Below are positions 1-64,000 of a stretch of 64,000 nt of DNA, piece by piece. A model generated the notes under the pieces. The model was given only the letters and a program-made list of their open reading frames with translations, had not been told where the DNA came from and searched no databases. The position numbers and the translations under genes are program-made. Origin of the DNA: Thalassococcus profundi (GTDB taxonomy: Bacteria; Pseudomonadota; Alphaproteobacteria; Rhodobacterales; Rhodobacteraceae); assembly GCF_003344785.1 (NCBI RefSeq), contig NZ_QPMK01000005.1:124001-188000 (forward strand), read 5' to 3'. The first letter of the stretch is position 1. Every line of letters begins with the position of its first letter.

Positions 1-890
1 CGGTCCCGGCTCAGCTGCCGGCGGATTTCATCAGTGAAGTAGTCGCGCGGCGGCAGGGATTTCTGAAACGGCTCGAAATCCCCGTTCTGCACCGACCGTA
101 GCGGCGCATCGCGCTCGGCGGCATAGGTGGCGTCGTCGATATAGCCGTTCTCGTTCATCTCGCGCAGCACGAAATTCCGGCGCGCCATCAGACGCTCCTT
201 CTCGCGGACGGGATGGTAATCCGACGGGGCCTTAGGCAGAGAGGCGAGGAACGCCGCCTCGTGCGGCGCGAGTTGGCTCAGCGTCTTGTTGAAATAGGTC
301 TGCGCCGCGGCGGTCACGCCGTAGGAATTCTGTCCGAGGAAGATCTCGTTGAGATACAACTCGAGGATCTTTTCCTTGCTCAGCGCGGATTCGACGCGGC
401 TGGCCAGGATGATCTCCTTGATCTTGCGCTCGGCCCGGCGGTCGCCGCCCAGAAGGAAGTTCTTCATCACCTGCTGGGTGATGGTCGAGGCGCCGCGTAC
501 GTCCTGCCCGCGCGAGCGCACCGCGTCGAAGGCCGCCGCCGCGATGCCGCGCAGGTCATAGCCGTCGTGGATGTAGAAATTCTTGTCCTCGGCGCTGATG
601 AACGCCTGCTTCACGAGGTCGGGAATTTCCTTGGCCGGGGTGAACAGGCGCCGTTCCTGCGCGAATTCGTCGATGATCTTGCCTTCGACCGAATAGATCC
701 GGCTGATCGTCGGGGGCGTGTACTGCGCCAGCCGCTCGTGGCTGGGCAGATCGCGGCCGTACATCCAGAACACCGCACCGATGGTGATCGCGGTCATCAT
801 CAGCCCCAGCGTGACGAGGCTGAAGATCGCACCGAAGAAAGACAGGATGAATCTGGTCAAAAGCGTATGCCCCCATGGGTTTGCGCGCAT
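1..890 (-). CDS. mrcA: Penicillin-binding protein 1A, N-terminal part (cut by window edge)
   Basis: Bifunctional peptidoglycan synthase anchored in the inner membrane; only the first 296 codons are in the window. The frame shows an N-terminal membrane segment (RFILSFFGAIFSLVTLG) followed by a GT51 transglycosylase domain: the EDKNFYIHDG stretch with the catalytic Glu, the STITQQ motif and the KIKEIILA/ELYLNEIFLGQ region. The transpeptidase domain would lie beyond base 1. An ATG at 890 follows in-frame stops; a TTG at 860 (LTRFIL) is an alternative start that fits the usual family N-terminus better. The amidase gene lies 89 bp upstream on the same strand, a common cell-wall pairing in Rhodobacteraceae. 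Confidence 0.9.
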   Translation of the reverse strand, partial: MRANPWGHTLLTRFILSFFGAIFSLVTLGLMMTAITIGAVFWMYGRDLPSHERLAQYTPPTISRIYSVEGKIIDEFAQERRLFTPAKEIPDLVKQAFISAEDKNFYIHDGYDLRGIAAAAFDAVRSRGQDVRGASTITQQVMKNFLLGGDRRAERKIKEIILASRVESALSKEKILELYLNEIFLGQNSYGVTAAAQTYFNKTLSQLAPHEAAFLASLPKAPSDYHPVREKERLMARRNFVLREMNENGYIDDATYAAERDAPLRSVQNGDFEPFQKSLPPRDYFTDEIRRQLSRD

Positions 891-979
891 TCACTATACC
901 GCATGGGCGGCGCGGTCAAAACACAACGTTGCGTGTGTTGGCTGCATCCCGCGCATCCCCGTGACGGGCGCGGCGGGGT

Positions 980-2197
980 CTACTGGCGACGCAGGCGAGA
1001 CAGCGCCGCATCCTCCAGCGCCCAGGCGTTCAGACCGTCGCGGATGCCCGCCGCCATGCCGGCGCGCCAGATCGGATCCTGCAGGTTATCGAGGTCCGCC
1101 TCGGTCGACAGGAACCCCAGTTCGATCAGCACCGACGGGATGTCGGCGGCCTTGAGCACCGAGAAGCCCGCCTGCCGCCGCGGACGCTTGTGCACGCGTC
1201 CGACGGCGTTGCGGATGCCGCCCAGCAGGTTGTCGGCGAGCGCGGCGCTGCGCGGATTGTTGTCGAGCCGCGCCAGCGACAGCAGAACCCCCGCAACCCG
1301 GTCGTCCGTGCCCGAGAGGTCCAGCCCCGCCAGCAGGTCGTCGCGGTCGTGGCGTTCCGCCAGCGCGGCCGAGGCCGCGTCCGACGCCTCGTCGGCCAGC
1401 GTGTAGATCGCCGCGCCGCGCGCGATGCCCTCGTCGAGCGCGTCCGCATGCAGCGACAGGAACACATCCGCGTCGGTCTCGTGCGCCAGCGCCACCCGCG
1501 CCTCGAGCGACACGAAGACATCCGCGTCCCGGCTCAGCACCACCTCGTAGCCGCCGGCGCGCAGCAGCACGTCGCGCAATTCGCGGGCGAAGGTCAGCAT
1601 CAGGTCCGCTTCGTTAATACCGCCGGCCTCGGCGCCGGGGTCGATGCCACCGTGGCCGGGGTCGATCATCACCCGGATCGCGCCATCGCCGCTCGGCTCA
1701 GGCGCGCGGGCGGTGGCGGCGGGCAGATCCCAGCGCGGGTCACGCGGTGCGCCGGCGCTGGCGTCAAAAGCCGCCTGGTTCACCGGCGCCAATGCGATCC
1801 GCAGCGCGGCGCTGCCGTCCTGCGGATCGACCCGCAACTCCGCCTCGTCCAGCGCCAGCGGCTTCGCCAGCGCAGCCACCAGCCGCGACCAGCCCGGACG
1901 GAAGGCGCCGACGCGCATGTCGGCCACGGCCTCGGAACGGTCGATTTCCTCCGCGTCCGCGCCCTGCCAGTCGACCTCGCGGAAATCTACCACCAGCCGG
2001 TTCGGGTCGGTCAGCGTGAAGACGCGCCACGGCACGCCCTGGCTCAGCGACAGGCTCAGTTCGGCGCCGCCGCCGCGGTCCACGAAACGGCCCTCCTCGA
2101 ACCGCGCAAGGCCACTGCCCGCGGCCTCCTGCGCCACCGCGCCGGTTCCGATCCACAGCGCCAGAAGCGCCGCGCCGACTGTCCTGATCCTGCTCAT
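980..2197 (-). CDS. amiC: N-acetylmuramoyl-L-alanine amidase with AMIN domain
   Basis: Periplasmic zinc amidase that cuts the stem peptide from MurNAc during cell separation. The 405-residue protein has a Sec signal peptide (about 1-22, ending AVA-QE), an AMIN-like beta domain (about 30-140) used for septal targeting, and a C-terminal Amidase_3 domain (about 170-390). Visible zinc and catalytic residues are His in IDPGHGG, Glu in GINEADLML, His in LSLHADA and Glu in VLIELGFLS. It sits directly upstream of the PBP1A gene on the same strand and is probably cotranscribed with it. Family assignment is firm; the amiC symbol rests on architecture. Confidence 0.93.
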   Translation of the reverse strand: MSRIRTVGAALLALWIGTGAVAQEAAGSGLARFEEGRFVDRGGGAELSLSLSQGVPWRVFTLTDPNRLVVDFREVDWQGADAEEIDRSEAVADMRVGAFRPGWSRLVAALAKPLALDEAELRVDPQDGSAALRIALAPVNQAAFDASAGAPRDPRWDLPAATARAPEPSGDGAIRVMIDPGHGGIDPGAEAGGINEADLMLTFARELRDVLLRAGGYEVVLSRDADVFVSLEARVALAHETDADVFLSLHADALDEGIARGAAIYTLADEASDAASAALAERHDRDDLLAGLDLSGTDDRVAGVLLSLARLDNNPRSAALADNLLGGIRNAVGRVHKRPRRQAGFSVLKAADIPSVLIELGFLSTEADLDNLQDPIWRAGMAAGIRDGLNAWALEDAALSRLRRQ

Positions 2198-2265
2198 CCG
2201 CCATTGTCCCGGCTTGTTTCGCCCAGACTAGCCGCAAGCGCGCAGATTCGCACCCCCTCGGGCGT

Positions 2266-3408
2266 TCACCTTGCCGCCATGAAGGCCGCGAGACGCGCCA
2301 GCCCCTCGCGGATATCCTCGGTGCTGCGGGCGTAGGAAAACCGCAGGGTGCCCGCGCCGCGCTCCGGATCGAAATCCAGCCCGGGCGTCACTGCGACGCC
2401 CGCCTTGTCGAGGATCTCGGCGGCGAAGGCGCGGCTGTCGTCGGTCAGGTGCGACACATCGGCGTAGACGTAGAAGGCGCCGTCCGGCGGGGCGATCCGG
2501 TCGAAACCGGCCTTTGGCAATCCCTCGAGCATCAGCGCACGGTTGGCCCGGTAGACATCCATGTTGGCCCGCAATTCCTCGGGCGCATCCATCGCCGCCA
2601 GGGCCGCCACCTGCGCCGCGTGGGGCGCGCAGATGAACATGTTCTGCGCCAGCCGCTCGACCTGCCGCACCTGCGCGGGCGGCACCACCAGCCAGCCGAC
2701 GCGCCAGCCGGTCATGCTGAAATACTTGGAGAACGAGTTGATCACGCAGACATCGTCGCTGATCTGCAGCGCGGTCACCGCCTTCTTGTCGTATTCGATG
2801 CCGTGATAGATCTCGTCCGACAGAAAGGTCGCGCCGCGCGCGTGGCACGTCTCGATCAGCGCCGCCATCGCGTCGCGGTCCAGCATCGTGCCCGTGGGAT
2901 TGGCCGGAGAGGCGACCATCAGCCCGTCGTAGTCGAGACCCTCGAGGTCCGACGGCACCGGTTGCAGGCGGTTCTCGGGCGCGGTCTGCACCTCCACCGG
3001 CACCAGGTCCATCGCCTTGAGGATCTGCCGGTAGGACGGATAGCCCGGCGCCCCCAGCACCACCCGGTCGCGCGCGTCGAACAGGGCCGAGAAGGCGAGG
3101 ATGAAACCGCCGGACGACCCCGGCGTCACCACCACGCGCGCGGGATCGAGGTCGACATCGTACCAGTCGCCGTAAAGCCGCGCGATCCGCGCGCGCAACG
3201 CCGGCAGACCCAGCGCCACGGTATAGCCCAACGCATCGCTCTGCATCGCCTGCGCCAATGCGTCGCGCGCGGCGGCGGGCGCGGGCGTGCCGGGTTGGCC
3301 GACCTCCATGTGGATGATGTGGCGGCCCGCGTCCTCGGCCTGCCGGGCGGCCTCCATCACGTCCATCACAATGAAGGGATCGACGGCCCCGCGTCTTGAG
3401 TTCTTCAT
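2266..3408 (-). CDS. PLP-dependent class I/II aminotransferase
   Basis: A 380-residue fold-type I aminotransferase, cytosolic. Recognisable elements are the N-terminal MEVGQPGTPAP stretch, GSSGGFILAF for phosphate binding, SPANPTGTM with the conserved Asn, LSDEIYHGIEYD with the Asp that contacts the pyridine nitrogen, and the PLP lysine in SFSKYFSMTGWRVGW. The length is normal. The substrate cannot be read from sequence; aspartate, aromatic or branched-chain substrates are all possible. It is divergent from the M48 protease gene with 69 bp between the starts, so both promoters must be compact. Confidence 0.9.
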   Translation of the reverse strand: MKNSRRGAVDPFIVMDVMEAARQAEDAGRHIIHMEVGQPGTPAPAAARDALAQAMQSDALGYTVALGLPALRARIARLYGDWYDVDLDPARVVVTPGSSGGFILAFSALFDARDRVVLGAPGYPSYRQILKAMDLVPVEVQTAPENRLQPVPSDLEGLDYDGLMVASPANPTGTMLDRDAMAALIETCHARGATFLSDEIYHGIEYDKKAVTALQISDDVCVINSFSKYFSMTGWRVGWLVVPPAQVRQVERLAQNMFICAPHAAQVAALAAMDAPEELRANMDVYRANRALMLEGLPKAGFDRIAPPDGAFYVYADVSHLTDDSRAFAAEILDKAGVAVTPGLDFDPERGAGTLRFSYARSTEDIREGLARLAAFMAAR

Positions 3409-3477
3409 GCGGTCCTCCGTAAAGTGCGCCTGCCGGGTGATGTCCCGGGGTTAAAGGACGAACGGGACGACGCGTCA

Positions 3478-4797
3478 ATGGCCCAGCTTAAATGGATTGT
3501 CTGCGCTTTGGCGCTGGTTCTGGCCGGTGCCCTGCCCGCCCGTGCCGTCGACCTGCTGCGCGACGCGGACGTGGAATACGGCCTGGCGCAGCTGGCCGCC
3601 CCGGTGCTGCGCGGGGCTGGTCTCAGCCCCAACCAGGTACGGGTGATGGTGGTGGACGACACCGGGCTCAACGCCTTTGTCGCAGACACGCAGCATATCT
3701 TCATCAATTCCGGCATGATCCTGAAGCTCGAGTCCGCGGGCGCGCTGCAATCGGTGATCGCCCACGAGGCCGCGCATATCACCAACGGCCACATCACCCG
3801 CCGGCTTGGCAACATGCGCAACGCCCGCACCGCGACGGGCCTTGGCATGGCGCTGGCGCTGGCCGCCGGGGCCGCGACCGGCAGCGCCGAAGCGGCGGTG
3901 GGCGTGGCCGCGGGCACCAGTTCCTCCGCCATGCGCCGCTTCCTGTCGCACACCCGCGCCGAGGAGGCCGCCGCCGACCAGAGCGCCGTTCGCGCGATGG
4001 TACGCGCCGGGATCGACCCGCGCGGCGCGGTCGAGGTGTTCGAGATCTTCCGCGGACAGGAGGCGCTGTCGGTCGGGCGGCAGGATCCCTACATGCAGAC
4101 CCATCCGCTGACCCGCGACCGCATGCGCGCGCTCGAAGGCTTCGTCGCCGCCTATGGCAAATCCCTGCCAGACGACCCCACCGCGGCCTACTGGTTCGCG
4201 CGGGTGCAGGGCAAGATTTCGGCCTTCACCCGCGCGCCGTCCTGGACGCTGCGCCGTGCGGGCAGCAGCCCCAGCCGCGACATCGCGCTGATGCGCGAAG
4301 CGGCGGCGCACCACCGGCAAAGCGACCTGGGCCGGGCGCTGGCCGCCATCGACGGCGCGCTGGCCCTGCGTCCGCGCGATCCCTACCTGATGGAGCTGAA
4401 GGGCCAGATCCTGCTGGAGAACCGCCGCGCCGGCCCGGCAGTGCAGGTCTACCAGAACGCCGTGAGCCTCGCGCCCGGCCATGCGCTGATCCTCGGCGGG
4501 CTGGGCCGGGCGCTGCTGGCCGCAGGCAACCCGCAGGCGGCGCTGCAGGCGTTGGAACAGTCCCGATCGCGGGATTTCCGCGACGCCCGGGTGCTGCGCG
4601 ACCTCGCCGCCGCCTATGCCCAGACCGGCCAGCCCGGAATGGCCTCGGCGGTGACCGCGGAACGCTATGCGCTGCAGGGGCGGCTCAAGGATGCGGGCAT
4701 CCACGCCACCCGCGCCATGGGCCTCTTGCCGCGCGGATCGGCGGCATGGCAACGCTCGCAGGATGTGCTAAGTGCGGCGGAACGCGCCGCGAGATAA
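3478..4797 (+). CDS. Periplasmic M48 metalloprotease with TPR repeats (BepA-like)
   Basis: A 439-residue secreted zinc protease of the kind that handles outer-membrane protein assembly. It has a signal peptide (cleavage after LPARA), an M48 domain with HEAAH in VIAHEAAHITNGH and a downstream Glu in RAEEAAADQ as third ligand, then a C-terminal TPR region (about 285-435, repeated ALALRPRDPYL/AVSLAPGHAL units). The start at 3478 places the signal peptide at the N-terminus; an upstream in-frame GTG at 3424 would add 18 polar residues before it and is less likely. The DsbA-like gene follows after 20 bp, suggesting one envelope-quality transcript. Confidence 0.9.
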   Translation: MAQLKWIVCALALVLAGALPARAVDLLRDADVEYGLAQLAAPVLRGAGLSPNQVRVMVVDDTGLNAFVADTQHIFINSGMILKLESAGALQSVIAHEAAHITNGHITRRLGNMRNARTATGLGMALALAAGAATGSAEAAVGVAAGTSSSAMRRFLSHTRAEEAAADQSAVRAMVRAGIDPRGAVEVFEIFRGQEALSVGRQDPYMQTHPLTRDRMRALEGFVAAYGKSLPDDPTAAYWFARVQGKISAFTRAPSWTLRRAGSSPSRDIALMREAAAHHRQSDLGRALAAIDGALALRPRDPYLMELKGQILLENRRAGPAVQVYQNAVSLAPGHALILGGLGRALLAAGNPQAALQALEQSRSRDFRDARVLRDLAAAYAQTGQPGMASAVTAERYALQGRLKDAGIHATRAMGLLPRGSAAWQRSQDVLSAAERAAR

Positions 4798-4817
4798 TTC
4801 TGACCAAGGAGACACCG

Positions 4818-5564
4818 ATGACCCGATCCCTGACCGCCGCCGTCCTGGCTGCAAGCCTCGCCGCGGGCCCTGCGCTGTCCTTCGACATCTCGGCCATGAC
4901 CGAGGCCGAGCGCGAGGCCTTCGGACAGGAGGTGCGGGACTATCTGATGGAGAACCCGCAGGTGATCCTCGACGCGGTGACCGCGCTCGAGGAACAGCAG
5001 GCCGATCAGCAGGCCGCCGCGGACGAGGCGCTGGTGGCCGACAATGCCGATGCGATCTTCGACGACGGCTATTCATGGGTCGGCGGCAATCCCGACGGCG
5101 ATATCACCGTGGTCGAATTCCTCGACTACCGCTGCGGCTACTGCCGGCGCGCCGCCGAAGAGGTCGAGCAACTGATCGCCAGCGACGGCAACATCCGCTT
5201 CATCGTCAAGGAATTCCCGATCCTGGGCGAAGCCTCGGTGCTGAGCTCGCGCTTTGCTCTCGCCGTGCGAGAAGTGGCGGGGGACGACGCCTACAAGGCC
5301 GCCCATGACGCGCTGATCGCGCTCAATTCCGACATGAGCGAGCCGGTGATGCGGCGGCTGGCGGAGTCGCTCGGCGTCGATGCGGACGCGGTGCTGGCCG
5401 AGATGGACAGCGAGGAGATCACGCAGGTGATCACCGACACCCGCGCGCTGGCGCAGAAGCTGAGCATCAACGGCACGCCCACGTTCGTCATGGGAGACGA
5501 GCTGGTGCGCGGCTACGTGCCGCTCGACGCGATGCAGCAGATCGTGGCGCAGGAACGCTCCTGA
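4818..5564 (+). CDS. DsbA-family periplasmic thiol-disulfide oxidoreductase
   Basis: A 248-residue thioredoxin-fold protein. It has a signal peptide (to about residue 21, GPALS-FD), an N-terminal helical segment (EREAFGQEVRDYLMENPQ...) of the sort that oligomerises ScsC/BdbD-like proteins, and a thioredoxin domain with the active site C-G-Y-C in LDYRCGYCRRA and the cis-Pro loop NGTPTFVMG. The start is set by the ATG at 4818 after AAGGAGACACCG, which carries a good ribosome-binding site. It is the second gene after the M48 protease. The 3' side abuts a composite hairpin repeat that separates it from convergent ispG. Confidence 0.92.
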   Translation: MTRSLTAAVLAASLAAGPALSFDISAMTEAEREAFGQEVRDYLMENPQVILDAVTALEEQQADQQAAADEALVADNADAIFDDGYSWVGGNPDGDITVVEFLDYRCGYCRRAAEEVEQLIASDGNIRFIVKEFPILGEASVLSSRFALAVREVAGDDAYKAAHDALIALNSDMSEPVMRRLAESLGVDADAVLAEMDSEEITQVITDTRALAQKLSINGTPTFVMGDELVRGYVPLDAMQQIVAQERS

Positions 5565-5596
5565 TCCGATCGCCGCGCCCGGCCGATGGTTCGGGA

Positions 5597-5703
5597 GTGA
5601 GGGGCCAGCCCCTCACACTCCCCGGAGATTTAGGGGCAAGATGAAGCCTGAAGCGCCGCGCGATCCGGCTTCATCTTGCCAATAAACTCCCGCCGGAGGC
5701 GGC
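5597..5703. repeat. Composite hairpin repeat (copy 1) between convergent genes
   Basis: A 20-nt hairpin (GTGAGGGGC-CA-GCCCCTCAC, 5597-5616) is followed by a larger imperfect inverted repeat whose inner stem is CAAGATGAAGCC (5637-5648) pairing with GGCTTCATCTTG (5667-5678). Outer arms read CTCCCCGGAG...TTTA and AATAAACTCC...GGAGG. The right arm closely matches sequences at 29166 and 50189, and the first hairpin matches one at 40456. It lies between the converging dsbA-like and ispG genes and could stop transcription in both directions, although it lacks a T-tract. Confidence 0.8.
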
Positions 5704-5768
5704 ATGACAGCTGATGCGGGCGGCGCGTTTCGAAAGCCGGGCACAGCGGCACGGCCGGGCCCCGACCC

Positions 5769-6899
5769 TTACTCGGCCGCTTGCGTTGCGGCCTCTTCCG
5801 CCTCGAGTTCAGCGGCTTTCTTTTCCACCTGCTCGACGATGTGGTCGATCATCTCGTCGTTGCTGAGCTTGTGGCTCTGCTTGCCGGCGAGGTAGACCAT
5901 ACCCGCGCCGCTGCCGCCGCCGGTGAAACCCACGTCGGTCATCAGCGCCTCGCCGGGGCCGTTCACCACGCAGCCGATGATCGACAGGCTCATCGGCGTC
6001 TTGATGTGCTCCAGCCGCTTTTCCAACGCCTCGACGGTCTTGATCACGTCGAACCCCTGTCGTGCGCAGCTGGGGCAGGAGATGATGTTGACGCCGCGGT
6101 GGCGCAGGCCCAGGGATTTCAGGATCTCGTAGCCGACCTTGACCTCTTCGACCGGGTCCGCCGAGAGCGACACGCGGATCGTGTCGCCGATGCCCATCCA
6201 CAGCAGGTTGCCAAGGCCAATGGCGGACTTGATCGTGCCGGACGTCAGCCCGCCCGCCTCGGTGATGCCGAGGTGGATGGGCGCGTCAGTCTGTTCCGCC
6301 AGCTGCTGGTAGGCCGCGGCGGCCATGAAGACGTCGGAGGCCTTGCAGCTGATCTTGAACTCGTGGAAATCGTTGTCCTGCAGGATGCGGATATGCTCAA
6401 GCCCGCTTTCGACCATCGCATCCGGGCACGGCTCCCCGTATTTTTCCAGCAGGTGCTTTTCCAGGCTGCCCGCATTGACGCCGATGCGCATGGAACAGCC
6501 GTGGTCGCGCGCGGCCTGGATCACTTCGCGCACGCGTTCCTTGCTGCCGATGTTGCCGGGGTTGATGCGCAGACAGGCCGCGCCCGCCTCGGCCGCTTCG
6601 ATGCCGCGCTTGTAGTGAAAATGGATGTCGGCGACGATCGGCACCGGACTTTCGCGGACGATTTCCTTCAACGCCTTCGACGAGGCCTCGTCCGGGACCG
6701 AGACGCGCACGATGTCGGCGCCTGCATCGGCGGCGGCCTGGACCTGGGCCACGGTCGCCTTGACGTCGGGCGTCGGCGTGTTGGTCATGGTCTGCACGGT
6801 GATCGGCGCATCGCCACCGACCGGGACCGATCCGACCATGATCTGGCGCGATGTCCGGCGGTAGATGTTGCGCCACGGGCGGACGTGGTTGAGGCTCAT
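5769..6899 (-). CDS. ispG: 4-hydroxy-3-methylbut-2-enyl diphosphate synthase
   Basis: IspG (GcpE) performs the penultimate step of the MEP isoprenoid pathway, converting methylerythritol cyclodiphosphate to HMBPP with a 4Fe-4S cluster. The 376-residue protein shows the N-terminal TIM barrel ([43 protein letters not shown]) and the C-terminal cluster domain with the Cys pair in SCPSCARQ, the third Cys in [12 protein letters not shown] and the cluster-ligating Glu of that motif. The C-terminus is Glu/Ala rich. Length and motifs are standard for the short bacterial form. The gene is followed on the same strand by none; upstream lies a RodZ-like gene in the same direction. Confidence 0.97.
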
Positions 6900-6996
6900 G
6901 GCCGGGCTCCCTCAGAACGCGGATCGGGCAGGCGTCGCGCCTGCCCTTTCACAATAGCTAACGCTGGAATGGGCCCGGTTCAACCGCGGCGCGCGG

Positions 6997-8259
6997 TCAC
7001 TGCTCCGCGACCGGGTCCGGCGCGTTGAGTTCGGCGACGACGCGCGCGAGGTCCTGGTCCTGCTCGATGGCCGCTACGGAATAGGCATCGGTCAGGTTCG
7101 CCACCGACAGAGAGAGGTTCGACGTCACCTGTCCGCGGGCGCCGGCGGGGCCGTAGGTCTGGCCGCCCATGGCGAAATAGATCGCGCCCGATTCGCCCAC
7201 GCGCAGGGTCGCCGGGTCCTGGGTCTGCGGGATCTGGTAGGTGTCGCCGGCGTTCATGATCGCCTCGTAGATCACCGTGCCGTCGGCAGCGCGCACGCGC
7301 ACCCAGGCGGGCCGCACGGCCAGCATGGTCACACCCGGCGCGCTGTCCTCGAGCACCTGCGGGCTTGGGACCTCGCCGCCCACCGCCTCTGCCAGGGCGC
7401 GGTCGATGGCGCGGGTGTCGGACCCGTCGGGCGTGGACATCTCCGGCAGATCGCGCTGCGCGGCCTCGGCAAAGGCTCCGACGCTGCGGGGGTCGAGGGT
7501 CGAGATCGGCGCATCGCGCGCCACAAGCACCGGCACGTCCAGCGCCTGCGGGCGGTAGAGCCGGTCCAGCGCCTCGTTCGACGGCGGGGTGAAGACGCCC
7601 GCGACCTCGGTCTCGCCTTCGGTGCTTTCGCCGGCGTCACTGCCGCGCACCGCGCCGTCCAGCGGGTCGAGGTCCGACAGCACCACCGGTGTCTGTTCCA
7701 CCGGCGCAAGCTGCACGCGCTGCACTTCCTGCAGGACCGACCAGCCGCCGAAGCCGATGCCGCCGATCAGCAGCAGCAGCACCAGCGACGACCCGATGGC
7801 CCCCGGTTCGATGCGCGACAGCAGGCTGTCGTTCTGCGGGACGAAGGACATGCTGGGCTGGGCGAAGGGGTCGCGCGCCTTGGGCTTGGGCGCGCCGGAC
7901 AGCTCTTCGCGTTTCTTGATCACCGACGCCTTTTCCGACATGCCATGTGCGGTGGCGAACCCGCTTTCGGCGCAGAAAGCGGCGAACGTGTCGTCGGGAT
8001 CCATGTTGAGATAGCGCGCGTAGGACCGCACGTAGCCGGCGATGAAACCCGGCGTGTCGAAAGCGGATGGGTCGCAATTTTCGATCGCGGCGATGTAGCT
8101 CGCCTTGATGCGGAGTTCGCGCTGCACGTCGAGAAGGGATTTGCCGAGCGTCGCCCGCTCGCCGCGCATGACGTCACCGAGGCGAAGTTCGAAGTCGTCA
8201 AAGCCCATCGGCTTTGCGTCCTCAAACGTCTCCTTGCGCTGTGACTTGCGCCCAATCAT
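6997..8259 (-). CDS. RodZ-like HTH membrane protein with DUF4115 domain
   Basis: A 420-residue bitopic protein. The N-terminal part has a Cro/CI-type helix-turn-helix (LGDVMRGERATLGKSLLDVQ.../KASYIAAIENCDPSAF), followed by an acidic linker, one membrane segment (SSLVLLLLIGGIGFGGWSVL, about residue 175) and a periplasmic region ending in a DUF4115 beta domain (VRPAWVRVRAADGTVIYE...GDTYQIP). RodZ links MreB to the elongasome, which fits the nearby cell-wall genes, but the long periplasmic part makes the exact role uncertain. The start at 8259 (MIGRKSQ) is preferred over an in-frame start 25 codons upstream because family members begin there. Confidence 0.88.
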   Translation of the reverse strand: MIGRKSQRKETFEDAKPMGFDDFELRLGDVMRGERATLGKSLLDVQRELRIKASYIAAIENCDPSAFDTPGFIAGYVRSYARYLNMDPDDTFAAFCAESGFATAHGMSEKASVIKKREELSGAPKPKARDPFAQPSMSFVPQNDSLLSRIEPGAIGSSLVLLLLIGGIGFGGWSVLQEVQRVQLAPVEQTPVVLSDLDPLDGAVRGSDAGESTEGETEVAGVFTPPSNEALDRLYRPQALDVPVLVARDAPISTLDPRSVGAFAEAAQRDLPEMSTPDGSDTRAIDRALAEAVGGEVPSPQVLEDSAPGVTMLAVRPAWVRVRAADGTVIYEAIMNAGDTYQIPQTQDPATLRVGESGAIYFAMGGQTYGPAGARGQVTSNLSLSVANLTDAYSVAAIEQDQDLARVVAELNAPDPVAEQ

Positions 8260-8385
8260 GACACCTGCCCCATGTGATCCATGCCCTGCCCCGCTTCTGC
8301 CCTGTCGCGACACATGACGATTCGAGTCGCGCACTTATTACGGCGAGCTTAACACATCGCAAGGTTCAATACACGATTTAGAGGG

Positions 8386-9609
8386 CTATCCGGCCAGTTC
8401 GGCACGATTCAGCGCACAATGTGACCACAGTTCGTCCATCGCATGAATCAGCGTGTTCATCTCGTCCGGACCGTGCACCGGCGACGGGGTGAAGCGCAAA
8501 CGCTCGGTCCCACGCGGCACCGTCGGATAGTTGATCGGCTGCACGTAGATGCCGTAGCCGTCCAGCAGCATGTCCGACAATTGCTTGGTGTGCACCGGGT
8601 CGCCGACGATCACCGGGACGATGTGGCTGCCGTGGTCGATGAGCGGCAGGCCCATGGCCTTGAGCCGGGTTTTCAGGATCTTCGCCTGGGTCTGATGCTG
8701 GTCGCGGCGCTCCTGGTCGCGCTTGAGATGCGCGACAGATGCCGCGGCCCCGGCGGCCACGGCGGGCGGCAGCGATGTGGTAAAGATGAACCCGGGCGCA
8801 TAGGACCGGATCGCATCGCACATCTTGGCCGATGCGGCGATATAGCCGCCCATCACGCCATAGGCCTTTGCCAGCGTACCGTTGATGATGTCGAGCCGAT
8901 GCATCAGCCGGTCGCGTTCGGCCACCCCGGCGCCGCGCGGTCCGTACATGCCGACGGCGTGAACCTCGTCGATATAGGTCAGCGCGCCGAATTCGTCGGC
9001 GAGGTCGCAGATCGCCTCGATCGGACCGAAATCTCCATCCATGGAATAGATCGATTCGAAGGCGATCAGCTTCGGCGCCGCGGGATCGTCGGCCTCGAGC
9101 AGTTCACGCAGGTGCGCGACATCGTTGTGACGGAAGATGCGCTTGGCCCCGCCGTTGCGGCGCACGCCCTCGATCATGCTCGCATGGTTGAGCGCGTCGG
9201 AATAGATGATCAGCCCCGGAAACAGCTTCGGCAGGGTCGAGAGCGTCGCGTCGTTGGCGATGTAGGCCGAGGTGAAGAGCAGAGCCGCTTCCTTGCCGTG
9301 CAGGTCAGCCAGCTCGGCCTCGAGCCGCTTGTGATAGACTGTGGTGCCCGAGATGTTGCGCGTGCCGCCGGAGCCCGCGCCGGTGGCGTCAAGCGCCTCG
9401 TGCATGGCCTTCAGGACCGCCGAATGCTGCCCCATGCCAAGATAGTCGTTGCCGCACCATACGGTGATCGGGCACTCGGAGCCGTCGGACTTGCGCCAGG
9501 TGGCATGCGGAAACTGACCTTGCTTGCGCTCGATGTCGATGAAGGTCCGGTAACGGCCTTCTTCGTGCAGGCGGTTCAGGGCTTGGTCGAGTTTCGCGGT
9601 GTAGTCCAC
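8386..9609 (-). CDS. hemA: 5-aminolevulinate synthase
   Basis: Makes 5-aminolevulinate from glycine and succinyl-CoA, the first step of tetrapyrrole synthesis in alphaproteobacteria. The 407-residue PLP enzyme shows the family hallmarks: [26 protein letters not shown], the [15 protein letters not shown] region, [17 protein letters not shown] and the PLP lysine in [16 protein letters not shown]. Its product feeds HemB (38710-39708 in this window). A perfect FNR-type palindrome lies 135 bp upstream of the start, pointing to oxygen-dependent control. A small multidrug-resistance-like gene is transcribed divergently; the 304 bp between them hold only that box and no other gene. Confidence 0.97.
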
Positions 9610-9743
9610 CGGCGCCTCCTGTCTTTAGCGGGCCGTTCGAGGCGGCCGTCGGTGCGGGGGGCATCCCGCATTCAAGTTCGTGAATGGATATAGGTCACTC
9701 ACCGGGTTCGCAACCGTTTAGGTTACGACCAACCGTCGCAGCC

Positions 9744-9757
9744 TTGATCCATATCAA
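9744..9757. promoter_or_regulatory. FNR/FixK-type operator upstream of hemA
   Basis: TTGATCCATATCAA is a perfect match to the FNR-family consensus TTGAT-N4-ATCAA. It lies 135 bp before the hemA start and about 157 bp before the divergent transporter start. FnrL control of hemA is known in Rhodobacter species; which gene this copy controls is inferred from position. Confidence 0.8.
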
Positions 9758-9913
9758 CCACACCGACAAAGGTACGTTGCCGCGGCCCGGAGGCAAGGAA
9801 TTCCGGCCTGTACAGCAGGACCGCTTTGCCGCAAACTGCGCGGATTGATCAAAGACTTTCTTCTGCCTGCACATTTCAACGCGCTGTGACGCGCCCGTGT
9901 CCGAGTGTTTCCG

Positions 9914-10243
9914 ATGACCCAGAGTCTGTTGCTGTTCAGCCTGCCCGGCCTCGTGCTGGTCTCTGCACTGGGCTATGCCCTGTCCGCCGTCGGCATGAAG
10001 GCCATGTCCGTCGGGGCCATCCCTGCCGGTCTTGCCCTTCTCTTGACCGGCCTTGCCATCGCGGTCTGGTCCGAGGTGCACCTGCTGCGCCAGACCAGCC
10101 TGTCGGTCGTCTATGTCGCCATCGTTGCCGCAGAAACGCTGCTGGTGCTGGGCTATGCCGCCAGCATCGGCGATGCCTTCACCTGGCGCCAGGGCATGGG
10201 CGCCGGACTGGTGATCGCGGGGCTGGTGACAATCTCGATCTGA
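9914..10243 (+). CDS. Small SMR/EamA-like four-helix membrane protein
   Basis: A 109-residue, very hydrophobic protein with four predicted membrane helices, resembling half of a drug/metabolite transporter or an EmrE-type SMR protein. The pattern of helix 1 (LVSALGYALSAVGMKAMS) and helix 3-4 (VVYVAIVAAETLLVLGYAASIGD) fits SMR, but the membrane-embedded Glu typical of EmrE helix 1 is absent; Glu occurs in helix 2-3 (WSEVHLL) and in AAETLL. Substrate is unknown. A GTG nine bases upstream is a possible alternative start. It is divergent from hemA and shares its upstream region, including the FNR box, so coregulation is possible. Confidence 0.75.
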   Translation: MTQSLLLFSLPGLVLVSALGYALSAVGMKAMSVGAIPAGLALLLTGLAIAVWSEVHLLRQTSLSVVYVAIVAAETLLVLGYAASIGDAFTWRQGMGAGLVIAGLVTISI

Positions 10244-10313
10244 GCCGCTGGACACCGGACGCGAGCCTGATACCGTCGCGCGCAAGTCCTCTCCCAATCG
10301 CAAGGCCGCGCCC

Positions 10314-11690
10314 ATGTCACTCGATCCCGTTCTGTCCCGCATCGACACCGATCTGACCGAGGCCACCGACCGGCTCAAGGCGCTGCTCCGCATCCCGTCG
10401 ATCTCGACCGATCCGGCCTACAAGGCGGACTGCGACGCCGCCGCCGACTGGCTGGTGGCCGATCTCGCGTCGATCGGGGTCGAGGCGTCGAAGCGGCCGA
10501 CACCGGGGCATCCGATGGTCGTGGGCCACGTCGACGGGCCCGGGCCGCACGTTCTGTTCTACGGCCATTACGACGTGCAGCCGGTGGACCCGCTGGAGCT
10601 TTGGGACCGCGACCCGTTCGACCCGCAGGTCGAGGACACCGCCAAAGGCAAGGTGATCCGAGGCCGCGGCAGTTCCGACGACAAGGGCCAGCTGATGACC
10701 TTTGTCGAGGCCTGCCGCGCCTGGAAGGCGGTGAACGGCGCCCTGCCCTGCAAGATCACCTTCCTGTTCGAAGGAGAGGAGGAATCGGGCTCGCCCTCCT
10801 TGGTGCCGTTCCTCAAGGACAATGCCGATGAGTTGAAGGCGGACGTCGCGCTGATCTGCGACACCGGGCTTTTCGACAGCCGCGTGCCGGCGATCACCAC
10901 CACCCTGCGCGGCCTGCTGGGCGAAGAGGTCACGATCACCGGGCCCTCCAAGGACCTGCATTCGGGCATGTACGGCGGCCCCGCGATGAACCCGATAAGG
11001 GTGCTGAGCCGGATCATCGCCGGCCTGCACGACGACACCGGCCGCGTCACCGTGCCGGGCTTCTACGACGGCGTGCCCGAGCTTTCGCCCGAGATCGCCG
11101 CGCAGTGGGAAGCCCTGGGCTTCGACCACGCGGCGTTTCTCGGCGATGTCGGACTCGGCACCCCGGCGGGCGAACAGGGGCGCTCGGCGCTCGAGATGAT
11201 CTGGTCGCGCCCCACCTGCGAGGCGAACGGGATCAAGGGCGGCTATACCGGCGACGGCTTCAAGACCGTCCTGCCGTCCAAGGCCAGCGCCAAGATCAGC
11301 TTCCGCCTTGTCGGCCAGCAGGACCCGCACGCCATCCGCGAAAGTTTCCGCGGCTGGGTGGAGGAACAGTTGCCGCCCGACTGCACAGCGGACTTCCAAG
11401 GCCACGGTGCATCGCCTGCCTCGACCATGTCGATCACCCATCCGGCCTTCGAAGCGGCGCGCGAAGCCCTGTCGGACGAATGGCCAGATCCCGCCGCCTA
11501 TATCGGATCGGGCGGGTCGATCCCGATTGCGGGGTATTTCCAGGATATTCTGCAGATGGATGCGATGCTGATCGGCTTCGGCAAGGACGATGACGCGATC
11601 CATTCGCCGAACGAGAAATATGATCTGGAAAGCTTTCACAAGGGCACGCGCAGCTGGGCGCGAATCCTGAATGCAATCGCAAAGGTCTGA
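10314..11690 (+). CDS. M20 family dipeptidase / metallohydrolase
   Basis: A 458-residue di-zinc hydrolase of the M20 family. Metal-binding motifs are visible: FYGHYDVQPVDP, RGSSDDKGQLM with the bridging Asp, FEGEEESGSPSL with the general-base Glu pair and ICDTGLF. A lid/dimerisation domain occupies about residues 200-360 (HSGMYGGPAMNP at its start). The C-terminal part carries GSGGSIPIAGYF and the last ligand in DDDAIHSPNEKYDL. It probably cleaves dipeptides in the cytosol (no signal peptide), although a related amide substrate cannot be excluded. The gene stands alone, 70 bp after the small transporter. Confidence 0.92.
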   Translation: MSLDPVLSRIDTDLTEATDRLKALLRIPSISTDPAYKADCDAAADWLVADLASIGVEASKRPTPGHPMVVGHVDGPGPHVLFYGHYDVQPVDPLELWDRDPFDPQVEDTAKGKVIRGRGSSDDKGQLMTFVEACRAWKAVNGALPCKITFLFEGEEESGSPSLVPFLKDNADELKADVALICDTGLFDSRVPAITTTLRGLLGEEVTITGPSKDLHSGMYGGPAMNPIRVLSRIIAGLHDDTGRVTVPGFYDGVPELSPEIAAQWEALGFDHAAFLGDVGLGTPAGEQGRSALEMIWSRPTCEANGIKGGYTGDGFKTVLPSKASAKISFRLVGQQDPHAIRESFRGWVEEQLPPDCTADFQGHGASPASTMSITHPAFEAAREALSDEWPDPAAYIGSGGSIPIAGYFQDILQMDAMLIGFGKDDDAIHSPNEKYDLESFHKGTRSWARILNAIAKV

Positions 11691-11843
11691 GGCCGCGACG
11701 GACAGATAGAGTGACAAAAAGCCGGATAGAGTTTAAGGAAAGTTCCGAAATCCTTAGTTTTTCGTTTATTTTTCGCTATTCTGGACGTGCCGCACCGTCA
11801 TTTATCCACAACTCCGCCACATTTGCCTCTTAGGCCTTAGCGC

Positions 11844-12383
11844 ATGAGGAAATATGCTTTCAGAAAACAGACCCGCAGCGACTTCGACAGTCGGCTGAAG
11901 CGTTTGGACCCGGCTTTTTCCAAGCACGGGCACAAGGCATATCAAAAGGACACCACACCCGAGCGTCCGATCCTCTGCGCCCTTGCGGGCTTTGGCTGGT
12001 TCTACCTGGTCATCGGCATCGCCCGCAACAAGGCGTATATTCAGGACAGCCTGCTGCAGGGCAGCCTGGCGCCCCAGCATCAGGACCTTGTGGTCTCGGG
12101 CCTCGGCGCGCTGCTTGCCGTGTCGGGGGTGATGATCCTGCTGCACCTCGTGCGGTTCTTCCTGAAATCCGGTCCCAGGCGCACCAACAGCCGCAATCTG
12201 CTGATGGGCGCCACCGCGGCGCTGGCGCTGGTCTACACGCCGCCCAGCGTGTTCCAGGCCGGACTCGGCATGATGGACGAGAATTCGCGCTCGCTGATCC
12301 TTGCGGCGCATTCCACGGTCAAGAGCTCGGTCCCGGGCGTTGACTGGGACAAAGTGGCGTTGGTAACCTCACTCGGGCAATGA
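11844..12383 (+). CDS. Hypothetical membrane protein coupled to the dehalogenase
   Basis: A 179-residue protein I do not recognise. The N-terminus is basic and polar (MRKYAFRKQTRSDFDSR...), followed by two or three membrane helices (ALAGFGWFYLVIGIA, LVVSGLGALLAVSGVMILLHLV, LLMGATAALALVYTPPSVFQ) and a soluble tail ending VDWDKVALVTSLGQ. Its stop codon overlaps the start of the alpha/beta hydrolase gene (ATGA at 12380), so the two are translationally coupled and may work together. The 150 bp upstream are AT-rich compared with the surroundings and probably carry the promoter. Confidence 0.8.
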   Translation: MRKYAFRKQTRSDFDSRLKRLDPAFSKHGHKAYQKDTTPERPILCALAGFGWFYLVIGIARNKAYIQDSLLQGSLAPQHQDLVVSGLGALLAVSGVMILLHLVRFFLKSGPRRTNSRNLLMGATAALALVYTPPSVFQAGLGMMDENSRSLILAAHSTVKSSVPGVDWDKVALVTSLGQ

Positions 12384-13258
12384 TCCCCGAGCCTGCCGCC
12401 CCCCTCACAACCCGCGACGTCAACGGACAGAGCATCGCCTATGACGCACAAGGCGACGGCCCTCCGGTGCTGCTCCTGCACGGCTTTCCTCAGACCCGCG
12501 CGATGTGGCGCCGGATCGCGCCGGTGCTGGCCGCAAATTTCCGGGTGATCTGCGCCGATCTGCGCGGCTATGGCGACAGCTCCAAACCCGAGACCCTGCC
12601 CGAGATGAGCTTTCGTGCCATGGCGGCGGACATGGTGGCGCTGATGCAGGCGCTGGGGCACGACCGGTTCCACCTCGTCGGTCACGACCGCGGCGCGCGC
12701 ACGGCGCACCGGCTGGCGCTCGACCATCCGGAGGCAGTGCAAAGCCTCACCGTCATGGACATCGTGCCCACCCATCACCTGCTCGACCAGCTTACCACAC
12801 CTGTGGCACGGGCCTATTACCACTGGTTTTTCCTGGCCCAGCCCGCCCCCTTTCCCGAAACGCTGATCGGGCACGACCCGGACGCCTATTTCGAACGTTG
12901 CCTGCTGGGCTTCGGCAAGGCGCAGCTTTCGGATTTCGACGCCGAGATGCTCGTGGCCTACCGCACCGCCTGGCGCGATCCGGCGGCGATCCGGGCCATG
13001 TGCAACGACTACCGCGCCGCCATCGACATCGACTTCGGCCACGACGCCGCGGACCTCGCGCGGCAGGTCACCGCGCCCGCGCTGGTGCTCTACGGCGCCG
13101 AGGGCGCCATGGCGCAGGCGATGGACGTGCCCGACACCTGGGCGCCGCGGCTGGCCGACATGCGCCACGAAGCCATCCCGGGCGGGCATTTCTTCCCCGA
13201 CCAGTCGCCGCAGGAGACGGCGCAGACGCTGCGCAAATTCATTCTGAACCTGCCGTGA
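12380..13258 (+). CDS. Alpha/beta hydrolase, probable fluoroacetate/haloacetate dehalogenase
   Basis: A 292-residue cytosolic hydrolase. The nucleophile elbow is GHDRG (D103), so the nucleophile is Asp as in dehalogenases and epoxide hydrolases. Every residue known to matter in the fluoroacetate dehalogenase RPA1163 has a counterpart at a near-constant offset: nucleophile D103, carboxylate-binding R104 and R107, acid D127, halide pocket H148, W149 and Y211, and base H270 (family numbers 110, 111, 114, 134, 155, 156, 219, 280). This favours haloacetate over epoxide substrates. The gene overlaps the preceding membrane-protein gene by four bases and is followed by a convergent glycosyltransferase gene after 4 bp. 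Confidence 0.88.
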   Translation: MIPEPAAPLTTRDVNGQSIAYDAQGDGPPVLLLHGFPQTRAMWRRIAPVLAANFRVICADLRGYGDSSKPETLPEMSFRAMAADMVALMQALGHDRFHLVGHDRGARTAHRLALDHPEAVQSLTVMDIVPTHHLLDQLTTPVARAYYHWFFLAQPAPFPETLIGHDPDAYFERCLLGFGKAQLSDFDAEMLVAYRTAWRDPAAIRAMCNDYRAAIDIDFGHDAADLARQVTAPALVLYGAEGAMAQAMDVPDTWAPRLADMRHEAIPGGHFFPDQSPQETAQTLRKFILNLP

Positions 13259-13262
13259 CGGC

Positions 13263-14138
13263 TCAGATCAGGCCGGTAAACCGCTCCGGCAGGCGATATT
13301 GCAGCGCATGATCGGGGCGGTCGAATTGCCAATAGCCGGTTTCCCCGCGCGCCTTCCAGGTCCGATGCATCCGCTTGCGCACCCAGCCAAGGTCGAACCC
13401 CTCCTGCATTTCCAGCTCTGCGAAACCTTCGAACACCGCACGATCCTCGCCCCGCGCTTCCGCGAACCAGTGACGGCCGATGGAGGCGTCCCTGACGCCG
13501 ACGCCCACCGCTTCGGTCACCGCGTTGCGCTGGTTCATCACCGTGACGTAATTGCCGAAATCGCAGAACTTGAGGTGCAGCAGGTAGAGCGGATCGGGAG
13601 TGAAGAGCTTGGACGCTTGGGTGAAATGCCCGCCCCGCGCGATCTTGGTGCCGAGGCTCAGGATGCAGGGTTTGGAATAATGCGGCGCGAGTCGCACGTG
13701 CCGCCGCGGCCCGAGGATACGATCGGTGATCGGCGTGTCCTCGATATCGATGCGGTGAATGACTTCGAGCCCGACAGGCGTGAGGACGCGGCGGATGGGC
13801 TGCGCCGCGAGGAAGTCGAGCAGGTCCTGCCCGGCCTCGGGGTCCACCACAACCAGCTCGTCGACATCGCCGACGATGACGTGGCTGTAGTAGCTGCGCA
13901 GCCCCGCCACCAACCCGTTGAGCAGCCGCCAGCGCTTCATGTCGAAATTGGCATGGGGGTCGCCCGGAATGCCGATCACGTTGGCGCCCGCGGCCAGTTC
14001 CGCCACCACATCGCCGCGGCCGTGGTTGACGATATAGCAGTTCTCGCGCCCCAGCAGCCCGCCGTAATGGCGCAGCCATGCGCTAAGGAAAAACGCGTCG
14101 TCCCGGACCATCGTCACGGCGGCTGCCACCGTCTGCAT
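13263..14138 (-). CDS. Glycosyltransferase family 2-like protein
   Basis: A 291-residue putative glycosyltransferase of the type with an N-terminal AAVTMVRDDAFFLSAWLRHY stretch, found in many Roseobacter polysaccharide or protein glycosylation genes (Glyco_tranf_2_4/GT92-like). The DxD-type metal site is in HVIVGDVDELVVVDPE. No signal peptide or membrane helix is seen. The start at 14138 (MQTVAAAV) is preferred; an in-frame ATG at 14186 would add 16 polar residues without a better ribosome site. It is divergent from a sulfotransferase-like gene, with about 100 bp between starts, which suggests joint modification of a glycan, but this is inference. Confidence 0.8.
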   Translation of the reverse strand: MQTVAAAVTMVRDDAFFLSAWLRHYGGLLGRENCYIVNHGRGDVVAELAAGANVIGIPGDPHANFDMKRWRLLNGLVAGLRSYYSHVIVGDVDELVVVDPEAGQDLLDFLAAQPIRRVLTPVGLEVIHRIDIEDTPITDRILGPRRHVRLAPHYSKPCILSLGTKIARGGHFTQASKLFTPDPLYLLHLKFCDFGNYVTVMNQRNAVTEAVGVGVRDASIGRHWFAEARGEDRAVFEGFAELEMQEGFDLGWVRKRMHRTWKARGETGYWQFDRPDHALQYRLPERFTGLI

Positions 14139-14240
14139 CTGCTCTGCCTCGCTGTTTTTTCGCGATCCTAGCGTGGGCCGGTGCATTAGAGAATCGCATT
14201 CTGGCGGGCGCCGTCCTATCGTTGCGCGCAAAGCATAATA

Positions 14241-14999
14241 ATGGGGGCAGGCCCGGTGATCGCGCAGGAGTTTTCCGAGAAGGGCTGGCAGATGGTGCCG
14301 GGGACGGCGCCGCTGCGGCGGTACCAAGTCTTCGGCGAACGCTCGTCGGGGACGAATTTCGTCAAGCGCCTGATCGGCAAGAACACCGCGCTGCGGCCTA
14401 TCGAGGATCTGGGCTGGAAACACGGTTTTGCCCAGATGATCGCGGTGCCCGAGGATGTGGCGGTGGTCTGCGTGGTGCGCGACGCGCGCCCCTGGGCGCT
14501 GTCGATGTTCGCCAAGCCCTGGCACTGTCCGCCCGCCATGCAGGCGCTGGACTTTTCCGCCTTCATCCGCGCCGAATGGGCCACCGTCGCCGACCGCGCG
14601 CGCTATTTCCCGCAGATGGAGGCCCTGGGCGGGCTTGGCCAGCCGCTTCAGCAGGACCGCGACCCGTTGACCGGGGCCTGTTTCGCCAACCTCTTTGCCT
14701 TGCGGACCGCGAAGCTGCGGGGCCTGCTGTCCTATAGCAACCGCGGCTGCCCGCTGGTCCTGGCACGGCTGGAGGCCGTGCAGGCGGCACCGGAGGCGTT
14801 CCTGTCCGACCTCTGCGCCGCCTTCTCGACCACGATGACGGGCCCCTACAGCCCTGTCACCAAACGACTGGGGTCGAAGTTCAAACCCGCCATCGACACC
14901 CGCCCCGCCGCGCCGCAGGCGATCTGTGCGGAAGACCTCGATTTCCTGCGCAGTCAGACCGACCCGGCGCTCGAGGAGCGGCTGGGGTACAGGTACTGA
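14241..14999 (+). CDS. Sulfotransferase-like P-loop protein
   Basis: A 252-residue protein with an N-terminal PAPS-type phosphate loop in YQVFGERSSGTNFVKRLI and a downstream CVVRDARPWALSMF that resembles the 3-phosphate-binding RDP/S element of sulfotransferases. The remainder is unremarkable and soluble. Acceptor substrate is unknown. A downstream in-frame Met (14292, MVPGTAPLRRY) is an alternative start that leaves the P-loop intact. The neighbouring divergent glycosyltransferase suggests a role in decorating a surface glycan. Confidence in the sulfotransferase fold is moderate; the protein could also be a diverged nucleotide-binding relative. Confidence 0.68.
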   Translation: MGAGPVIAQEFSEKGWQMVPGTAPLRRYQVFGERSSGTNFVKRLIGKNTALRPIEDLGWKHGFAQMIAVPEDVAVVCVVRDARPWALSMFAKPWHCPPAMQALDFSAFIRAEWATVADRARYFPQMEALGGLGQPLQQDRDPLTGACFANLFALRTAKLRGLLSYSNRGCPLVLARLEAVQAAPEAFLSDLCAAFSTTMTGPYSPVTKRLGSKFKPAIDTRPAAPQAICAEDLDFLRSQTDPALEERLGYRY

Positions 15000-15422
15000 G
15001 GGAAATGTCGCCGCAGGGAGGAGAAAGTCGGACCACCTTGTTCGATTTGCGCCTCCGACGATATCAGGGTTCAAAGGCCCTCTTCGCTGCCGCAGATGAC
15101 TTCGAAATAGGTGTCTGCGGAGAGGCGGGAAGACGAGTGATGACCTGCTTCCGGAAAACGGGGCCACTCGATTGGCACTCCATATGCTGCCATAGGCTCG
15201 CACAGATGGCCGCCGACCCAACCTGAACCAGGCGCAGCTGAGCGAAACTCATATCCCGCCGTCGGCCCCCGGCATGACCCTAAGGATTCAACGCGACTCC
15301 GTGTTTTCGCTTTCCGCTTCGGCGCACTCCCTATCAGGGACGCCCCGACAAGCGCGCACCCTGGCACACCCGTCGGTGTGGTGACGAAGACCGAAGCTGC
15401 TGACGCAACAAAGCCGACGCCA
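15000..15422. other. Non-coding gap, possibly decayed repeat or gene remnant
   Basis: About 420 bp without a convincing gene. Short open frames exist on both strands (longest 98 codons) but have no ribosome site and no recognisable product. On the minus strand the stretch around 15070-15150 contains GCAGCGAAGAGGGCC and an upstream CGGAAGCAGGTCATCAC, reminiscent of a dispersed intergenic repeat common in Rhodobacteraceae; this resemblance is from memory and unverified. Confidence 0.4.
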
Positions 15423-15776
15423 TCACTCGGGTCGGCCGATCGCGGCCAGTTGCCGGGTCAGCGCGGCGGGGTCGACCGGTTTGGCGACGACCGGCGCGTC
15501 GGACAGGTGGGCGGGAATCGTGTCCTTGGCATAGCCGGTCAGGAACAGCACCGAACAGCCGCGGTCGCGCAAGGTCTTGGCAAGGTCGAAAGACTTCGTG
15601 CCGGACAGGTTCACATCGAGAACTGCCGCATCCGGCAGTTCAATTTCGATCAGCCGGATCGCTTCGGGAATTGAACCGGCAGGCCCCAGCACCTGCCATC
15701 CGGCGTCACTGAGTTCCGCGGCCAGATCCATCGCGACGATGGCCTCGTCTTCCAGGACCAGAACCGATTTCCTCAT
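15423..15776 (-). CDS. Single-domain response regulator (FATGUY-like)
   Basis: A 117-residue receiver domain with no output domain. The acidic pair is in LVLEDEAIV, the phosphoacceptor Asp in AVLDVNLSG, the Thr in FLTGYAKDT and the Lys in VVAKPV. The FLTGY...P...P...KP spacing resembles FATGUY receivers, which act downstream of HWE/HisKA2 kinases in alphaproteobacterial stress signalling. Its ATG overlaps the stop of the large kinase gene by four bases (ATGA), so kinase and regulator are translationally coupled and very likely a cognate pair. The output must be a separate protein outside this unit. Confidence 0.92.
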   Translation of the reverse strand: MRKSVLVLEDEAIVAMDLAAELSDAGWQVLGPAGSIPEAIRLIEIELPDAAVLDVNLSGTKSFDLAKTLRDRGCSVLFLTGYAKDTIPAHLSDAPVVAKPVDPAALTRQLAAIGRPE

Positions 15777-18700
15777 CCGTCGTCTCCAGAGCGCAACTTG
15801 CAGTCGATTTCGGCAACCAGACCGTCGCGGGCATAGTCGATCCGCGACGCGCCGCCAAGGCTGTGCGTCAACGAGTCGGCGATCAGAACGGTTCCGAACC
15901 CGGTCCGCTCGGGCGGCTCGACCGGCGGGCCGCCGATCTCGCGCCACACCAGGTGCAGGGCGGGAACATCGTCGAGCGTGGTGCGGCTCCAGTCGATTTC
16001 GACCCGTCCGCCTTCACGGGACAGCGCGCCGTATTTCGACGCGTTGCTGGCCAGTTCGTGCAGGACGAGGCCCAGCCCGTGGGCGACGCTCGGACCCAGC
16101 TGGATGCGCGGCCCCCGGGCCTGCAACTGGCGGTCGGTTTCAGAGGCATAGGGGCCGACCTGCGAGACGACCAGATCGGCCACCGTGCCTTCGCGGTCGT
16201 CGAGATTGATCAAGAGGTCGTGCGCGCGAGAGATGGCGCGAATCCGTCCCATGAAACTTTGCTTGAAGCTTTCCATGTCGGGCGCGTGGCGGATCGTCTG
16301 CGACGCGATCGACTGGATGGTCGCAAGCGAATTCTTGACCCGGTGGTTGAGTTCGCTGGTCAGCAGGTCGCGGCGCGCCTCCTTTTCCACGTCATCGGTC
16401 ACGTCGAAGTTGATGCCGATCATGGATTCCGGTTCGCGGCTGCGGTTGTAGATGATGCGGCCCTTGCCGACGAGCACGCGCTCTTCGCCGTCGCCGCGCC
16501 GGATGTGAAACTGGCTGTCGAAAAGCGCACCGGTGTCCATCGCGGTTTCGAGTTCCCGGACCACGCGATCGCGATCCTCGTCCAGGATGTAGCTTGCGAA
16601 AGTGGCCAGCGACGGCTTTGCCTCGCGCGGGGCGCCCAGAAGATCGAACATGTTGGGCGTCCAGACCGAGACGTCGTCCCGCACCTCCCATTGCCAGGCA
16701 CCGATGCCGGTGACCTCGTAGGTCAGTTCGAGTCGGGCGGCATAGGCCTGCATCCGCTGTTCGGCCTCGTGCCGTTCCGTGATGTCCTTCACCGTACCGA
16801 CCAGGCGCACGGGCTTGCCGTTCTCCAGCGTCACGGAGCCGTCGGCGCGCACCCAGATTGGCGCGCCGTCCGACTGCAGCACGCGGTACTCGGCGTTGTA
16901 CGTGCCATCGCCGCGGGGGTCGAAGGCGGCATCGACAGCGGCCTGGGTCGCCTCGCGATCGTCCGGGTGGATGCGATCCATGAACAGGTCGTAGTCGATC
17001 TCGCGATCGGCACCGACGTTCCAGATCTCGCGCATCCGGTCGTCCCAGACCAGCTTGCCGGTCTGCGGATAATAGACATGCACGCCGAGGTTGCCCGCAG
17101 CGAGCGCAGCAGCGAGCCGCTCGCGGCTTTCGCGCAGGTCGAGTTCCGCCCGCTTGCGCCGGGTGACGTCGAAGAAGGTGATGATGCAGCCGTCAAGCCG
17201 GTCGTCGATGCGGCGATAGGGCCGCACTCGCACCTGGTAGAATACTCCGGTCGCGGGGTTGGCGATCTCGCGGTCGACGACCTGCAACGTCTGCTCGACG
17301 CGGGTCACGTCATCGGCAAGCTCCGGATAGTCGATCTGCCACTTCAGATCGGTGACCTTGCGGCCGATATCGCGGTCGTCGATATGCAGGATGTTCTGCG
17401 CCGTGCGCGTGAACCGCCGCACGATCAGACCCTGGGCCAGGATCAGCTTGGCGATATCGGTGCTGTCGAGCACGTTCTTGAGGTCGGAATTCACCTCGTT
17501 GAGCTGGGAGTTGTTCTCGGACAGCTCGGCGTTGATCGTCTCGAGCTCCTCGTTGATGGATTGCAGCTCCTCGCGCGAGGTTTCGAGTTCCTCGTTCGAG
17601 CTCTGCAACTCCTCGTTCATCGACAGCAGCTCTTCGTTGGCGCTGCGCAACTCCTGCTCGGCGACCGCGTGCCCGGCTTCGGAGGCGTTGAGACGCCGGC
17701 GCACCCGGGCAAGCTCTTCCTCAGCACTGTGCAGGGACAGCGCCGTTTCCGGAGAGGGCTGGCCCGGATCGGTCTCGGACCGCGCGACGGGCTGGATCAC
17801 GACCATCATGTCGCCGTCGGCAAACGGCAGCGATTCGACGGTGATCCGCGCCGTGGGCGCGGCGCCCTCGATCGTCAGGGACACGGTTTCGAAAGCCGTG
17901 CCGCCATCCTCGCGCACCCGGGCCAGAAGCGGCCGAAGCACCGACCTGATTTCGCGCGACAGCAGGTCTTCGAGCCGTGCCGAAAGCGCGCCCTTCGCCG
18001 GGCGCACATAGGGCCCGAGCGTGCCCGAAAGATAGCTGACCTCGTCGGACGCGTTGACGACGAAATAGGGCGGCGCGTGCCGGTTGAGGAAATACTGGTC
18101 GATCTGCGTTTCGTAATCCGGCGTGACCGACGGCGCCTCGAACAGGGCGGTGTCGGTGGTGTCGATATGCCTCTGGGGCATCGTGCTTTGCGGCGGGCGG
18201 CGACCGGTCAGGGCCGAGAAACCGACCGACACCGTGTCGTTGCGCCGGTAGATCCGGTGATCGCGCGACACGACGTTGAAATAGCTGCCCCGGCTTTCCA
18301 CGGATTCCGACGGTCCCAGAAACAGGAAGCCCGAATTGCACAGCGCGTAGTGGAACCGCGGCATCACCGCACCCTGCCCTTCGGTGTTGAGATAGATCAG
18401 CAGATTGCGGCAAGAGATGATGTCGATGCGCGAGAACGGCGGGTCGCGCAGCAGGTTGTGCGGCGCGAAGGCGACCCGTTCGCGCAGCCGCGAGGCGACC
18501 TGGTAATGGCCCTTATGCGCGATGAAATAGCGCTTGATCAGGTCTTCCGGCACGCTTTCAAGGGTGGCGTCGCTATACATGGCCGACCGGGCATGGCGCA
18601 GGCTGTTGAGATCGATATCCGTGCCGAAGATCTGCAATTCGCGCCGGTCGTCGGCCTGGCGCAGCGCCTCCGAGAACAGGATGCCGATGGAATAGGCCTC

Positions 18701-19651
18701 TTCCCCGGTCGAACAGCCGGGCACCCAGATTCGGAATCTGTTCTGGTCGCGCGCCAGCAGCGGTTCGATGACGTGTTCGGTCAGCGCCGCAAAGGCCTTG
18801 GGGTCGCGGAAGAACCGCGTGACACCGATCAGGAAGTCTTGCAGCAACCGGGTGCGTTCGTCCGCGTCGCGCCTGAGCAGCGACAGGTAGCTTTCGATGT
18901 CGGTCTGAAGCTGCAGCATCATCCGCCGCTCGATCCGCCGCACCATAGTGCCGGGCTTGTAATTCGAAAAGTCCTGGCCGTCCTGGGTGTTCAACAGGTC
19001 GATCACGTCCGGGAGCCGGGATTCGATCGCGGCAAAGACATGGTCCTTGCGGTGGCCGTTGCGGACCTCGTCGCGGTGGTTCAGCATCGAGATGAGGTTC
19101 GCCGGCACATCGCCAGGGGCCAGCCGCGCATCGACCACACCGGTCGCGGCGGCGCTGTCGGGCATGCCGGGAAAACGGGCCGAGGCGGCTTCCTGCACCA
19201 GCGCGATGCCCCCCGCGGCCTTGATCGCCTTCAGGCCCATCGTGCCGTCTGTGCCTGTCCCCGACAGGATCACGCAGCTCGCCATTTCGCCGTAGGCCCG
19301 CGCGAGCGAGGTCAGGAAGCCGTCGATGGGGGTGCGCACACCCACGGTATTGTCGCGCGGCTTCAGGCGGAACCGGCCGCTCATGATTTCGAGCGCCTGG
19401 CCCGAGGGAATGACGAATATGGTGTCCGGCGCGACCGCCATCCCATGTTCGATCTTGCGGACCTGCAGAGCCGTATGCGACCCGAGCAGTTCGTGCATGA
19501 TCGACGGATGATCGGGCGACAGATGCTGCACGATGACGAAGGCAAGCCCGCAGCGCTCGGGAATTTCCGCGACCAGCTCGGCCAGTGCCTCGAGCCCGCC
19601 GGCGGATGCGCCAATCCCGACGATCCCTCTGATTTCAGTACGGTCTGTCAC
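15773..19651 (-). CDS. CheB-CheR-PAS-HWE histidine kinase fusion
   Basis: A 1292-residue cytoplasmic signalling protein. In order: a CheB methylesterase-like domain (about 8-190; Ser in GASAGG, His in VQHLSPDH, Asp in GTGTDGTMG), a CheR methyltransferase domain (about 215-480; SAM site [14 protein letters not shown]), a Glu/Asn-rich coiled coil (about 640-720; repeated NEELQS/NEELET units), three PAS-type domains (about 720-1080) and an HWE kinase domain (His in [15 protein letters not shown]-box [14 protein letters not shown] motif). CheB lacks a receiver domain. The GTG start at 19651 follows GGGAG at five bases; the open frame extends upstream but without support. Its partner regulator overlaps the 3' end. 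Confidence 0.93.
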
Positions 19652-20033
19652 GCAAACTCCCGTGGGATGAACCGCAAACCACAGTGCCACAGTTTGTCGG
19701 TCGCTTGAAGGAATACTGCACAACCCGGCAACGGGGACGCAAGCCGTAACAACAGGGTCTGACGCCCGGTCACGGCGACTCGCGGCTGCGCTCGGGGACC
19801 GCAAGGCCGCCTTGGGCGCCATGGGTCGCCGGACCGCTCATACCGGGCGGACCCGCTCGCCGTGCCTCAGCGCCGTCGCAGCGGCGCAGGACCGGTCCAC
19901 TCCGCGCTTTGCGTTCGGTTCGGCCCAACTGCCCAAGACGGTGTCTTGGAGACCGCGCATCGTTGCCGCCGATCCGCAGTCCCCGCAGTGAGCGCCGAAG
20001 AGGCCGCGGCGCGCACGGCCCCGGGCTTCGGGT
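19652..20033. other. Non-coding gap upstream of the CheB/CheR kinase
   Basis: About 380 bp with no supported gene. It must hold the kinase promoter. The only clear structure is a perfect palindrome CCAAGAC-GGT-GTCTTGG at 19933-19949, which could be an operator or a stem of a terminator for the solute-binding protein gene that ends at 20034 reading away from it; no T-tract follows. A weaker stem GCGCCG/CGGCGC lies near 19870. Confidence 0.45.
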
Positions 20034-21692
20034 TCAGGCCGCGAGGCCGAGCTTGTAGAGATGAATTTCGAACACAGGGTGCATGTCGGCGCCCACCACC
20101 TCTTCCTTGTGGTGGCGGAAGATCGAGCGCCAGTAGGGCTGCGTGATCACGCCCTCTTCGCGCAGGATCGTTTCGATCCGCGCCATCACCTCGCGGCGCG
20201 CGTCGGGGTCGGCGATGGATAGCGCCTTGATCAGCAGGCTGTCGAATTCCTCGTTGGAAAAGCCGCTCTCGTTCCACGGCTCGCCGCTGCGATAGGCCAG
20301 CGCCAGCGTCTGCACGCCCAGCGGACGGTGGCCCCAGTCGGTGGCGGAAAAGGCGTACTTGGTCCAGTCGTTCCAGAAGGTGCTGCCGGGCAGCACCGTG
20401 CGGCGCACCTTGAAGCCGGCATCGCGCAACTGCGCGGCCATGGCGTCGCAGGTCGGCGCGCGCCAGTTGTCGTCGATGGAGATCAGTTCGTGCTCGAAAT
20501 CCATCATCCCCGCCTCTTCCATCAGTGCCCGCGCCTGCTCGGGGTCGAACTCCGACGGGCCGATATCGGCATATTCGGGGTGAATTTCGGCGACATGATG
20601 GTTTGCCGCCAGCGCGCCGCGGCCGGCATAACCCAGATCCAGCAGAACCTGGTTGTCGACGGCCAGTTGCAGCGCCCGGCGCACGCGCACGTCCGCATAG
20701 GGCTGCATCCCGTCGACCTCGGCCAACTGGTTCGGGCGGATGACGACCGTACCGGTGGTGACGGTTTCGGACCGGGTCCAGCCGATGGTATCGAACAGCT
20801 CCACGAACTCACCGACGCTTTCGTAGACCATGTCGACCTCGTCGCTGTCGGCCGCGGCAAAGATCGCCGCCTGATCGGTGCCGAAATCGGTAAAGACGAT
20901 CCGGTCCAGCGTCGCGGGACCAAAGACCTCGTCGCCCCACCAGGCATGATCCTCGGCCTTGACCAGCACTGCCTCGATTCCGACATCGTAGCTTTCGGGC
21001 CGGTAGGGTCCGGTGCCCTTGGCCGCCAGCGGATCGCCCCCGAAATCCTGCGCAACGATGGCCGCCGGGTAGTCGGAAAAGCCCGCGATCAGGCTGATGT
21101 CCGCACTGTCGAGGATCAGGCGCAGGGTCCGGTCGTCCACCACCTCGATCGCGCCCGCGCGCATCCGGCCGGTGCTGTCGTCGATCATCGCGCCAAAGCG
21201 GCTGGCCATGGCGTTGCCTTCGGCGGTGCTGTCGCACCAGCGTTCAATGTTGAAGGCGACGTCGGCGGCGGTGAAGGGCGTGCCGTCCTGCCAGGTGACG
21301 CCCGGCCGCACGTTCAGCAGGTACTCGGTGGCGTCGTCGTTGATCTCCCAGCTGTCCAGGAGCATCGGGCGGATCGTGCCGTCGCTCTGGTATTCCACCA
21401 GGTATTCCAGCCAGCCGCGGGTGACATTGGACATTTGCGGCCAGTCGTAGCTGCGTGGATCCTTGAGCGAGCGCACCTCTTGCTGGATGCGCAGCGTGCC
21501 GCCGTCCTGGCGTTCGCGGCTGTCCTGCGCACGGGCGGGCGCGGTCAGGCCCAGAAGCCCGTAGGCCGCGGCGGCGCTGAGCCCGAGCCCGGTGGCACGG
21601 GTCAGGAACTCGCGGCGGGACAAGGTGCCGTCCTGCACCTCCTGGGCATAGGCGATGGCGGCGGGATGGCGGTTCGGTCCGTGAAAACGCAT
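20034..21692 (-). CDS. ABC transporter solute-binding protein, SBP_bac_5 family
   Basis: A 552-residue periplasmic binding protein of the peptide/opine/nickel class. The N-terminus carries a Tat signal (SRREFLTRATGLGLSAAAAYG) with cleavage near APARA-QD, so it folds before export. The SBP_bac_5 core follows: GTLRIQ, LLDSWEINDDATEYLLNVRPGVTWQDGTPFTAADVAFN and the AVDNQVLLDLGYAGRGALA hinge region. Substrate is unknown. No permease or ATPase genes are adjacent, so it is an orphan component in this window and must pair with a transporter elsewhere or act on its own. It is divergent from the lipoprotein/Slam pair. Confidence 0.92.
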   Translation of the reverse strand: MRFHGPNRHPAAIAYAQEVQDGTLSRREFLTRATGLGLSAAAAYGLLGLTAPARAQDSRERQDGGTLRIQQEVRSLKDPRSYDWPQMSNVTRGWLEYLVEYQSDGTIRPMLLDSWEINDDATEYLLNVRPGVTWQDGTPFTAADVAFNIERWCDSTAEGNAMASRFGAMIDDSTGRMRAGAIEVVDDRTLRLILDSADISLIAGFSDYPAAIVAQDFGGDPLAAKGTGPYRPESYDVGIEAVLVKAEDHAWWGDEVFGPATLDRIVFTDFGTDQAAIFAAADSDEVDMVYESVGEFVELFDTIGWTRSETVTTGTVVIRPNQLAEVDGMQPYADVRVRRALQLAVDNQVLLDLGYAGRGALAANHHVAEIHPEYADIGPSEFDPEQARALMEEAGMMDFEHELISIDDNWRAPTCDAMAAQLRDAGFKVRRTVLPGSTFWNDWTKYAFSATDWGHRPLGVQTLALAYRSGEPWNESGFSNEEFDSLLIKALSIADPDARREVMARIETILREEGVITQPYWRSIFRHHKEEVVGADMHPVFEIHLYKLGLAA

Positions 21693-21911
21693 GAGAGGAT
21701 CGTCCTGTTGGGAAAGGGAAGAAAGACCGCGCCTGGTCGGTCCGGGTTTTGACGATTAGCTAGACCTTGTCCCGACAGGGTCAACCGAAGGCCCTCCTAC
21801 CCTGAACAGGGGATAGATCGTCTCCCCCGGAACGCTAAGCATATCCGCGGCTGGGAAAAGTCCGGCCTGGGCCGGGTTTCCCGGGCCAAAGATTTGTCCG
21901 GGGACAGAAAA

Positions 21912-23072
21912 ATGACATTTAAAACACTTCTCGTTTTGACAACGATCGTGGCGCTCGGCGCTTGCTCCAGCAGCAGCAACGGTGGCGGTGGAGGCGGCGG
22001 CGGCGCGGGCGCCGGTGGTGGCGGAACCGGCGGAAGTGGCGGGTCTGGCGGCAGCGGTGGCTCTGGTGGCAGCGGAGGTTCTGGTGGCAGCGGAGGTTCT
22101 GGCGGCGGCGGTGGCACCGGCGGCAGCGGCAGCGGAAGCACGGCCGGCACCGGGTTCACCGGCACCGCCCAGATGAAGGGCGTCGTCATCCGGTCCGACA
22201 AGAACGTGCAGGTTTCTCTGCCCGTGCCTGGCGCGCCGACGATTTATGAATCTTCTCCCTACCCGTTCATCGACACCGGCCCCAACCAAACCACGGCACA
22301 GACGACCGCGGTGCTGGATCTGCAGAACGTAACGCTGGATTCCGTGACCGGAAATCAGTTCCAGGCGAACGGGACCGGATCGCTCAACGTGTCCGGCGCT
22401 CCGGGCGTCTCCAACGCCGACGGCAGCAGCTTCCTCGGTCAGGCGATTTTTGCGGATAACAATCCCAATCCCGCAACCGCGGGCGATCAGTTCTCCCTTC
22501 TGGCGGAGGACCTCGACAACGACGGCACCGATGACTTCTTCATGGTGCAGCTTGGCGCCGGAACGCTAAGTTCTTTCTCTGAAAGATCAACCTCCGGCGT
22601 CTTCTACGGCGGCACCTACACCCCCACCAGCGCATTGCAGTCCGGCGGCACGGCCACCTACACCCGAGTGGACGGTGCGCTTGTCAACACCGTGCGCGGC
22701 ACCAGCATCGCCGCAGGTCAGGATGTCGATGCGACCGTGCGCGCCGACGTGGCCCTGACCGCTGATTTCGACGCCGGCACCGTCAGTGGGCGTCTGAGCG
22801 GCGTCGGTCGCACCGGCGGCGCCGACGGGGTCGGCCTCAACACTGACATCGTGCTGTCGGGCGCCACGATCAACGGCAGCGACTTCACCGGCGGTACCGC
22901 CCGGATGGTCGAAGGTGGCACCTCCGTCTATTCCGGCGGGTCGTCCAGCTTCAACGGCTCGTTCATGGGGTCGGGCGGCGAAGCGGCCGCCGGGACCGCG
23001 CTGATCACCGGCAACATCCAGGGCCAGCAATCCGCCACGACCGCCGTCTTCGTGGGCGACAAGCAGCCATGA
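21912..23072 (+). CDS. Gly/Ser-linker surface lipoprotein, TbpB-like beta domain (probable Slam substrate)
   Basis: A 386-residue lipoprotein. The signal peptide ends in the lipobox ALGAC (Cys18), followed by SSSS-N and a Gly/Ser linker (about residues 23-80, eight GGS units). The rest is a Gly/Thr/Ser-rich beta domain without Cys whose C-terminal motif SFNGSFMGSGGEAAAGTAL resembles the conserved end of transferrin-binding-protein-like barrels. The ATG at 21912 is chosen because it puts the signal peptide first; a TTG at 21894 is in frame. The stop overlaps the start of a Slam-like gene (ATGA), so secretion partner and substrate are coupled. The ligand is unknown; transferrin itself is unlikely in a marine bacterium. 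Confidence 0.85.
   Translation: MTFKTLLVLTTIVALGACSSSSNGGGGGGGGAGAGGGGTGGSGGSGGSGGSGGSGGSGGSGGSGGGGGTGGSGSGSTAGTGFTGTAQMKGVVIRSDKNVQVSLPVPGAPTIYESSPYPFIDTGPNQTTAQTTAVLDLQNVTLDSVTGNQFQANGTGSLNVSGAPGVSNADGSSFLGQAIFADNNPNPATAGDQFSLLAEDLDNDGTDDFFMVQLGAGTLSSFSERSTSGVFYGGTYTPTSALQSGGTATYTRVDGALVNTVRGTSIAAGQDVDATVRADVALTADFDAGTVSGRLSGVGRTGGADGVGLNTDIVLSGATINGSDFTGGTARMVEGGTSVYSGGSSSFNGSFMGSGGEAAAGTALITGNIQGQQSATTAVFVGDKQP
22029..22100 (+). repeat. In-frame 9-bp tandem repeat encoding (GGS)8
   Basis: Eight consecutive 9-bp units each encode Gly-Gly-Ser. Units alternate between AGC/AGT and TCT serine codons, and an 18-bp block (CTGGTGGCAGCGGAGGTT) is repeated exactly at 22063-22080 and 22081-22098. 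Copy-number change would alter linker length by three residues per unit without breaking the frame. Confidence 0.9.
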
Positions 23073-24466
23073 TCCTGAACACACCGCGTCGGGCCCTTCG
23101 GGTCCGGCGTGGCGCCTTCAAGCTCCTGCGCCGGGGCCGCAACGTCTTGTGCGTCGCGGCCTCGTGCCTCTTGATCACATCCGGTGCTGCCGACGCGTTG
23201 AATGCCCGTCTGGCTAACGGCCAAGTGGTGACCGTCAACAGCTCGGCCGAATTGCAGACCACCGTGCGGCTGCTTCTGGCCAACGGCATGCGCGACGACG
23301 CCCGGCGGCTGGTGCGCGCCTTCGAGCCGGGCCATCCGGATCACGCGGTACGCGTGGCCTATGTCGACGGCCTTGCCGCCGCCGCAGAGGGCAACGACGT
23401 CGAAGCGGTGCGCATCTTCCGAAACATCCTTGCGCAGCGGCCCGAGCTCGACCTCGTGCGGGTGCAACTGGTGGGCGCGATGGCCCGGCTCGACCTCGAC
23501 GACGGTGCCCGCGCGCAGGCCGAACGGCTGGTGGCGGCGGGCGTCGACGACAAGCTCGACGGCCAGCTCTCAGGCCTTTTGCGCCAACTCGATGCAAACC
23601 GCCCCCTGACCTTCCGCGGCTACCTCTCCTTCCTGCCCAGCACCAACGTCAACAACGGCACCGACAGGTCGACCGTGGCCATCGGCCCGGTCGCCGGCGT
23701 CATTCCCGACGATGAACGCCGCAAGAGCGGCTTGGGCATCGCCCTTGGCGGCCAGGTCGCCTTTCGCCACCAGATGACGCCCAGCAACGCCTTCATCGCC
23801 GCGCTGGATGGCCGGGTCGAGCGCTTTCCCACCATCGACCGCACCAATACCACGGGCCAGTTGTCGCTGGGGGTCGAACACCGCCTGCCCCGCGGCAAGG
23901 CGTTGTTTCGACTGCTGACCGGCCTTGCGCATCAGGACGGCGACAGGACCTATCGCTACGACGGCCTCTCGATCGAGACGAACACCCGCATCGGCGATAG
24001 CTGGCGGCTCTATTTCGGGCCGGAATACCGGCAGGAGACCTATGACAGAACCCGCGGCGAGGATGGCAGCACCTTCGATCTGCCGGTGCAGCTGGACCGG
24101 TTCGCCGGACCCGACAGCTTTGTACGCTTCATCGCGGGGGCCACGTTCGGGCGCAAACGGCTCGACCGCTTTTCCTTCGACGAGGCACGGCTGGGCCTCG
24201 GGTATTACCGCGAGATGCCCATGGGGTTCTCGGGCTATGCCGAGGTGATCGCGGCGCGGCGGACCTATCACGACGATTTCCCCGGCATCAGCGACCCGCG
24301 CCGGGACGAGCGGCTGAGCTTTGGCGTGACCGTGACGAAGCGCGACCTCGTGGTCGCGGGATTTGCCCCGCAGGTGTCCCTGCGCGCGACGCGCACCAGG
24401 TCGAACGCAGCCTTCCACGACACCACAAAGACCGACCTCGACATCCGCCTGGTCAAGGAGTTCTGA
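23069..24466 (+). CDS. Slam-like outer-membrane protein (TPR plus DUF560 beta-barrel), type XI secretion
   Basis: A 465-residue outer-membrane protein. A basic n-region and signal peptide (cleavage near ADA-LN, residue 43) precede a periplasmic helical TPR domain (about 55-175; NDVEAVRIFRNILAQRPELDLVR is typical) and a C-terminal beta-barrel (about 180-465) with alternating strands and a terminal Phe (RLVKEF) as BAM signal. This order and length match Slam proteins (DUF560), which flip specific lipoproteins to the cell surface. The gene is coupled by ATGA overlap to the lipoprotein gene, the usual Slam-substrate arrangement. Identification is by architecture and context. Confidence 0.82.
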   Translation: MILNTPRRALRVRRGAFKLLRRGRNVLCVAASCLLITSGAADALNARLANGQVVTVNSSAELQTTVRLLLANGMRDDARRLVRAFEPGHPDHAVRVAYVDGLAAAAEGNDVEAVRIFRNILAQRPELDLVRVQLVGAMARLDLDDGARAQAERLVAAGVDDKLDGQLSGLLRQLDANRPLTFRGYLSFLPSTNVNNGTDRSTVAIGPVAGVIPDDERRKSGLGIALGGQVAFRHQMTPSNAFIAALDGRVERFPTIDRTNTTGQLSLGVEHRLPRGKALFRLLTGLAHQDGDRTYRYDGLSIETNTRIGDSWRLYFGPEYRQETYDRTRGEDGSTFDLPVQLDRFAGPDSFVRFIAGATFGRKRLDRFSFDEARLGLGYYREMPMGFSGYAEVIAARRTYHDDFPGISDPRRDERLSFGVTVTKRDLVVAGFAPQVSLRATRTRSNAAFHDTTKTDLDIRLVKEF

Positions 24467-24672
24467 GGCGCGCCGCGCGGCCCCGTGATAACGGTTGCCG
24501 GTCTCGGGCCATGGCGTCCGGGAGGGCCGGTACGCTCAAGAAAACGAGGCCGGTTCGCGGTAAGATTATCGGCGACCCAAAACCGATTTTCGATTTATTT
24601 TAGCATGTTACACGTCGCAATTAATGCCCTGCCCTCACCGAGCCAGACACCGATGGCGGGCCGCAGGGCCGC

Positions 24673-26082
24673 TCAGGCGCCCGTGTGCTCCGTGGCAAGC
24701 CGTTCCAGGCGGGCGGCGACCTCCGGCAAGGGCGGACAACTGCGCCGGGTCTTCAGGCTGACATGCAGCAGGAACTGGTCGCAAGTGGCCAGCAGATCGC
24801 CTTCAGGATCGCGGCGCATCTCGTGGAAAAGGCGCAGCTTTTTACCTTCCCCCAGTGTCACGCACGTGGTGACCTGGACCGCATCGCCGGCGTGGCATTC
24901 GGCGAGATACTTGATCGTGGTCTCCGCCGTGAAATAGCTGTGCCCGGCGGCGATATAGTCCTCGTCCGCCCCGATTCTCCGCATCAACTCTTCGGATGCG
25001 TCCGAGAAGACCTGGCCGAAACGGCCTTCGTTCATATGTCCGTTCACATCCGTCCAGTCGACCGGCACGCGGCGCGTCTGTGTGACCATCGGCACCGAGG
25101 AAGACGGCGCTGTCCGCAGCGTCTTTTCATGCGCGATCAACAGCTTGCCGGCCGCCGTTCCCTGCTGCCGAAGCGCCCGCAGCAGCGCGACCAGGTTGTC
25201 GTCGCGCTGTCGTTCGAGCGCGCGGATATCCAGGTGACCGGACTGCGCGTCGGACTGACCGGCGATCAACTGCACCAGCTCGGGCGTGAAGTCGGGCACC
25301 TCTGTCAGACGGCTCCAGGGCCAGGCGAGGCAGGGACCGAACTGGTCGAGGAAATGCGCCATGCCCGCTTCGCCGCCCGCGATGCGGTAAGTTTCGAACA
25401 GACCCATCTGCGCCCACCTGAGGCCAAAGCCGTAACGGATTGAATTGTCGATCTCTTCCGTGGTCGCGATCCCGTCCTTCACGAGCCAGAGCGCCTCGCG
25501 CCAGACCGATTCCAGCAACCGGTCGGCAATATGCGCGTCGATCTCGGCCCGCACATGCAGCGGATACATGCCGATCCCGGTCAGAATAGTTTTCGCCTTT
25601 TCAACGATATCCGGCGCAACGTTCGACCCGGGCACAAGCTCGACCAGTGGCAGCAGGTAGACCGGGTTGAACGGATGCGCGACCATCAGGCGCGGCGCGA
25701 TCGCGCCTGCATTATCCTGCAATTCCGAGGGTTTGAAACCGGATGTTGAGGTTCCAATCAGCGCGTCCGGTCGGGCATGGACACCAATCTCGGCAAAGAC
25801 GCGGGTCTTGAGGTCGATGCGCTCCGGCACCGATTCCTGAACCCAGTCGGCCTCCGCGACCGCCTCGGCCAGGGTCTCGCAGAAGCGGATCTCGCCCCGC
25901 GGCGGCAGGGCGACGTCGTAGAGCATCGGCAAGGCCCGTGCGGCCCCCTCCATCACCGCGCCGATCTTGCGCGCGGCCTCGGGGTCGGGATCGTAGACCC
26001 GCACCCGCCATCCCATCAGCGCAAAGCGCGCCGCCCAGCCGCCGCCGATGACACCGCCGCCGATGATCGCTGCCGTTCTCAT
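24673..26082 (-). CDS. L-carnitine dehydrogenase fused to a hotdog thioesterase
   Basis: A 469-residue bifunctional enzyme. The N-terminal part is a 3-hydroxyacyl-CoA dehydrogenase-type NAD domain (IIGGGVIGGGWAARFALMG, then VQESVPERIDLK, GTSTSGFKPSEL and AHPFNPVYLLPLVELV) with its helical domain to about residue 320. The C-terminal part (about 330-460) is a 4HBT hotdog thioesterase (VDWTDVNGHMNEGRFGQVFSDASE). This fusion is known for carnitine 3-dehydrogenase joined to betainyl-CoA thioesterase: oxidation of L-carnitine to 3-dehydrocarnitine and release of glycine betaine. It is the last gene of a three-gene unit with overlapping stops and starts after the BKACE and lipocalin-like genes. Confidence 0.92.
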   Translation of the reverse strand: MRTAAIIGGGVIGGGWAARFALMGWRVRVYDPDPEAARKIGAVMEGAARALPMLYDVALPPRGEIRFCETLAEAVAEADWVQESVPERIDLKTRVFAEIGVHARPDALIGTSTSGFKPSELQDNAGAIAPRLMVAHPFNPVYLLPLVELVPGSNVAPDIVEKAKTILTGIGMYPLHVRAEIDAHIADRLLESVWREALWLVKDGIATTEEIDNSIRYGFGLRWAQMGLFETYRIAGGEAGMAHFLDQFGPCLAWPWSRLTEVPDFTPELVQLIAGQSDAQSGHLDIRALERQRDDNLVALLRALRQQGTAAGKLLIAHEKTLRTAPSSSVPMVTQTRRVPVDWTDVNGHMNEGRFGQVFSDASEELMRRIGADEDYIAAGHSYFTAETTIKYLAECHAGDAVQVTTCVTLGEGKKLRLFHEMRRDPEGDLLATCDQFLLHVSLKTRRSCPPLPEVAARLERLATEHTGA

Positions 26083-26549
26083 GACCCCATCCCGTTACCC
26101 AGGCCCGCCAGGCGCCGCAGGTCGTAGCCGTACCAGTCGAGGATCTCGCGTGCCGCGCGCAGCCGGTCCGGGCTGCTGCCAGCCTCGCGGTCCATGATCC
26201 AGACGCGGCCACCGTCCGGATCGCCCACCGCCGCCGTTCGGTCGCCGATGTCCAGCCAATGCACCCAGAGCCGTCCGTCCGCGTTGCTTAGCCGCCCCGG
26301 CGCGGTGAGAATGTACTCCACCCCCTGCACCGTCAGCCCGTCCGCCGTCCCGCGCACAACCGTCCCGGGCGCGATGCCCGCGCCCTGCACCACGATCCAG
26401 TCGCCCTGCAGCCGCGCCGCGGTCACGTCGGCCTGCGAGGCCACCGGCGCGGTCGGATTGCGCAGCGGCACCGGTGCCGCAACCGGATCCGCAGGACGCG
26501 CGCAGCCGGCGATGGCCAGCACCGCGACCAGGCAGCCGGCGCGGATCAC
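26079..26549 (-). CDS. Lipocalin-like lipoprotein in the carnitine operon
   Basis: A 156-residue protein beginning with a GTG at 26549 that overlaps the BKACE stop (GTGA) and ending in an ATGA overlap with the carnitine dehydrogenase. The signal peptide ends in a lipobox LAIAGC (Cys16). The mature part looks like a small beta-barrel of the lipocalin type (LQGDWIVVQGAG, GVEYILTAPGRLS, LWVHWLDIGDRTAAVGDPDGGRVWIMDR) ending in a helix (LRAAREILDWYGYDLRRL). Its tight position between two enzymes suggests a role in uptake or handling of carnitine-like molecules or membrane lipids. No function is proven by the sequence. Confidence 0.8.
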   Translation of the reverse strand: MIRAGCLVAVLAIAGCARPADPVAAPVPLRNPTAPVASQADVTAARLQGDWIVVQGAGIAPGTVVRGTADGLTVQGVEYILTAPGRLSNADGRLWVHWLDIGDRTAAVGDPDGGRVWIMDREAGSSPDRLRAAREILDWYGYDLRRLAGLGNGMGS

Positions 26550-27463
26550 AGCGCCACCGGCGCTTGCTTGACAAGGCCCAGCTTGGCCCGCACCTCGGCA
26601 GGGGTCATCACCCGCGCGCCCATGCGTTCGACGATCCCGACCGCGTGCTCCACCAACTCTGCATTGGTGGCCAGCTGACCCTTGCCCAGCCACAGGTTGT
26701 CCTCGAGCCCGACGCGTACATGCCCGCCCGCCAGCACCGCGGCGGCAGCATAGGCCATCTGGTGCCGCCCCAGCGAAAACGCCGAAAAGGTCCAGTCCGG
26801 CGGCACGTTGTTCACCATCGCCATGAAGGTGTCGAGGTCGTCCGGCGCGCCCCAGGGCACGCCCATGCAAAGCTGCACCAGCGCCGGCGCCTCCAGCACG
26901 CCCTCCTTCACCAGTTCCCTGGCAAACCAAAGGTGCCCGGTGTCGAAGGCCTCGATCTCGGGCTTGACGCCGAGATCGGTCATCATCCGGCCCATGGCGC
27001 GCAGCATGCCGGGCGTGTTGGTCATCACGTAGTCGGCCTCGGCAAAGTTCATCGTGCCACAGTCGAGCGTGCAGATCTCCGGCAGACACTCCGCGATATG
27101 CGCCACCCGTTCGGTGGCGCCGGCCATATCGGTGCCCGCCTGGGACACCGGCAAAGGCGACTCGACCGGGCCGAAGGTGATGTCGCCACCCATGCCCGCC
27201 GTGAGGTTCAGCACCACGTCGGTGCCGCTGTCGCGGATGCGGTCGGTGACCTCGCGAAACAGGTCGCGGCGGCGCGACGGCGCGCCGGTTTCGGGGTCGC
27301 GCACGTGGCAATGCACGATCGCCGCCCCCGCCTTGGCCGCGGCGATGGCACTCTCGGCAATCTGCCGCGGCGAGCGTGGCACGTGCGGGCTGCGGTCCTG
27401 CGTGGCACCCGACCCGGTCACGGCGCAGGTGATGAAGACGTCTTGGCTCATGGTCAGCGGCAT
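26546..27463 (-). CDS. BKACE, 3-dehydrocarnitine:acetyl-CoA cleavage enzyme (DUF849)
   Basis: A 305-residue zinc-dependent beta-keto acid cleavage enzyme. Metal-binding residues are the His pair in IVHCHVRDPETG and the Glu in RVGLEDNLWLGKG. Given the downstream carnitine dehydrogenase-thioesterase, the expected reaction is 3-dehydrocarnitine plus acetyl-CoA to betainyl-CoA plus acetoacetate. The start at 27463 is supported by GGAGA eight bases upstream; the open frame continues far upstream, and an ATG four codons downstream (MSQDVF) lacks a site. It is the first gene of the operon. Other beta-keto acids are possible substrates in this family, but context favours dehydrocarnitine. Confidence 0.92.
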   Translation of the reverse strand: MPLTMSQDVFITCAVTGSGATQDRSPHVPRSPRQIAESAIAAAKAGAAIVHCHVRDPETGAPSRRRDLFREVTDRIRDSGTDVVLNLTAGMGGDITFGPVESPLPVSQAGTDMAGATERVAHIAECLPEICTLDCGTMNFAEADYVMTNTPGMLRAMGRMMTDLGVKPEIEAFDTGHLWFARELVKEGVLEAPALVQLCMGVPWGAPDDLDTFMAMVNNVPPDWTFSAFSLGRHQMAYAAAAVLAGGHVRVGLEDNLWLGKGQLATNAELVEHAVGIVERMGARVMTPAEVRAKLGLVKQAPVAL

Positions 27464-27647
27464 GGCGGCGTTCTCCGGGGTCGACGCGGCTTCGACGCCG
27501 GTCATGCGCGCGACCCTGCCGCATGGCCAGCGTCCTGGCAAGACGCGACCGCCCGCGCGACCTCCGCCGTCGAAAATGGCCCCGAACCCGGGCCATTGCC
27601 GCCGCAATCTCCGGGCATCTTCGGGGGCAGACATCAAGGAGTCGCCG

Positions 27648-27887
27648 ATGTGGCCCTTTCCCCAGCCCGGACCCGGGCAAAGCCGCAACGCACGGCGCAA
27701 GCGCCTCTTCGAACTGCACCGCCAGGCGCAGGTGCAGGCGATGTGCGCCGAAACCGCTCCGCAGCTTCTGGCCGAGGCTGAAAATCAGTTCCAGCGCCGC
27801 GCCATCGCGTCGCTGCGCCCGGAGCCGTCACGACGCGCCGCGGAACCCCGTAGCCACGACGAATTTCTCGGAACTGTCGGAGCGTGA
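27648..27887 (+). CDS. Small basic hypothetical protein overlapping rlmE
   Basis: A 79-codon frame starting at an ATG with AAGGAG six bases upstream, one of the best ribosome sites in the region. The product ([26 protein letters not shown]...) is basic at the N-terminus and has a long helix-like middle ([28 protein letters not shown]). I recognise no family. Its last 60 bases overlap the 3' end of rlmE on the other strand. The ribosome site argues that it is translated; the overlap and lack of homology knowledge keep confidence low. Confidence 0.42.
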
Positions 27888-28550
27888 CGCCGGCGGCTTG
27901 ACGTTCGCGACCTTCTCGAACCGCTGTTTCAGCAGTTTCTGCAGATCGCCCTCGGCCCCGCCCGCCAGCACCTTGGCGACGAAGGTGCCGCCCTCTTCGA
28001 GCACGTCGAAGGCGAAATAGGCGGCGGTTTCGCAGAGCGTGATGATCCGAAGGTGATCGGTCTGCTTGTGGCCCGACGACGACGCCGCCATGTCCGACAT
28101 CACCACATCCGCCGGACCGCCCAGCCATTCCTTGACCTGGTCGTCGGCGCCGTCGTCGAGGAAATCCAGAACGTGGATCTCGGCGCCGGCGATCGGCTCG
28201 ACCTCCTGCAGGTCGATTCCGAGGATGCGGCCCTGCGCCTTGCCCGGTTTCTCTCCCAGCGCGTTGGTGCGCTTGACGGCCACCTGGCACCAGCCGCCGG
28301 GCGCGCAACCCAGGTCGACAACCCGCGCGCCGGGCACGAGGAAGCGGAACTTGTCGTCGAGTTCGAGGATCTTGTAGGCGGCGCGGCCGCGATAGCCCTC
28401 GGCCTGGGCGCGCTTCACATACGGGTCGTTGAGTTGCCGCTGCAGCCAGCGCGTCGAGCTGAGCTTGCGTCCGCGCGCCGATTTCACCTTGACCTTGAGG
28501 TCGCGCTGCCCGCGCCCCGAGGTGTTCTTGCCGCTGGGTGTCTTGGCCAT
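27828..28550 (-). CDS. rlmE: 23S rRNA (uridine-2'-O-)-methyltransferase RlmE/FtsJ
   Basis: Methylates U2552 of 23S rRNA late in 50S assembly. The 240-residue protein has a basic N-terminal extension (about 1-30), then the FtsJ core: the SAM site [14 protein letters not shown] and the K-D-K-E tetrad in [38 protein letters not shown] and [15 protein letters not shown]. Length is slightly above the 209 residues of E. coli because of the N-terminal tail. In many relatives it adjoins ppx/gppA, but here a DUF1428 gene on the other strand and a repeat separate the two. Confidence 0.95.
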
Positions 28551-28699
28551 GAGTCCGTTCCGGCTTGGGTTCAGGGGGATATACGCGCCAAACCGCCCGG
28601 ATGCCAGAGGCGCGCGGCGACCGGCAAGAAGTGGTGCTGCAATCCGAGAATATCGTGTTACGCTGCGCCCGTCATACCCGATTTCAGGAGACCGGCCAG

Positions 28700-29047
28700 A
28701 TGGCCTATTTCGATATCTTCCTGGCCCCCGTGGCCGACGACAGGCGCGCCGACTATGCGGCCTTTCTGGACGTCTCGCACAAGATGATGCGCGACCTGGG
28801 CGCGCTCGAGGTGGTCGATCTCTGGGGCGACGACGTGCCCGATGGCACGGTCACCTCCCTGCCGCTCTCGGTCAAGCTGAAGCCCGGCGAGAGCGTCGCC
28901 GCCGGCTACGTCATCTGGCCGTCGAAAGAGGTGCGCGACGCCGGCTGGGCGAAGATGATGGAGGCCGACGACATGGGAGACATGCCCTTCGACGGCAAAC
29001 GCATGATGTTCGGCGGCTTTTCCGAGATGCTTGTCACCCGCGCCTGA
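28700..29047 (+). CDS. DUF1428 (YbaA-like) protein
   Basis: A 115-residue cytosolic dimeric alpha/beta-barrel type protein of unknown function. Diagnostic stretches are [34 protein letters not shown] and [14 protein letters not shown], all typical of DUF1428/YbaA. The start is set by AGGAG nine bases upstream of the ATG at 28700. It is divergent from rlmE with 149 bp between starts and faces ppx/gppA across a hairpin repeat. It therefore interrupts the usual rlmE-ppx arrangement. No enzyme activity can be assigned. Confidence 0.88.
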
Positions 29048-29165
29048 TCCGATCCTGTTGCCGGCCGCAAGCGCTCCCCCAGAATGCGCTTGGGCAATCC
29101 GTCTTGGCGCCCTCCGCGCGCAAATAGTCTCCGGCACCGGCGCGCCGCCGTTCCCACCAATTTCC

Positions 29166-29218
29166 GCTTCATCTTGCCAATTAAACCTCCGGGGAGCGCG
29201 AGGGGCAGCGCCCCTCGC
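29166..29218. repeat. Composite hairpin repeat (copy 2, right half)
   Basis: Starts with GCTTCATCTTGCCAATTAAA and CCTCCGGGG, nearly the same as the right arm of the copy at 5667-5700, and ends in a perfect hairpin GCGAGGGGC-AGC-GCCCCTCGC (29198-29218). The left arm seen in copy 1 is missing. It lies between the convergent DUF1428 and ppx/gppA genes. Confidence 0.8.
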
Positions 29219-29235
29219 ATCCGACGCAAAAGCCC

Positions 29236-30348
29236 TCAGAACGGCCCGTCTTCCAGAACCCCGTCCGCCGACATTTGCGCATAGAGCAATCCCTCGCGCA
29301 GACCGCGGTCCGCCACGCTCAGCCGGTCCGTGGGCCAGCAGCGCAGCAGCGCCTGCAGGATGGCCGCGCCGGACATGATCAGGGCCTGCCGGTCCTGACC
29401 GATGCGCGGGTCGCGGCGGCGCCCGGCGGGGCCAAGCTCCAGGTAGCGCGCGATCACCGTCTCGATCTGGTCCGAGGTCATGCGCAGCCCGTCGACCTTG
29501 GTGCGGTCGTAGCGGCGCAGGCCCAGGTGTGAGGCCGCCACGGTGGTCACGGTCCCGCTGGTTCCGACGATCTGGAACCCCTCGCGGGTCTGCTCGTCCT
29601 TGTAGGGGGCGAATTCGGCGAGGTTTTCCTCGAAAAACCACGACATCAGCGCGTAGCGCGCCGCGTCGTCCTCCACGTCAGAGAACTGATCGCGCAGCGT
29701 CGCCACCCCCAGCGGAACCGAGATCCAGTCGACCACCTTGGCGGCCGGAAACGGGCTTTCGGGCGGATGAAACCCGGCATGCAGCCGCATGATCGCCTTG
29801 GGCCGGTCGCGGTTCGGGACCGAAGAGATGTCGATCCACACCAGCTCCGTCGATCCGCCGCCGATGTCCACAACCAGAAGTTGATCCGTCTTCGTGCTGA
29901 CCAGCGGCGCACAGGAGATCACTGCCAGCCGCGCCTCTTCCTCGGGTTGGATGATTTCGAGTTGCAGTCCGGTGTCGCGCCGCACCTGGCGGATGAAGTC
30001 GCGCGCGTTCCTGGCGCGGCGGCAGGCTTCGGTCGCCACCAGCCGCATGCGCGTGACCTGGTGCCGCTTGAGCTTCTGCTGGCAAACCTTCAGGGCCGCG
30101 ATGGTGCGGTTCATGGACGACCGGCTCAGCCGTCCGGTCTTTTCCAGACCCGCGCCAAGCTGCACGGATTTGGAAAAGCTGTCGACCACGTGGAACTGGT
30201 TGCCCTTGGGCTGGGCAATCAGCATGCGGCAACTGTTCGTGCCCAGATCCAGCGCTGCGTACAGCTGGCCCGGATCGGGGGTGTCGGGCGCGGGGCTCTC
30301 AACCGGTTTCGGGAAGGCGCCCGCACCTATGGGACGCTCTGGCGCCAT
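29236..30348 (-). CDS. Exopolyphosphatase / pppGpp phosphatase family protein
   Basis: A 370-residue Ppx/GppA protein of the ASKHA fold that hydrolyses polyphosphate or pppGpp. Motifs are ALDLGTNSCRMLIAQ (phosphate 1), the SVQLGAGLEKTGRLS element, ATEACRRARNARDF, VVDIGGGSTELVWID (phosphate 2) and GTSGTVTTVAA. It is of the short, single-catalytic-module type without the C-terminal HD domain of E. coli Ppx. Ppx and GppA activities cannot be told apart here. The gene lies downstream of a sulfotransferase gene on the same strand (123 bp gap), and rlmE is the next minus-strand gene. Confidence 0.93.
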   Translation of the reverse strand: MAPERPIGAGAFPKPVESPAPDTPDPGQLYAALDLGTNSCRMLIAQPKGNQFHVVDSFSKSVQLGAGLEKTGRLSRSSMNRTIAALKVCQQKLKRHQVTRMRLVATEACRRARNARDFIRQVRRDTGLQLEIIQPEEEARLAVISCAPLVSTKTDQLLVVDIGGGSTELVWIDISSVPNRDRPKAIMRLHAGFHPPESPFPAAKVVDWISVPLGVATLRDQFSDVEDDAARYALMSWFFEENLAEFAPYKDEQTREGFQIVGTSGTVTTVAASHLGLRRYDRTKVDGLRMTSDQIETVIARYLELGPAGRRRDPRIGQDRQALIMSGAAILQALLRCWPTDRLSVADRGLREGLLYAQMSADGVLEDGPF

Positions 30349-30471
30349 CTCTTTGCGCCTTTTCCGATGTCTAAGTTGTCGGCAGGATACGCAGGCGCAG
30401 CCCCCCCTGCAAGTTCCGAGTGCATCGAACCTGTTCGCACCGGTCCGATCCCTCCGATCGCATCGGTCCGT

Positions 30472-31122
30472 TCAGAGGGGGTTGTCGTAGAAACCCGAGA
30501 GATACCGGTACTCGGTCTCGAGCAGATCGCGGATGGCGCGCACGGTGCCGTATTTCAGATCGTCGAGCCTGAGCCGCTGATCGCTGCGGTTCTCGTGCGG
30601 CAGGTCGACCGGCTGCCCGGTGATCCGCGACAGGTCCTCGGCGAAGGTGCCCAGTTCCTCGGTCTTGTAGACGCGGTCGAATTTCATCGGCTTCGGCCCG
30701 AGGAACAGCTCGGCCCCCAGCACGTGGTGCCGGATGATCGACGAGGCCTTCATGTAGGCCTTGAGGTGCGAGAAGAAGAAATCCGGGTCCGGGTCCTTGG
30801 GCAGATCGACCTGGCCGCGCAGGATCGACCGGCAGTTGTGCAGGTCCTGCATCTCCACCACGCGGTTGGTATAGACCGACATCAGCCGCCGGACCGGATC
30901 GCGCACCACGGCAAAGCGCCAGTAGTCGGGATATTGCGCCCAGCGGTGCGGGCGGAACCGGCGGGTGGGATAGAGCGCGTGCCATGTGTGCACGTCGATC
31001 TTGTCGGCGGGCGGCAGCTTGGCCTTGGGATCGACCTGGGCCAGCGCCGCCTTGACGGTCGAACACCCGGCCTTGGGCAGCGCCATGTAGGCGATCTTGT
31101 GGGCGTGGACGGCGATAACCAT
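30472..31122 (-). CDS. Sulfotransferase family protein
   Basis: A 216-residue cytosolic sulfotransferase (Sulfotransfer_2 type). The 5-phosphosulfate loop is YMALPKAGCSTVKAAL near the N-terminus and the 3-phosphate element is FAVVRDPVRRLMSVYTNRV. The rest is helical with a Trp/Arg-rich segment (RRFRPHRWAQYPDYWRF) and resembles enzymes that sulfate glycans in marine alphaproteobacteria. The acceptor is unknown. The gene is divergent from the one-carbon operon with about 250 bp between starts, which hold no further gene. Confidence 0.85.
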   Translation of the reverse strand: MVIAVHAHKIAYMALPKAGCSTVKAALAQVDPKAKLPPADKIDVHTWHALYPTRRFRPHRWAQYPDYWRFAVVRDPVRRLMSVYTNRVVEMQDLHNCRSILRGQVDLPKDPDPDFFFSHLKAYMKASSIIRHHVLGAELFLGPKPMKFDRVYKTEELGTFAEDLSRITGQPVDLPHENRSDQRLRLDDLKYGTVRAIRDLLETEYRYLSGFYDNPL

Positions 31123-31374
31123 GGACTGCTCTGGTCATTCTTGATTGTGGGGCGCAGCATAGCCGCGCCGGCCGCACGGCACAACGCCGGGTTCCGCATG
31201 AATGCCGCTCATATTCTGCGTTAGAACTTTGGACCTTCGCGGCGGTGGCGCCGGGGCGCGGCGCCGCCTATGGTGCCCCGAGGTCGCAAGACGCCTCGCA
31301 CAAGTCGAAAATCAACCCCGGCCCTGCCTCGCAAACCCCTAGAGATGCGGGAACCGGAATTTAGGGAATCATCC

Positions 31375-31671
31375 ATGCCCGACGTCACCATCGTCTTTTG
31401 GCGCGACATCCCGGCCCAGGTCATCGTGGGCAAGGGTCGCCGTGGATCGAAAGTGCAACTGCCCGAGCGTTTCGAGCAGGCCATCGACCGCGCCGCCATG
31501 AAGACCGGCGCCGCGGGCACGGACGACTACCTGGCGGAGTGGCGCAAGGCCGCTCCTTACCCGGTCGAAGGAGATCCCGACGACGTGGCCGCAGCCGAGG
31601 CCGCCCGTCTGGATGCGGAATACGACCAGGACCGGATCAAGGCCCTGATCGCGAACGATGGCTGGGCCTGA
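31375..31671 (+). CDS. Virulence factor family (PF13769-like) small protein
   Basis: A 98-residue protein beginning MPDVTIVFWRDIPAQVIVGKG, with RRGSKVQLPERFEQAIDRAAMKTG in the middle and a helical acidic tail. It matches the family named virulence factor (PF13769), whose name reflects an old annotation and not a known role. Members commonly precede methylene-THF reductase-like and methyl-THF methyltransferase genes in Rhodobacterales, as here, so a function in one-carbon or corrinoid chemistry is more likely than virulence. It is the first gene of a four-gene operon; the open frame extends upstream to 31270 but the family N-terminus starts at 31375. Confidence 0.82.
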   Translation: MPDVTIVFWRDIPAQVIVGKGRRGSKVQLPERFEQAIDRAAMKTGAAGTDDYLAEWRKAAPYPVEGDPDDVAAAEAARLDAEYDQDRIKALIANDGWA

Positions 31672-31699
31672 GCGCCCGATGCGACTGTGGGAGAATGTG

Positions 31700-32629
31700 A
31701 TGGGACTTCTGAACTTCAAGAAACGTGAGGCGCCGCAGCAGACCGGCTCGGGTCACATCCCCGCCTTCCTGCAGGATTATTCCATCGAGGTGATGCCGCG
31801 CACCGCCGAGAAGGTCGAGGACTTCCGCGCCCTGCTGCCCGAAGGCACCCGCGTCTACATCGCCCATATCGACGGCACCCCGATCGAGGACATGGTGGCC
31901 ACCGCAAAGCGCCTGAACGCCGACGGCTTCAAGGTCATGCCGCATTTCCCCGCCCGCATCATCAAGGACCGCGCCACCCTGGCGGACTGGATCGCCCGCT
32001 ACCAGGGCGAGGCCGACGTGCGCCAGGCGCTGCTGCTCGCCGGCGGCGTGTCGCAGCCGCACGGCAACTTCCATTCCTCCATGCAGCTCATGGAAACCGG
32101 GCTTTTCGACGCAGCCGGGTTCGAGCGGCTGCACGTCGCGGGTCACCCCGAGGGCAACCGCGACATCGACCTCGACGGCACCGACACCAACGTGATGGAT
32201 GCGCTGCGCTGGAAGCAGGCCTTCTCCGAGCGCACGGATGCGCAGATGGCGCTCGCCACGCAATTCGCCTTCGACGCCGGCCCGATCATCGCCTGGGCCG
32301 ACCGGCTGCGCGCCGAAGGCATCGCCCTGCCCGTGCATATCGGCATCGCCGGCCCGGCGAAGCTGCAGACGCTGATCAAGTTCGCCATCGCCTGCGGCGT
32401 CGGCCCCTCGCTCAAGGTGCTGCAGAAACGCGCCATGGACGTGTCGAAACTTCTGCTGCCCTACGAGCCGACCGAGGTGTTGTCGCAACTGGCCGCGCAC
32501 AAGGCCGCACATCCCGATTTCAACATCGAATCGGTGCACTTCTTCCCGCTGGGCGGCATCAAGACCTGCGCCGAATGGGCCATCGCCAACGGCGGCGCCG
32601 CGGCGCGCCCGGCAGCGGCGCAAGGATAA
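31700..32629 (+). CDS. Methylenetetrahydrofolate reductase-like protein
   Basis: A 309-residue TIM-barrel flavoprotein of the MTHFR family: YSIEVMPRTAEKVEDF, IAHIDGTPIEDMVATAKRL, GFKVMPHFPARI, LLLAGGVSQPHGNF, AGHPEGNRDID and HIGIAGPAKLQTLIKFA are in the expected order. It is shorter and more divergent than MetF and is likely to act on a folate C1 carrier, perhaps in the direction of methyl-THF oxidation during methyl-group catabolism. The start at 31700 has GGGAG six to seven bases upstream; an earlier ATG at 31658 overlaps the preceding gene. It is the second gene of the operon. Confidence 0.88.
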   Translation: MGLLNFKKREAPQQTGSGHIPAFLQDYSIEVMPRTAEKVEDFRALLPEGTRVYIAHIDGTPIEDMVATAKRLNADGFKVMPHFPARIIKDRATLADWIARYQGEADVRQALLLAGGVSQPHGNFHSSMQLMETGLFDAAGFERLHVAGHPEGNRDIDLDGTDTNVMDALRWKQAFSERTDAQMALATQFAFDAGPIIAWADRLRAEGIALPVHIGIAGPAKLQTLIKFAIACGVGPSLKVLQKRAMDVSKLLLPYEPTEVLSQLAAHKAAHPDFNIESVHFFPLGGIKTCAEWAIANGGAAARPAAAQG

Positions 32630-32637
32630 GCCGCCGC

Positions 32638-33309
32638 ATGTCGCCTGCCCTGCTCTTCGATCTCGACGGCACGCTGCTGAAGTCGGACCCGCTGCACGTG
32701 GCGGTGTTCATCGACCTCTTTGCAGAGCGCGGCCGCGAGATCGACGAGGCGTTCTACATGCGCGAAATCCACGGCCGGCATAACCTCGACATCTTCGCCG
32801 AACTTTTCCCGGACGCGGATCCGCAAGAGATGTCGGACGCCAAGGAAGCCGCCTTTCGCGAGCGCCTTGGCACCGAGGCGGAGCCGATGCCGGGTCTCGT
32901 TGATCTGCTCGACCGCGCCGATGCGATGGGCTGGCCGCGCGCCGTCGTCACCAACGCTCCGCGCGACAATGCCGAGGCGATGCTGTCGGCCATCGGCCTG
33001 CGCGACCGGTTCGAGGTGCTGATCATCGGCGACGAATGCGAACGCGGCAAACCCGACCCGGCGCCCTACCGAGCGGCGATGGCGGCGCTTGGCGTCGATG
33101 CCGCCCAAAGCATCGCTTTCGAAGACAGCCCATCCGGGGTAAAAGCCGCGCAAGCCGCGGGCGCGCTCACCATCGGGCTGCGTTCGTCGCTGGACGACGC
33201 CGCCCTGCGCCGCGCGGGCGCCGACGCCAGCATCGCCGATTTCGCCGACCCCACGCTGCCCGGCCTCATAGCCCGGCGCGACACCACCCAAGGAGCACGC
33301 ACCGCATGA
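32638..33309 (+). CDS. HAD-superfamily phosphatase
   Basis: A 223-residue haloacid-dehalogenase-like hydrolase of the beta-phosphoglucomutase subgroup. Motif I is LLFDLDGTLLKSD, motif II is AVVTNAPRDN, the Lys is in RGKPDPAPY and motif III is IAFEDSPSGVKAA. The cap is the small helical C1 type (about 15-80). The substrate is probably a phosphorylated sugar or a damaged cofactor, but the sequence does not show which. The stop overlaps the start of the methyltransferase gene by four bases (ATGA at 33306), so it is part of the one-carbon operon. Confidence 0.9.
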   Translation: MSPALLFDLDGTLLKSDPLHVAVFIDLFAERGREIDEAFYMREIHGRHNLDIFAELFPDADPQEMSDAKEAAFRERLGTEAEPMPGLVDLLDRADAMGWPRAVVTNAPRDNAEAMLSAIGLRDRFEVLIIGDECERGKPDPAPYRAAMAALGVDAAQSIAFEDSPSGVKAAQAAGALTIGLRSSLDDAALRRAGADASIADFADPTLPGLIARRDTTQGARTA

Positions 33310-34382
33310 CCCGCACCACCGTTGAATCGAAAACGAAAACCGCCATCATCGGGTTCGATCAACCCTTCTGCGTGATCGGCGAACGCATCAACCCGACGGG
33401 CCGCAAGGTACTGGCGGCCGAGCTGGAGCAGGACGACTTTTCCCGCGTCGAAGCCGATGCCATCGCGCAGGTCGCTGCAGGTGCGACGGTGCTCGACGTG
33501 AACTCGGGCGCGGTCTTCTCCAACAAGATGGCCGAAGACCCGCGCTACGCCGACAACAACTTCGTCGAGCCGATGCTGATGCCGCAACTGATCAAGGTCG
33601 TGCAGTCCGTCGTCGACGTGCCGCTCTGCATCGACAGCTCGGTCCCCGGCGCGCTGGAAGCCGGGCTCGAGGCCTGCGAGGGCCGCCCGCTGCTGAACTC
33701 CGTCACCGGCGAGGAAGAGCGGCTGGAACTGGTGCTGCCGCTGGTCAAGAAATACAACGTGCCGGTGGTGGCGATCTCGAACGACGACACCGGGATTTCC
33801 GAAGATCCCGAGGTGCGCTTTGCCGTCGCCAAGAAGATCGTCGAACGCGCCGCGGATTTCGGCATTCCCGCCCATGACATCGTCGTGGACCCGCTGGTCA
33901 TGCCGATTGGTGCGATGTCGACAGCCGGTTTGCAGGTCTTTACCCTGGTGCGGCGCCTGCGCGACGAACTGGGCGTAAACACCACCTGCGGCGCGTCGAA
34001 CATCAGCTTCGGCCTGCCCAACCGGCATGGCATCAACAACGCCTTCCTGCCGATGGCCATGGCCTGCGGCATGACTTCGGCCATCATGAACCCCATCGCC
34101 CTGCCCGTCGGCCCCACCAAGATCGCCGAGAAGCGCGCCCAGGTCGAAGCGGCGGGCATCGTGCTGCCGCCCGACATGGACGACGAGGCGTTTTGCCAGA
34201 TGTTCGGCCTCGGTTCGACCAAACCCACCGCGGGCAAGGAGATGGAGGCGATCCGCGCCGCCAACTTCCTCACTGACAACGATCCTTCGGGCGCCGACTG
34301 GATCAAGTTCAACCGCCTGCCGGGGGCGGCCGAGGGCGGCGCCGGGGGCCGTCGCGCCGGTGGACGCCGCCGCCGCGCCTGA
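33306..34382 (+). CDS. Methyltetrahydrofolate:corrinoid methyltransferase (pterin-binding domain)
   Basis: A 358-residue TIM barrel of the pterin-binding/DHPS family that transfers methyl groups between methyl-THF and a corrinoid protein. Characteristic stretches are FCVIGERINPTGRK, GATVLDVNSGAVFSN, PLCIDSSVPGALEAGLEA, LLNSVTGEEE, VVAISNDDTG and GASNISFGLPNRHGIN. A basic low-complexity tail ([11 protein letters not shown]) ends the protein. The corrinoid protein and its methyltransferase are not in the window. It closes the operon and is followed by four palindromes before convergent mfd. Proximity to the carnitine/betaine genes suggests a role in methylated-amine use. Confidence 0.9.
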   Translation: MTRTTVESKTKTAIIGFDQPFCVIGERINPTGRKVLAAELEQDDFSRVEADAIAQVAAGATVLDVNSGAVFSNKMAEDPRYADNNFVEPMLMPQLIKVVQSVVDVPLCIDSSVPGALEAGLEACEGRPLLNSVTGEEERLELVLPLVKKYNVPVVAISNDDTGISEDPEVRFAVAKKIVERAADFGIPAHDIVVDPLVMPIGAMSTAGLQVFTLVRRLRDELGVNTTCGASNISFGLPNRHGINNAFLPMAMACGMTSAIMNPIALPVGPTKIAEKRAQVEAAGIVLPPDMDDEAFCQMFGLGSTKPTAGKEMEAIRAANFLTDNDPSGADWIKFNRLPGAAEGGAGGRRAGGRRRRA

Positions 34383-34391
34383 CCGGTCGGA

Positions 34392-34507
34392 GCCGGAATT
34401 CTCGAGAATTCCGGCCCGTTTTTCTCGAGAAAAACGGGCCCCCGCGGATCGCGCAGGGCCGAGAGTTTTCAGAAAACTCTCGGCAAAGCTTTTCTGAAAA
34501 GCTTTGC
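34392..34507. repeat. Four tandem perfect palindromes between convergent genes
   Basis: Palindrome A, 34392-34415, is 24 nt centred on CTCGAG with arms GCCGGAATT. B, 34413-34440, is 28 nt centred on CTCGAG with arms GGCCCGTTTTT. C, 34458-34484, has arms GCCGAGAGTTTTC around a central A. D, 34483-34507, has arms GCAAAGCTTTTC around a central T. All are exact, and A-B and C-D overlap by 2-3 bases. They lie between the one-carbon operon and mfd, so bidirectional termination is the simplest role. Arms contain internal runs of T/A. Confidence 0.92.
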
Positions 34508-34512
34508 GCCCC

Positions 34513-37500
34513 TCACGCGTCCTTGCGGATCTTGATCGCGCCTGCCTTCTCGGCCAGGTCGCGGGCAATGGCAAAGGCGCCCTGGATCTTGTCGCGATCC
34601 TTTTTCCAGTCGCGGCGCACCACGATCTTGTTGTCCTTGACCTTGGCCAGCCCGTTCTGATCCTTGATGAACGCGACCAACCCCTCGGGCGAGGCGAATT
34701 TGTTGTTGTGGAACTGGATCACCGCGCCCTTGGGTCCGCCGTCGAGCTTGGCGATGCCCGCGCGCTTGCACATCGCCTTGATCCGCACCACCAGCAGCAG
34801 CGTGTTGACCTCGCGCGGCAGCGTGCCGAAGCGGTCGATCAGCTCCGCCGCGAAGCCTTCGAGCTCCACCTTGGTGGTCAGCGAGGACAGCCGCCGGTAG
34901 AGCCCAAGCCGCACGTCGAGATCGGGCACGTAATCCTCGGGGATCAGCACCGGCACGCCCAGGTTGATCTGCGGCGCCCATTGCTCGTCGGCCTCCGCCA
35001 GCCCCTCCATCTGGCCCGAGCGGATCTTGGCGATCGCCTCTTCCAGCATCGACTGGTAGAGTTCGTATCCCACGTCGCGCATCTGCCCGGACTGTTCCTC
35101 GCCCAGCAGGTTGCCGGCGCCGCGAATGTCCAGGTCCTGCGATGCCAGGGTGAAGCCCGCCCCCAGCGTGTCGAGCGACCCCAGCACCCGCAGGCGTTTC
35201 TCGGCCGTCGCCGTCAGTTTCTTGCGCGGCTCGGTGGTCAGGTAGGCATAGGCGCGGGTCTTGGACCGGCCCACGCGCCCGCGGATCTGGTAGAGCTGTG
35301 CCAGACCAAACATGTCGGCGCGGTGGATGATCATCGTGTTGGCCGTGGGGATATCGAGGCCGGATTCCACGATGGTCGTGGCCAGCAGCACGTCGTATTT
35401 GCCGTCGTAGAAGGCGTTCATCCGGTCGTCGAGCTCGCCCGCCGCCATCTGGCCATGCGCCACGAGGTAGCTGACCTCGGGCACCTGGTCGCGCAGGAAG
35501 TCCTCGATCTCGGGCAGGTCGCTTATCCGCGGCACGACGAAGAACGCCTGCCCGCCGCGGTATTTCTCGCGCAAGAGCGCCTCGCGCACCGTGACCGCGT
35601 CGAATTCGCTGACATAGGTGCGGATCGCCAGCCGGTCCACGGGCGGCGTGCCGATGATCGACAGGTCCCGCACGCCGGTGAGCGACAGCTGCAGCGTGCG
35701 CGGGATCGGCGTCGCGGTCAGGGTCAGTACATGGATGTCGGTGCGCAGCTGCTTGAGCCGCTCCTTGTGCGTCACGCCGAAGTGCTGTTCCTCGTCGATG
35801 ATGAGCAGCCCAAGGTTCTGGAATCGCGTCCCTTTGGACAGGAGCGCGTGCGTGCCCACCACGATATCCACCGTGCCGCGGGCCATGCCATCGCGCGTGG
35901 CCTGCGCGTCCTTTGCCGAGACGAAGCGCGACAAGGGTCTGACCTGCAACGGAAATCCGCGGAACCGTTCGGCAAAGCCCTTGTAATGCTGCCGCGCCAG
36001 CAGTGTCGTCGGCGCGATCACCGCCACCTGCACGCCGGACATGGCGGCAACGAAGGCCGCGCGCATCGCCACCTCGGTCTTGCCGAAGCCCACGTCGCCG
36101 CAGACCAGCCGGTCCATCGGTTGGCCCGACTGCATGTCCGCCATCACGTCCTCGATGGCGCGCAGCTGGTCGTCGGTTTCCTGGTACGGGAAGCGCGCGG
36201 CGAAGGCATCCCAGGACCCCGGCGGCGGGTCCATGACCGGCGCCTTGCGCAGCGCCCGTTCGGCGGCGATCCGGATCAGCCGGTCGGCCATCTCGCGGAT
36301 GCGCTGCTTGAGCTTGGCCTTCTTGGCCTGCCAGGCACCGCCGCCGAGCTTGTCCAGAAGCCCCTCTTCGTGACCGTAGCGGCTCAGCAGTTCGATATTC
36401 TCGACCGGCAGGTAAAGCCTTGATCCTTCGGCATATTCCAGCAGAAGGCATTCATGCGCGGCCCCGGCGGCGGTAATGACCTCCATGCCCTGGTAGCGCC
36501 CGATGCCGTGGTCCACATGCACCACAAGGTCCCCCGGCGACAGCGATTGCGTTTCGGTCAGGAAGTTCTCGGCGCGGCGGCGTTTCTTTGGCGCGCGGAT
36601 CAACCGGTCGCCCAGCACGTCCTGCTCCGAGATCACGGTCAGGCGCTGCTTCCCATCCTCGCTCCAAGGTCCCTCGAAACCGTGCTCCAGCGGCCAGACC
36701 GCCAGATGCAATCCGCGCTTGCCAATGCGCGTGCCGTTGGGCACCGGTATGGCCTCGGCCAGACCCTCGTCCTCGATCAGCCCGGTCAGACGCTCCCGCG
36801 CGCCTTCGGAATAGGAGGCGATCAGCACCGGCCCCTCGGACAGCTTCGCCTTCACATGGGACGCCAAGGTGCCGAAAAGGCTGATGTTTTCCTGCTGCCG
36901 TTCCGGCGCGAAGTTGCGCCCGATCCGGCCGCCCGCATCCACGGCCCCCGGTCCCGGCGCCTGCGGCAGCGGGTTCAGTTGCAGCACACGCCGCGCGCCC
37001 AGAGCGGCCTGCCAGGCGGCGTCGTCAAGGTAGAGCAGACCCGGCGGAGCGGGTTTGTAGACCGTGTCGATCCGACCCTTGGACATCATCGCAAGCCGCC
37101 GCGTTTCGTACTGGTCGGCGATGGTGTCCCAGCGCGCCTGCCGTTGCGCCGCGCTCTGATCGTCGAGGAACACCGGCGCGTCTGGCAGGTAATCGAAGAG
37201 CGTTTCGAGCCGTTCGTGGAAGAACGGCAGCCAATGCTCGATCCCCTGGTGCTTGCGTCCGGCGCTCACCGCCTCGTAGAGCGGATCGTCGGTGCCCGCG
37301 GCGCCGAATTCGATGCGGTAGGTCTGCCGGAACCGGGTGATCGCCGCCTCGTCGAGGATGACCTCGCTGACCGGCGCCAGTTCCACCACCTCGAGCTTTT
37401 CCGTGGTGCGCTGGGTGGCGGCGTCGAAGCGGCGCGCGCCGTCCAGCACGTCGCCGAAGAGGTCGAGCCGCACCGGCCCGCCCTCGCCCGGCGGATAAAT

Positions 37501-37989
37501 GTCGATGATACCGCCGCGAATGGCGTAGTCGCCGGGCTCCAGCACCGTCGGCGCCTGCGAAAAACCCATGCGCACCAGGAAGTTGCGCAACGCCTCCTCG
37601 TTTACCTGCCCGCCCACCGTGGCGGTGAAGGCAGCCTCGCGCAGCACTTCGCGCGCGGGCACCCGCTGGGTCGCGGCATTGAGCGTGGTCAGCAGCACGA
37701 ATTGCGACGGCATACCGTGCACCAGCGCGGCCAGCGTCGCCATCCGCGACGCCGAGATGTCGGCATTGGGCGACACCCGGTCGAAGGGCAGGCAATCCCA
37801 GCCTGGGAAGGTCACCACCGGCATGTCGGGGGCGAAGAACGCGAGCGCCGCCTGCATCTGCACCAGCCGCTTGTCGTCGCGGGCGACATGCACGACCGGC
37901 CCTCCCGCGCGGGCGGCTTCCTTGAGGATGAGGCGGGCGTCGAACCCCTCGGGCGCGCCGCCCAGCAGAATGGGCTTGGTCTCGGGCAT
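34513..37989 (-). CDS. mfd: Transcription-repair coupling factor
   Basis: Mfd removes stalled RNA polymerase from damaged template and recruits UvrA. The 1158-residue protein has the full architecture: the UvrB-homology region (about 1-340, with EPGDYAIRGGIIDIYPPGE), the RNA polymerase interaction domain (about 490-560, DLVVHVDHGIGRYQGMEVI), the RecG-like translocase (Walker A GDVGFGKTEVAMRAAF, DEEQ box IIDEEQHFGV, motif VI QIRGRVGRSKTRAYAY) and the C-terminal TRCF autoinhibitory domain. Length is normal. It is convergent with the one-carbon operon across the palindrome block. Confidence 0.97.
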   Translation of the reverse strand: MPETKPILLGGAPEGFDARLILKEAARAGGPVVHVARDDKRLVQMQAALAFFAPDMPVVTFPGWDCLPFDRVSPNADISASRMATLAALVHGMPSQFVLLTTLNAATQRVPAREVLREAAFTATVGGQVNEEALRNFLVRMGFSQAPTVLEPGDYAIRGGIIDIYPPGEGGPVRLDLFGDVLDGARRFDAATQRTTEKLEVVELAPVSEVILDEAAITRFRQTYRIEFGAAGTDDPLYEAVSAGRKHQGIEHWLPFFHERLETLFDYLPDAPVFLDDQSAAQRQARWDTIADQYETRRLAMMSKGRIDTVYKPAPPGLLYLDDAAWQAALGARRVLQLNPLPQAPGPGAVDAGGRIGRNFAPERQQENISLFGTLASHVKAKLSEGPVLIASYSEGARERLTGLIEDEGLAEAIPVPNGTRIGKRGLHLAVWPLEHGFEGPWSEDGKQRLTVISEQDVLGDRLIRAPKKRRRAENFLTETQSLSPGDLVVHVDHGIGRYQGMEVITAAGAAHECLLLEYAEGSRLYLPVENIELLSRYGHEEGLLDKLGGGAWQAKKAKLKQRIREMADRLIRIAAERALRKAPVMDPPPGSWDAFAARFPYQETDDQLRAIEDVMADMQSGQPMDRLVCGDVGFGKTEVAMRAAFVAAMSGVQVAVIAPTTLLARQHYKGFAERFRGFPLQVRPLSRFVSAKDAQATRDGMARGTVDIVVGTHALLSKGTRFQNLGLLIIDEEQHFGVTHKERLKQLRTDIHVLTLTATPIPRTLQLSLTGVRDLSIIGTPPVDRLAIRTYVSEFDAVTVREALLREKYRGGQAFFVVPRISDLPEIEDFLRDQVPEVSYLVAHGQMAAGELDDRMNAFYDGKYDVLLATTIVESGLDIPTANTMIIHRADMFGLAQLYQIRGRVGRSKTRAYAYLTTEPRKKLTATAEKRLRVLGSLDTLGAGFTLASQDLDIRGAGNLLGEEQSGQMRDVGYELYQSMLEEAIAKIRSGQMEGLAEADEQWAPQINLGVPVLIPEDYVPDLDVRLGLYRRLSSLTTKVELEGFAAELIDRFGTLPREVNTLLLVVRIKAMCKRAGIAKLDGGPKGAVIQFHNNKFASPEGLVAFIKDQNGLAKVKDNKIVVRRDWKKDRDKIQGAFAIARDLAEKAGAIKIRKDA

Positions 37990-38047
37990 GGCGGGTCACA
38001 TGGCGTCCTTTGCCCGGCGCGTCAAGCAGCCCCAAGGCGGCGCTACG

Positions 38048-39708
<1,661 letters not shown>

Positions 39709-39751
39709 GGACGCGGGCCGGGCACCGCACAGCGGCTCACGTCTGTGCGAT

Positions 39752-39808
39752 CCCCCGCCTATGGGGGCGTTGAGGCGTGACAACCCCCGCATCTGGGGGT
39801 ATTGTCAC
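39752..39808. promoter_or_regulatory. Two CCCCC/GGGGG hairpins downstream of hemB
   Basis: CCCCC-GCCTAT-GGGGG (39752-39767) is followed by a larger stem in which GTGACAA-CCCCC pairs with GGGGG-TA-TTGTCAC (39777-39808). The second has 12 paired bases with a two-base bulge. Neither is followed by a T-tract. They lie between hemB and the SYLF lipoprotein gene and may attenuate read-through or mark the 5' leader of the latter. Confidence 0.55.
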
Positions 39809-39871
39809 GGGACAACCGGCGGGACAGCCGGATCCGAGGCCTTGACGACACCCAATCGAAAGAGCGGTTCC

Positions 39872-40429
39872 ATGACAGAATTCACACGACGCGGGCTGAC
39901 GCTCGCATTGGGCAGCAGCGCCCTTCTCGCCGCCTGCGGCAACGGCATCGGCAGCCGTGGCCCGGCCACGATCGACGCGCGGGTCGACAGCACCCTTTCG
40001 CAACTCTTCACGCAATATCCCAACACCCGCGCGCTTCAGGCGAAATCCACAGGCATGCTGGTGATGCCGCTGGTGACCGAAGCCGGCCTGGGCCTCGGCG
40101 GCGGCTACGGCCGCGGCGCGCTGCGCGTGGGCGGCGCGACGGTGGACTACTACTCCACCACCAAGGCCAGCGCCGGCATCCAGATCGGCGCGCAGCAATA
40201 TGCCCATGTGCTGTTCTTCATGACCGACGATGCGCTGATGAACTTCCGGCGCTCGCCGGGCTGGGCCGCGGGCGCGAACATCGAATACGCCTTCCCGGAC
40301 CGGGGCGAGACGCTGGCAGCGGAAACCACCACGCAGCTCGCGCCGATCATCGCGGTGATCTTCGGCCAGTCCGGCCTGCGCGCCGGGGCGACGCTCGAAG
40401 GCGTGAAATACACCCGCATCATTCCCTGA
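39872..40429 (+). CDS. SYLF-domain (YSC84-like) lipoprotein
   Basis: A 185-residue exported lipoprotein. The N-terminus FTRRGLTLALGSSALLAACG combines a twin-arginine-like motif with a lipobox (LLAAC). The mature part is a SYLF/YSC84 domain: NTRALQAKSTGMLVMPLVTEAGLGLGGGYGRGALRV, then VDYYSTTKASAGIQIGAQQYAHVLFFMTDDAL and the C-terminal GQSGLRAGATLEGVKYTRI. Related domains bind phosphoinositides in eukaryotes; bacterial roles are unclear and probably concern membrane lipids. The ATG at 39872 sets the signal peptide. It is convergent with usg across a composite repeat. Confidence 0.88.
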   Translation: MTEFTRRGLTLALGSSALLAACGNGIGSRGPATIDARVDSTLSQLFTQYPNTRALQAKSTGMLVMPLVTEAGLGLGGGYGRGALRVGGATVDYYSTTKASAGIQIGAQQYAHVLFFMTDDALMNFRRSPGWAAGANIEYAFPDRGETLAAETTTQLAPIIAVIFGQSGLRAGATLEGVKYTRIIP

Positions 40430-40455
40430 CCTTTAACCCTGGGGGTACTGTCGGA

Positions 40456-40591
40456 CCGAGGGGCCAGCCCCTCGGGCTCCCCGAGGGGTATTGAGAACCA
40501 GAGAAGACAGGGGCGCGGCGCCTTGTCCTTCTCCGGTTTCCAATAACCCTCGGGGGAGACGCGGCCTGCCGCGACGGGGGCAGAGCCCCCG
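40456..40591. repeat. Composite hairpin repeat (copy 3) between convergent genes
   Basis: Three parts: a perfect hairpin CCGAGGGGC-CA-GCCCCTCGG (40456-40475), a long imperfect inverted repeat (about 40477-40557) whose arms begin CTCCCCGAGGGGTATTG and end CAATAACCCTCGGGGGAG and continue inward through AGAGAAGACA/TGTCCTTCTC, and a last hairpin CGGGGGC-AGA-GCCCCCG (40575-40591). The first hairpin and overall order match copy 1 at 5597, while the inner stem sequence differs. Confidence 0.8.
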
Positions 40592-40599
40592 CGACCCTC

Positions 40600-40869
40600 T
40601 CAGTGATAGTGGAACTCTCCCACGATGTTGCGCCACTCGCCGCTCGACAGCATCTTGCGGTGGGTGTAGCGGACGGAATGCAGCGGCCCGTCGATGCTGT
40701 CCTGCCAGAACTCGATGAATTCGAAGAGTTTCGGGTGATCCGGCGCCAGGTCGTATTCCTGCCAGACGAAGGTGTTCAGGACGTTCTTGTAGTCGGGCAT
40801 CCGGTAAAAAAACTCCGCGGTGGTGAGCCCGTAGCCCCGCAGCATCAGTTCCGTTTCACTTACCTGCAT
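40600..40869 (-). CDS. Usg family protein
   Basis: An 89-residue protein of the alphaproteobacterial Usg family, known from the trpF upstream region in Caulobacter and relatives: LMLRGYGLTTAEFFYRMPDY, FVWQEYDLAPDHPKLFEFIEFW and RKMLSSGEWRNIVGEFHYH are typical. Aromatic and acidic residues dominate, and there is no signal peptide or membrane helix. The function is unknown; conservation suggests a core role. The start at 40869 is close to AGGAT. It is divergent from gyrA with about 200 bp between the starts. Confidence 0.9.
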   Translation of the reverse strand: MQVSETELMLRGYGLTTAEFFYRMPDYKNVLNTFVWQEYDLAPDHPKLFEFIEFWQDSIDGPLHSVRYTHRKMLSSGEWRNIVGEFHYH

Positions 40870-40994
40870 CGCGCATCCTCGCTGTTTCAGGATCCTCCCG
40901 CTGGAATCATGGCAAGCGGAGATTTACTTTTCAACAAAAACAGCATGTTAGCAGCCCCTCCCGGTGGCTGCCAGAAATGCGGCCCGCCCCGGCA

Positions 40995-41024
40995 TTGCGC
41001 CCCATATCCTGCCTCTGATATAAG
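40995..41024 (+). promoter_or_regulatory. Candidate sigma-70 promoter of gyrA
   Basis: TTGCGC (40995-41000) and TATAAG (41019-41024) are separated by 18 bases, and the predicted start lies about 35 bases before the gyrA ATG. The surroundings are AT-richer than average. It is a sequence match only. Confidence 0.5.
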
Positions 41025-41066
41025 CAATTCAACAAGATATAGCAAAACGACGGACGGACAGGCCAC

Positions 41067-43829
<2,763 letters not shown>

Positions 43830-43859
43830 TCGGTCACATTGGCCAAGCGCACCCCGTAG

Positions 43860-43878
43860 GGTGGGTTTTCAACCCACC
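43860..43878. terminator. Hairpin between gyrA and convergent acyltransferase
   Basis: GGTGGGTT-TTC-AACCCACC is a perfect 8-bp stem with a three-base loop, preceded by CCCCGTA. Sequences of the form CGTAGGGTGGGTTTTCAACC are a widespread intergenic motif in proteobacteria. The stop codon of the minus-strand acyltransferase lies inside the stem (43869-43871). It probably ends both transcripts. Confidence 0.7.
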
Positions 43879-45104
43879 GCCGCCCCGGCCTTGCGCAGCT
43901 GGCGCAGGGCCCGGGCCAGGTCTTCGGTCTGGCCACGCCGCAGCATCTGTTCGCAGCGGGCCAGCGCGGCGCCGGTCATGGCCGGATCGAAGACCCCGCC
44001 CGCGCGGCGTTCGATCACCAGGTTGCCCAGTTCCAGAGTCGAGGTGGCGTAGTGGAACTTGTAGGGCTCGGTGCCGTGGCCGAAGTCGTAGAGCGTTCCG
44101 CCGCGACCGATCACATCCTCGATGGCATGTGCATGCATCAGCAGGCCGAGGTCGATGGCCTGAACCTCGATGTCGCGCCCGGTGACCATGCAGTGATAGG
44201 CACCGCTCGCGGGGTCGATCACGAACCCCAGCGCGCCCACGACGCGGCCCTGGTGCCAGAGCGACGGCATGTACAGCAGGCCGAGGTCGCGGGCGCGGTC
44301 CAGCATCCGCCGGTACTTGGCCCCCACCGTCTCCAGCCGTTCCGGGCTGTTGGCCTCGCGCCAGCGCGCCGCCCAATGCGACAGCAGCGCATCGCGCACC
44401 TCTTCATAGGGCACCTCTTCCAATACCCGCGGCGTCACCTCGCCGCTGTCGAAATAGCGCCGCATGGTCTTGCGGATCTTCTTGCGGGTGTTGCGGCTCT
44501 GGCCTTCGAGATAGGTGTCGAAATCGCCGGGCAGCGCGATCTGCGGGCAGATCAGCTGATCGGTCTCGCCGCCGTTGATCCGGTGGTCGGGCCAGGTCAC
44601 ATCGAAAGCCGCCTGCCCCTCCATCGCACGGACAAAGCCGCGCAGGCGCCGACCGGTCGGCTCATAGCGCAGGGCGAAGGAGGTCCAGGGCTGCGCCGCC
44701 ATATGATGGCCAAGCGCGTCGAGCGCCTCGGCCTCGCGATCGGGCGCGCAGAGAAACCCGGTATACTCGGTAAAGCACAGCCGTCCGGCGGCGGCGAAAT
44801 GGGTCTGAAAGCGTTTCTGCGACCGGCTCCAGCGCAGTTGCACGCGCAGCGGCAGCGCCGCCAGCAGCCGGGACGGGTCGTGGGGATCGGTCAGCAGCTT
44901 GACGCACCAGTCGCCGGGGTTTTCCGCAAAGAGCCGCCGCAACCAGCCGAAACCGAGGAAAACGCCGGCATCCGGATCCTCGGCATGCAGCCGGTCCCAG
45001 GCGGGCCGGAGTGCATCGAAGGCGGCAAGTTCTCGAACGGTCGTGACTGCCGCCGCTGCGGAAACGGGGTGGACGGGTGGATGCATCGTGGCGGGTTTGG
45101 TCAT
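43869..45104 (-). CDS. FemAB/BioF2-like GNAT acyltransferase
   Basis: A 411-residue cytosolic protein of the Acetyltransf_6 (BioF2-like, CelD-like) class. An N-terminal half-domain (LRPAWDRLHAEDPDAGVFLGFGWL) is followed by a basic helix (SRNTRKKIRKTMRRYFDSG) and a C-terminal GNAT fold (VVGALGFVIDPASGAYHCMVTGRDIE...IEDVIGRGGTLYDFGHGTEPYKFHYAT). Such proteins N-acylate sugars in exopolysaccharide synthesis. The start at 45104 follows AGGA seven bases upstream; the open frame runs further upstream to 45218. It is convergent with gyrA; the stop lies inside a hairpin. Confidence 0.82.
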   Translation of the reverse strand: MTKPATMHPPVHPVSAAAAVTTVRELAAFDALRPAWDRLHAEDPDAGVFLGFGWLRRLFAENPGDWCVKLLTDPHDPSRLLAALPLRVQLRWSRSQKRFQTHFAAAGRLCFTEYTGFLCAPDREAEALDALGHHMAAQPWTSFALRYEPTGRRLRGFVRAMEGQAAFDVTWPDHRINGGETDQLICPQIALPGDFDTYLEGQSRNTRKKIRKTMRRYFDSGEVTPRVLEEVPYEEVRDALLSHWAARWREANSPERLETVGAKYRRMLDRARDLGLLYMPSLWHQGRVVGALGFVIDPASGAYHCMVTGRDIEVQAIDLGLLMHAHAIEDVIGRGGTLYDFGHGTEPYKFHYATSTLELGNLVIERRAGGVFDPAMTGAALARCEQMLRRGQTEDLARALRQLRKAGAAVG

Positions 45105-45362
45105 GCGGCTTTCCTCTGCTGCGCGCAGAGCGTGGCACGACAATGTGGCGTGACTGCGCAGAAAATCGGGTGATCCGCAGGCCTTGGCCGCTCCGGCCCG
45201 GTCGGAACTGCTGCGCATAGCGCGTCTAGAAGGCCTTTTGGCACAGGGCAGAAAACCGCCTCATTACGCTGGGTTACACGTTTGTCTAAGGCACCGCGTA
45301 TTGTGCAGCGGCTCCGATTGATGTAGAGATTTATGTTAGAAACAACTTTTCCTTGTATCCGT

Positions 45363-45388
45363 AGAGCGGATGTCGATCCGCTCTTTTT
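45363..45388 (+). terminator. Intrinsic terminator in the leader of the LysR gene
   Basis: AGAGCGGAT pairs perfectly with ATCCGCTCT around the loop GTCG, followed by TTTT. It lies 56 bases before the LysR-type gene start, within the 339-bp gap between two divergent genes, which otherwise holds no gene. It may attenuate the regulator or end a short upstream RNA. Confidence 0.75.
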
Positions 45389-45443
45389 GCTTCCTGTCTC
45401 CGCAGCATGGAAGCTTCGGAGCAAACGATACAGGTGCGGAATA

Positions 45444-46313
45444 ATGACCAATTGGGATGATCTTCGGTTCCTCGTCGCGGTCTCCAAAGCCGGCACGATG
45501 TCGGGTGCGGCACGGCTTCTGGGCACCAACACCGCGACCGTGTCCCGCCGTATAGAACGGCTGTCGGACACGCTGGGCACCCCCGCTTTTGTCAAGGCAG
45601 CGGACGGCTGGCAGCCGTCGCCGCAGGTCGCCAAGCTGATCCAGCTGGCACAGAACTTCGACGGCTTGCTGCAATCGGCCCTGAATGCCCGCGGCACCCA
45701 TTCCGAGGCGGCGCCGGTGCAGATCAAGCTGGGCTGCTTCCCGATCGTGACCCGCGAAATCCTTGTCCCGGGGCTGGAGCGGCACGCCAAGGCGCTCACC
45801 GGCATCTCGATCTCGTTCCACGACCGCATCTTCGGCGACGGGCTTGGCGACCACGACATCGTCCTGCAACTCGGCGCGCCCTCGTCGGGGCGGGTCATCA
45901 CGCGAAAGGTCGGCGCCTTCACCGTCCGGGTCTACGGCTACGGCAAGGCGGCGCCCGGCTCGGACTGGGTCGGACTGACCGAAGAGCATGACGCCCATCC
46001 GATCATGCGGACCGCACAGGCCTATTTCGGCAAACCGCCCCGGTACCGCACCGACAGCCTGCACGCGCTCAGCAGCATCATGCAGGCGACCCGGCTGCCG
46101 GGTCTGATGGCAGAGCAGACCGCGGCGCAGGATCCCGACTTAGCGGAACTCGATCCGGACCTGGCGCCGCAGGTGGCGGAAATCTGGATGCTGTACCACG
46201 AGTCGCGCCGCACCGATCCCGGCATTCGCCTCACCGCCGACTGGATTCTTCAATGTTTCCAGGATGCCGCAGACGATCTGCCCGAAACCACGGCCGTGCG
46301 AACCTGCGCCTAG
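45444..46313 (+). CDS. LysR-family transcriptional regulator
   Basis: A 289-residue regulator. The N-terminal winged helix-turn-helix is NWDDLRFLVAVSKAGTMSGAARLLGTNTATVSRRIERL, and the effector-binding part (about 90-280) is diverged from standard LysR periplasmic-like folds. Inducer and targets are unknown. The ATG at 45444 gives the usual LysR N-terminus; the frame is open for 37 codons upstream through the terminator stem and is not likely to be used. The adjacent divergent gene is an acyltransferase, 339 bp away, which is a possible target. Confidence 0.9.
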   Translation: MTNWDDLRFLVAVSKAGTMSGAARLLGTNTATVSRRIERLSDTLGTPAFVKAADGWQPSPQVAKLIQLAQNFDGLLQSALNARGTHSEAAPVQIKLGCFPIVTREILVPGLERHAKALTGISISFHDRIFGDGLGDHDIVLQLGAPSSGRVITRKVGAFTVRVYGYGKAAPGSDWVGLTEEHDAHPIMRTAQAYFGKPPRYRTDSLHALSSIMQATRLPGLMAEQTAAQDPDLAELDPDLAPQVAEIWMLYHESRRTDPGIRLTADWILQCFQDAADDLPETTAVRTCA

Positions 46314-46547
46314 CGACATTTCCGCAAAAGCGGATTTGTAAAGATCGCGCATTGTCTACACGTTAAAGGTGTGTCCTTCTGGCTTGGCATAGGAAAGCTA
46401 CGCCCGGCGCCGGTCTCTACCCCCGGCGCCTGCGTCTGGACGGAATGGTTTCCCTGGCCCGTCCCTTCGACCCGGCGCGACCTTTCCGCTCCTTATCTCT
46501 GAACGGCGGTCCGGACCGCGGCCGGAGATCATGCGAACACCGTGACT

Positions 46548-46575
46548 GGCGCGCCCGAGTGGCGCGCCTTTTTTT
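46548..46575 (+). terminator. Strong plus-strand intrinsic terminator
   Basis: GGCGCGCC-CGAGT-GGCGCGCC followed by seven T. Each arm is itself a palindrome. It lies 235 bases after the LysR stop and 13 bases before the stop of the convergent M32 gene. It may end the LysR mRNA or a separate short RNA starting near 46340. Confidence 0.85.
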
Positions 46576-46587
46576 CGCACGCCGGGA

Positions 46588-48063
46588 TCAGAGCCCGTAA
46601 AGCGCGCCGAACTTCGCCTCGAGATACTCCAGCAGCGGTTTCTCAGACGGCTCCGCCCCACAGGCGCGCGCGATCAGGTCGCGCGGCGTGCAGAGCCCGC
46701 CGTGCTGCTGCACGGTGTCGCGCAGCCAGCCCGTCGCCTGCGCCAACTCTCCGCGGGCCAGCTGCGCATCGAGCTCAGGCACCGCGTCGCGCAGCGCCGC
46801 ATGCAGGCAGCCGGCGTAGACATTGCCCAGAGTATAGGTCGGGAAGTAGCCGAAAAGTCCCACCGACCAGTGCACGTCCTGCAGCACGCCCTGCGACGGC
46901 CGCGTGACCGGAAAGCCGAAATCCGCCGCGAAACGGTCGTTCCAGGCGGCTTCCAGGTCCTCGACCTCGAGCGCGCGGGAAATCAGCGCGCGTTCCAGGT
47001 CGAACCGCAAAAGGACGTGCAGGTTGTACTGCACCTCGTCGGATTCGGTGCGGATGAAGCCGTTGTGCACGCGGTTCACGGCGGCATAGAACGCCTCTTC
47101 GTCGGCCACCCCGATATCCCCGAAGGCGTCCCGCATCTGACCGAAGAGCCAGCCGGTAAAGGCCCGGCTGCGGCCCAGCTGGTTTTCGTAGATCCGGCTC
47201 TGGCTTTCATGCACGCCCATCGACACGCCCTGCCCCAGAGGCGTCAGAAGGTAAGCCTGGTCGATGTTCTGTTCGTAACAGGCGTGGCCCACTTCGTGGA
47301 TGGTGGAATAGAGGCAGTTGAACGGATCCTCGGGCGCGGTCCGCGTGGTGATCCGAACGTCGTTGCCAGAGCCCGAACTGAACGGGTGCACGGCCTTGTC
47401 GACCCGTCCTCGGCTCATGTCGTAGCCGAAGACCTTGGCGATCTGCCGCGTCAGCTTCATCTGCGCGCCTTCGTCGAAGGTGCCCTCCAGCCCCTTCGGC
47501 GCGGGTTTGTCGAGGATCGCCTCGCGCAGCGCCACGAGCCGCGGCCGCAGCGCGCCGAACATCGCTTCAAGCTCCGCCGCTTTCGCCCCCGGTTCGTAAT
47601 CGTCGAGCAGCGCATCGTAGACGTCGCCACCGTCGGACAGCGCCGCCCCCTCTTCGCGGCGCAGGGCCAGCACCTCGCGCAGGATCGGCGCGAAGGCGGC
47701 GAAATCGTCCGCCGCCCGCGCCTCGGCCCATTGACCCTGCGCCTGGCTGGTGACGCGCGCAATCTCTGCCGCGAGCCGCGCCGGCACCTTGTTCGCGCGC
47801 TCGAAGGACCGCCGGATTTCGCGCAACTGCGCGCGGCCCGCATCGTCGAGCGTTTCCCCGTCGATCGCCGCCAGCCAGTCGCCGATGCGCGGATCGGTGC
47901 GGCGCGCGTGCAGCACGCCCTCCATCGCCGCCATCTCGTCCGACCGCTGGCCGGCGGCGCCGCGCGGCATCATCGTCTCCTGGTCCCAGCCCAGCCGCCC
48001 GGCCACCTGGCCAAGGGCGGCGGTGTCGCGGGCATGCCGCATGAGATCGTCGAATGCGTTCAT
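46588..48063 (-). CDS. M32 metallocarboxypeptidase
   Basis: A 491-residue thermostable-carboxypeptidase-type enzyme (family M32) that removes C-terminal residues from peptides in the cytosol. The zinc motif is HEVGHACYEQ (HExxH) with the third ligand region HESQSRIYEN. Other family signatures are HPFSSGSGNDVRITTR and SDEVQYNLHVLLRFDLE. The protein is mostly helical, and the length is normal. Its start overlaps the ctaA stop by four bases (48060-48063), so it is translationally coupled to heme A synthase, a pairing without an obvious biochemical reason. Confidence 0.94.
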   Translation of the reverse strand: MNAFDDLMRHARDTAALGQVAGRLGWDQETMMPRGAAGQRSDEMAAMEGVLHARRTDPRIGDWLAAIDGETLDDAGRAQLREIRRSFERANKVPARLAAEIARVTSQAQGQWAEARAADDFAAFAPILREVLALRREEGAALSDGGDVYDALLDDYEPGAKAAELEAMFGALRPRLVALREAILDKPAPKGLEGTFDEGAQMKLTRQIAKVFGYDMSRGRVDKAVHPFSSGSGNDVRITTRTAPEDPFNCLYSTIHEVGHACYEQNIDQAYLLTPLGQGVSMGVHESQSRIYENQLGRSRAFTGWLFGQMRDAFGDIGVADEEAFYAAVNRVHNGFIRTESDEVQYNLHVLLRFDLERALISRALEVEDLEAAWNDRFAADFGFPVTRPSQGVLQDVHWSVGLFGYFPTYTLGNVYAGCLHAALRDAVPELDAQLARGELAQATGWLRDTVQQHGGLCTPRDLIARACGAEPSEKPLLEYLEAKFGALYGL

Positions 48064-49208
48064 GCCGCAGCCCCCCGAACCGATTGCGCCTTGGGATAGC
48101 CCGCGCCAAAGCGCGCGCGCAGGATCAGCACCCAGAGGATCACCGCCCCCACCTGGTGCAGGATCGCGATGTGCCAGGGCGCGCCGTACATCACCGTGAC
48201 GATGCCCAGCACCATCTGCAGCAGCAGCATCGCCAGCACCGCGTTGAAGCGGAACCGCGTGTCACCATTGGGCGACTTGCGCGACCGTGCCCAGACCACC
48301 ACGCCAAAGATCAGCAGCAGGTAGCCCGCCATGCGGTGCAGGAACTGCACCAGCGCGTCGTTCTCGAAGAAATTGCGCCAGAGCGGCTCGATCTCGAAGG
48401 GCGTCGGCGGAAAGAACCCGCCGCCCATGAGCGGCCAGTCGGTATAGTTGCGCCCGGCGTCGATCCCCGCAACCAGCGCGCCCAGCAATATCTGCAGAAA
48501 GGCAAAGTGCAAAAGCCCGGTGGACATGCCGAACAGCTTGCCCTCGCGCGACCGGCGCGTCTGCATCAGCACCCGCTCGGGCTGACCCAGCTGGAAGACA
48601 TACCAGGCGATGAGCCCGAGGATGACGAAGGCGAGGCCCAGATGGGTGGCCAACCGGTAGCTCGCCACATCCAGCATCTCTCCGGTCAGGCCCGAGGCGA
48701 CCATCCACCAGCCCACGGCGCCCTGCAGCCCGCCAAGCGCGCCAAGGCCCAGCAGGCGCATGGACCAGCCGGTCGGCATCTTGCGGGTCACGAGGAAGCC
48801 GATGAACCCCAGCGCCCAGACCAGCCCGATCACCCGGCCCAGCTGCCGGTGGCCCCATTCCCACCAGTAGATGAACTGGAATTCCTGCAGGCTCATGCCG
48901 CGGTTCTGTAGCTGATATTCGGGAATGGCGCGGTACTTGTCGAACTCCGCCGCCCAGGCCTCGGCGCTCATCGGCGGCAGTGCGCCGGTGACGGGGCGCC
49001 ATTCGGTGATCGACAGGCCCGAATCCGTGAGCCGCGTCAGACCGCCGACCGCGATCATCACCATGACCAGCGCAAAGAGGATCATCAGCCAGACCCGCAC
49101 CGCCCCGCGCGCGCCACCGCGGCCCTTGTCGATGACGCCGCCCGCGGGTTTCGCCGCCTCGGTCCTGGCCGTGCCCACCTCTTCGAAGATACTGCGCTTT
49201 CCGCTCAT
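48060..49208 (-). CDS. ctaA: Heme A synthase
   Basis: Oxidises the C8 methyl of heme O to give heme A for cytochrome c oxidase. The 382-residue protein has about eight membrane helices and the four heme-binding histidines in WGHRQLGR, ATHLGLAF, FLHRMAGY and ILHQVGAV, plus the LTRLTDSGLSITEWRP loop, as in the COX15 type. The start at 49208 (MSGKRS) has GGAGA five bases upstream; a start four codons earlier is possible. The stop overlaps the M32 peptidase start. It is preceded by a methyltransferase gene on the same strand pair, 51 bp away. Confidence 0.95.
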   Translation of the reverse strand: MSGKRSIFEEVGTARTEAAKPAGGVIDKGRGGARGAVRVWLMILFALVMVMIAVGGLTRLTDSGLSITEWRPVTGALPPMSAEAWAAEFDKYRAIPEYQLQNRGMSLQEFQFIYWWEWGHRQLGRVIGLVWALGFIGFLVTRKMPTGWSMRLLGLGALGGLQGAVGWWMVASGLTGEMLDVASYRLATHLGLAFVILGLIAWYVFQLGQPERVLMQTRRSREGKLFGMSTGLLHFAFLQILLGALVAGIDAGRNYTDWPLMGGGFFPPTPFEIEPLWRNFFENDALVQFLHRMAGYLLLIFGVVVWARSRKSPNGDTRFRFNAVLAMLLLQMVLGIVTVMYGAPWHIAILHQVGAVILWVLILRARFGAGYPKAQSVRGAAA

Positions 49209-49259
49209 GCCATTCTCCATTTTGCGCGGAGACTAGGCCCGCCGTGGCAGGGCTTCAAG

Positions 49260-50006
49260 TCAGTCCCCGCGTGACTTCCAGCGCACCATTTGTCGCATCA
49301 CCCCGTGCAGCATGCGCACATCCACCTGCGTCAGCGGCATCCGGCTCCAGAGGTTGCGCAGGTTGAGCTTCATGCTGCCGGCCTTGTGCGCGGGGAAAAA
49401 GAACCCCGCTTCCTCCAGCCGCTCCTCGTAATGCGACGCCAGCGCCGCGATCTCGGCAGTGCTGGCCCAGTCGGTGCCCGCCATCCCGACCTGCATGGCG
49501 TCGCCCGCCCCCTGCGCCCGGCGCCATTCATAGGCGGTCAGCAGAACGCATTGCGCGAGGTTCAGCGACGGAAACTCCGGGTTGACCGGCACCGTAATGA
49601 GCGCGTTGGCCACCGCCACGTCTGCATTCTCGAGCCCCGCCCGCTCCGGCCCGAAAAGCACCGCGACCTTCTGCCCGGCGCCCACCCGCGCCGCCGCATC
49701 GGCCATCGCCGCCTCGGGGCTGAACACCGGCTTGGTCAAGTCGCGGGTCCGCGCCGTGGTGGCATAGACGAACGTGCAATCGCCCACGGCCGCCTCGGTG
49801 CTGTCGAAAAGCTGCGCCTCGTCCAGAAGCCGCCCCGCGCCGCTGGCCATGGCATCCGCCTTCGGATTGGGCCAGCCGTCGCGCGGCGCGGTGATCCGCA
49901 TCCGATCGAGCCCGAAATTCCACATCGCCCGCGCCGCCGCCCCGATGTTCTCGCCCATCTGCGGGCGGATCAGGACAAAGCTGGGCTGGGGAATGTCGGT
50001 CGGCAT
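49260..50006 (-). CDS. tRNA/rRNA 2'-O-methyltransferase, TrmJ/SpoU type
   Basis: A 248-residue SPOUT-fold methyltransferase. Conserved elements are FVLIRPQMGENIGAAARAMWNFGL, the SAM loop region VAVLFGPERAGLENADV and VPVNPEFPSLNLAQCVLLTAYEW. The C-terminal helix bundle (ALASHYEERLEEAGFFFP) is typical of TrmJ, which methylates position 32 of tRNA. The start at 50006 follows GGAGAG; the open frame upstream is not supported. It lies 51 bp from ctaA and is divergent from the ThiE-like gene, with a repeat between them. Confidence 0.9.
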   Translation of the reverse strand: MPTDIPQPSFVLIRPQMGENIGAAARAMWNFGLDRMRITAPRDGWPNPKADAMASGAGRLLDEAQLFDSTEAAVGDCTFVYATTARTRDLTKPVFSPEAAMADAAARVGAGQKVAVLFGPERAGLENADVAVANALITVPVNPEFPSLNLAQCVLLTAYEWRRAQGAGDAMQVGMAGTDWASTAEIAALASHYEERLEEAGFFFPAHKAGSMKLNLRNLWSRMPLTQVDVRMLHGVMRQMVRWKSRGD

Positions 50007-50188
50007 CGCGGTCTCTCCATCGGCGCCGCCGACCCATACGCCGCCCCTGTCCGCACCGCAAGAAGCGCCCTGTCGCGCCCCCCGGATCCCCACAAGCCCG
50101 CGCCGGGAATACGCGCCAAACATGAGGCACCTCCGTCACTTTCCCTACTTCCCGCGATATCGCATGCCGCATGCCCCACCCGTTCCCC

Positions 50189-50298
50189 CTTCATCTTGCC
50201 ACCCGCAAGTTTTGCGTTGCAAAACTCGCGGTAAAACCTCCGGGGGTCCGGGGGGCTGGCCCCCCGGTTGTCCAGCGGTCCGGGGCCTGGCCCCCGGG
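50189..50298. repeat. Composite hairpin repeat (copy 4) with inserted palindrome
   Basis: CTTCATCTTGCCA (50189-50201) matches copies 1 and 2, but the AATTAAACCTCC continuation is displaced by a 29-nt near-palindrome (50203-50231; CCGC-AAGTTTTGC paired to GCAAAACT-CGCGG with one mismatch), after which AAAACCTCCGGGGG resumes. Hairpins CCGGGGGGC-TG-GCCCCCCGG (50248-50267) and a GGGGCC-TGG-CCCC type stem (to about 50298) follow. The rest of the 388-bp gap between the divergent trmJ-like and thiE-like genes holds no gene. Confidence 0.75.
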
Positions 50299-50394
50299 TG
50301 CCGCGCCGACCAAAACTCCGTCGCGGCCCCGGATGGTCAATCACCGCAACCCGCGCTAAGACACACCGAACCGCGACGCCCCAAGGAGAGGCCC

Positions 50395-51027
50395 ATGTCA
50401 GAGCCCGAGCAGCCGCAGATCTATCTTGTCACCCCGCCCGAATTCGATCTGGGCAGCTTTCCCGATCGGCTGGCCGCCGTGCTGGACACGCACGACATCG
50501 CCTGCCTGCGCCTCAGCCTCGCCACCCGCGACGAAGACCGCATCCTGCGCGCCGCCGATGCCTGCCGCGAGGTGGCGCACCGGTTCGACGTGGCGCTGGT
50601 CATCGACACCCATGTGGTGCTGGCCAAGCGGCTGGGACTCGACGGGGTGCATCTCGCGGACGGCGCGCGCTCGGTTCGGTTCGCCCGCAAGGAGCTGGGG
50701 CCCGACGCCATCGTCGGCGCCTTCTGCGGCACCTCGCGGCACGACGGCATGACCGCAGGCGAGGCCGGCGCGGATTACGTGAGCTTCGGCCCGGTCGGCG
50801 GCGGCGCGCTCGGCGATGGCAGCCAGGCCGATGCGGAGCTGTTCCAGTGGTGGTCCGAGATTGTCGAACTGCCGGTGGTGGCCGAGGGCGGGCTGGACGC
50901 GGATCACCTGCGCCGGCTCGCGCCGGTCACGGATTTCGTCGCCTTGGGCGAGGAAATCTGGCAGGCCGAAGACGCCTCGGCGGAACTCTCGGCGCTGATT
51001 GCCGCCATGGCCGGGGGCCCTGCCTGA
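50395..51027 (+). CDS. ThiE/TenI-like phosphate-binding TIM-barrel protein
   Basis: A 210-residue TIM barrel related to thiamine phosphate synthase. DGVHLADGARS, GAFCGTSRHDGMTAGEAGADYVSFGPVGGGA and LPVVAEGGLD follow ThiE strand and phosphate-binding patterns. The usual QxR-K pyrimidine/pyrophosphate-binding region near the N-terminus is instead ACLRLSLATRDED, so true synthase activity is doubtful and a TenI-like or diverged role is likely. AAGGAGAG precedes the ATG. No thiamine genes or TPP riboswitch elements are visible around it. It is followed by a YitT gene after 103 bp. Confidence 0.72.
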   Translation: MSEPEQPQIYLVTPPEFDLGSFPDRLAAVLDTHDIACLRLSLATRDEDRILRAADACREVAHRFDVALVIDTHVVLAKRLGLDGVHLADGARSVRFARKELGPDAIVGAFCGTSRHDGMTAGEAGADYVSFGPVGGGALGDGSQADAELFQWWSEIVELPVVAEGGLDADHLRRLAPVTDFVALGEEIWQAEDASAELSALIAAMAGGPA

Positions 51028-51130
51028 AAAACCGGCATCGGCGGCAGGCGGGCCGGGAAATCGCGGGGACCGGGCGCACCGTCCCGGCTGCGGGCTTGAC
51101 CCCGCCGCGGCCTGTCGCACTTGGTAACCC

Positions 51131-51751
51131 ATGATCCTGCTCGATACCCCGCCGCCCGACCGTCACAGCCTTGCCGAGGACGTGCAGGGCATCCTGATCG
51201 GCACGACGCTGGTGGCGCTCGGCATCCAGTTCCTGCGCGCCTCCGAGCTGATCACCGGGCAGATCGCCGGCCTCGCGCTGATCGTAAGCTACCCCACCAA
51301 CTGGAACTTCGGCGCCGCCTTCTTCGTCCTCAACCTGCCGTTCTACGCCCTGGCGATCCGGCAGATGGGCTGGACCTTCACGGTCAAGAACTTCATCGCC
51401 GTGACGCTGATGTCGAGCATGGTCGAACTGATGCCCTATGTGCTGACCATCAGCGAGCTGCACCCGGCGGTGGGGGCGGCGCTTTTCGGCATTCTTGCCG
51501 GGATCGGCCTGCTGTCTCTCTTCCGGCACGGCGCGACGCTGGGCGGCGTGGGGATCGTGGCGCTCTGGCTGCAGGACCGCAACGGCTTCAAGGCCGGCAA
51601 CACGCAGCTGATCTTCGACGCGCTCGTCTTTGCCCTGGCGCTGCTGCTCTTTGCCCCCGACCGGGTCGCCTGGTCGCTGCTGGGCGCGGTGATCCTCAAT
51701 GTGATCATCACCGTCAACCATCGTCGAGACCGCTATATCGCCAAGTCCTGA
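51131..51751 (+). CDS. YitT-family membrane protein
   Basis: A 206-residue integral membrane protein of the YitT/DUF161 family with about six helices (GILIGTTLVALGIQFLRASEL, GQIAGLALIVSY, FGAAFFVLNLPFYALAI, FTVKNFIAVTLMSSMVELM, GAALFGILAGIGLLSLFRHGATLGGVGIVALWL, IFDALVFALALLLF, LLGAVILNVIITV). The GQIAGLA and HGATLGGVG repeats are the family signature. Length is shorter than Bacillus YitT because the cytosolic C-terminal domain is absent. The transported substrate is unknown. Confidence 0.88.
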   Translation: MILLDTPPPDRHSLAEDVQGILIGTTLVALGIQFLRASELITGQIAGLALIVSYPTNWNFGAAFFVLNLPFYALAIRQMGWTFTVKNFIAVTLMSSMVELMPYVLTISELHPAVGAALFGILAGIGLLSLFRHGATLGGVGIVALWLQDRNGFKAGNTQLIFDALVFALALLLFAPDRVAWSLLGAVILNVIITVNHRRDRYIAKS

Positions 51752-51909
51752 ATACGGCCCGGCACCGGCACTTTGCCCTGCGCACAAGCTGCGTCCCCGG
51801 TGTCACAGACGCAGGATTTTCGGGCAATCGCCGTGAAAATCCTCGTGGCCGGACCCAAAGGCGCGCAACCATGGGCAGAGTTGGTTAATGGTTTCTAAAG
51901 GCTGCTGGC

Positions 51910-52098
51910 CTAGCTTCGATCCTCGTAGACGGGCAGCAACGCGACACGGGAGCCATCTATGACCACCTTCCCCTCCTCACGGAAATTCACCGTGATCCGG
52001 CCGTGGATATTGGATTGCACCTGGCCGCGCCCCCAATCGGGCCGGTCGGGGTGTTCGACGATCATCCCCGGCTCCAGCAACGCATTCATCTCGGTCAT
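51910..52098 (-). CDS. DUF3553 small protein
   Basis: A 62-residue cytosolic protein. The core MIVEHPDRPDWGRGQVQSNI...ITVNFREEGKVVIDG is the DUF3553 motif, a small beta-barrel of CarD/SH3-like appearance found in alphaproteobacteria. The ATG at 52098 has AAAGGG six bases upstream; an earlier ATG at 52104 overlaps that site. It is divergent from chpT with only 24 bp between the two start codons, so each promoter must overlap the other gene. Function is unknown. Confidence 0.8.
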   Translation of the reverse strand: MTEMNALLEPGMIVEHPDRPDWGRGQVQSNIHGRITVNFREEGKVVIDGSRVALLPVYEDRS

Positions 52099-52122
52099 TT
52101 CCATCCCTTTCCGGAGCCTGAC

Positions 52123-52725
52123 ATGAGCTATGATAAAGACGCCCTGCCTGCATTGATAGGCTCGCGCATCTGTCACGATCTGATCAGCCCGATCGGCGCG
52201 ATCAGCAACGGGCTGGAATTGCTCGGCATGAACAGCCAGACCGGCATGGGACCCGAGCTGGAGCTGATTCACGAAAGCTGCGCCCATGCAAATGCCCGGA
52301 TCCGGTTCTTCCGAATCGCCTTCGGCGCTTCTGCGACCGAACAGCGGATCGGCCGGCATGAGGCAACGCAAATACTGACCGACATGGCGCGCAGCGGCCG
52401 GGTGCAGGCCGACTGGCGGGTCGAGGGCGATCTGCCGCGCGTAGACCTCCAGATGGCCTTCCTCGCGCTGCTCTGCGCCGAAACCGCCCTGCCGCTGGGC
52501 GGCACCGTCGGTTTCGACCATGGCCCGAGCGGCTGGACGATCACCGCTCAGGGGCCGCGTATCAACCGCGAAAACGGCCTCTGGGGCCTGTTCGACACCG
52601 GCGACACGCAGGGGGAACTGACCCCGTCGCGGGTGCAGTTCGCGCTTCTCGACACGCTGACCCGGTCCCTCGGGCGCCGCGTCACCGTGACCGAAACATC
52701 CGACGCGCTGATCCTGACGATCTGA
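52123..52725 (+). CDS. chpT: Histidine phosphotransferase ChpT
   Basis: ChpT relays phosphate from CckA to CtrA in alphaproteobacteria and so controls cell cycle, motility and, in Rhodobacterales, gene transfer agent production. The 200-residue protein has the phosphoacceptor His18 in SRICHDLISPIGAISNGLELL, the helix-hairpin that dimerises, and a degenerate kinase-like ATPase domain (about 80-200) without nucleotide-binding motifs. GGAG lies six bases before the ATG at 52123. No cckA or ctrA gene is in the window. It is divergent from the DUF3553 gene and convergent with proA. Confidence 0.93.
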   Translation: MSYDKDALPALIGSRICHDLISPIGAISNGLELLGMNSQTGMGPELELIHESCAHANARIRFFRIAFGASATEQRIGRHEATQILTDMARSGRVQADWRVEGDLPRVDLQMAFLALLCAETALPLGGTVGFDHGPSGWTITAQGPRINRENGLWGLFDTGDTQGELTPSRVQFALLDTLTRSLGRRVTVTETSDALILTI

Positions 52726-52794
52726 CGCCGGTCCGACGCGGTCCGGTCGGCTTCATCTCCCCGTCGGCTTGCCCTCGGGGTCGGCGTCGCGCGG

Positions 52795-54060
52795 TCAGCT
52801 GCGTAGCGTACCGTCGCCCACGACGATGTACTTGAAGCTGGTCAGCTGTTCGGCTCCCACCGGCCCGCGCGCATGCAGCTTGCCGGTGGCGATGCCGATC
52901 TCGGCGCCCATGCCGAATTCGCCGCCATCGGCGAACTGGGTCGAGGCATTGCGCATCAGGATCGCCGAATCCACCCGCTCGAAGAATCGCGCGGCCACCC
53001 CGTCATCCTCGGTCAGGATGCAATCGGTGTGATTCGAGCCGTAGCGCCCGATGTGGTCGATGGCGGCGTCGACGTCGTCGACCACCCGCGCGGCGATGAT
53101 CATGTCGAGATATTCGCAGCCCCAGTCGCTGTCGGAGGCGCGGCTGGTGCCGGCAATAGCACTGAGCGTCTCGTCGGTGCGCACCTCGACACCGGCGTCG
53201 ATCAGCGCCCGGATAACGCCCTGCCCGATGGTGTCCACCACGTCGCGGTGGATCAGCAGGCATTCCGCCGCGCCGCAGATGCCGGTGCGGCGGGTCTTGG
53301 CGTTGAGGATCACGTCCAGCGCCTTGACCGGATCGGCGTCGGCATCGACGTAAATGTGCACGATGCCCTCGAGATGGGCAAAGACCGGCACCCGCGCCTC
53401 GCGCTGCACGAGGCCCACCAGCCCCTTGCCGCCGCGCGGCACGATCACGTCGACATACTCGGTCAGCGTCAGCAGTTCGGACACCGCGGCGCGGTCGCGC
53501 GTCGGCACCAGCTGGATCGCGTCTTCGGGCAGACCGGCGCTTCGCAGGCCTTCGACGAGGCAGGCATGGATCGCGCCGGAGCTGTGAAAGCTCTCCGACC
53601 CACCGCGCAGGATCACCGCGTTGCCAGCCTTGAGGCAGAGCGCGCCGGCATCGGCGGTCACGTTGGGGCGGCTTTCGTAGATCACGCCGATCACGCCAAG
53701 AGGCGTGCGCACGCGCTTGATGTGCAGCCCGCTGGGACGGTCCCATTCCGCCATGACGGAGCCCACCGGATCGTCCTGCCCCGCGATGGCGCGCAGCCCC
53801 TCGACGATGCCCTCGATCCGCGCCTCGGTCAGCAGCAGCCGATCCAGCATCGCGTCGGACAGGCGCTTGTCGCGACCGAACTCCATATCCTTGGCGTTGG
53901 CCTCGACGATGGCGGCGCGCCGGGCCCAGACGGTGTCGGCGGCGACGCTCAGCGCCTCGCGCTTGGTCTCGGCCGGGGCATAGGCCAGCGTCGCGGCGGC
54001 GGCCTTGGCGCGCGCGCCGATGTCCTGCATCATAGTGGCGATATCGGTCTGGTCTTTCAT
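52795..54060 (-). CDS. proA: Glutamate-5-semialdehyde dehydrogenase
   Basis: Reduces gamma-glutamyl phosphate to glutamate-5-semialdehyde in proline synthesis. The 421-residue protein has the ALDH-like Rossmann region ([26 protein letters not shown]) and the catalytic Cys in [15 protein letters not shown]. The C-terminal [18 protein letters not shown] is standard. It is the last gene of the obgE-proB-proA series, 59 bp after proB on the minus strand. Length and motifs are typical. It faces chpT across a 69-bp gap with no clear terminator. Confidence 0.97.
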
Positions 54061-54119
54061 GGCATCGCTCCTCGGGTTGGATCGTATCGGCGGGGACGTG
54101 ACGGGTTCACGCCATCATA

Positions 54120-56332
<2,213 letters not shown>

Positions 56333-56872
56333 TCAGCGCAGTTTCTTGAGATATGTCCACGTGGGCACGCAGGTGTTGCGCGCCACGCTAAAGGCTTCGG
56401 CATCGCCGATATAGGCAAAACCGCAGTTTGTCAGCACCCGCGCCGAGGCCTGATTGTCCTGGAAGACGCTGGCGAACATCGTCGCGTCACCCAGCGGGTT
56501 GGCATCGACCAGCGCCTTCACCGCATCCGAAGCCAACCCGGTGTTCCAGAACGGCGGCGCCACCCAGTAGCCGATTTCCGACTGCGCCCGGTCCATGCGC
56601 ACGAGCGAAATCAGCCCCATCACCTCGGCCGAGCCGATCTTGGTGCCGTCCATCGCCCAGACTTCTTCGTTGCGCACCGGAGCCATCGCGCGGGCGATGT
56701 AGGCTTCGGTCGTGCCCGGTGGCAGCGGATGCGGGATCGCCTGGGTCATGGACGCCACGCGCACATCGGCGCTGTAATGCGAAATCAGCCCCGCATCGGA
56801 TTTGCGCAGCGGGCGCAAGTCAAGGCGGTCGGTGCTGACCGTGGGCTGCTGAACGGGCGTGTCGATGCTCAT
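56333..56872 (-). CDS. GNAT N-acetyltransferase (RimJ-like)
   Basis: A 179-residue acetyltransferase of the RimJ/RimL type: TDRLDLRPLRKSDAGLISHY at the start, EIGYWVAPPFWNTGLASDAVKALVD for acetyl-CoA binding, and FASVFQDNQASARVLTNCGFAYIGD near the end. Substrate is unknown; the position between rpmA and obgE makes a ribosomal protein a plausible target, but this is inference. The start at 56872 follows GGAGA; the longer open frame upstream is not supported. A strong terminator lies between rpmA and this gene. Confidence 0.87.
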   Translation of the reverse strand: MSIDTPVQQPTVSTDRLDLRPLRKSDAGLISHYSADVRVASMTQAIPHPLPPGTTEAYIARAMAPVRNEEVWAMDGTKIGSAEVMGLISLVRMDRAQSEIGYWVAPPFWNTGLASDAVKALVDANPLGDATMFASVFQDNQASARVLTNCGFAYIGDAEAFSVARNTCVPTWTYLKKLR

Positions 56873-56978
56873 GTGGCTCTCCTCAAACACACTTGCTGCC
56901 GAAAGTCCGCGGGCTCCTCCTCCCTCGGCTCGGCCTTTAATAACGCGTGATGCAGTCATCGGGGTCCGGACGCTCCGG

Positions 56979-57015
56979 AAAAAAAAAGGGGGACCGGCCC
57001 GTCGCCGATCCCCCT
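56979..57015 (-). terminator. Intrinsic terminator after rpmA
   Basis: On the minus strand AGGGGGATCGGC pairs with GCCGGTCCCCCT (one G-T pair) around GACGG, followed by nine T. It directly follows the rpmA stop and should separate ribosomal protein mRNA from the acetyltransferase-obgE-proBA genes. Confidence 0.9.
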
Positions 57016-57038
57016 GTTATCAAAACCTAAAGGTCGGC

Positions 57039-57308
57039 TTACTCTGCGGCCTCCGCCGCTGGCAGGACCGAAATGAAGGTGCGGCCCTTGAGGCCCTTGT
57101 GGAACGTCACGGCCCCGTCAACGGTGGCAAAGATCGTGTGATCCTTGCCCATGCCCACGCCTTCGCCCGGCCAGAACTTGGTGCCGCGCTGACGCACGAT
57201 GATGTTGCCGGGGATCGCGGACTGGCCACCGAAGAGCTTCACGCCAAGACGGCGTCCGGCTGAGTCGCGACCGTTGCGGGAGGAACCGCCTGCTTTTTTA
57301 TGTGCCAT
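57039..57308 (-). CDS. rpmA: 50S ribosomal protein L27
   Basis: Ribosomal protein bL27, located near the peptidyl-transferase centre. The 89-residue protein has the conserved N-terminus [20 protein letters not shown] and [28 protein letters not shown]. There is no N-terminal cleaved extension as found in Firmicutes. It follows rplU after 12 bp in the usual order and ends at a strong terminator. The C-terminal PAAEAAE tail is slightly longer than in E. coli. Confidence 0.98.
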
Positions 57309-57320
57309 GGGTGTCTCTCC

Positions 57321-58004
57321 TTATTTCTCGGACAGGGCTTTGGCCTGCTCGATCCAGCCTTCACGCTCGATCCGGCCCTTGAACGACAGGACTTCGCCGA
57401 ATTTCTCGACGTCTTCCTCGGTCCAGGCTGCGATCTGGGCGAAGCTGGTGATGCCGGCCTCGTGCAGTTTCTTCTCGAGCGCCGGGCCCACGCCCGACAG
57501 CTCTTTCAGGTCGTCGGCGGCACCGCTTGCGACACCGGCCTTCTTGGCGGGCTTGGCCTTGGCCTCGTCGTTCTTGACGCGGGCCTTCATGTCGGCCTGC
57601 TCGGAGGCGTTGGTGGTGTAGACCTCTTCGCCCAGTCCGCGCGGCAGCGTACCGGCGCCCACGGCGGCCTTGATGCCCGACTTGTCCGCGCCCGAGGCGA
57701 GGATCTCGGTCACCCGCAGCAGGGTCAGCTGCTGGCGATGGCCCTTGGTGCGCTGCGAGCCGTGCTTGCGGCGGCGCTTGACGAAGTGGATGACCTTGTC
57801 ACCCTTGATCTGGTCGATGACCTCGGCCTGGACGGCGGCGCCGTCCACCAGCGGGACGCCCACGGTGATCTTGTCACCGCCGAGCATCAGAATCTCGTTG
57901 AACTGGACCTTTTCGCCAGCATCGGCCGCAAGCTTTTCCACCCGGAGCGTATCGCCCGACTGGACCTTGTACTGCTTGCCGCCGGTCTTCATCACCGCAA
58001 ACAT
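57321..58004 (-). CDS. rplU: 50S ribosomal protein L21 with C-terminal helix-hairpin-helix extension
   Basis: Ribosomal protein bL21 ([45 protein letters not shown]) spans about residues 1-103. A further 120 residues follow: a Lys/Ala-rich linker (about 130-160, [13 protein letters not shown]) and a helix-hairpin-helix type domain ([31 protein letters not shown]). The usual bL21 is 100-110 residues, so this copy is over twice as long; similar extended forms occur in Rhodobacterales. The extension could bind RNA or DNA. The start at 58004 follows a candidate promoter and a 140-nt leader. Confidence 0.95.
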
Positions 58005-58150
58005 GCGTGTCGTCCTTTTCCTGCCGCGTCCTGTGGCCCCCGCGTCGCGGGCGTTTCCGGCTCTCGCCGCCTCGAACAGCGCGCCCGGTCCGTCCGGGCG
58101 ATGTGTCAAAAAATCGAAAGGCCGGAACTCGCCCCAGCCTCAGAGCCGCG

Positions 58151-58179
58151 CTTATGTTGCGATTTGGCCCCGATGTCAA
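58151..58179 (-). promoter_or_regulatory. Sigma-70 promoter of rplU-rpmA
   Basis: On the minus strand TTGACA (58174-58179) and CATAAG (58151-58156) are separated by exactly 17 bases. The predicted start lies about 140 bases before the rplU ATG, leaving a leader that contains a stem GCCCGG/CCGGGC (58083-58099). Confidence 0.8.
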
Positions 58180-58213
58180 GCGGTCCGAACCGGTTTCCCG
58201 GCACGTCACGTCA

Positions 58214-59023
58214 TCAGAGATCCTGCCCCTGCATCTGCTGCGACAAGGCCAGGCCAAGCGCGTAGGACAGCTTGTCGTACATGTCGTTGAAGCCGGCGAA
58301 CAGGGCGCGGTTCAAGGCTTGCCCCTCGGTGGTTTCCGACAGCGCCACGTAATCGGCCAGCGCCTCTTCGCCCAGCGGCCCGTAGGCCAGCATCATATAC
58401 GCGAAAAGCCATTCGCGGGTGTCCGCGCGGGTCTCGTCCTCCTGTCCCCAGACGTCCGACAGCATCTCCGCCTCGGACATCTCGAGCCCGCCGCCATCCG
58501 CCAGCCCCTTGTAGAAGGCAAAGCTGGCGTTGAGCGCGCCGACCACGTTGGCCTCGACGAGATCGTTCGCCTCGATCAGCGCTTCGAGCGGTTCGAGGCT
58601 CGGGTCCTCCTCCGCCGCCGCCATTCGGTAGGCGTCGCGCGCGGCCTCTTCGACATCCTCGGACACCATCGCCTCGCGGGCCGAGATCTCGAGCCCGACG
58701 ATCCGCGCGCCCGCGTCGGAGGTGAAGTAGTCGAGCAGCGGGTCGAGATCGGTGCCCTCGATCTCTTCGGCAAAGCCCGCGCGCACGGTCTCGAGCATCG
58801 CGTCGGTATCGTAGATGCGGTCGACCACCGCCTCCCAGGCGGCGTCGCTGCCGCCGGGCAGCATGTCGCGGCCCAGATCGGCACCGTAGCCCTGCCCCTC
58901 CTCGCGCATGATCTGCACCATCTGGGGCACCCCCAACGCCCCGATCAGGTCGTCCTCGGGCGCCGCGAAGGCGGGCGCGGCCAGGGCAAAGGCAGTGGCA
59001 ACGAAGGCGGTACGCAGGAACAT
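58214..59023 (-). CDS. Secreted DUF2059 domain protein
   Basis: A 269-residue exported protein. The signal peptide ends at PAFA-AP (about residue 20). Two DUF2059-type helical segments follow (EEIEGTDLDPLLDYFTSDAGARIVGLEISAREAM and TEGQALNRALFAGFNDMYDKLSYALGLAL). Acidic residues are frequent. The function of DUF2059 proteins is unknown; they are soluble periplasmic proteins. It is upstream of the rplU promoter on the same strand and convergent with the tRNA gene is not the case: the tRNA lies upstream on the other strand. Confidence 0.85.
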   Translation of the reverse strand: MFLRTAFVATAFALAAPAFAAPEDDLIGALGVPQMVQIMREEGQGYGADLGRDMLPGGSDAAWEAVVDRIYDTDAMLETVRAGFAEEIEGTDLDPLLDYFTSDAGARIVGLEISAREAMVSEDVEEAARDAYRMAAAEEDPSLEPLEALIEANDLVEANVVGALNASFAFYKGLADGGGLEMSEAEMLSDVWGQEDETRADTREWLFAYMMLAYGPLGEEALADYVALSETTEGQALNRALFAGFNDMYDKLSYALGLALSQQMQGQDL

Positions 59024-59193
59024 TCGGTCGGTCCTTTGACAGAGTTACCGGAGCAACCTATGAGCGCCGCCGCCGGAATACCAGATCATCGCGCAATCGT
59101 CATTGTGCGTCCGCCGCGGCACCGTCGCCTTGCGGTGAAATTCCTGTTGCACCTCTCCGCGCAGCCGGTTAAACGCCCCCACCAGACCCCCGC

Positions 59194-59283
59194 GGAGAGG
59201 TGCCGGAGTGGTCGAACGGGGCGGTCTCGAAAACCGTTGACCCTTCACGGGGTCCCAGGGTTCGAATCCCTGTCTCTCCGCCA
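59194..59283 (+). tRNA. tRNA-Ser (anticodon CGA)
   Basis: A 90-nt class II tRNA including an encoded CCA. The acceptor GGAGAGG pairs with TCTCTCC (one G-T), the anticodon arm has loop CTCGAAA with anticodon CGA, a long variable arm (GTTGACCCTTCACGGGG region) follows, and the T arm contains GGTTCGAATCC. It reads UCG serine codons. Confidence 0.97.
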
Positions 59284-59415
59284 TTTTCCTTGAGCATCCG
59301 ATGGCGAAAGGGAAATTGCGCCAGTGTCCAGCAAGCCTTTGTCCGCACGGGAACACACGCGCAAGGCCGGCGACAGGCCCGGCGCCTCCCGGCTCCGTTC
59401 GACGCGAAATCCGGT

Positions 59416-60684
59416 CTAGAAACGTCCGTCGGTAAGATGCGTGAGCGTTGCGCCGGTCTCGTAGTAGAGGCCCCTGGCGGCGGCATAGGGTTCGGTTTGC
59501 AGCTCTCCGACCGGCAGCGGCAGGTCGCCTGTGCCCAGCACCCAGTTGGCGGCGGCGCGCCCGAAGAGCGTGCCCGGGGCGATGCCGCGTCCGCTGTAGC
59601 CGAAGATGGAAATTCCGGTCTTCCCGCGGCGTTCGATGCGCGGCAGGTGGCTGCCGGTCATCGCGATGCGGCCGGTCCATTCCTGTTCGAAGGGGATGCC
59701 CGCCAGCTGCGGAAACAGCCGCACCAGCTTGCGGGCGGCCCAGCCGCGATGCAGCGCGCCGCCGGCGCCGTCGAGGTTGCCGAGCGCGCCAAAGATCATC
59801 CGGCCCGCCCGGTCGAGCCGGAAGGCCGACATGACCATGGCCGTGTCCCAGCAGCCCTCGCCGCTCGCGAGAATGGTCCTGCGCAGGTCGTCCGGCAGCG
59901 GCGCCGTCGCGAGCTGGAAGAAATGCGCGGGGATGATCGCATTGTCGCCCGCCGCGTCCACGCCATAGGCATTGGTCGCCTGGATGAGCCGCGCCGCGCG
60001 GACCTCGCCTTCGGCCGTCCGGACGGTCCAGCCGTCCGCCGTTTCCGACATGCCGAGCGCGCTGGTCTCTTCGAAGATCCGCGCGCCATACCCCTGCGCC
60101 GCGCGGGCCAGTCCTTGGACGTAGGCCAGGGGCTGGATCGTTCCGGCCCGCCCGTCCCAAAGCGCGCCGCAATAGGCCGAGCTGCCCGTGCGCCGCGCGG
60201 TTTCAGCGGCATCGAGCAGCCTGACCGGCGCGCCGCGGGCCTGCTGCTGGGCGAACCGGGTCTCGAGGTCGCGCAGGCCTGCCGGCGAATGGGCACAGTG
60301 CAGCGTCCCCTGCCGCACCGCCTCGCAGCGGATCTGGTGGGTCTCGATCAGGTCGAACACCGTCGCGGGGCCGTCCGCCAGCAGCGCGTTGAGCCGCCCG
60401 CCGACGGTCTTGCCGAGTTTTTTCTCCACCTCGTCCGGCGGCGTCCAGAGTCCGGCGTTGACGAGGCCCACGTTGCGGCCCGATCCGCCGAAACCGATGC
60501 TCCGCGCCTCCAGGAGCGCCACCGAAGCACCCCTGGCGGCCAGGTGACAGGCCGCCGAGACCCCGGTAAAGCCGCCTCCGATCACCACGACGTCGACGGT
60601 GATCGACTCGCGCAGGGGGGCATAGCGGGTCCGGTCGGGCGCGGTGTCGGACCAGAGGCTTACGAGGCGCGGCACGAGGGTCAT
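59416..60684 (-). CDS. FAD-dependent oxidase, probable L-pipecolate oxidase
   Basis: A 422-residue flavoprotein of the DAO family. The dinucleotide-binding motif is VVVIGGGFTGVSAACHLAARG with the Glu at the end of beta 2 (LLEARSIGFGGSGRN), and SIFGYSGRGIAPGTLFGRAAA near the C-terminus binds the FAD. Relatives oxidise pipecolate, gamma-glutamylputrescine or sarcosine. Coupling (ATGA overlap at 60681) to an aminoadipate-semialdehyde dehydrogenase favours L-pipecolate oxidase, forming piperideine-6-carboxylate, as in Pseudomonas AmaA. The next gene in the reverse direction is tRNA-Ser. Confidence 0.82.
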   Translation of the reverse strand: MTLVPRLVSLWSDTAPDRTRYAPLRESITVDVVVIGGGFTGVSAACHLAARGASVALLEARSIGFGGSGRNVGLVNAGLWTPPDEVEKKLGKTVGGRLNALLADGPATVFDLIETHQIRCEAVRQGTLHCAHSPAGLRDLETRFAQQQARGAPVRLLDAAETARRTGSSAYCGALWDGRAGTIQPLAYVQGLARAAQGYGARIFEETSALGMSETADGWTVRTAEGEVRAARLIQATNAYGVDAAGDNAIIPAHFFQLATAPLPDDLRRTILASGEGCWDTAMVMSAFRLDRAGRMIFGALGNLDGAGGALHRGWAARKLVRLFPQLAGIPFEQEWTGRIAMTGSHLPRIERRGKTGISIFGYSGRGIAPGTLFGRAAANWVLGTGDLPLPVGELQTEPYAAARGLYYETGATLTHLTDGRF

Positions 60685-62183
60685 ATCTCGAACGAAATGC
60701 CCTGGGCCAGCGGCAGCGCGCGCGAGTAGTTCACCGTGCTGGTCTGGCGGCGCATGTAGGCGCGCCAGGCGTCCGATCCGCTTTCGCGCCCGCCGCCGGT
60801 CTCCTTTTCGCCGCCGAAGGCGCCGCCGATCTCGGCCCCCGAGGGACCGATGTTTACGTTGGCGATGCCGCAGTCCGAGCCTTGCGCCGACAGGAAATGC
60901 TCGGTCTCACGCACATCGGTCGAAAAGATGCAGGACGACAGGCCCTGCGGCACGGCGTTCTGCATGGCGATGGCGGCGTCGAGCTCGGTGTATTTCATCA
61001 CGTAGAGGATCGGAGCGAAGGTTTCGGTATGCACGATGGCGCTCTGCTCCGGCATCTCGGCGATGGCGGGCGACACGTAGGCCGCATCGGGATACTGCTC
61101 TGCCAGCGCCCGCCCGCCGCCGTGCACGGTCCCACCCTCGGCTTTCGCCTGCTCCAGCGCCGTGTTCATCGCCGTCATCGCGTCCGCGTCGATCAGCGGA
61201 CCGACCAGGGTCCCGTCTTCGAGAGGACTGCCGATGGAAAGGCCCTCGTAGACCTTGACGAGGCGCGGGATCAGGTCGTCGTAGATGTCTTCGTGCACGA
61301 TCAGGCGGCGCAGCGAGGTGCAGCGCTGGCCCGCGGTGCCGACGGCGGAGAACACGATGGCCCGGACGGCCATTTCCAGATCCGCCGAGGGCGCCACGAT
61401 CATCGCGTTGTTGCCGCCCAGTTCCAGGATCGTCTTGCCCAGGCGTTTCGCCATGTCCGCCGTCACCGCCTTGCCCATGGGCACCGATCCCGTGGCCGAC
61501 ACCAGCGCCACGTCGCGCGATGCGGTCAGGGCCGCGCCCAGGTCCCGTTCGCCGATCAGGGTCTGGATCAGGCCCTCGGGCGCGTCGTCGCCAAAGGCCG
61601 CCATGGCGCGGTCGCAGATCTTCTGGATCGCCAGCTGCGTCAGCGGCGTCTTTTCCGACGGCTTGGCGATCACCGGATCGCCGCAGACCAGCGCCAGCGC
61701 CGCGTTCCAGCACCAGGGTGCCGCGGGGAAGTTGAAGGCGGTGATGATGCCGCAGACCCCAAGCGGATGCCAGGTCTCGCGCATCGAATGGCCCGGACGT
61801 TCGGAGGCGATGGTCAGACCGTACAGCTGCCGCGACAGGCCGACGGCAAAGTCGCAGATGTCGATCATCTCCTGCACCTCGCCCAGACCTTCCTGGTAGA
61901 TCTTGCCGCACTCCAGCGACACGAGGCGCCCGAGGTTGGCCTTTTCGCGGCGCAGTTCGTCGCCGAGGAGCCGCACCAGCGCGCCGCGGCGCGGTGCAGG
62001 CACCTTGCGCCAGGCGTCGAAGGCGTCGACACCCCTGGCAATCGCGGCTTCGGCGTCGGCCACGGAGTGCATCGGCACCCGCGCGATTTCGCTGCCATCC
62101 ACCGGCGTGGTGACCGACAGCGTCCCGCCGGTGGTCTCCGCGGCGCTCAGGCCGCAGGCGTCGAGAATGTGCTGGTATGTCAT
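60681..62183 (-). CDS. L-aminoadipate-semialdehyde dehydrogenase (ALDH7/AmaB type)
   Basis: A 500-residue aldehyde dehydrogenase of the antiquitin group. Catalytic Cys is in GTAGQRCTSLRRLIV, the Glu in ILELGGNNAMI; the WHPLGVCGIITAFNFPAAPWCWNAALAL and SGAEIGGAFGGEKETGGGRESGSDAW stretches are typical of ALDH7. It oxidises 2-aminoadipate semialdehyde to 2-aminoadipate in lysine/pipecolate degradation. AAGGA precedes the ATG at 62183; the frame runs upstream without support. The stop overlaps the oxidase start. The gene is probably controlled by the divergent LysR regulator 441 bp away. Confidence 0.92.
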   Translation of the reverse strand: MTYQHILDACGLSAAETTGGTLSVTTPVDGSEIARVPMHSVADAEAAIARGVDAFDAWRKVPAPRRGALVRLLGDELRREKANLGRLVSLECGKIYQEGLGEVQEMIDICDFAVGLSRQLYGLTIASERPGHSMRETWHPLGVCGIITAFNFPAAPWCWNAALALVCGDPVIAKPSEKTPLTQLAIQKICDRAMAAFGDDAPEGLIQTLIGERDLGAALTASRDVALVSATGSVPMGKAVTADMAKRLGKTILELGGNNAMIVAPSADLEMAVRAIVFSAVGTAGQRCTSLRRLIVHEDIYDDLIPRLVKVYEGLSIGSPLEDGTLVGPLIDADAMTAMNTALEQAKAEGGTVHGGGRALAEQYPDAAYVSPAIAEMPEQSAIVHTETFAPILYVMKYTELDAAIAMQNAVPQGLSSCIFSTDVRETEHFLSAQGSDCGIANVNIGPSGAEIGGAFGGEKETGGGRESGSDAWRAYMRRQTSTVNYSRALPLAQGISFEI

Positions 62184-62624
62184 GAGCTTGTCCTTTGGTT
62201 CGAGATCAGGCCGGCGACGGCCCGGTACAGAGGCGCGCAGCCTCTCTGCGGATCGGCGCGCGAAGGAGAGCGGGACAGCCGGGCAAGGGCCGGCATTCCG
62301 AGGGCGCGGCCGGACGCGATGGTCGGACCCACGGTAAGCCGATACCGCGTGCGTCCGCCAGCGGTCGCTGTCCCGGCCGCATCGCAGACATGCGGCGGCG
62401 CGGCAATGTCCGGCGCGCCGATGCACGATGCCGGACCGCCCCGTCCGGCGGCACGCGGACGCGCGGCCTTTCTTGCGATCACAAGGATCGCGGACGGTGT
62501 CCAGCCTTCGAATCCGCCAGCCATTCGCAGCATGCGTAACTCCCGTTAACGGCTCTGTTTGACATGCCGACCATGCATATGAGAAACGCAATTATCGGAT
62601 TCATCATGCAACGGCCTCATACCC
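62184..62624. other. Intergenic regulatory gap between the pipecolate genes and a LysR gene
   Basis: A 441-bp gap between divergent genes without a supported coding frame (no frame carries a credible ribosome site or known motif). A perfect 10-bp palindrome CCGTTAACGG lies at 62543-62552, and AT-rich ATGCATATGAGAAACGCAAT follows at about 62572, the likely regulator and polymerase contact zone. LysR binding is inferred from divergence only. Confidence 0.5.
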
Positions 62625-63578
62625 ATGCCGCACCCGAAGCGGACCCTGCCGCCGATGACCGCGCTTCGCGCACTCGAATCCTTCGAGCGGACGGGGAACG
62701 CCACGCAAACCGGGGTCGAGCTTGGCGTCTCGCAAAGCGCGGTGAGCCGCCAGCTCAAGCTTCTGGAGGACTACCTCGAGACGCCGCTCTTCCTGCGGGA
62801 CAGGAAGAGCATCAGGCTGTCGCAGGCCGCGCGCAATTACTGCGGCCAGGTGCGGGCCGCGCTCGAACAGATTGGAACCGCGAGCCTGCGCCTGAAGGCG
62901 AACCCGGCGGGCGGGCAGCTCAATATCGCGATGCTTCCGGCGTTCGGGGTGCGCTGGCTGGCGCCGAAGCTGCCGGATTTCGCGGCCCGCCATCCCGATG
63001 TTACGATCAATCTCGGCACGCGGCTGAAACCTTTCGACTTTGCCGCCGAACCCTTCCATGGCGCGATCCACTTCGGCCAGCAGGATTGGTCCGACGTCGC
63101 TTATCAGGCGCTTATGCCGGAATATGTGGCGCCCGTGGCATCGCCCGGGATCGCCGAAACCCGGCGCGGCGAGTCCTTGCGCGACCTGTTTGCACTGCCG
63201 CTTCTGCACCTCGATACGCGCCCCGATGCCTGGGAAAGATGGGCCCTGGCGCTTGGACAGGACATCGAATGCCCGGTCGGGATGCTTTTCGATCAGTTCG
63301 CGCCGATGATCGAGGCGGCGGTTCATGGCATGGGGGCGGCGTTGCTGCCCACCTATCTGATCGAAAACGAGCTGCGGGACGGCCGTCTCGTGGCGCTCTG
63401 GCCGGACACCGAGATCAGTATCGGCACCTATTATTTCGTGTGGCCCAAGGACGACCCAAGCTATCGGCCCCGGACCCTGTTCGTGGACTGGTTGCGGCAG
63501 GTGATCGACGGCGAAATCCTGTGCGACCCGAACCGGCGAGCCTCTGCGTGGCGGGATGTCGCCGGACAAGACCCGTGA
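62625..63578 (+). CDS. LysR-type regulator (GcvA-like)
   Basis: A 317-residue transcription regulator. The N-terminal helix-turn-helix is MTALRALESFERTGNATQTGVELGVSQSAVSRQLKLLED in overlapping pieces, followed by the effector domain with the GcvA-like GQLNIAMLPAFGVRWLAPKLPDFAARHPDV and PRTLFVDWLRQVID near the end. Divergence from the FAD-oxidase/ALDH pair suggests that it controls pipecolate or lysine use, possibly with aminoadipate or pipecolate as inducer. The start at 62625 is used; MTALRA (62655) is a downstream alternative. Confidence 0.9.
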   Translation: MPHPKRTLPPMTALRALESFERTGNATQTGVELGVSQSAVSRQLKLLEDYLETPLFLRDRKSIRLSQAARNYCGQVRAALEQIGTASLRLKANPAGGQLNIAMLPAFGVRWLAPKLPDFAARHPDVTINLGTRLKPFDFAAEPFHGAIHFGQQDWSDVAYQALMPEYVAPVASPGIAETRRGESLRDLFALPLLHLDTRPDAWERWALALGQDIECPVGMLFDQFAPMIEAAVHGMGAALLPTYLIENELRDGRLVALWPDTEISIGTYYFVWPKDDPSYRPRTLFVDWLRQVIDGEILCDPNRRASAWRDVAGQDP

Positions 63579-63588
63579 CGGGCGCGCG

Positions 63589-63879
63589 TCAGGCGGGTCC
63601 GGTCGATGTGCCGTCCCAATGTTCCCCCATCGCCACGATGCAGGACGTCCCGTTGCTGTAGGTCTGCACGATGATCCAGTCGCCGCTCTGTTGGGTGACC
63701 CAGACCTCGAGCACGGTGTTCGGGTCGCGCAGGCCCATCCCGTGGCGTTCGGCTCCCAGCACCTGTGTCAGGGTCTGCTCCAGACGCGAGCTGTCCTCGC
63801 AGCGCAGATCGGACATCTGCGCCTGTGCGAGGCCGGGCAGAACGGTAAGGACCAGCGGAAGGGCGATGCGAACGGACAT
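63589..63879 (-). CDS. Small secreted hypothetical protein
   Basis: A 96-residue exported protein with a signal peptide (VRIALPLVLTVLPGLAQA-QM). The mature part is about 75 residues with two Cys that may form a disulfide (LRCEDSSRL and GTSCIVAMG) and Trp-rich strands (VLEVWVTQQSGDWIIVQTY), suggesting a compact beta-rich protein. I do not recognise a family with certainty. The start at 63879 sets the signal peptide. It ends 11 bp from the convergent LysR gene. Confidence 0.75.
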   Translation of the reverse strand: MSVRIALPLVLTVLPGLAQAQMSDLRCEDSSRLEQTLTQVLGAERHGMGLRDPNTVLEVWVTQQSGDWIIVQTYSNGTSCIVAMGEHWDGTSTGPA

Positions 63880-64000
63880 GCCCCGACCATACGCGGTTCT
63901 GACGAGAATTGTAACGGTTTCATGACGACCTGTGGATAACGTGATGCCGGACGGTCGCATCGGCCACGAGTGCGCTGCGGCCCTTTCCGGCTGCATTCAC

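Follow-up and report, generated by a model that had tools for sequence, protein, structure and literature searches.

The 64,000-nucleotide stretch of Thalassococcus profundi DNA analysed here, which we call the window, holds a lipoprotein gene directly followed by a gene for a Slam-like outer-membrane barrel. The original prediction read the two as a stand-alone type XI secretion unit, and the question raised by this locus is which kind of system the pair belongs to and what might control it.

A lipoprotein gene overlapping a Slam gene

Both open reading frames were found where they had been placed, and the Slam frame ends in Phe as described:

21912 to 23072, + strand: surface lipoprotein, the predicted cargo of a type 11 secretion system (T11SS); 386 aa, sequence MTFKTLLVLTTIVALGAC, consisting of a lipobox signal peptide, a Gly/Ser linker and a folded region
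23069 to 24466, + strand: Slam/T11SS outer-membrane protein (SlipAM, PF04575); 465 aa, with predicted N-terminal TPR-like helices, a predicted C-terminal beta-barrel and a final Phe

The stop of the cargo gene and the start of the Slam gene share four bases (ATGA), in agreement with the overlap noted earlier, and the third codon position is the GC-richest in both frames (0.78 in the cargo and 0.86 in the Slam). The foreseen DUF560/Slam match of the second protein was obtained, with PF04575 (SlipAM, formerly DUF560) scoring 64 bits at an E-value of 2.1e-17 over a curated cut-off of 22, while the TPR matches were sub-threshold (TPR_Slam, 25.2 bits; TPR_19, 22.1 bits). In the structural model, which is of low confidence (mean pLDDT 55.6) and, like the cargo model, was built on a shallow alignment drawn from the window and a single locus, consecutive helices span residues 59-175 and about 14 long beta-strands lie within residues 180-462, as would suit a Slam. 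A Foldseek search with this weak model returned a PelBC entry at the top, followed by assorted generic barrels including BcsC. Together with the finding that PF04575 also took in PgaA/HmsH (PMC8406197), this ranking would suit an exporter of polysaccharide, or another TPR-barrel exporter like PgaA, PelB or BcsC, instead of a lipoprotein translocon. We regard this alternative as hardly probable at all, given the low confidence of the model behind the ranking, sequence matches that are to SlipAM and sub-threshold TPR_Slam, the lack of polysaccharide-synthesis genes among the immediate neighbours tested, and the lipoprotein partner adjacent to the barrel in all four relatives.

Next to the pair lie genes for an SBP_bac_5 protein, a 3HCDH/4HBT fusion and a BKACE. 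As had been claimed, no TonB receptor lies near the pair; the three receptor matches in the genome are all on other contigs, with none on contig C35. The missing TonB gene is unremarkable, because its absence is normal for the marine T11SS loci of this group (PMC12282271). None of the glyoxalase, DUF1194 and ThyX marker genes was found beside the window pair either. On the opposite strand (24673-27719, -), the 3-hydroxyacyl-CoA dehydrogenase/thioesterase fusion is followed by the BKACE enzyme, an arrangement that suggests carnitine breakdown; these genes were rejected as members of the unit, since they run on the other strand and are not conserved beside the pair. Further upstream, a large CheB-CheR-PAS-HWE histidine kinase fusion of 1349 aa is encoded at 15773-19822 (-). 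It was likewise rejected as the regulator of the pair, as it has no homologue at the loci of the relatives.

The lipoprotein as a predicted cargo

The lipobox LGAC occupies residues 15-18 of the cargo, with Cys18 as the predicted lipidation site by inspection, and this Cys is conserved in the four relatives. The described lipoprotein with a Gly/Ser linker is thus borne out, and two segments of its gene are considered below:

21978 to 22139, + strand: DNA of the Gly/Ser-rich linker, residues 23-76, with 38 Gly and 11 Ser among 54 residues
22509 to 22535, + strand: DNA for the acidic, EF-hand-loop-like motif D200-x-D-x-D-xxx-D208, conserved in all four cargo relatives

Judged by its composition, the linker could plausibly serve as a spacer holding the barrel off the outer membrane. 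Comparable though shorter Gly-rich runs were seen in a number of the family's other T11SS lipoproteins. The D200-D208 motif, EDLDNDGTDDFF, resembles a calcium-binding loop, and its DFF-ended form is absent from the other T11SS lipoproteins listed.

The folded-looking region covers approximately residues 77-386 and includes the TbpB_B_D-like C-terminal part. The TbpB-like motif that had been reported there is real, but it stays under the Pfam cut-off: in the genome search the window cargo reached 24.4 bits where 26 are required, and plain hmmscan of the cargo listed no TbpB_B_D. Two of its three relatives gave similar scores of 25.4 and 24.5 bits against the same cut-off. In NCBIfam, the Sagittula cargo matched slam_lipo ('Slam-dependent surface lipoprotein') with an E-value of 1.2e-9, below the cut-off of the model. 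The AlphaFold2 model of the cargo, made from a two-sequence alignment, reached a pLDDT of 33.8 and is too poor to show an 8-stranded barrel. When the full cargo alignment was searched against PDB profiles, only the Gly/Ser linker found matches, mostly engineered fusions, and after removal of the linker there were no matches. A scan of genome contigs with the single cargo protein gave no match, with the cargo alignment it gave Sagittula as the sole match, and a scan of viral contigs for the cargo gave none.

Relatives and distribution of the pair

The cargo-Slam pair was kept in three other genomes, with identities across the pair of 60/64, 51/63 and 37/41 %. These closest relatives come from two Roseobacteraceae-type genomes and one Shinella plasmid. 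Together with its counterparts from Sagittula salina (G290) and G176, the window Slam forms a tight clade with full support, and the next nearest member found was the Slam of the Shinella plasmid, which is about 41-42 % identical and annotated as 'surface lipoprotein assembly modifier'. At all four loci the same type of cargo lies directly 5' of the Slam, with a lipobox, a Gly-rich linker and an invariant D-x-D-x-D-xxx-D. The window-type gene was absent from the four other genomes of the genus that were searched (at E-values up to 1e-10). Because the distribution is scattered and includes a plasmid of another order, it suggests horizontal transfer.

These comparisons bear on whether the lipoprotein is a Slam cargo at all. 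It might instead be periplasmic or reach the surface by another route, with the barrel exporting something else, for instance a DUF1194 protein, a candidate already put forward for marine T11SS; the sub-threshold TbpB_B_D score and the poor cargo model would fit, and classical cargo is rare beside cluster 3 T11SS genes (PMC12282271). We consider this very unlikely. The overlapping or adjacent pair is conserved across genera and even across an order boundary, the Sagittula cargo gave the slam_lipo match described above, and most Slams are preceded by a lipobox ORF, which was found just 5' of the gene at 38 of the 61 Slam loci of the family as against 1 of 185 control genes, counted by a crude rule with search windows that differ slightly between Slams and controls. 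Conservation of the pair, together with the matches to PF04575 and, near threshold, to TbpB_B_D, upholds the predicted Slam/T11SS and lipoprotein-cargo assignment, and the pair is a known kind of system, that of type 11 secretion.

A second PF04575 gene of the same genome is located on contig C77, and its product is 27 % identical to the window Slam over the matched part. At that locus (L088; G000:C77:145600-147500), inspection showed a lipoprotein 5' of the Slam and glyoxalase-like and DUF1194-like genes 3' of it. From these neighbour genes, the C77 locus is assigned to the conserved marine T11SS locus of PMC12282271.

A two-component system linked to the pair in relatives

In all three relatives, the locus comparison showed genes for a kinase and a response regulator adjoining the pair. 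The kinase is a membrane histidine kinase of about 700 aa with HisKA_3 and HATPase domains, and the regulator is of the receiver-GerE, NarL/LuxR type. No such genes were found adjacent to the pair in the window. The same kinase and regulator are present in the genome of the window on contig C45 (G000:C45), with no Slam beside them; the regulator is encoded at L128:7180-7815 on the minus strand, and this kinase shares 63 % identity with its G176 counterpart. To call the unit 'stand-alone' would mislead: the pair of the relatives is accompanied by a two-component system that is encoded elsewhere here, with a shared promoter palindrome as described below, and the window pair is probably not stand-alone.

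The kinase family was found in 15 of 296 genomes of the family by loose, first-look whole-genome searches in which some genes may have been missed, and in 9 of the 15 the kinase lies no more than about 3 kb from a PF04575 gene. For genomes of about 4 Mb with one to three Slams each, we estimate a chance linkage of about 0.2 % for one such gene, so that 9 of 15 is not attributable to chance. The Slams linked to these nine kinases belong to two separate clades of the tree. For five of the 15, including the kinase of the window genome, no Slam was detected within the flank read, so the association of this regulator family with T11SS loci is not an exclusive one. The kinase of G122 is cut by the contig end.

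Several kinase loci have features of their own. In G256 (L147:5645-7879) three tandem lipoproteins resembling cargo are encoded divergently from the kinase, and one of them weakly matches TbpB_B_D and slam_lipo; neither the flank read nor the PF04575 census gave a Slam for this genome, and a 1371-aa ORF that is TamB-like by inspection follows beyond the three lipoproteins. In G312 (L148:529-8004) the kinase gene and a 2491-aa ORF, which probably encodes a surface protein, point away from each other, and a weak match to the palindrome lies between the two. An in-frame TAG interrupts the kinase gene of G065 (L145:8287-10578), which has a strong palindrome upstream and no Slam in the flank read around it.

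The kinase begins with a short extracytoplasmic stretch, after which several membrane helices are predicted. In the kinase of one relative this stretch scores above the PDZ_6 cut-off (29.7 against 27; L146:8122-8691), and it is shortened in the window-type kinases by inspection, the N-termini at L053, L108 and L145 having also been compared. Among the NCBIfam equivalogs listed for the kinase and the regulator, none reached its cut-off.

A palindrome shared by the cargo and kinase promoters

Comparison of promoters gave CCCTGAACAGGG as the one strong element common to the cargo promoters and the remote kinase promoter:

21800 to 21811, no strand assigned: palindrome CCCTGAACAGGG (pattern CCCTGWWCAGGG, 12 bp), the proposed operator of a trans-encoded NarL-type regulator, 101 bp upstream of the cargo ATG

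A second copy is located 62 bp upstream of the ATG of the C45 kinase. In the cargo promoters of the relatives, the site is exact in Shinella and has one mismatch in Sagittula and two in G176 (L059). At the other kinase-linked loci it is exact or has one mismatch, and it lies in the intergenic region between kinase and cargo or in the promoter of either. By comparison, Slam loci without the kinase contain 15 sites at up to one mismatch in 778,567 bases. A strong palindrome (22.8 bits) was seen upstream of a cargo-Slam pair without a kinase in the flank at L082:6343, an arrangement like that of the window, and genome G257 also has the palindrome and no local kinase.

To avoid circularity, a site matrix was trained on ten sites that all come from other genomes. 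The top match in the 64-kb window was the cargo promoter (20.7 bits at 21796), with the next at 12.2, and around the C45 kinase it was the kinase promoter (24.8 bits), with the next at 7.3. The locus of the C77 paralogue gave 6.7 bits at best. In 2 Mb of random sequence, the best matrix score was 20.6, reached once, which is close to the 20.7 of the window; the case for the window site therefore rests on its position, conservation and pairing, and not on score alone.

That a palindrome of this strength arises once in 2 Mb of random sequence would also agree with an ordinary Slam-lipoprotein pair under no special regulation, in which the palindrome is due to chance or is unrelated, for instance the operator of a global regulator. 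This appears unlikely to us. In the 4.78 Mb genome the exact pattern occurs at only three places, the cargo promoter, the C45 kinase promoter and the interior of one ORF, and two of the three are thus exactly the promoters predicted from linkage elsewhere, whereas many sites would be expected of a global regulator. Moreover, the palindrome recurs in the cargo promoters of relatives and in many kinase promoters. The third copy (C5:31051) was set aside as a further target and attributed to chance, as it lies inside an 894-aa ORF. This ORF (L154:7205-9889, contig C5) is P-loop ATPase-like and stands near a 928-aa helicase-like ORF, in what is possibly a defence locus.

A model for trans control

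We consider it likely that the window pair forms a T11SS unit for a surface lipoprotein and that a dedicated two-component system controls it in trans via the shared palindrome. By analogy with the family, the lipoprotein would be exported by Sec, lipidated at Cys18 and carried to the outer membrane, where the Slam barrel encoded directly downstream would move it to the cell surface, and cargo and Slam are probably co-translated. The NarL/LuxR-type regulator of C45 and its membrane sensor kinase would act in trans through CCCTGWWCAGGG, and the copy before the kinase gene would allow autoregulation, probably of the kinase operon. The comparisons show the gene pair, its family match, the linkage of kinase and regulator to the pair in relatives and the palindrome common to both promoters; from these we infer surface display of the lipoprotein and binding of the regulator to the palindrome, which would either activate or repress transcription.

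PDZ domains bind the C-termini of proteins, so the kinase might sense unassembled barrel or cargo, though this is speculation. A closed feedback circuit seems distinctly unlikely, in which the extracytoplasmic domain of the kinase would sense unfolded Slam C-termini, cargo that has not been translocated, or a ligand state that the lipoprotein reports, and would reset transcription of the T11SS pair and the kinase via the palindrome. If true, surface lipoproteins would have in this circuit a sensor dedicated to the quality of their secretion and portable on plasmids.

For the preferred reading, control in trans through the palindrome, the novel part is the regulatory circuit, since Slam-lipoprotein pairs as such are known and catalogues of marine T11SS exist. 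The candidate dedicated regulator and its defined 12-bp putative operator provide a direct genetic handle. The operator would predict the timing of surface-lipoprotein production and point to the regulon, and with its help T11SS cargo could be traced even where the regulator or the Slam is encoded at a distance. Neither two-component systems nor histidine kinases or response regulators come up in the main text of a 2025 survey of T11SS (PMC12282271), and among the titles and abstracts listed by full-text searches of open-access literature we found no paper tying two-component systems to Slam in these bacteria. The survey reports experimentally verified T11SS cargo for the animal-associated cluster 1 only (PMC12282271), so that for the marine members neither cargo nor ligand nor regulation has been demonstrated.

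Comparison with known systems

Translocation of a lipoprotein by Slam is established for Neisseria Slam1 with TbpB (PMC9090332). Like Neisseria Slam1/TbpB and Slam2 of T11SS cluster 1A (PMC9090332, PMC8406197), the window pair combines a SlipAM/DUF560 barrel with an adjacent lipidated, TbpB_B_D-like cargo. Unlike them, it has no adjacent TonB receptor or iron genes, its cargo contains one weak TbpB_B_D-like region and a long Gly/Ser linker, and a two-component system with a shared operator would take the place of the iron-uptake neighbourhood.

The marine T11SS locus of Roseobacteraceae and Rhodobacteraceae comprises a lipoprotein, a T11SS outer-membrane protein, a lactoylglutathione lyase, a DUF1194 protein and ThyX (PMC12282271). 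The window pair comes from the same bacterial group and has its lipoprotein directly 5' of the T11SS outer-membrane protein as well, but its Slam belongs to a different well-supported clade, lacks the marker neighbours and is associated with the kinase and regulator.

The two-component system itself resembles NarL/LuxR-type systems with UhpB/NarX-like kinases in pairing a HisKA_3/HATPase kinase with a receiver-GerE regulator. In contrast to UhpB/NarX-like kinases, it is distinguished by its association with surface-lipoprotein loci and by a kinase N-terminus that combines a short extracytoplasmic segment, a PDZ domain in at least one case, with several membrane helices by prediction.
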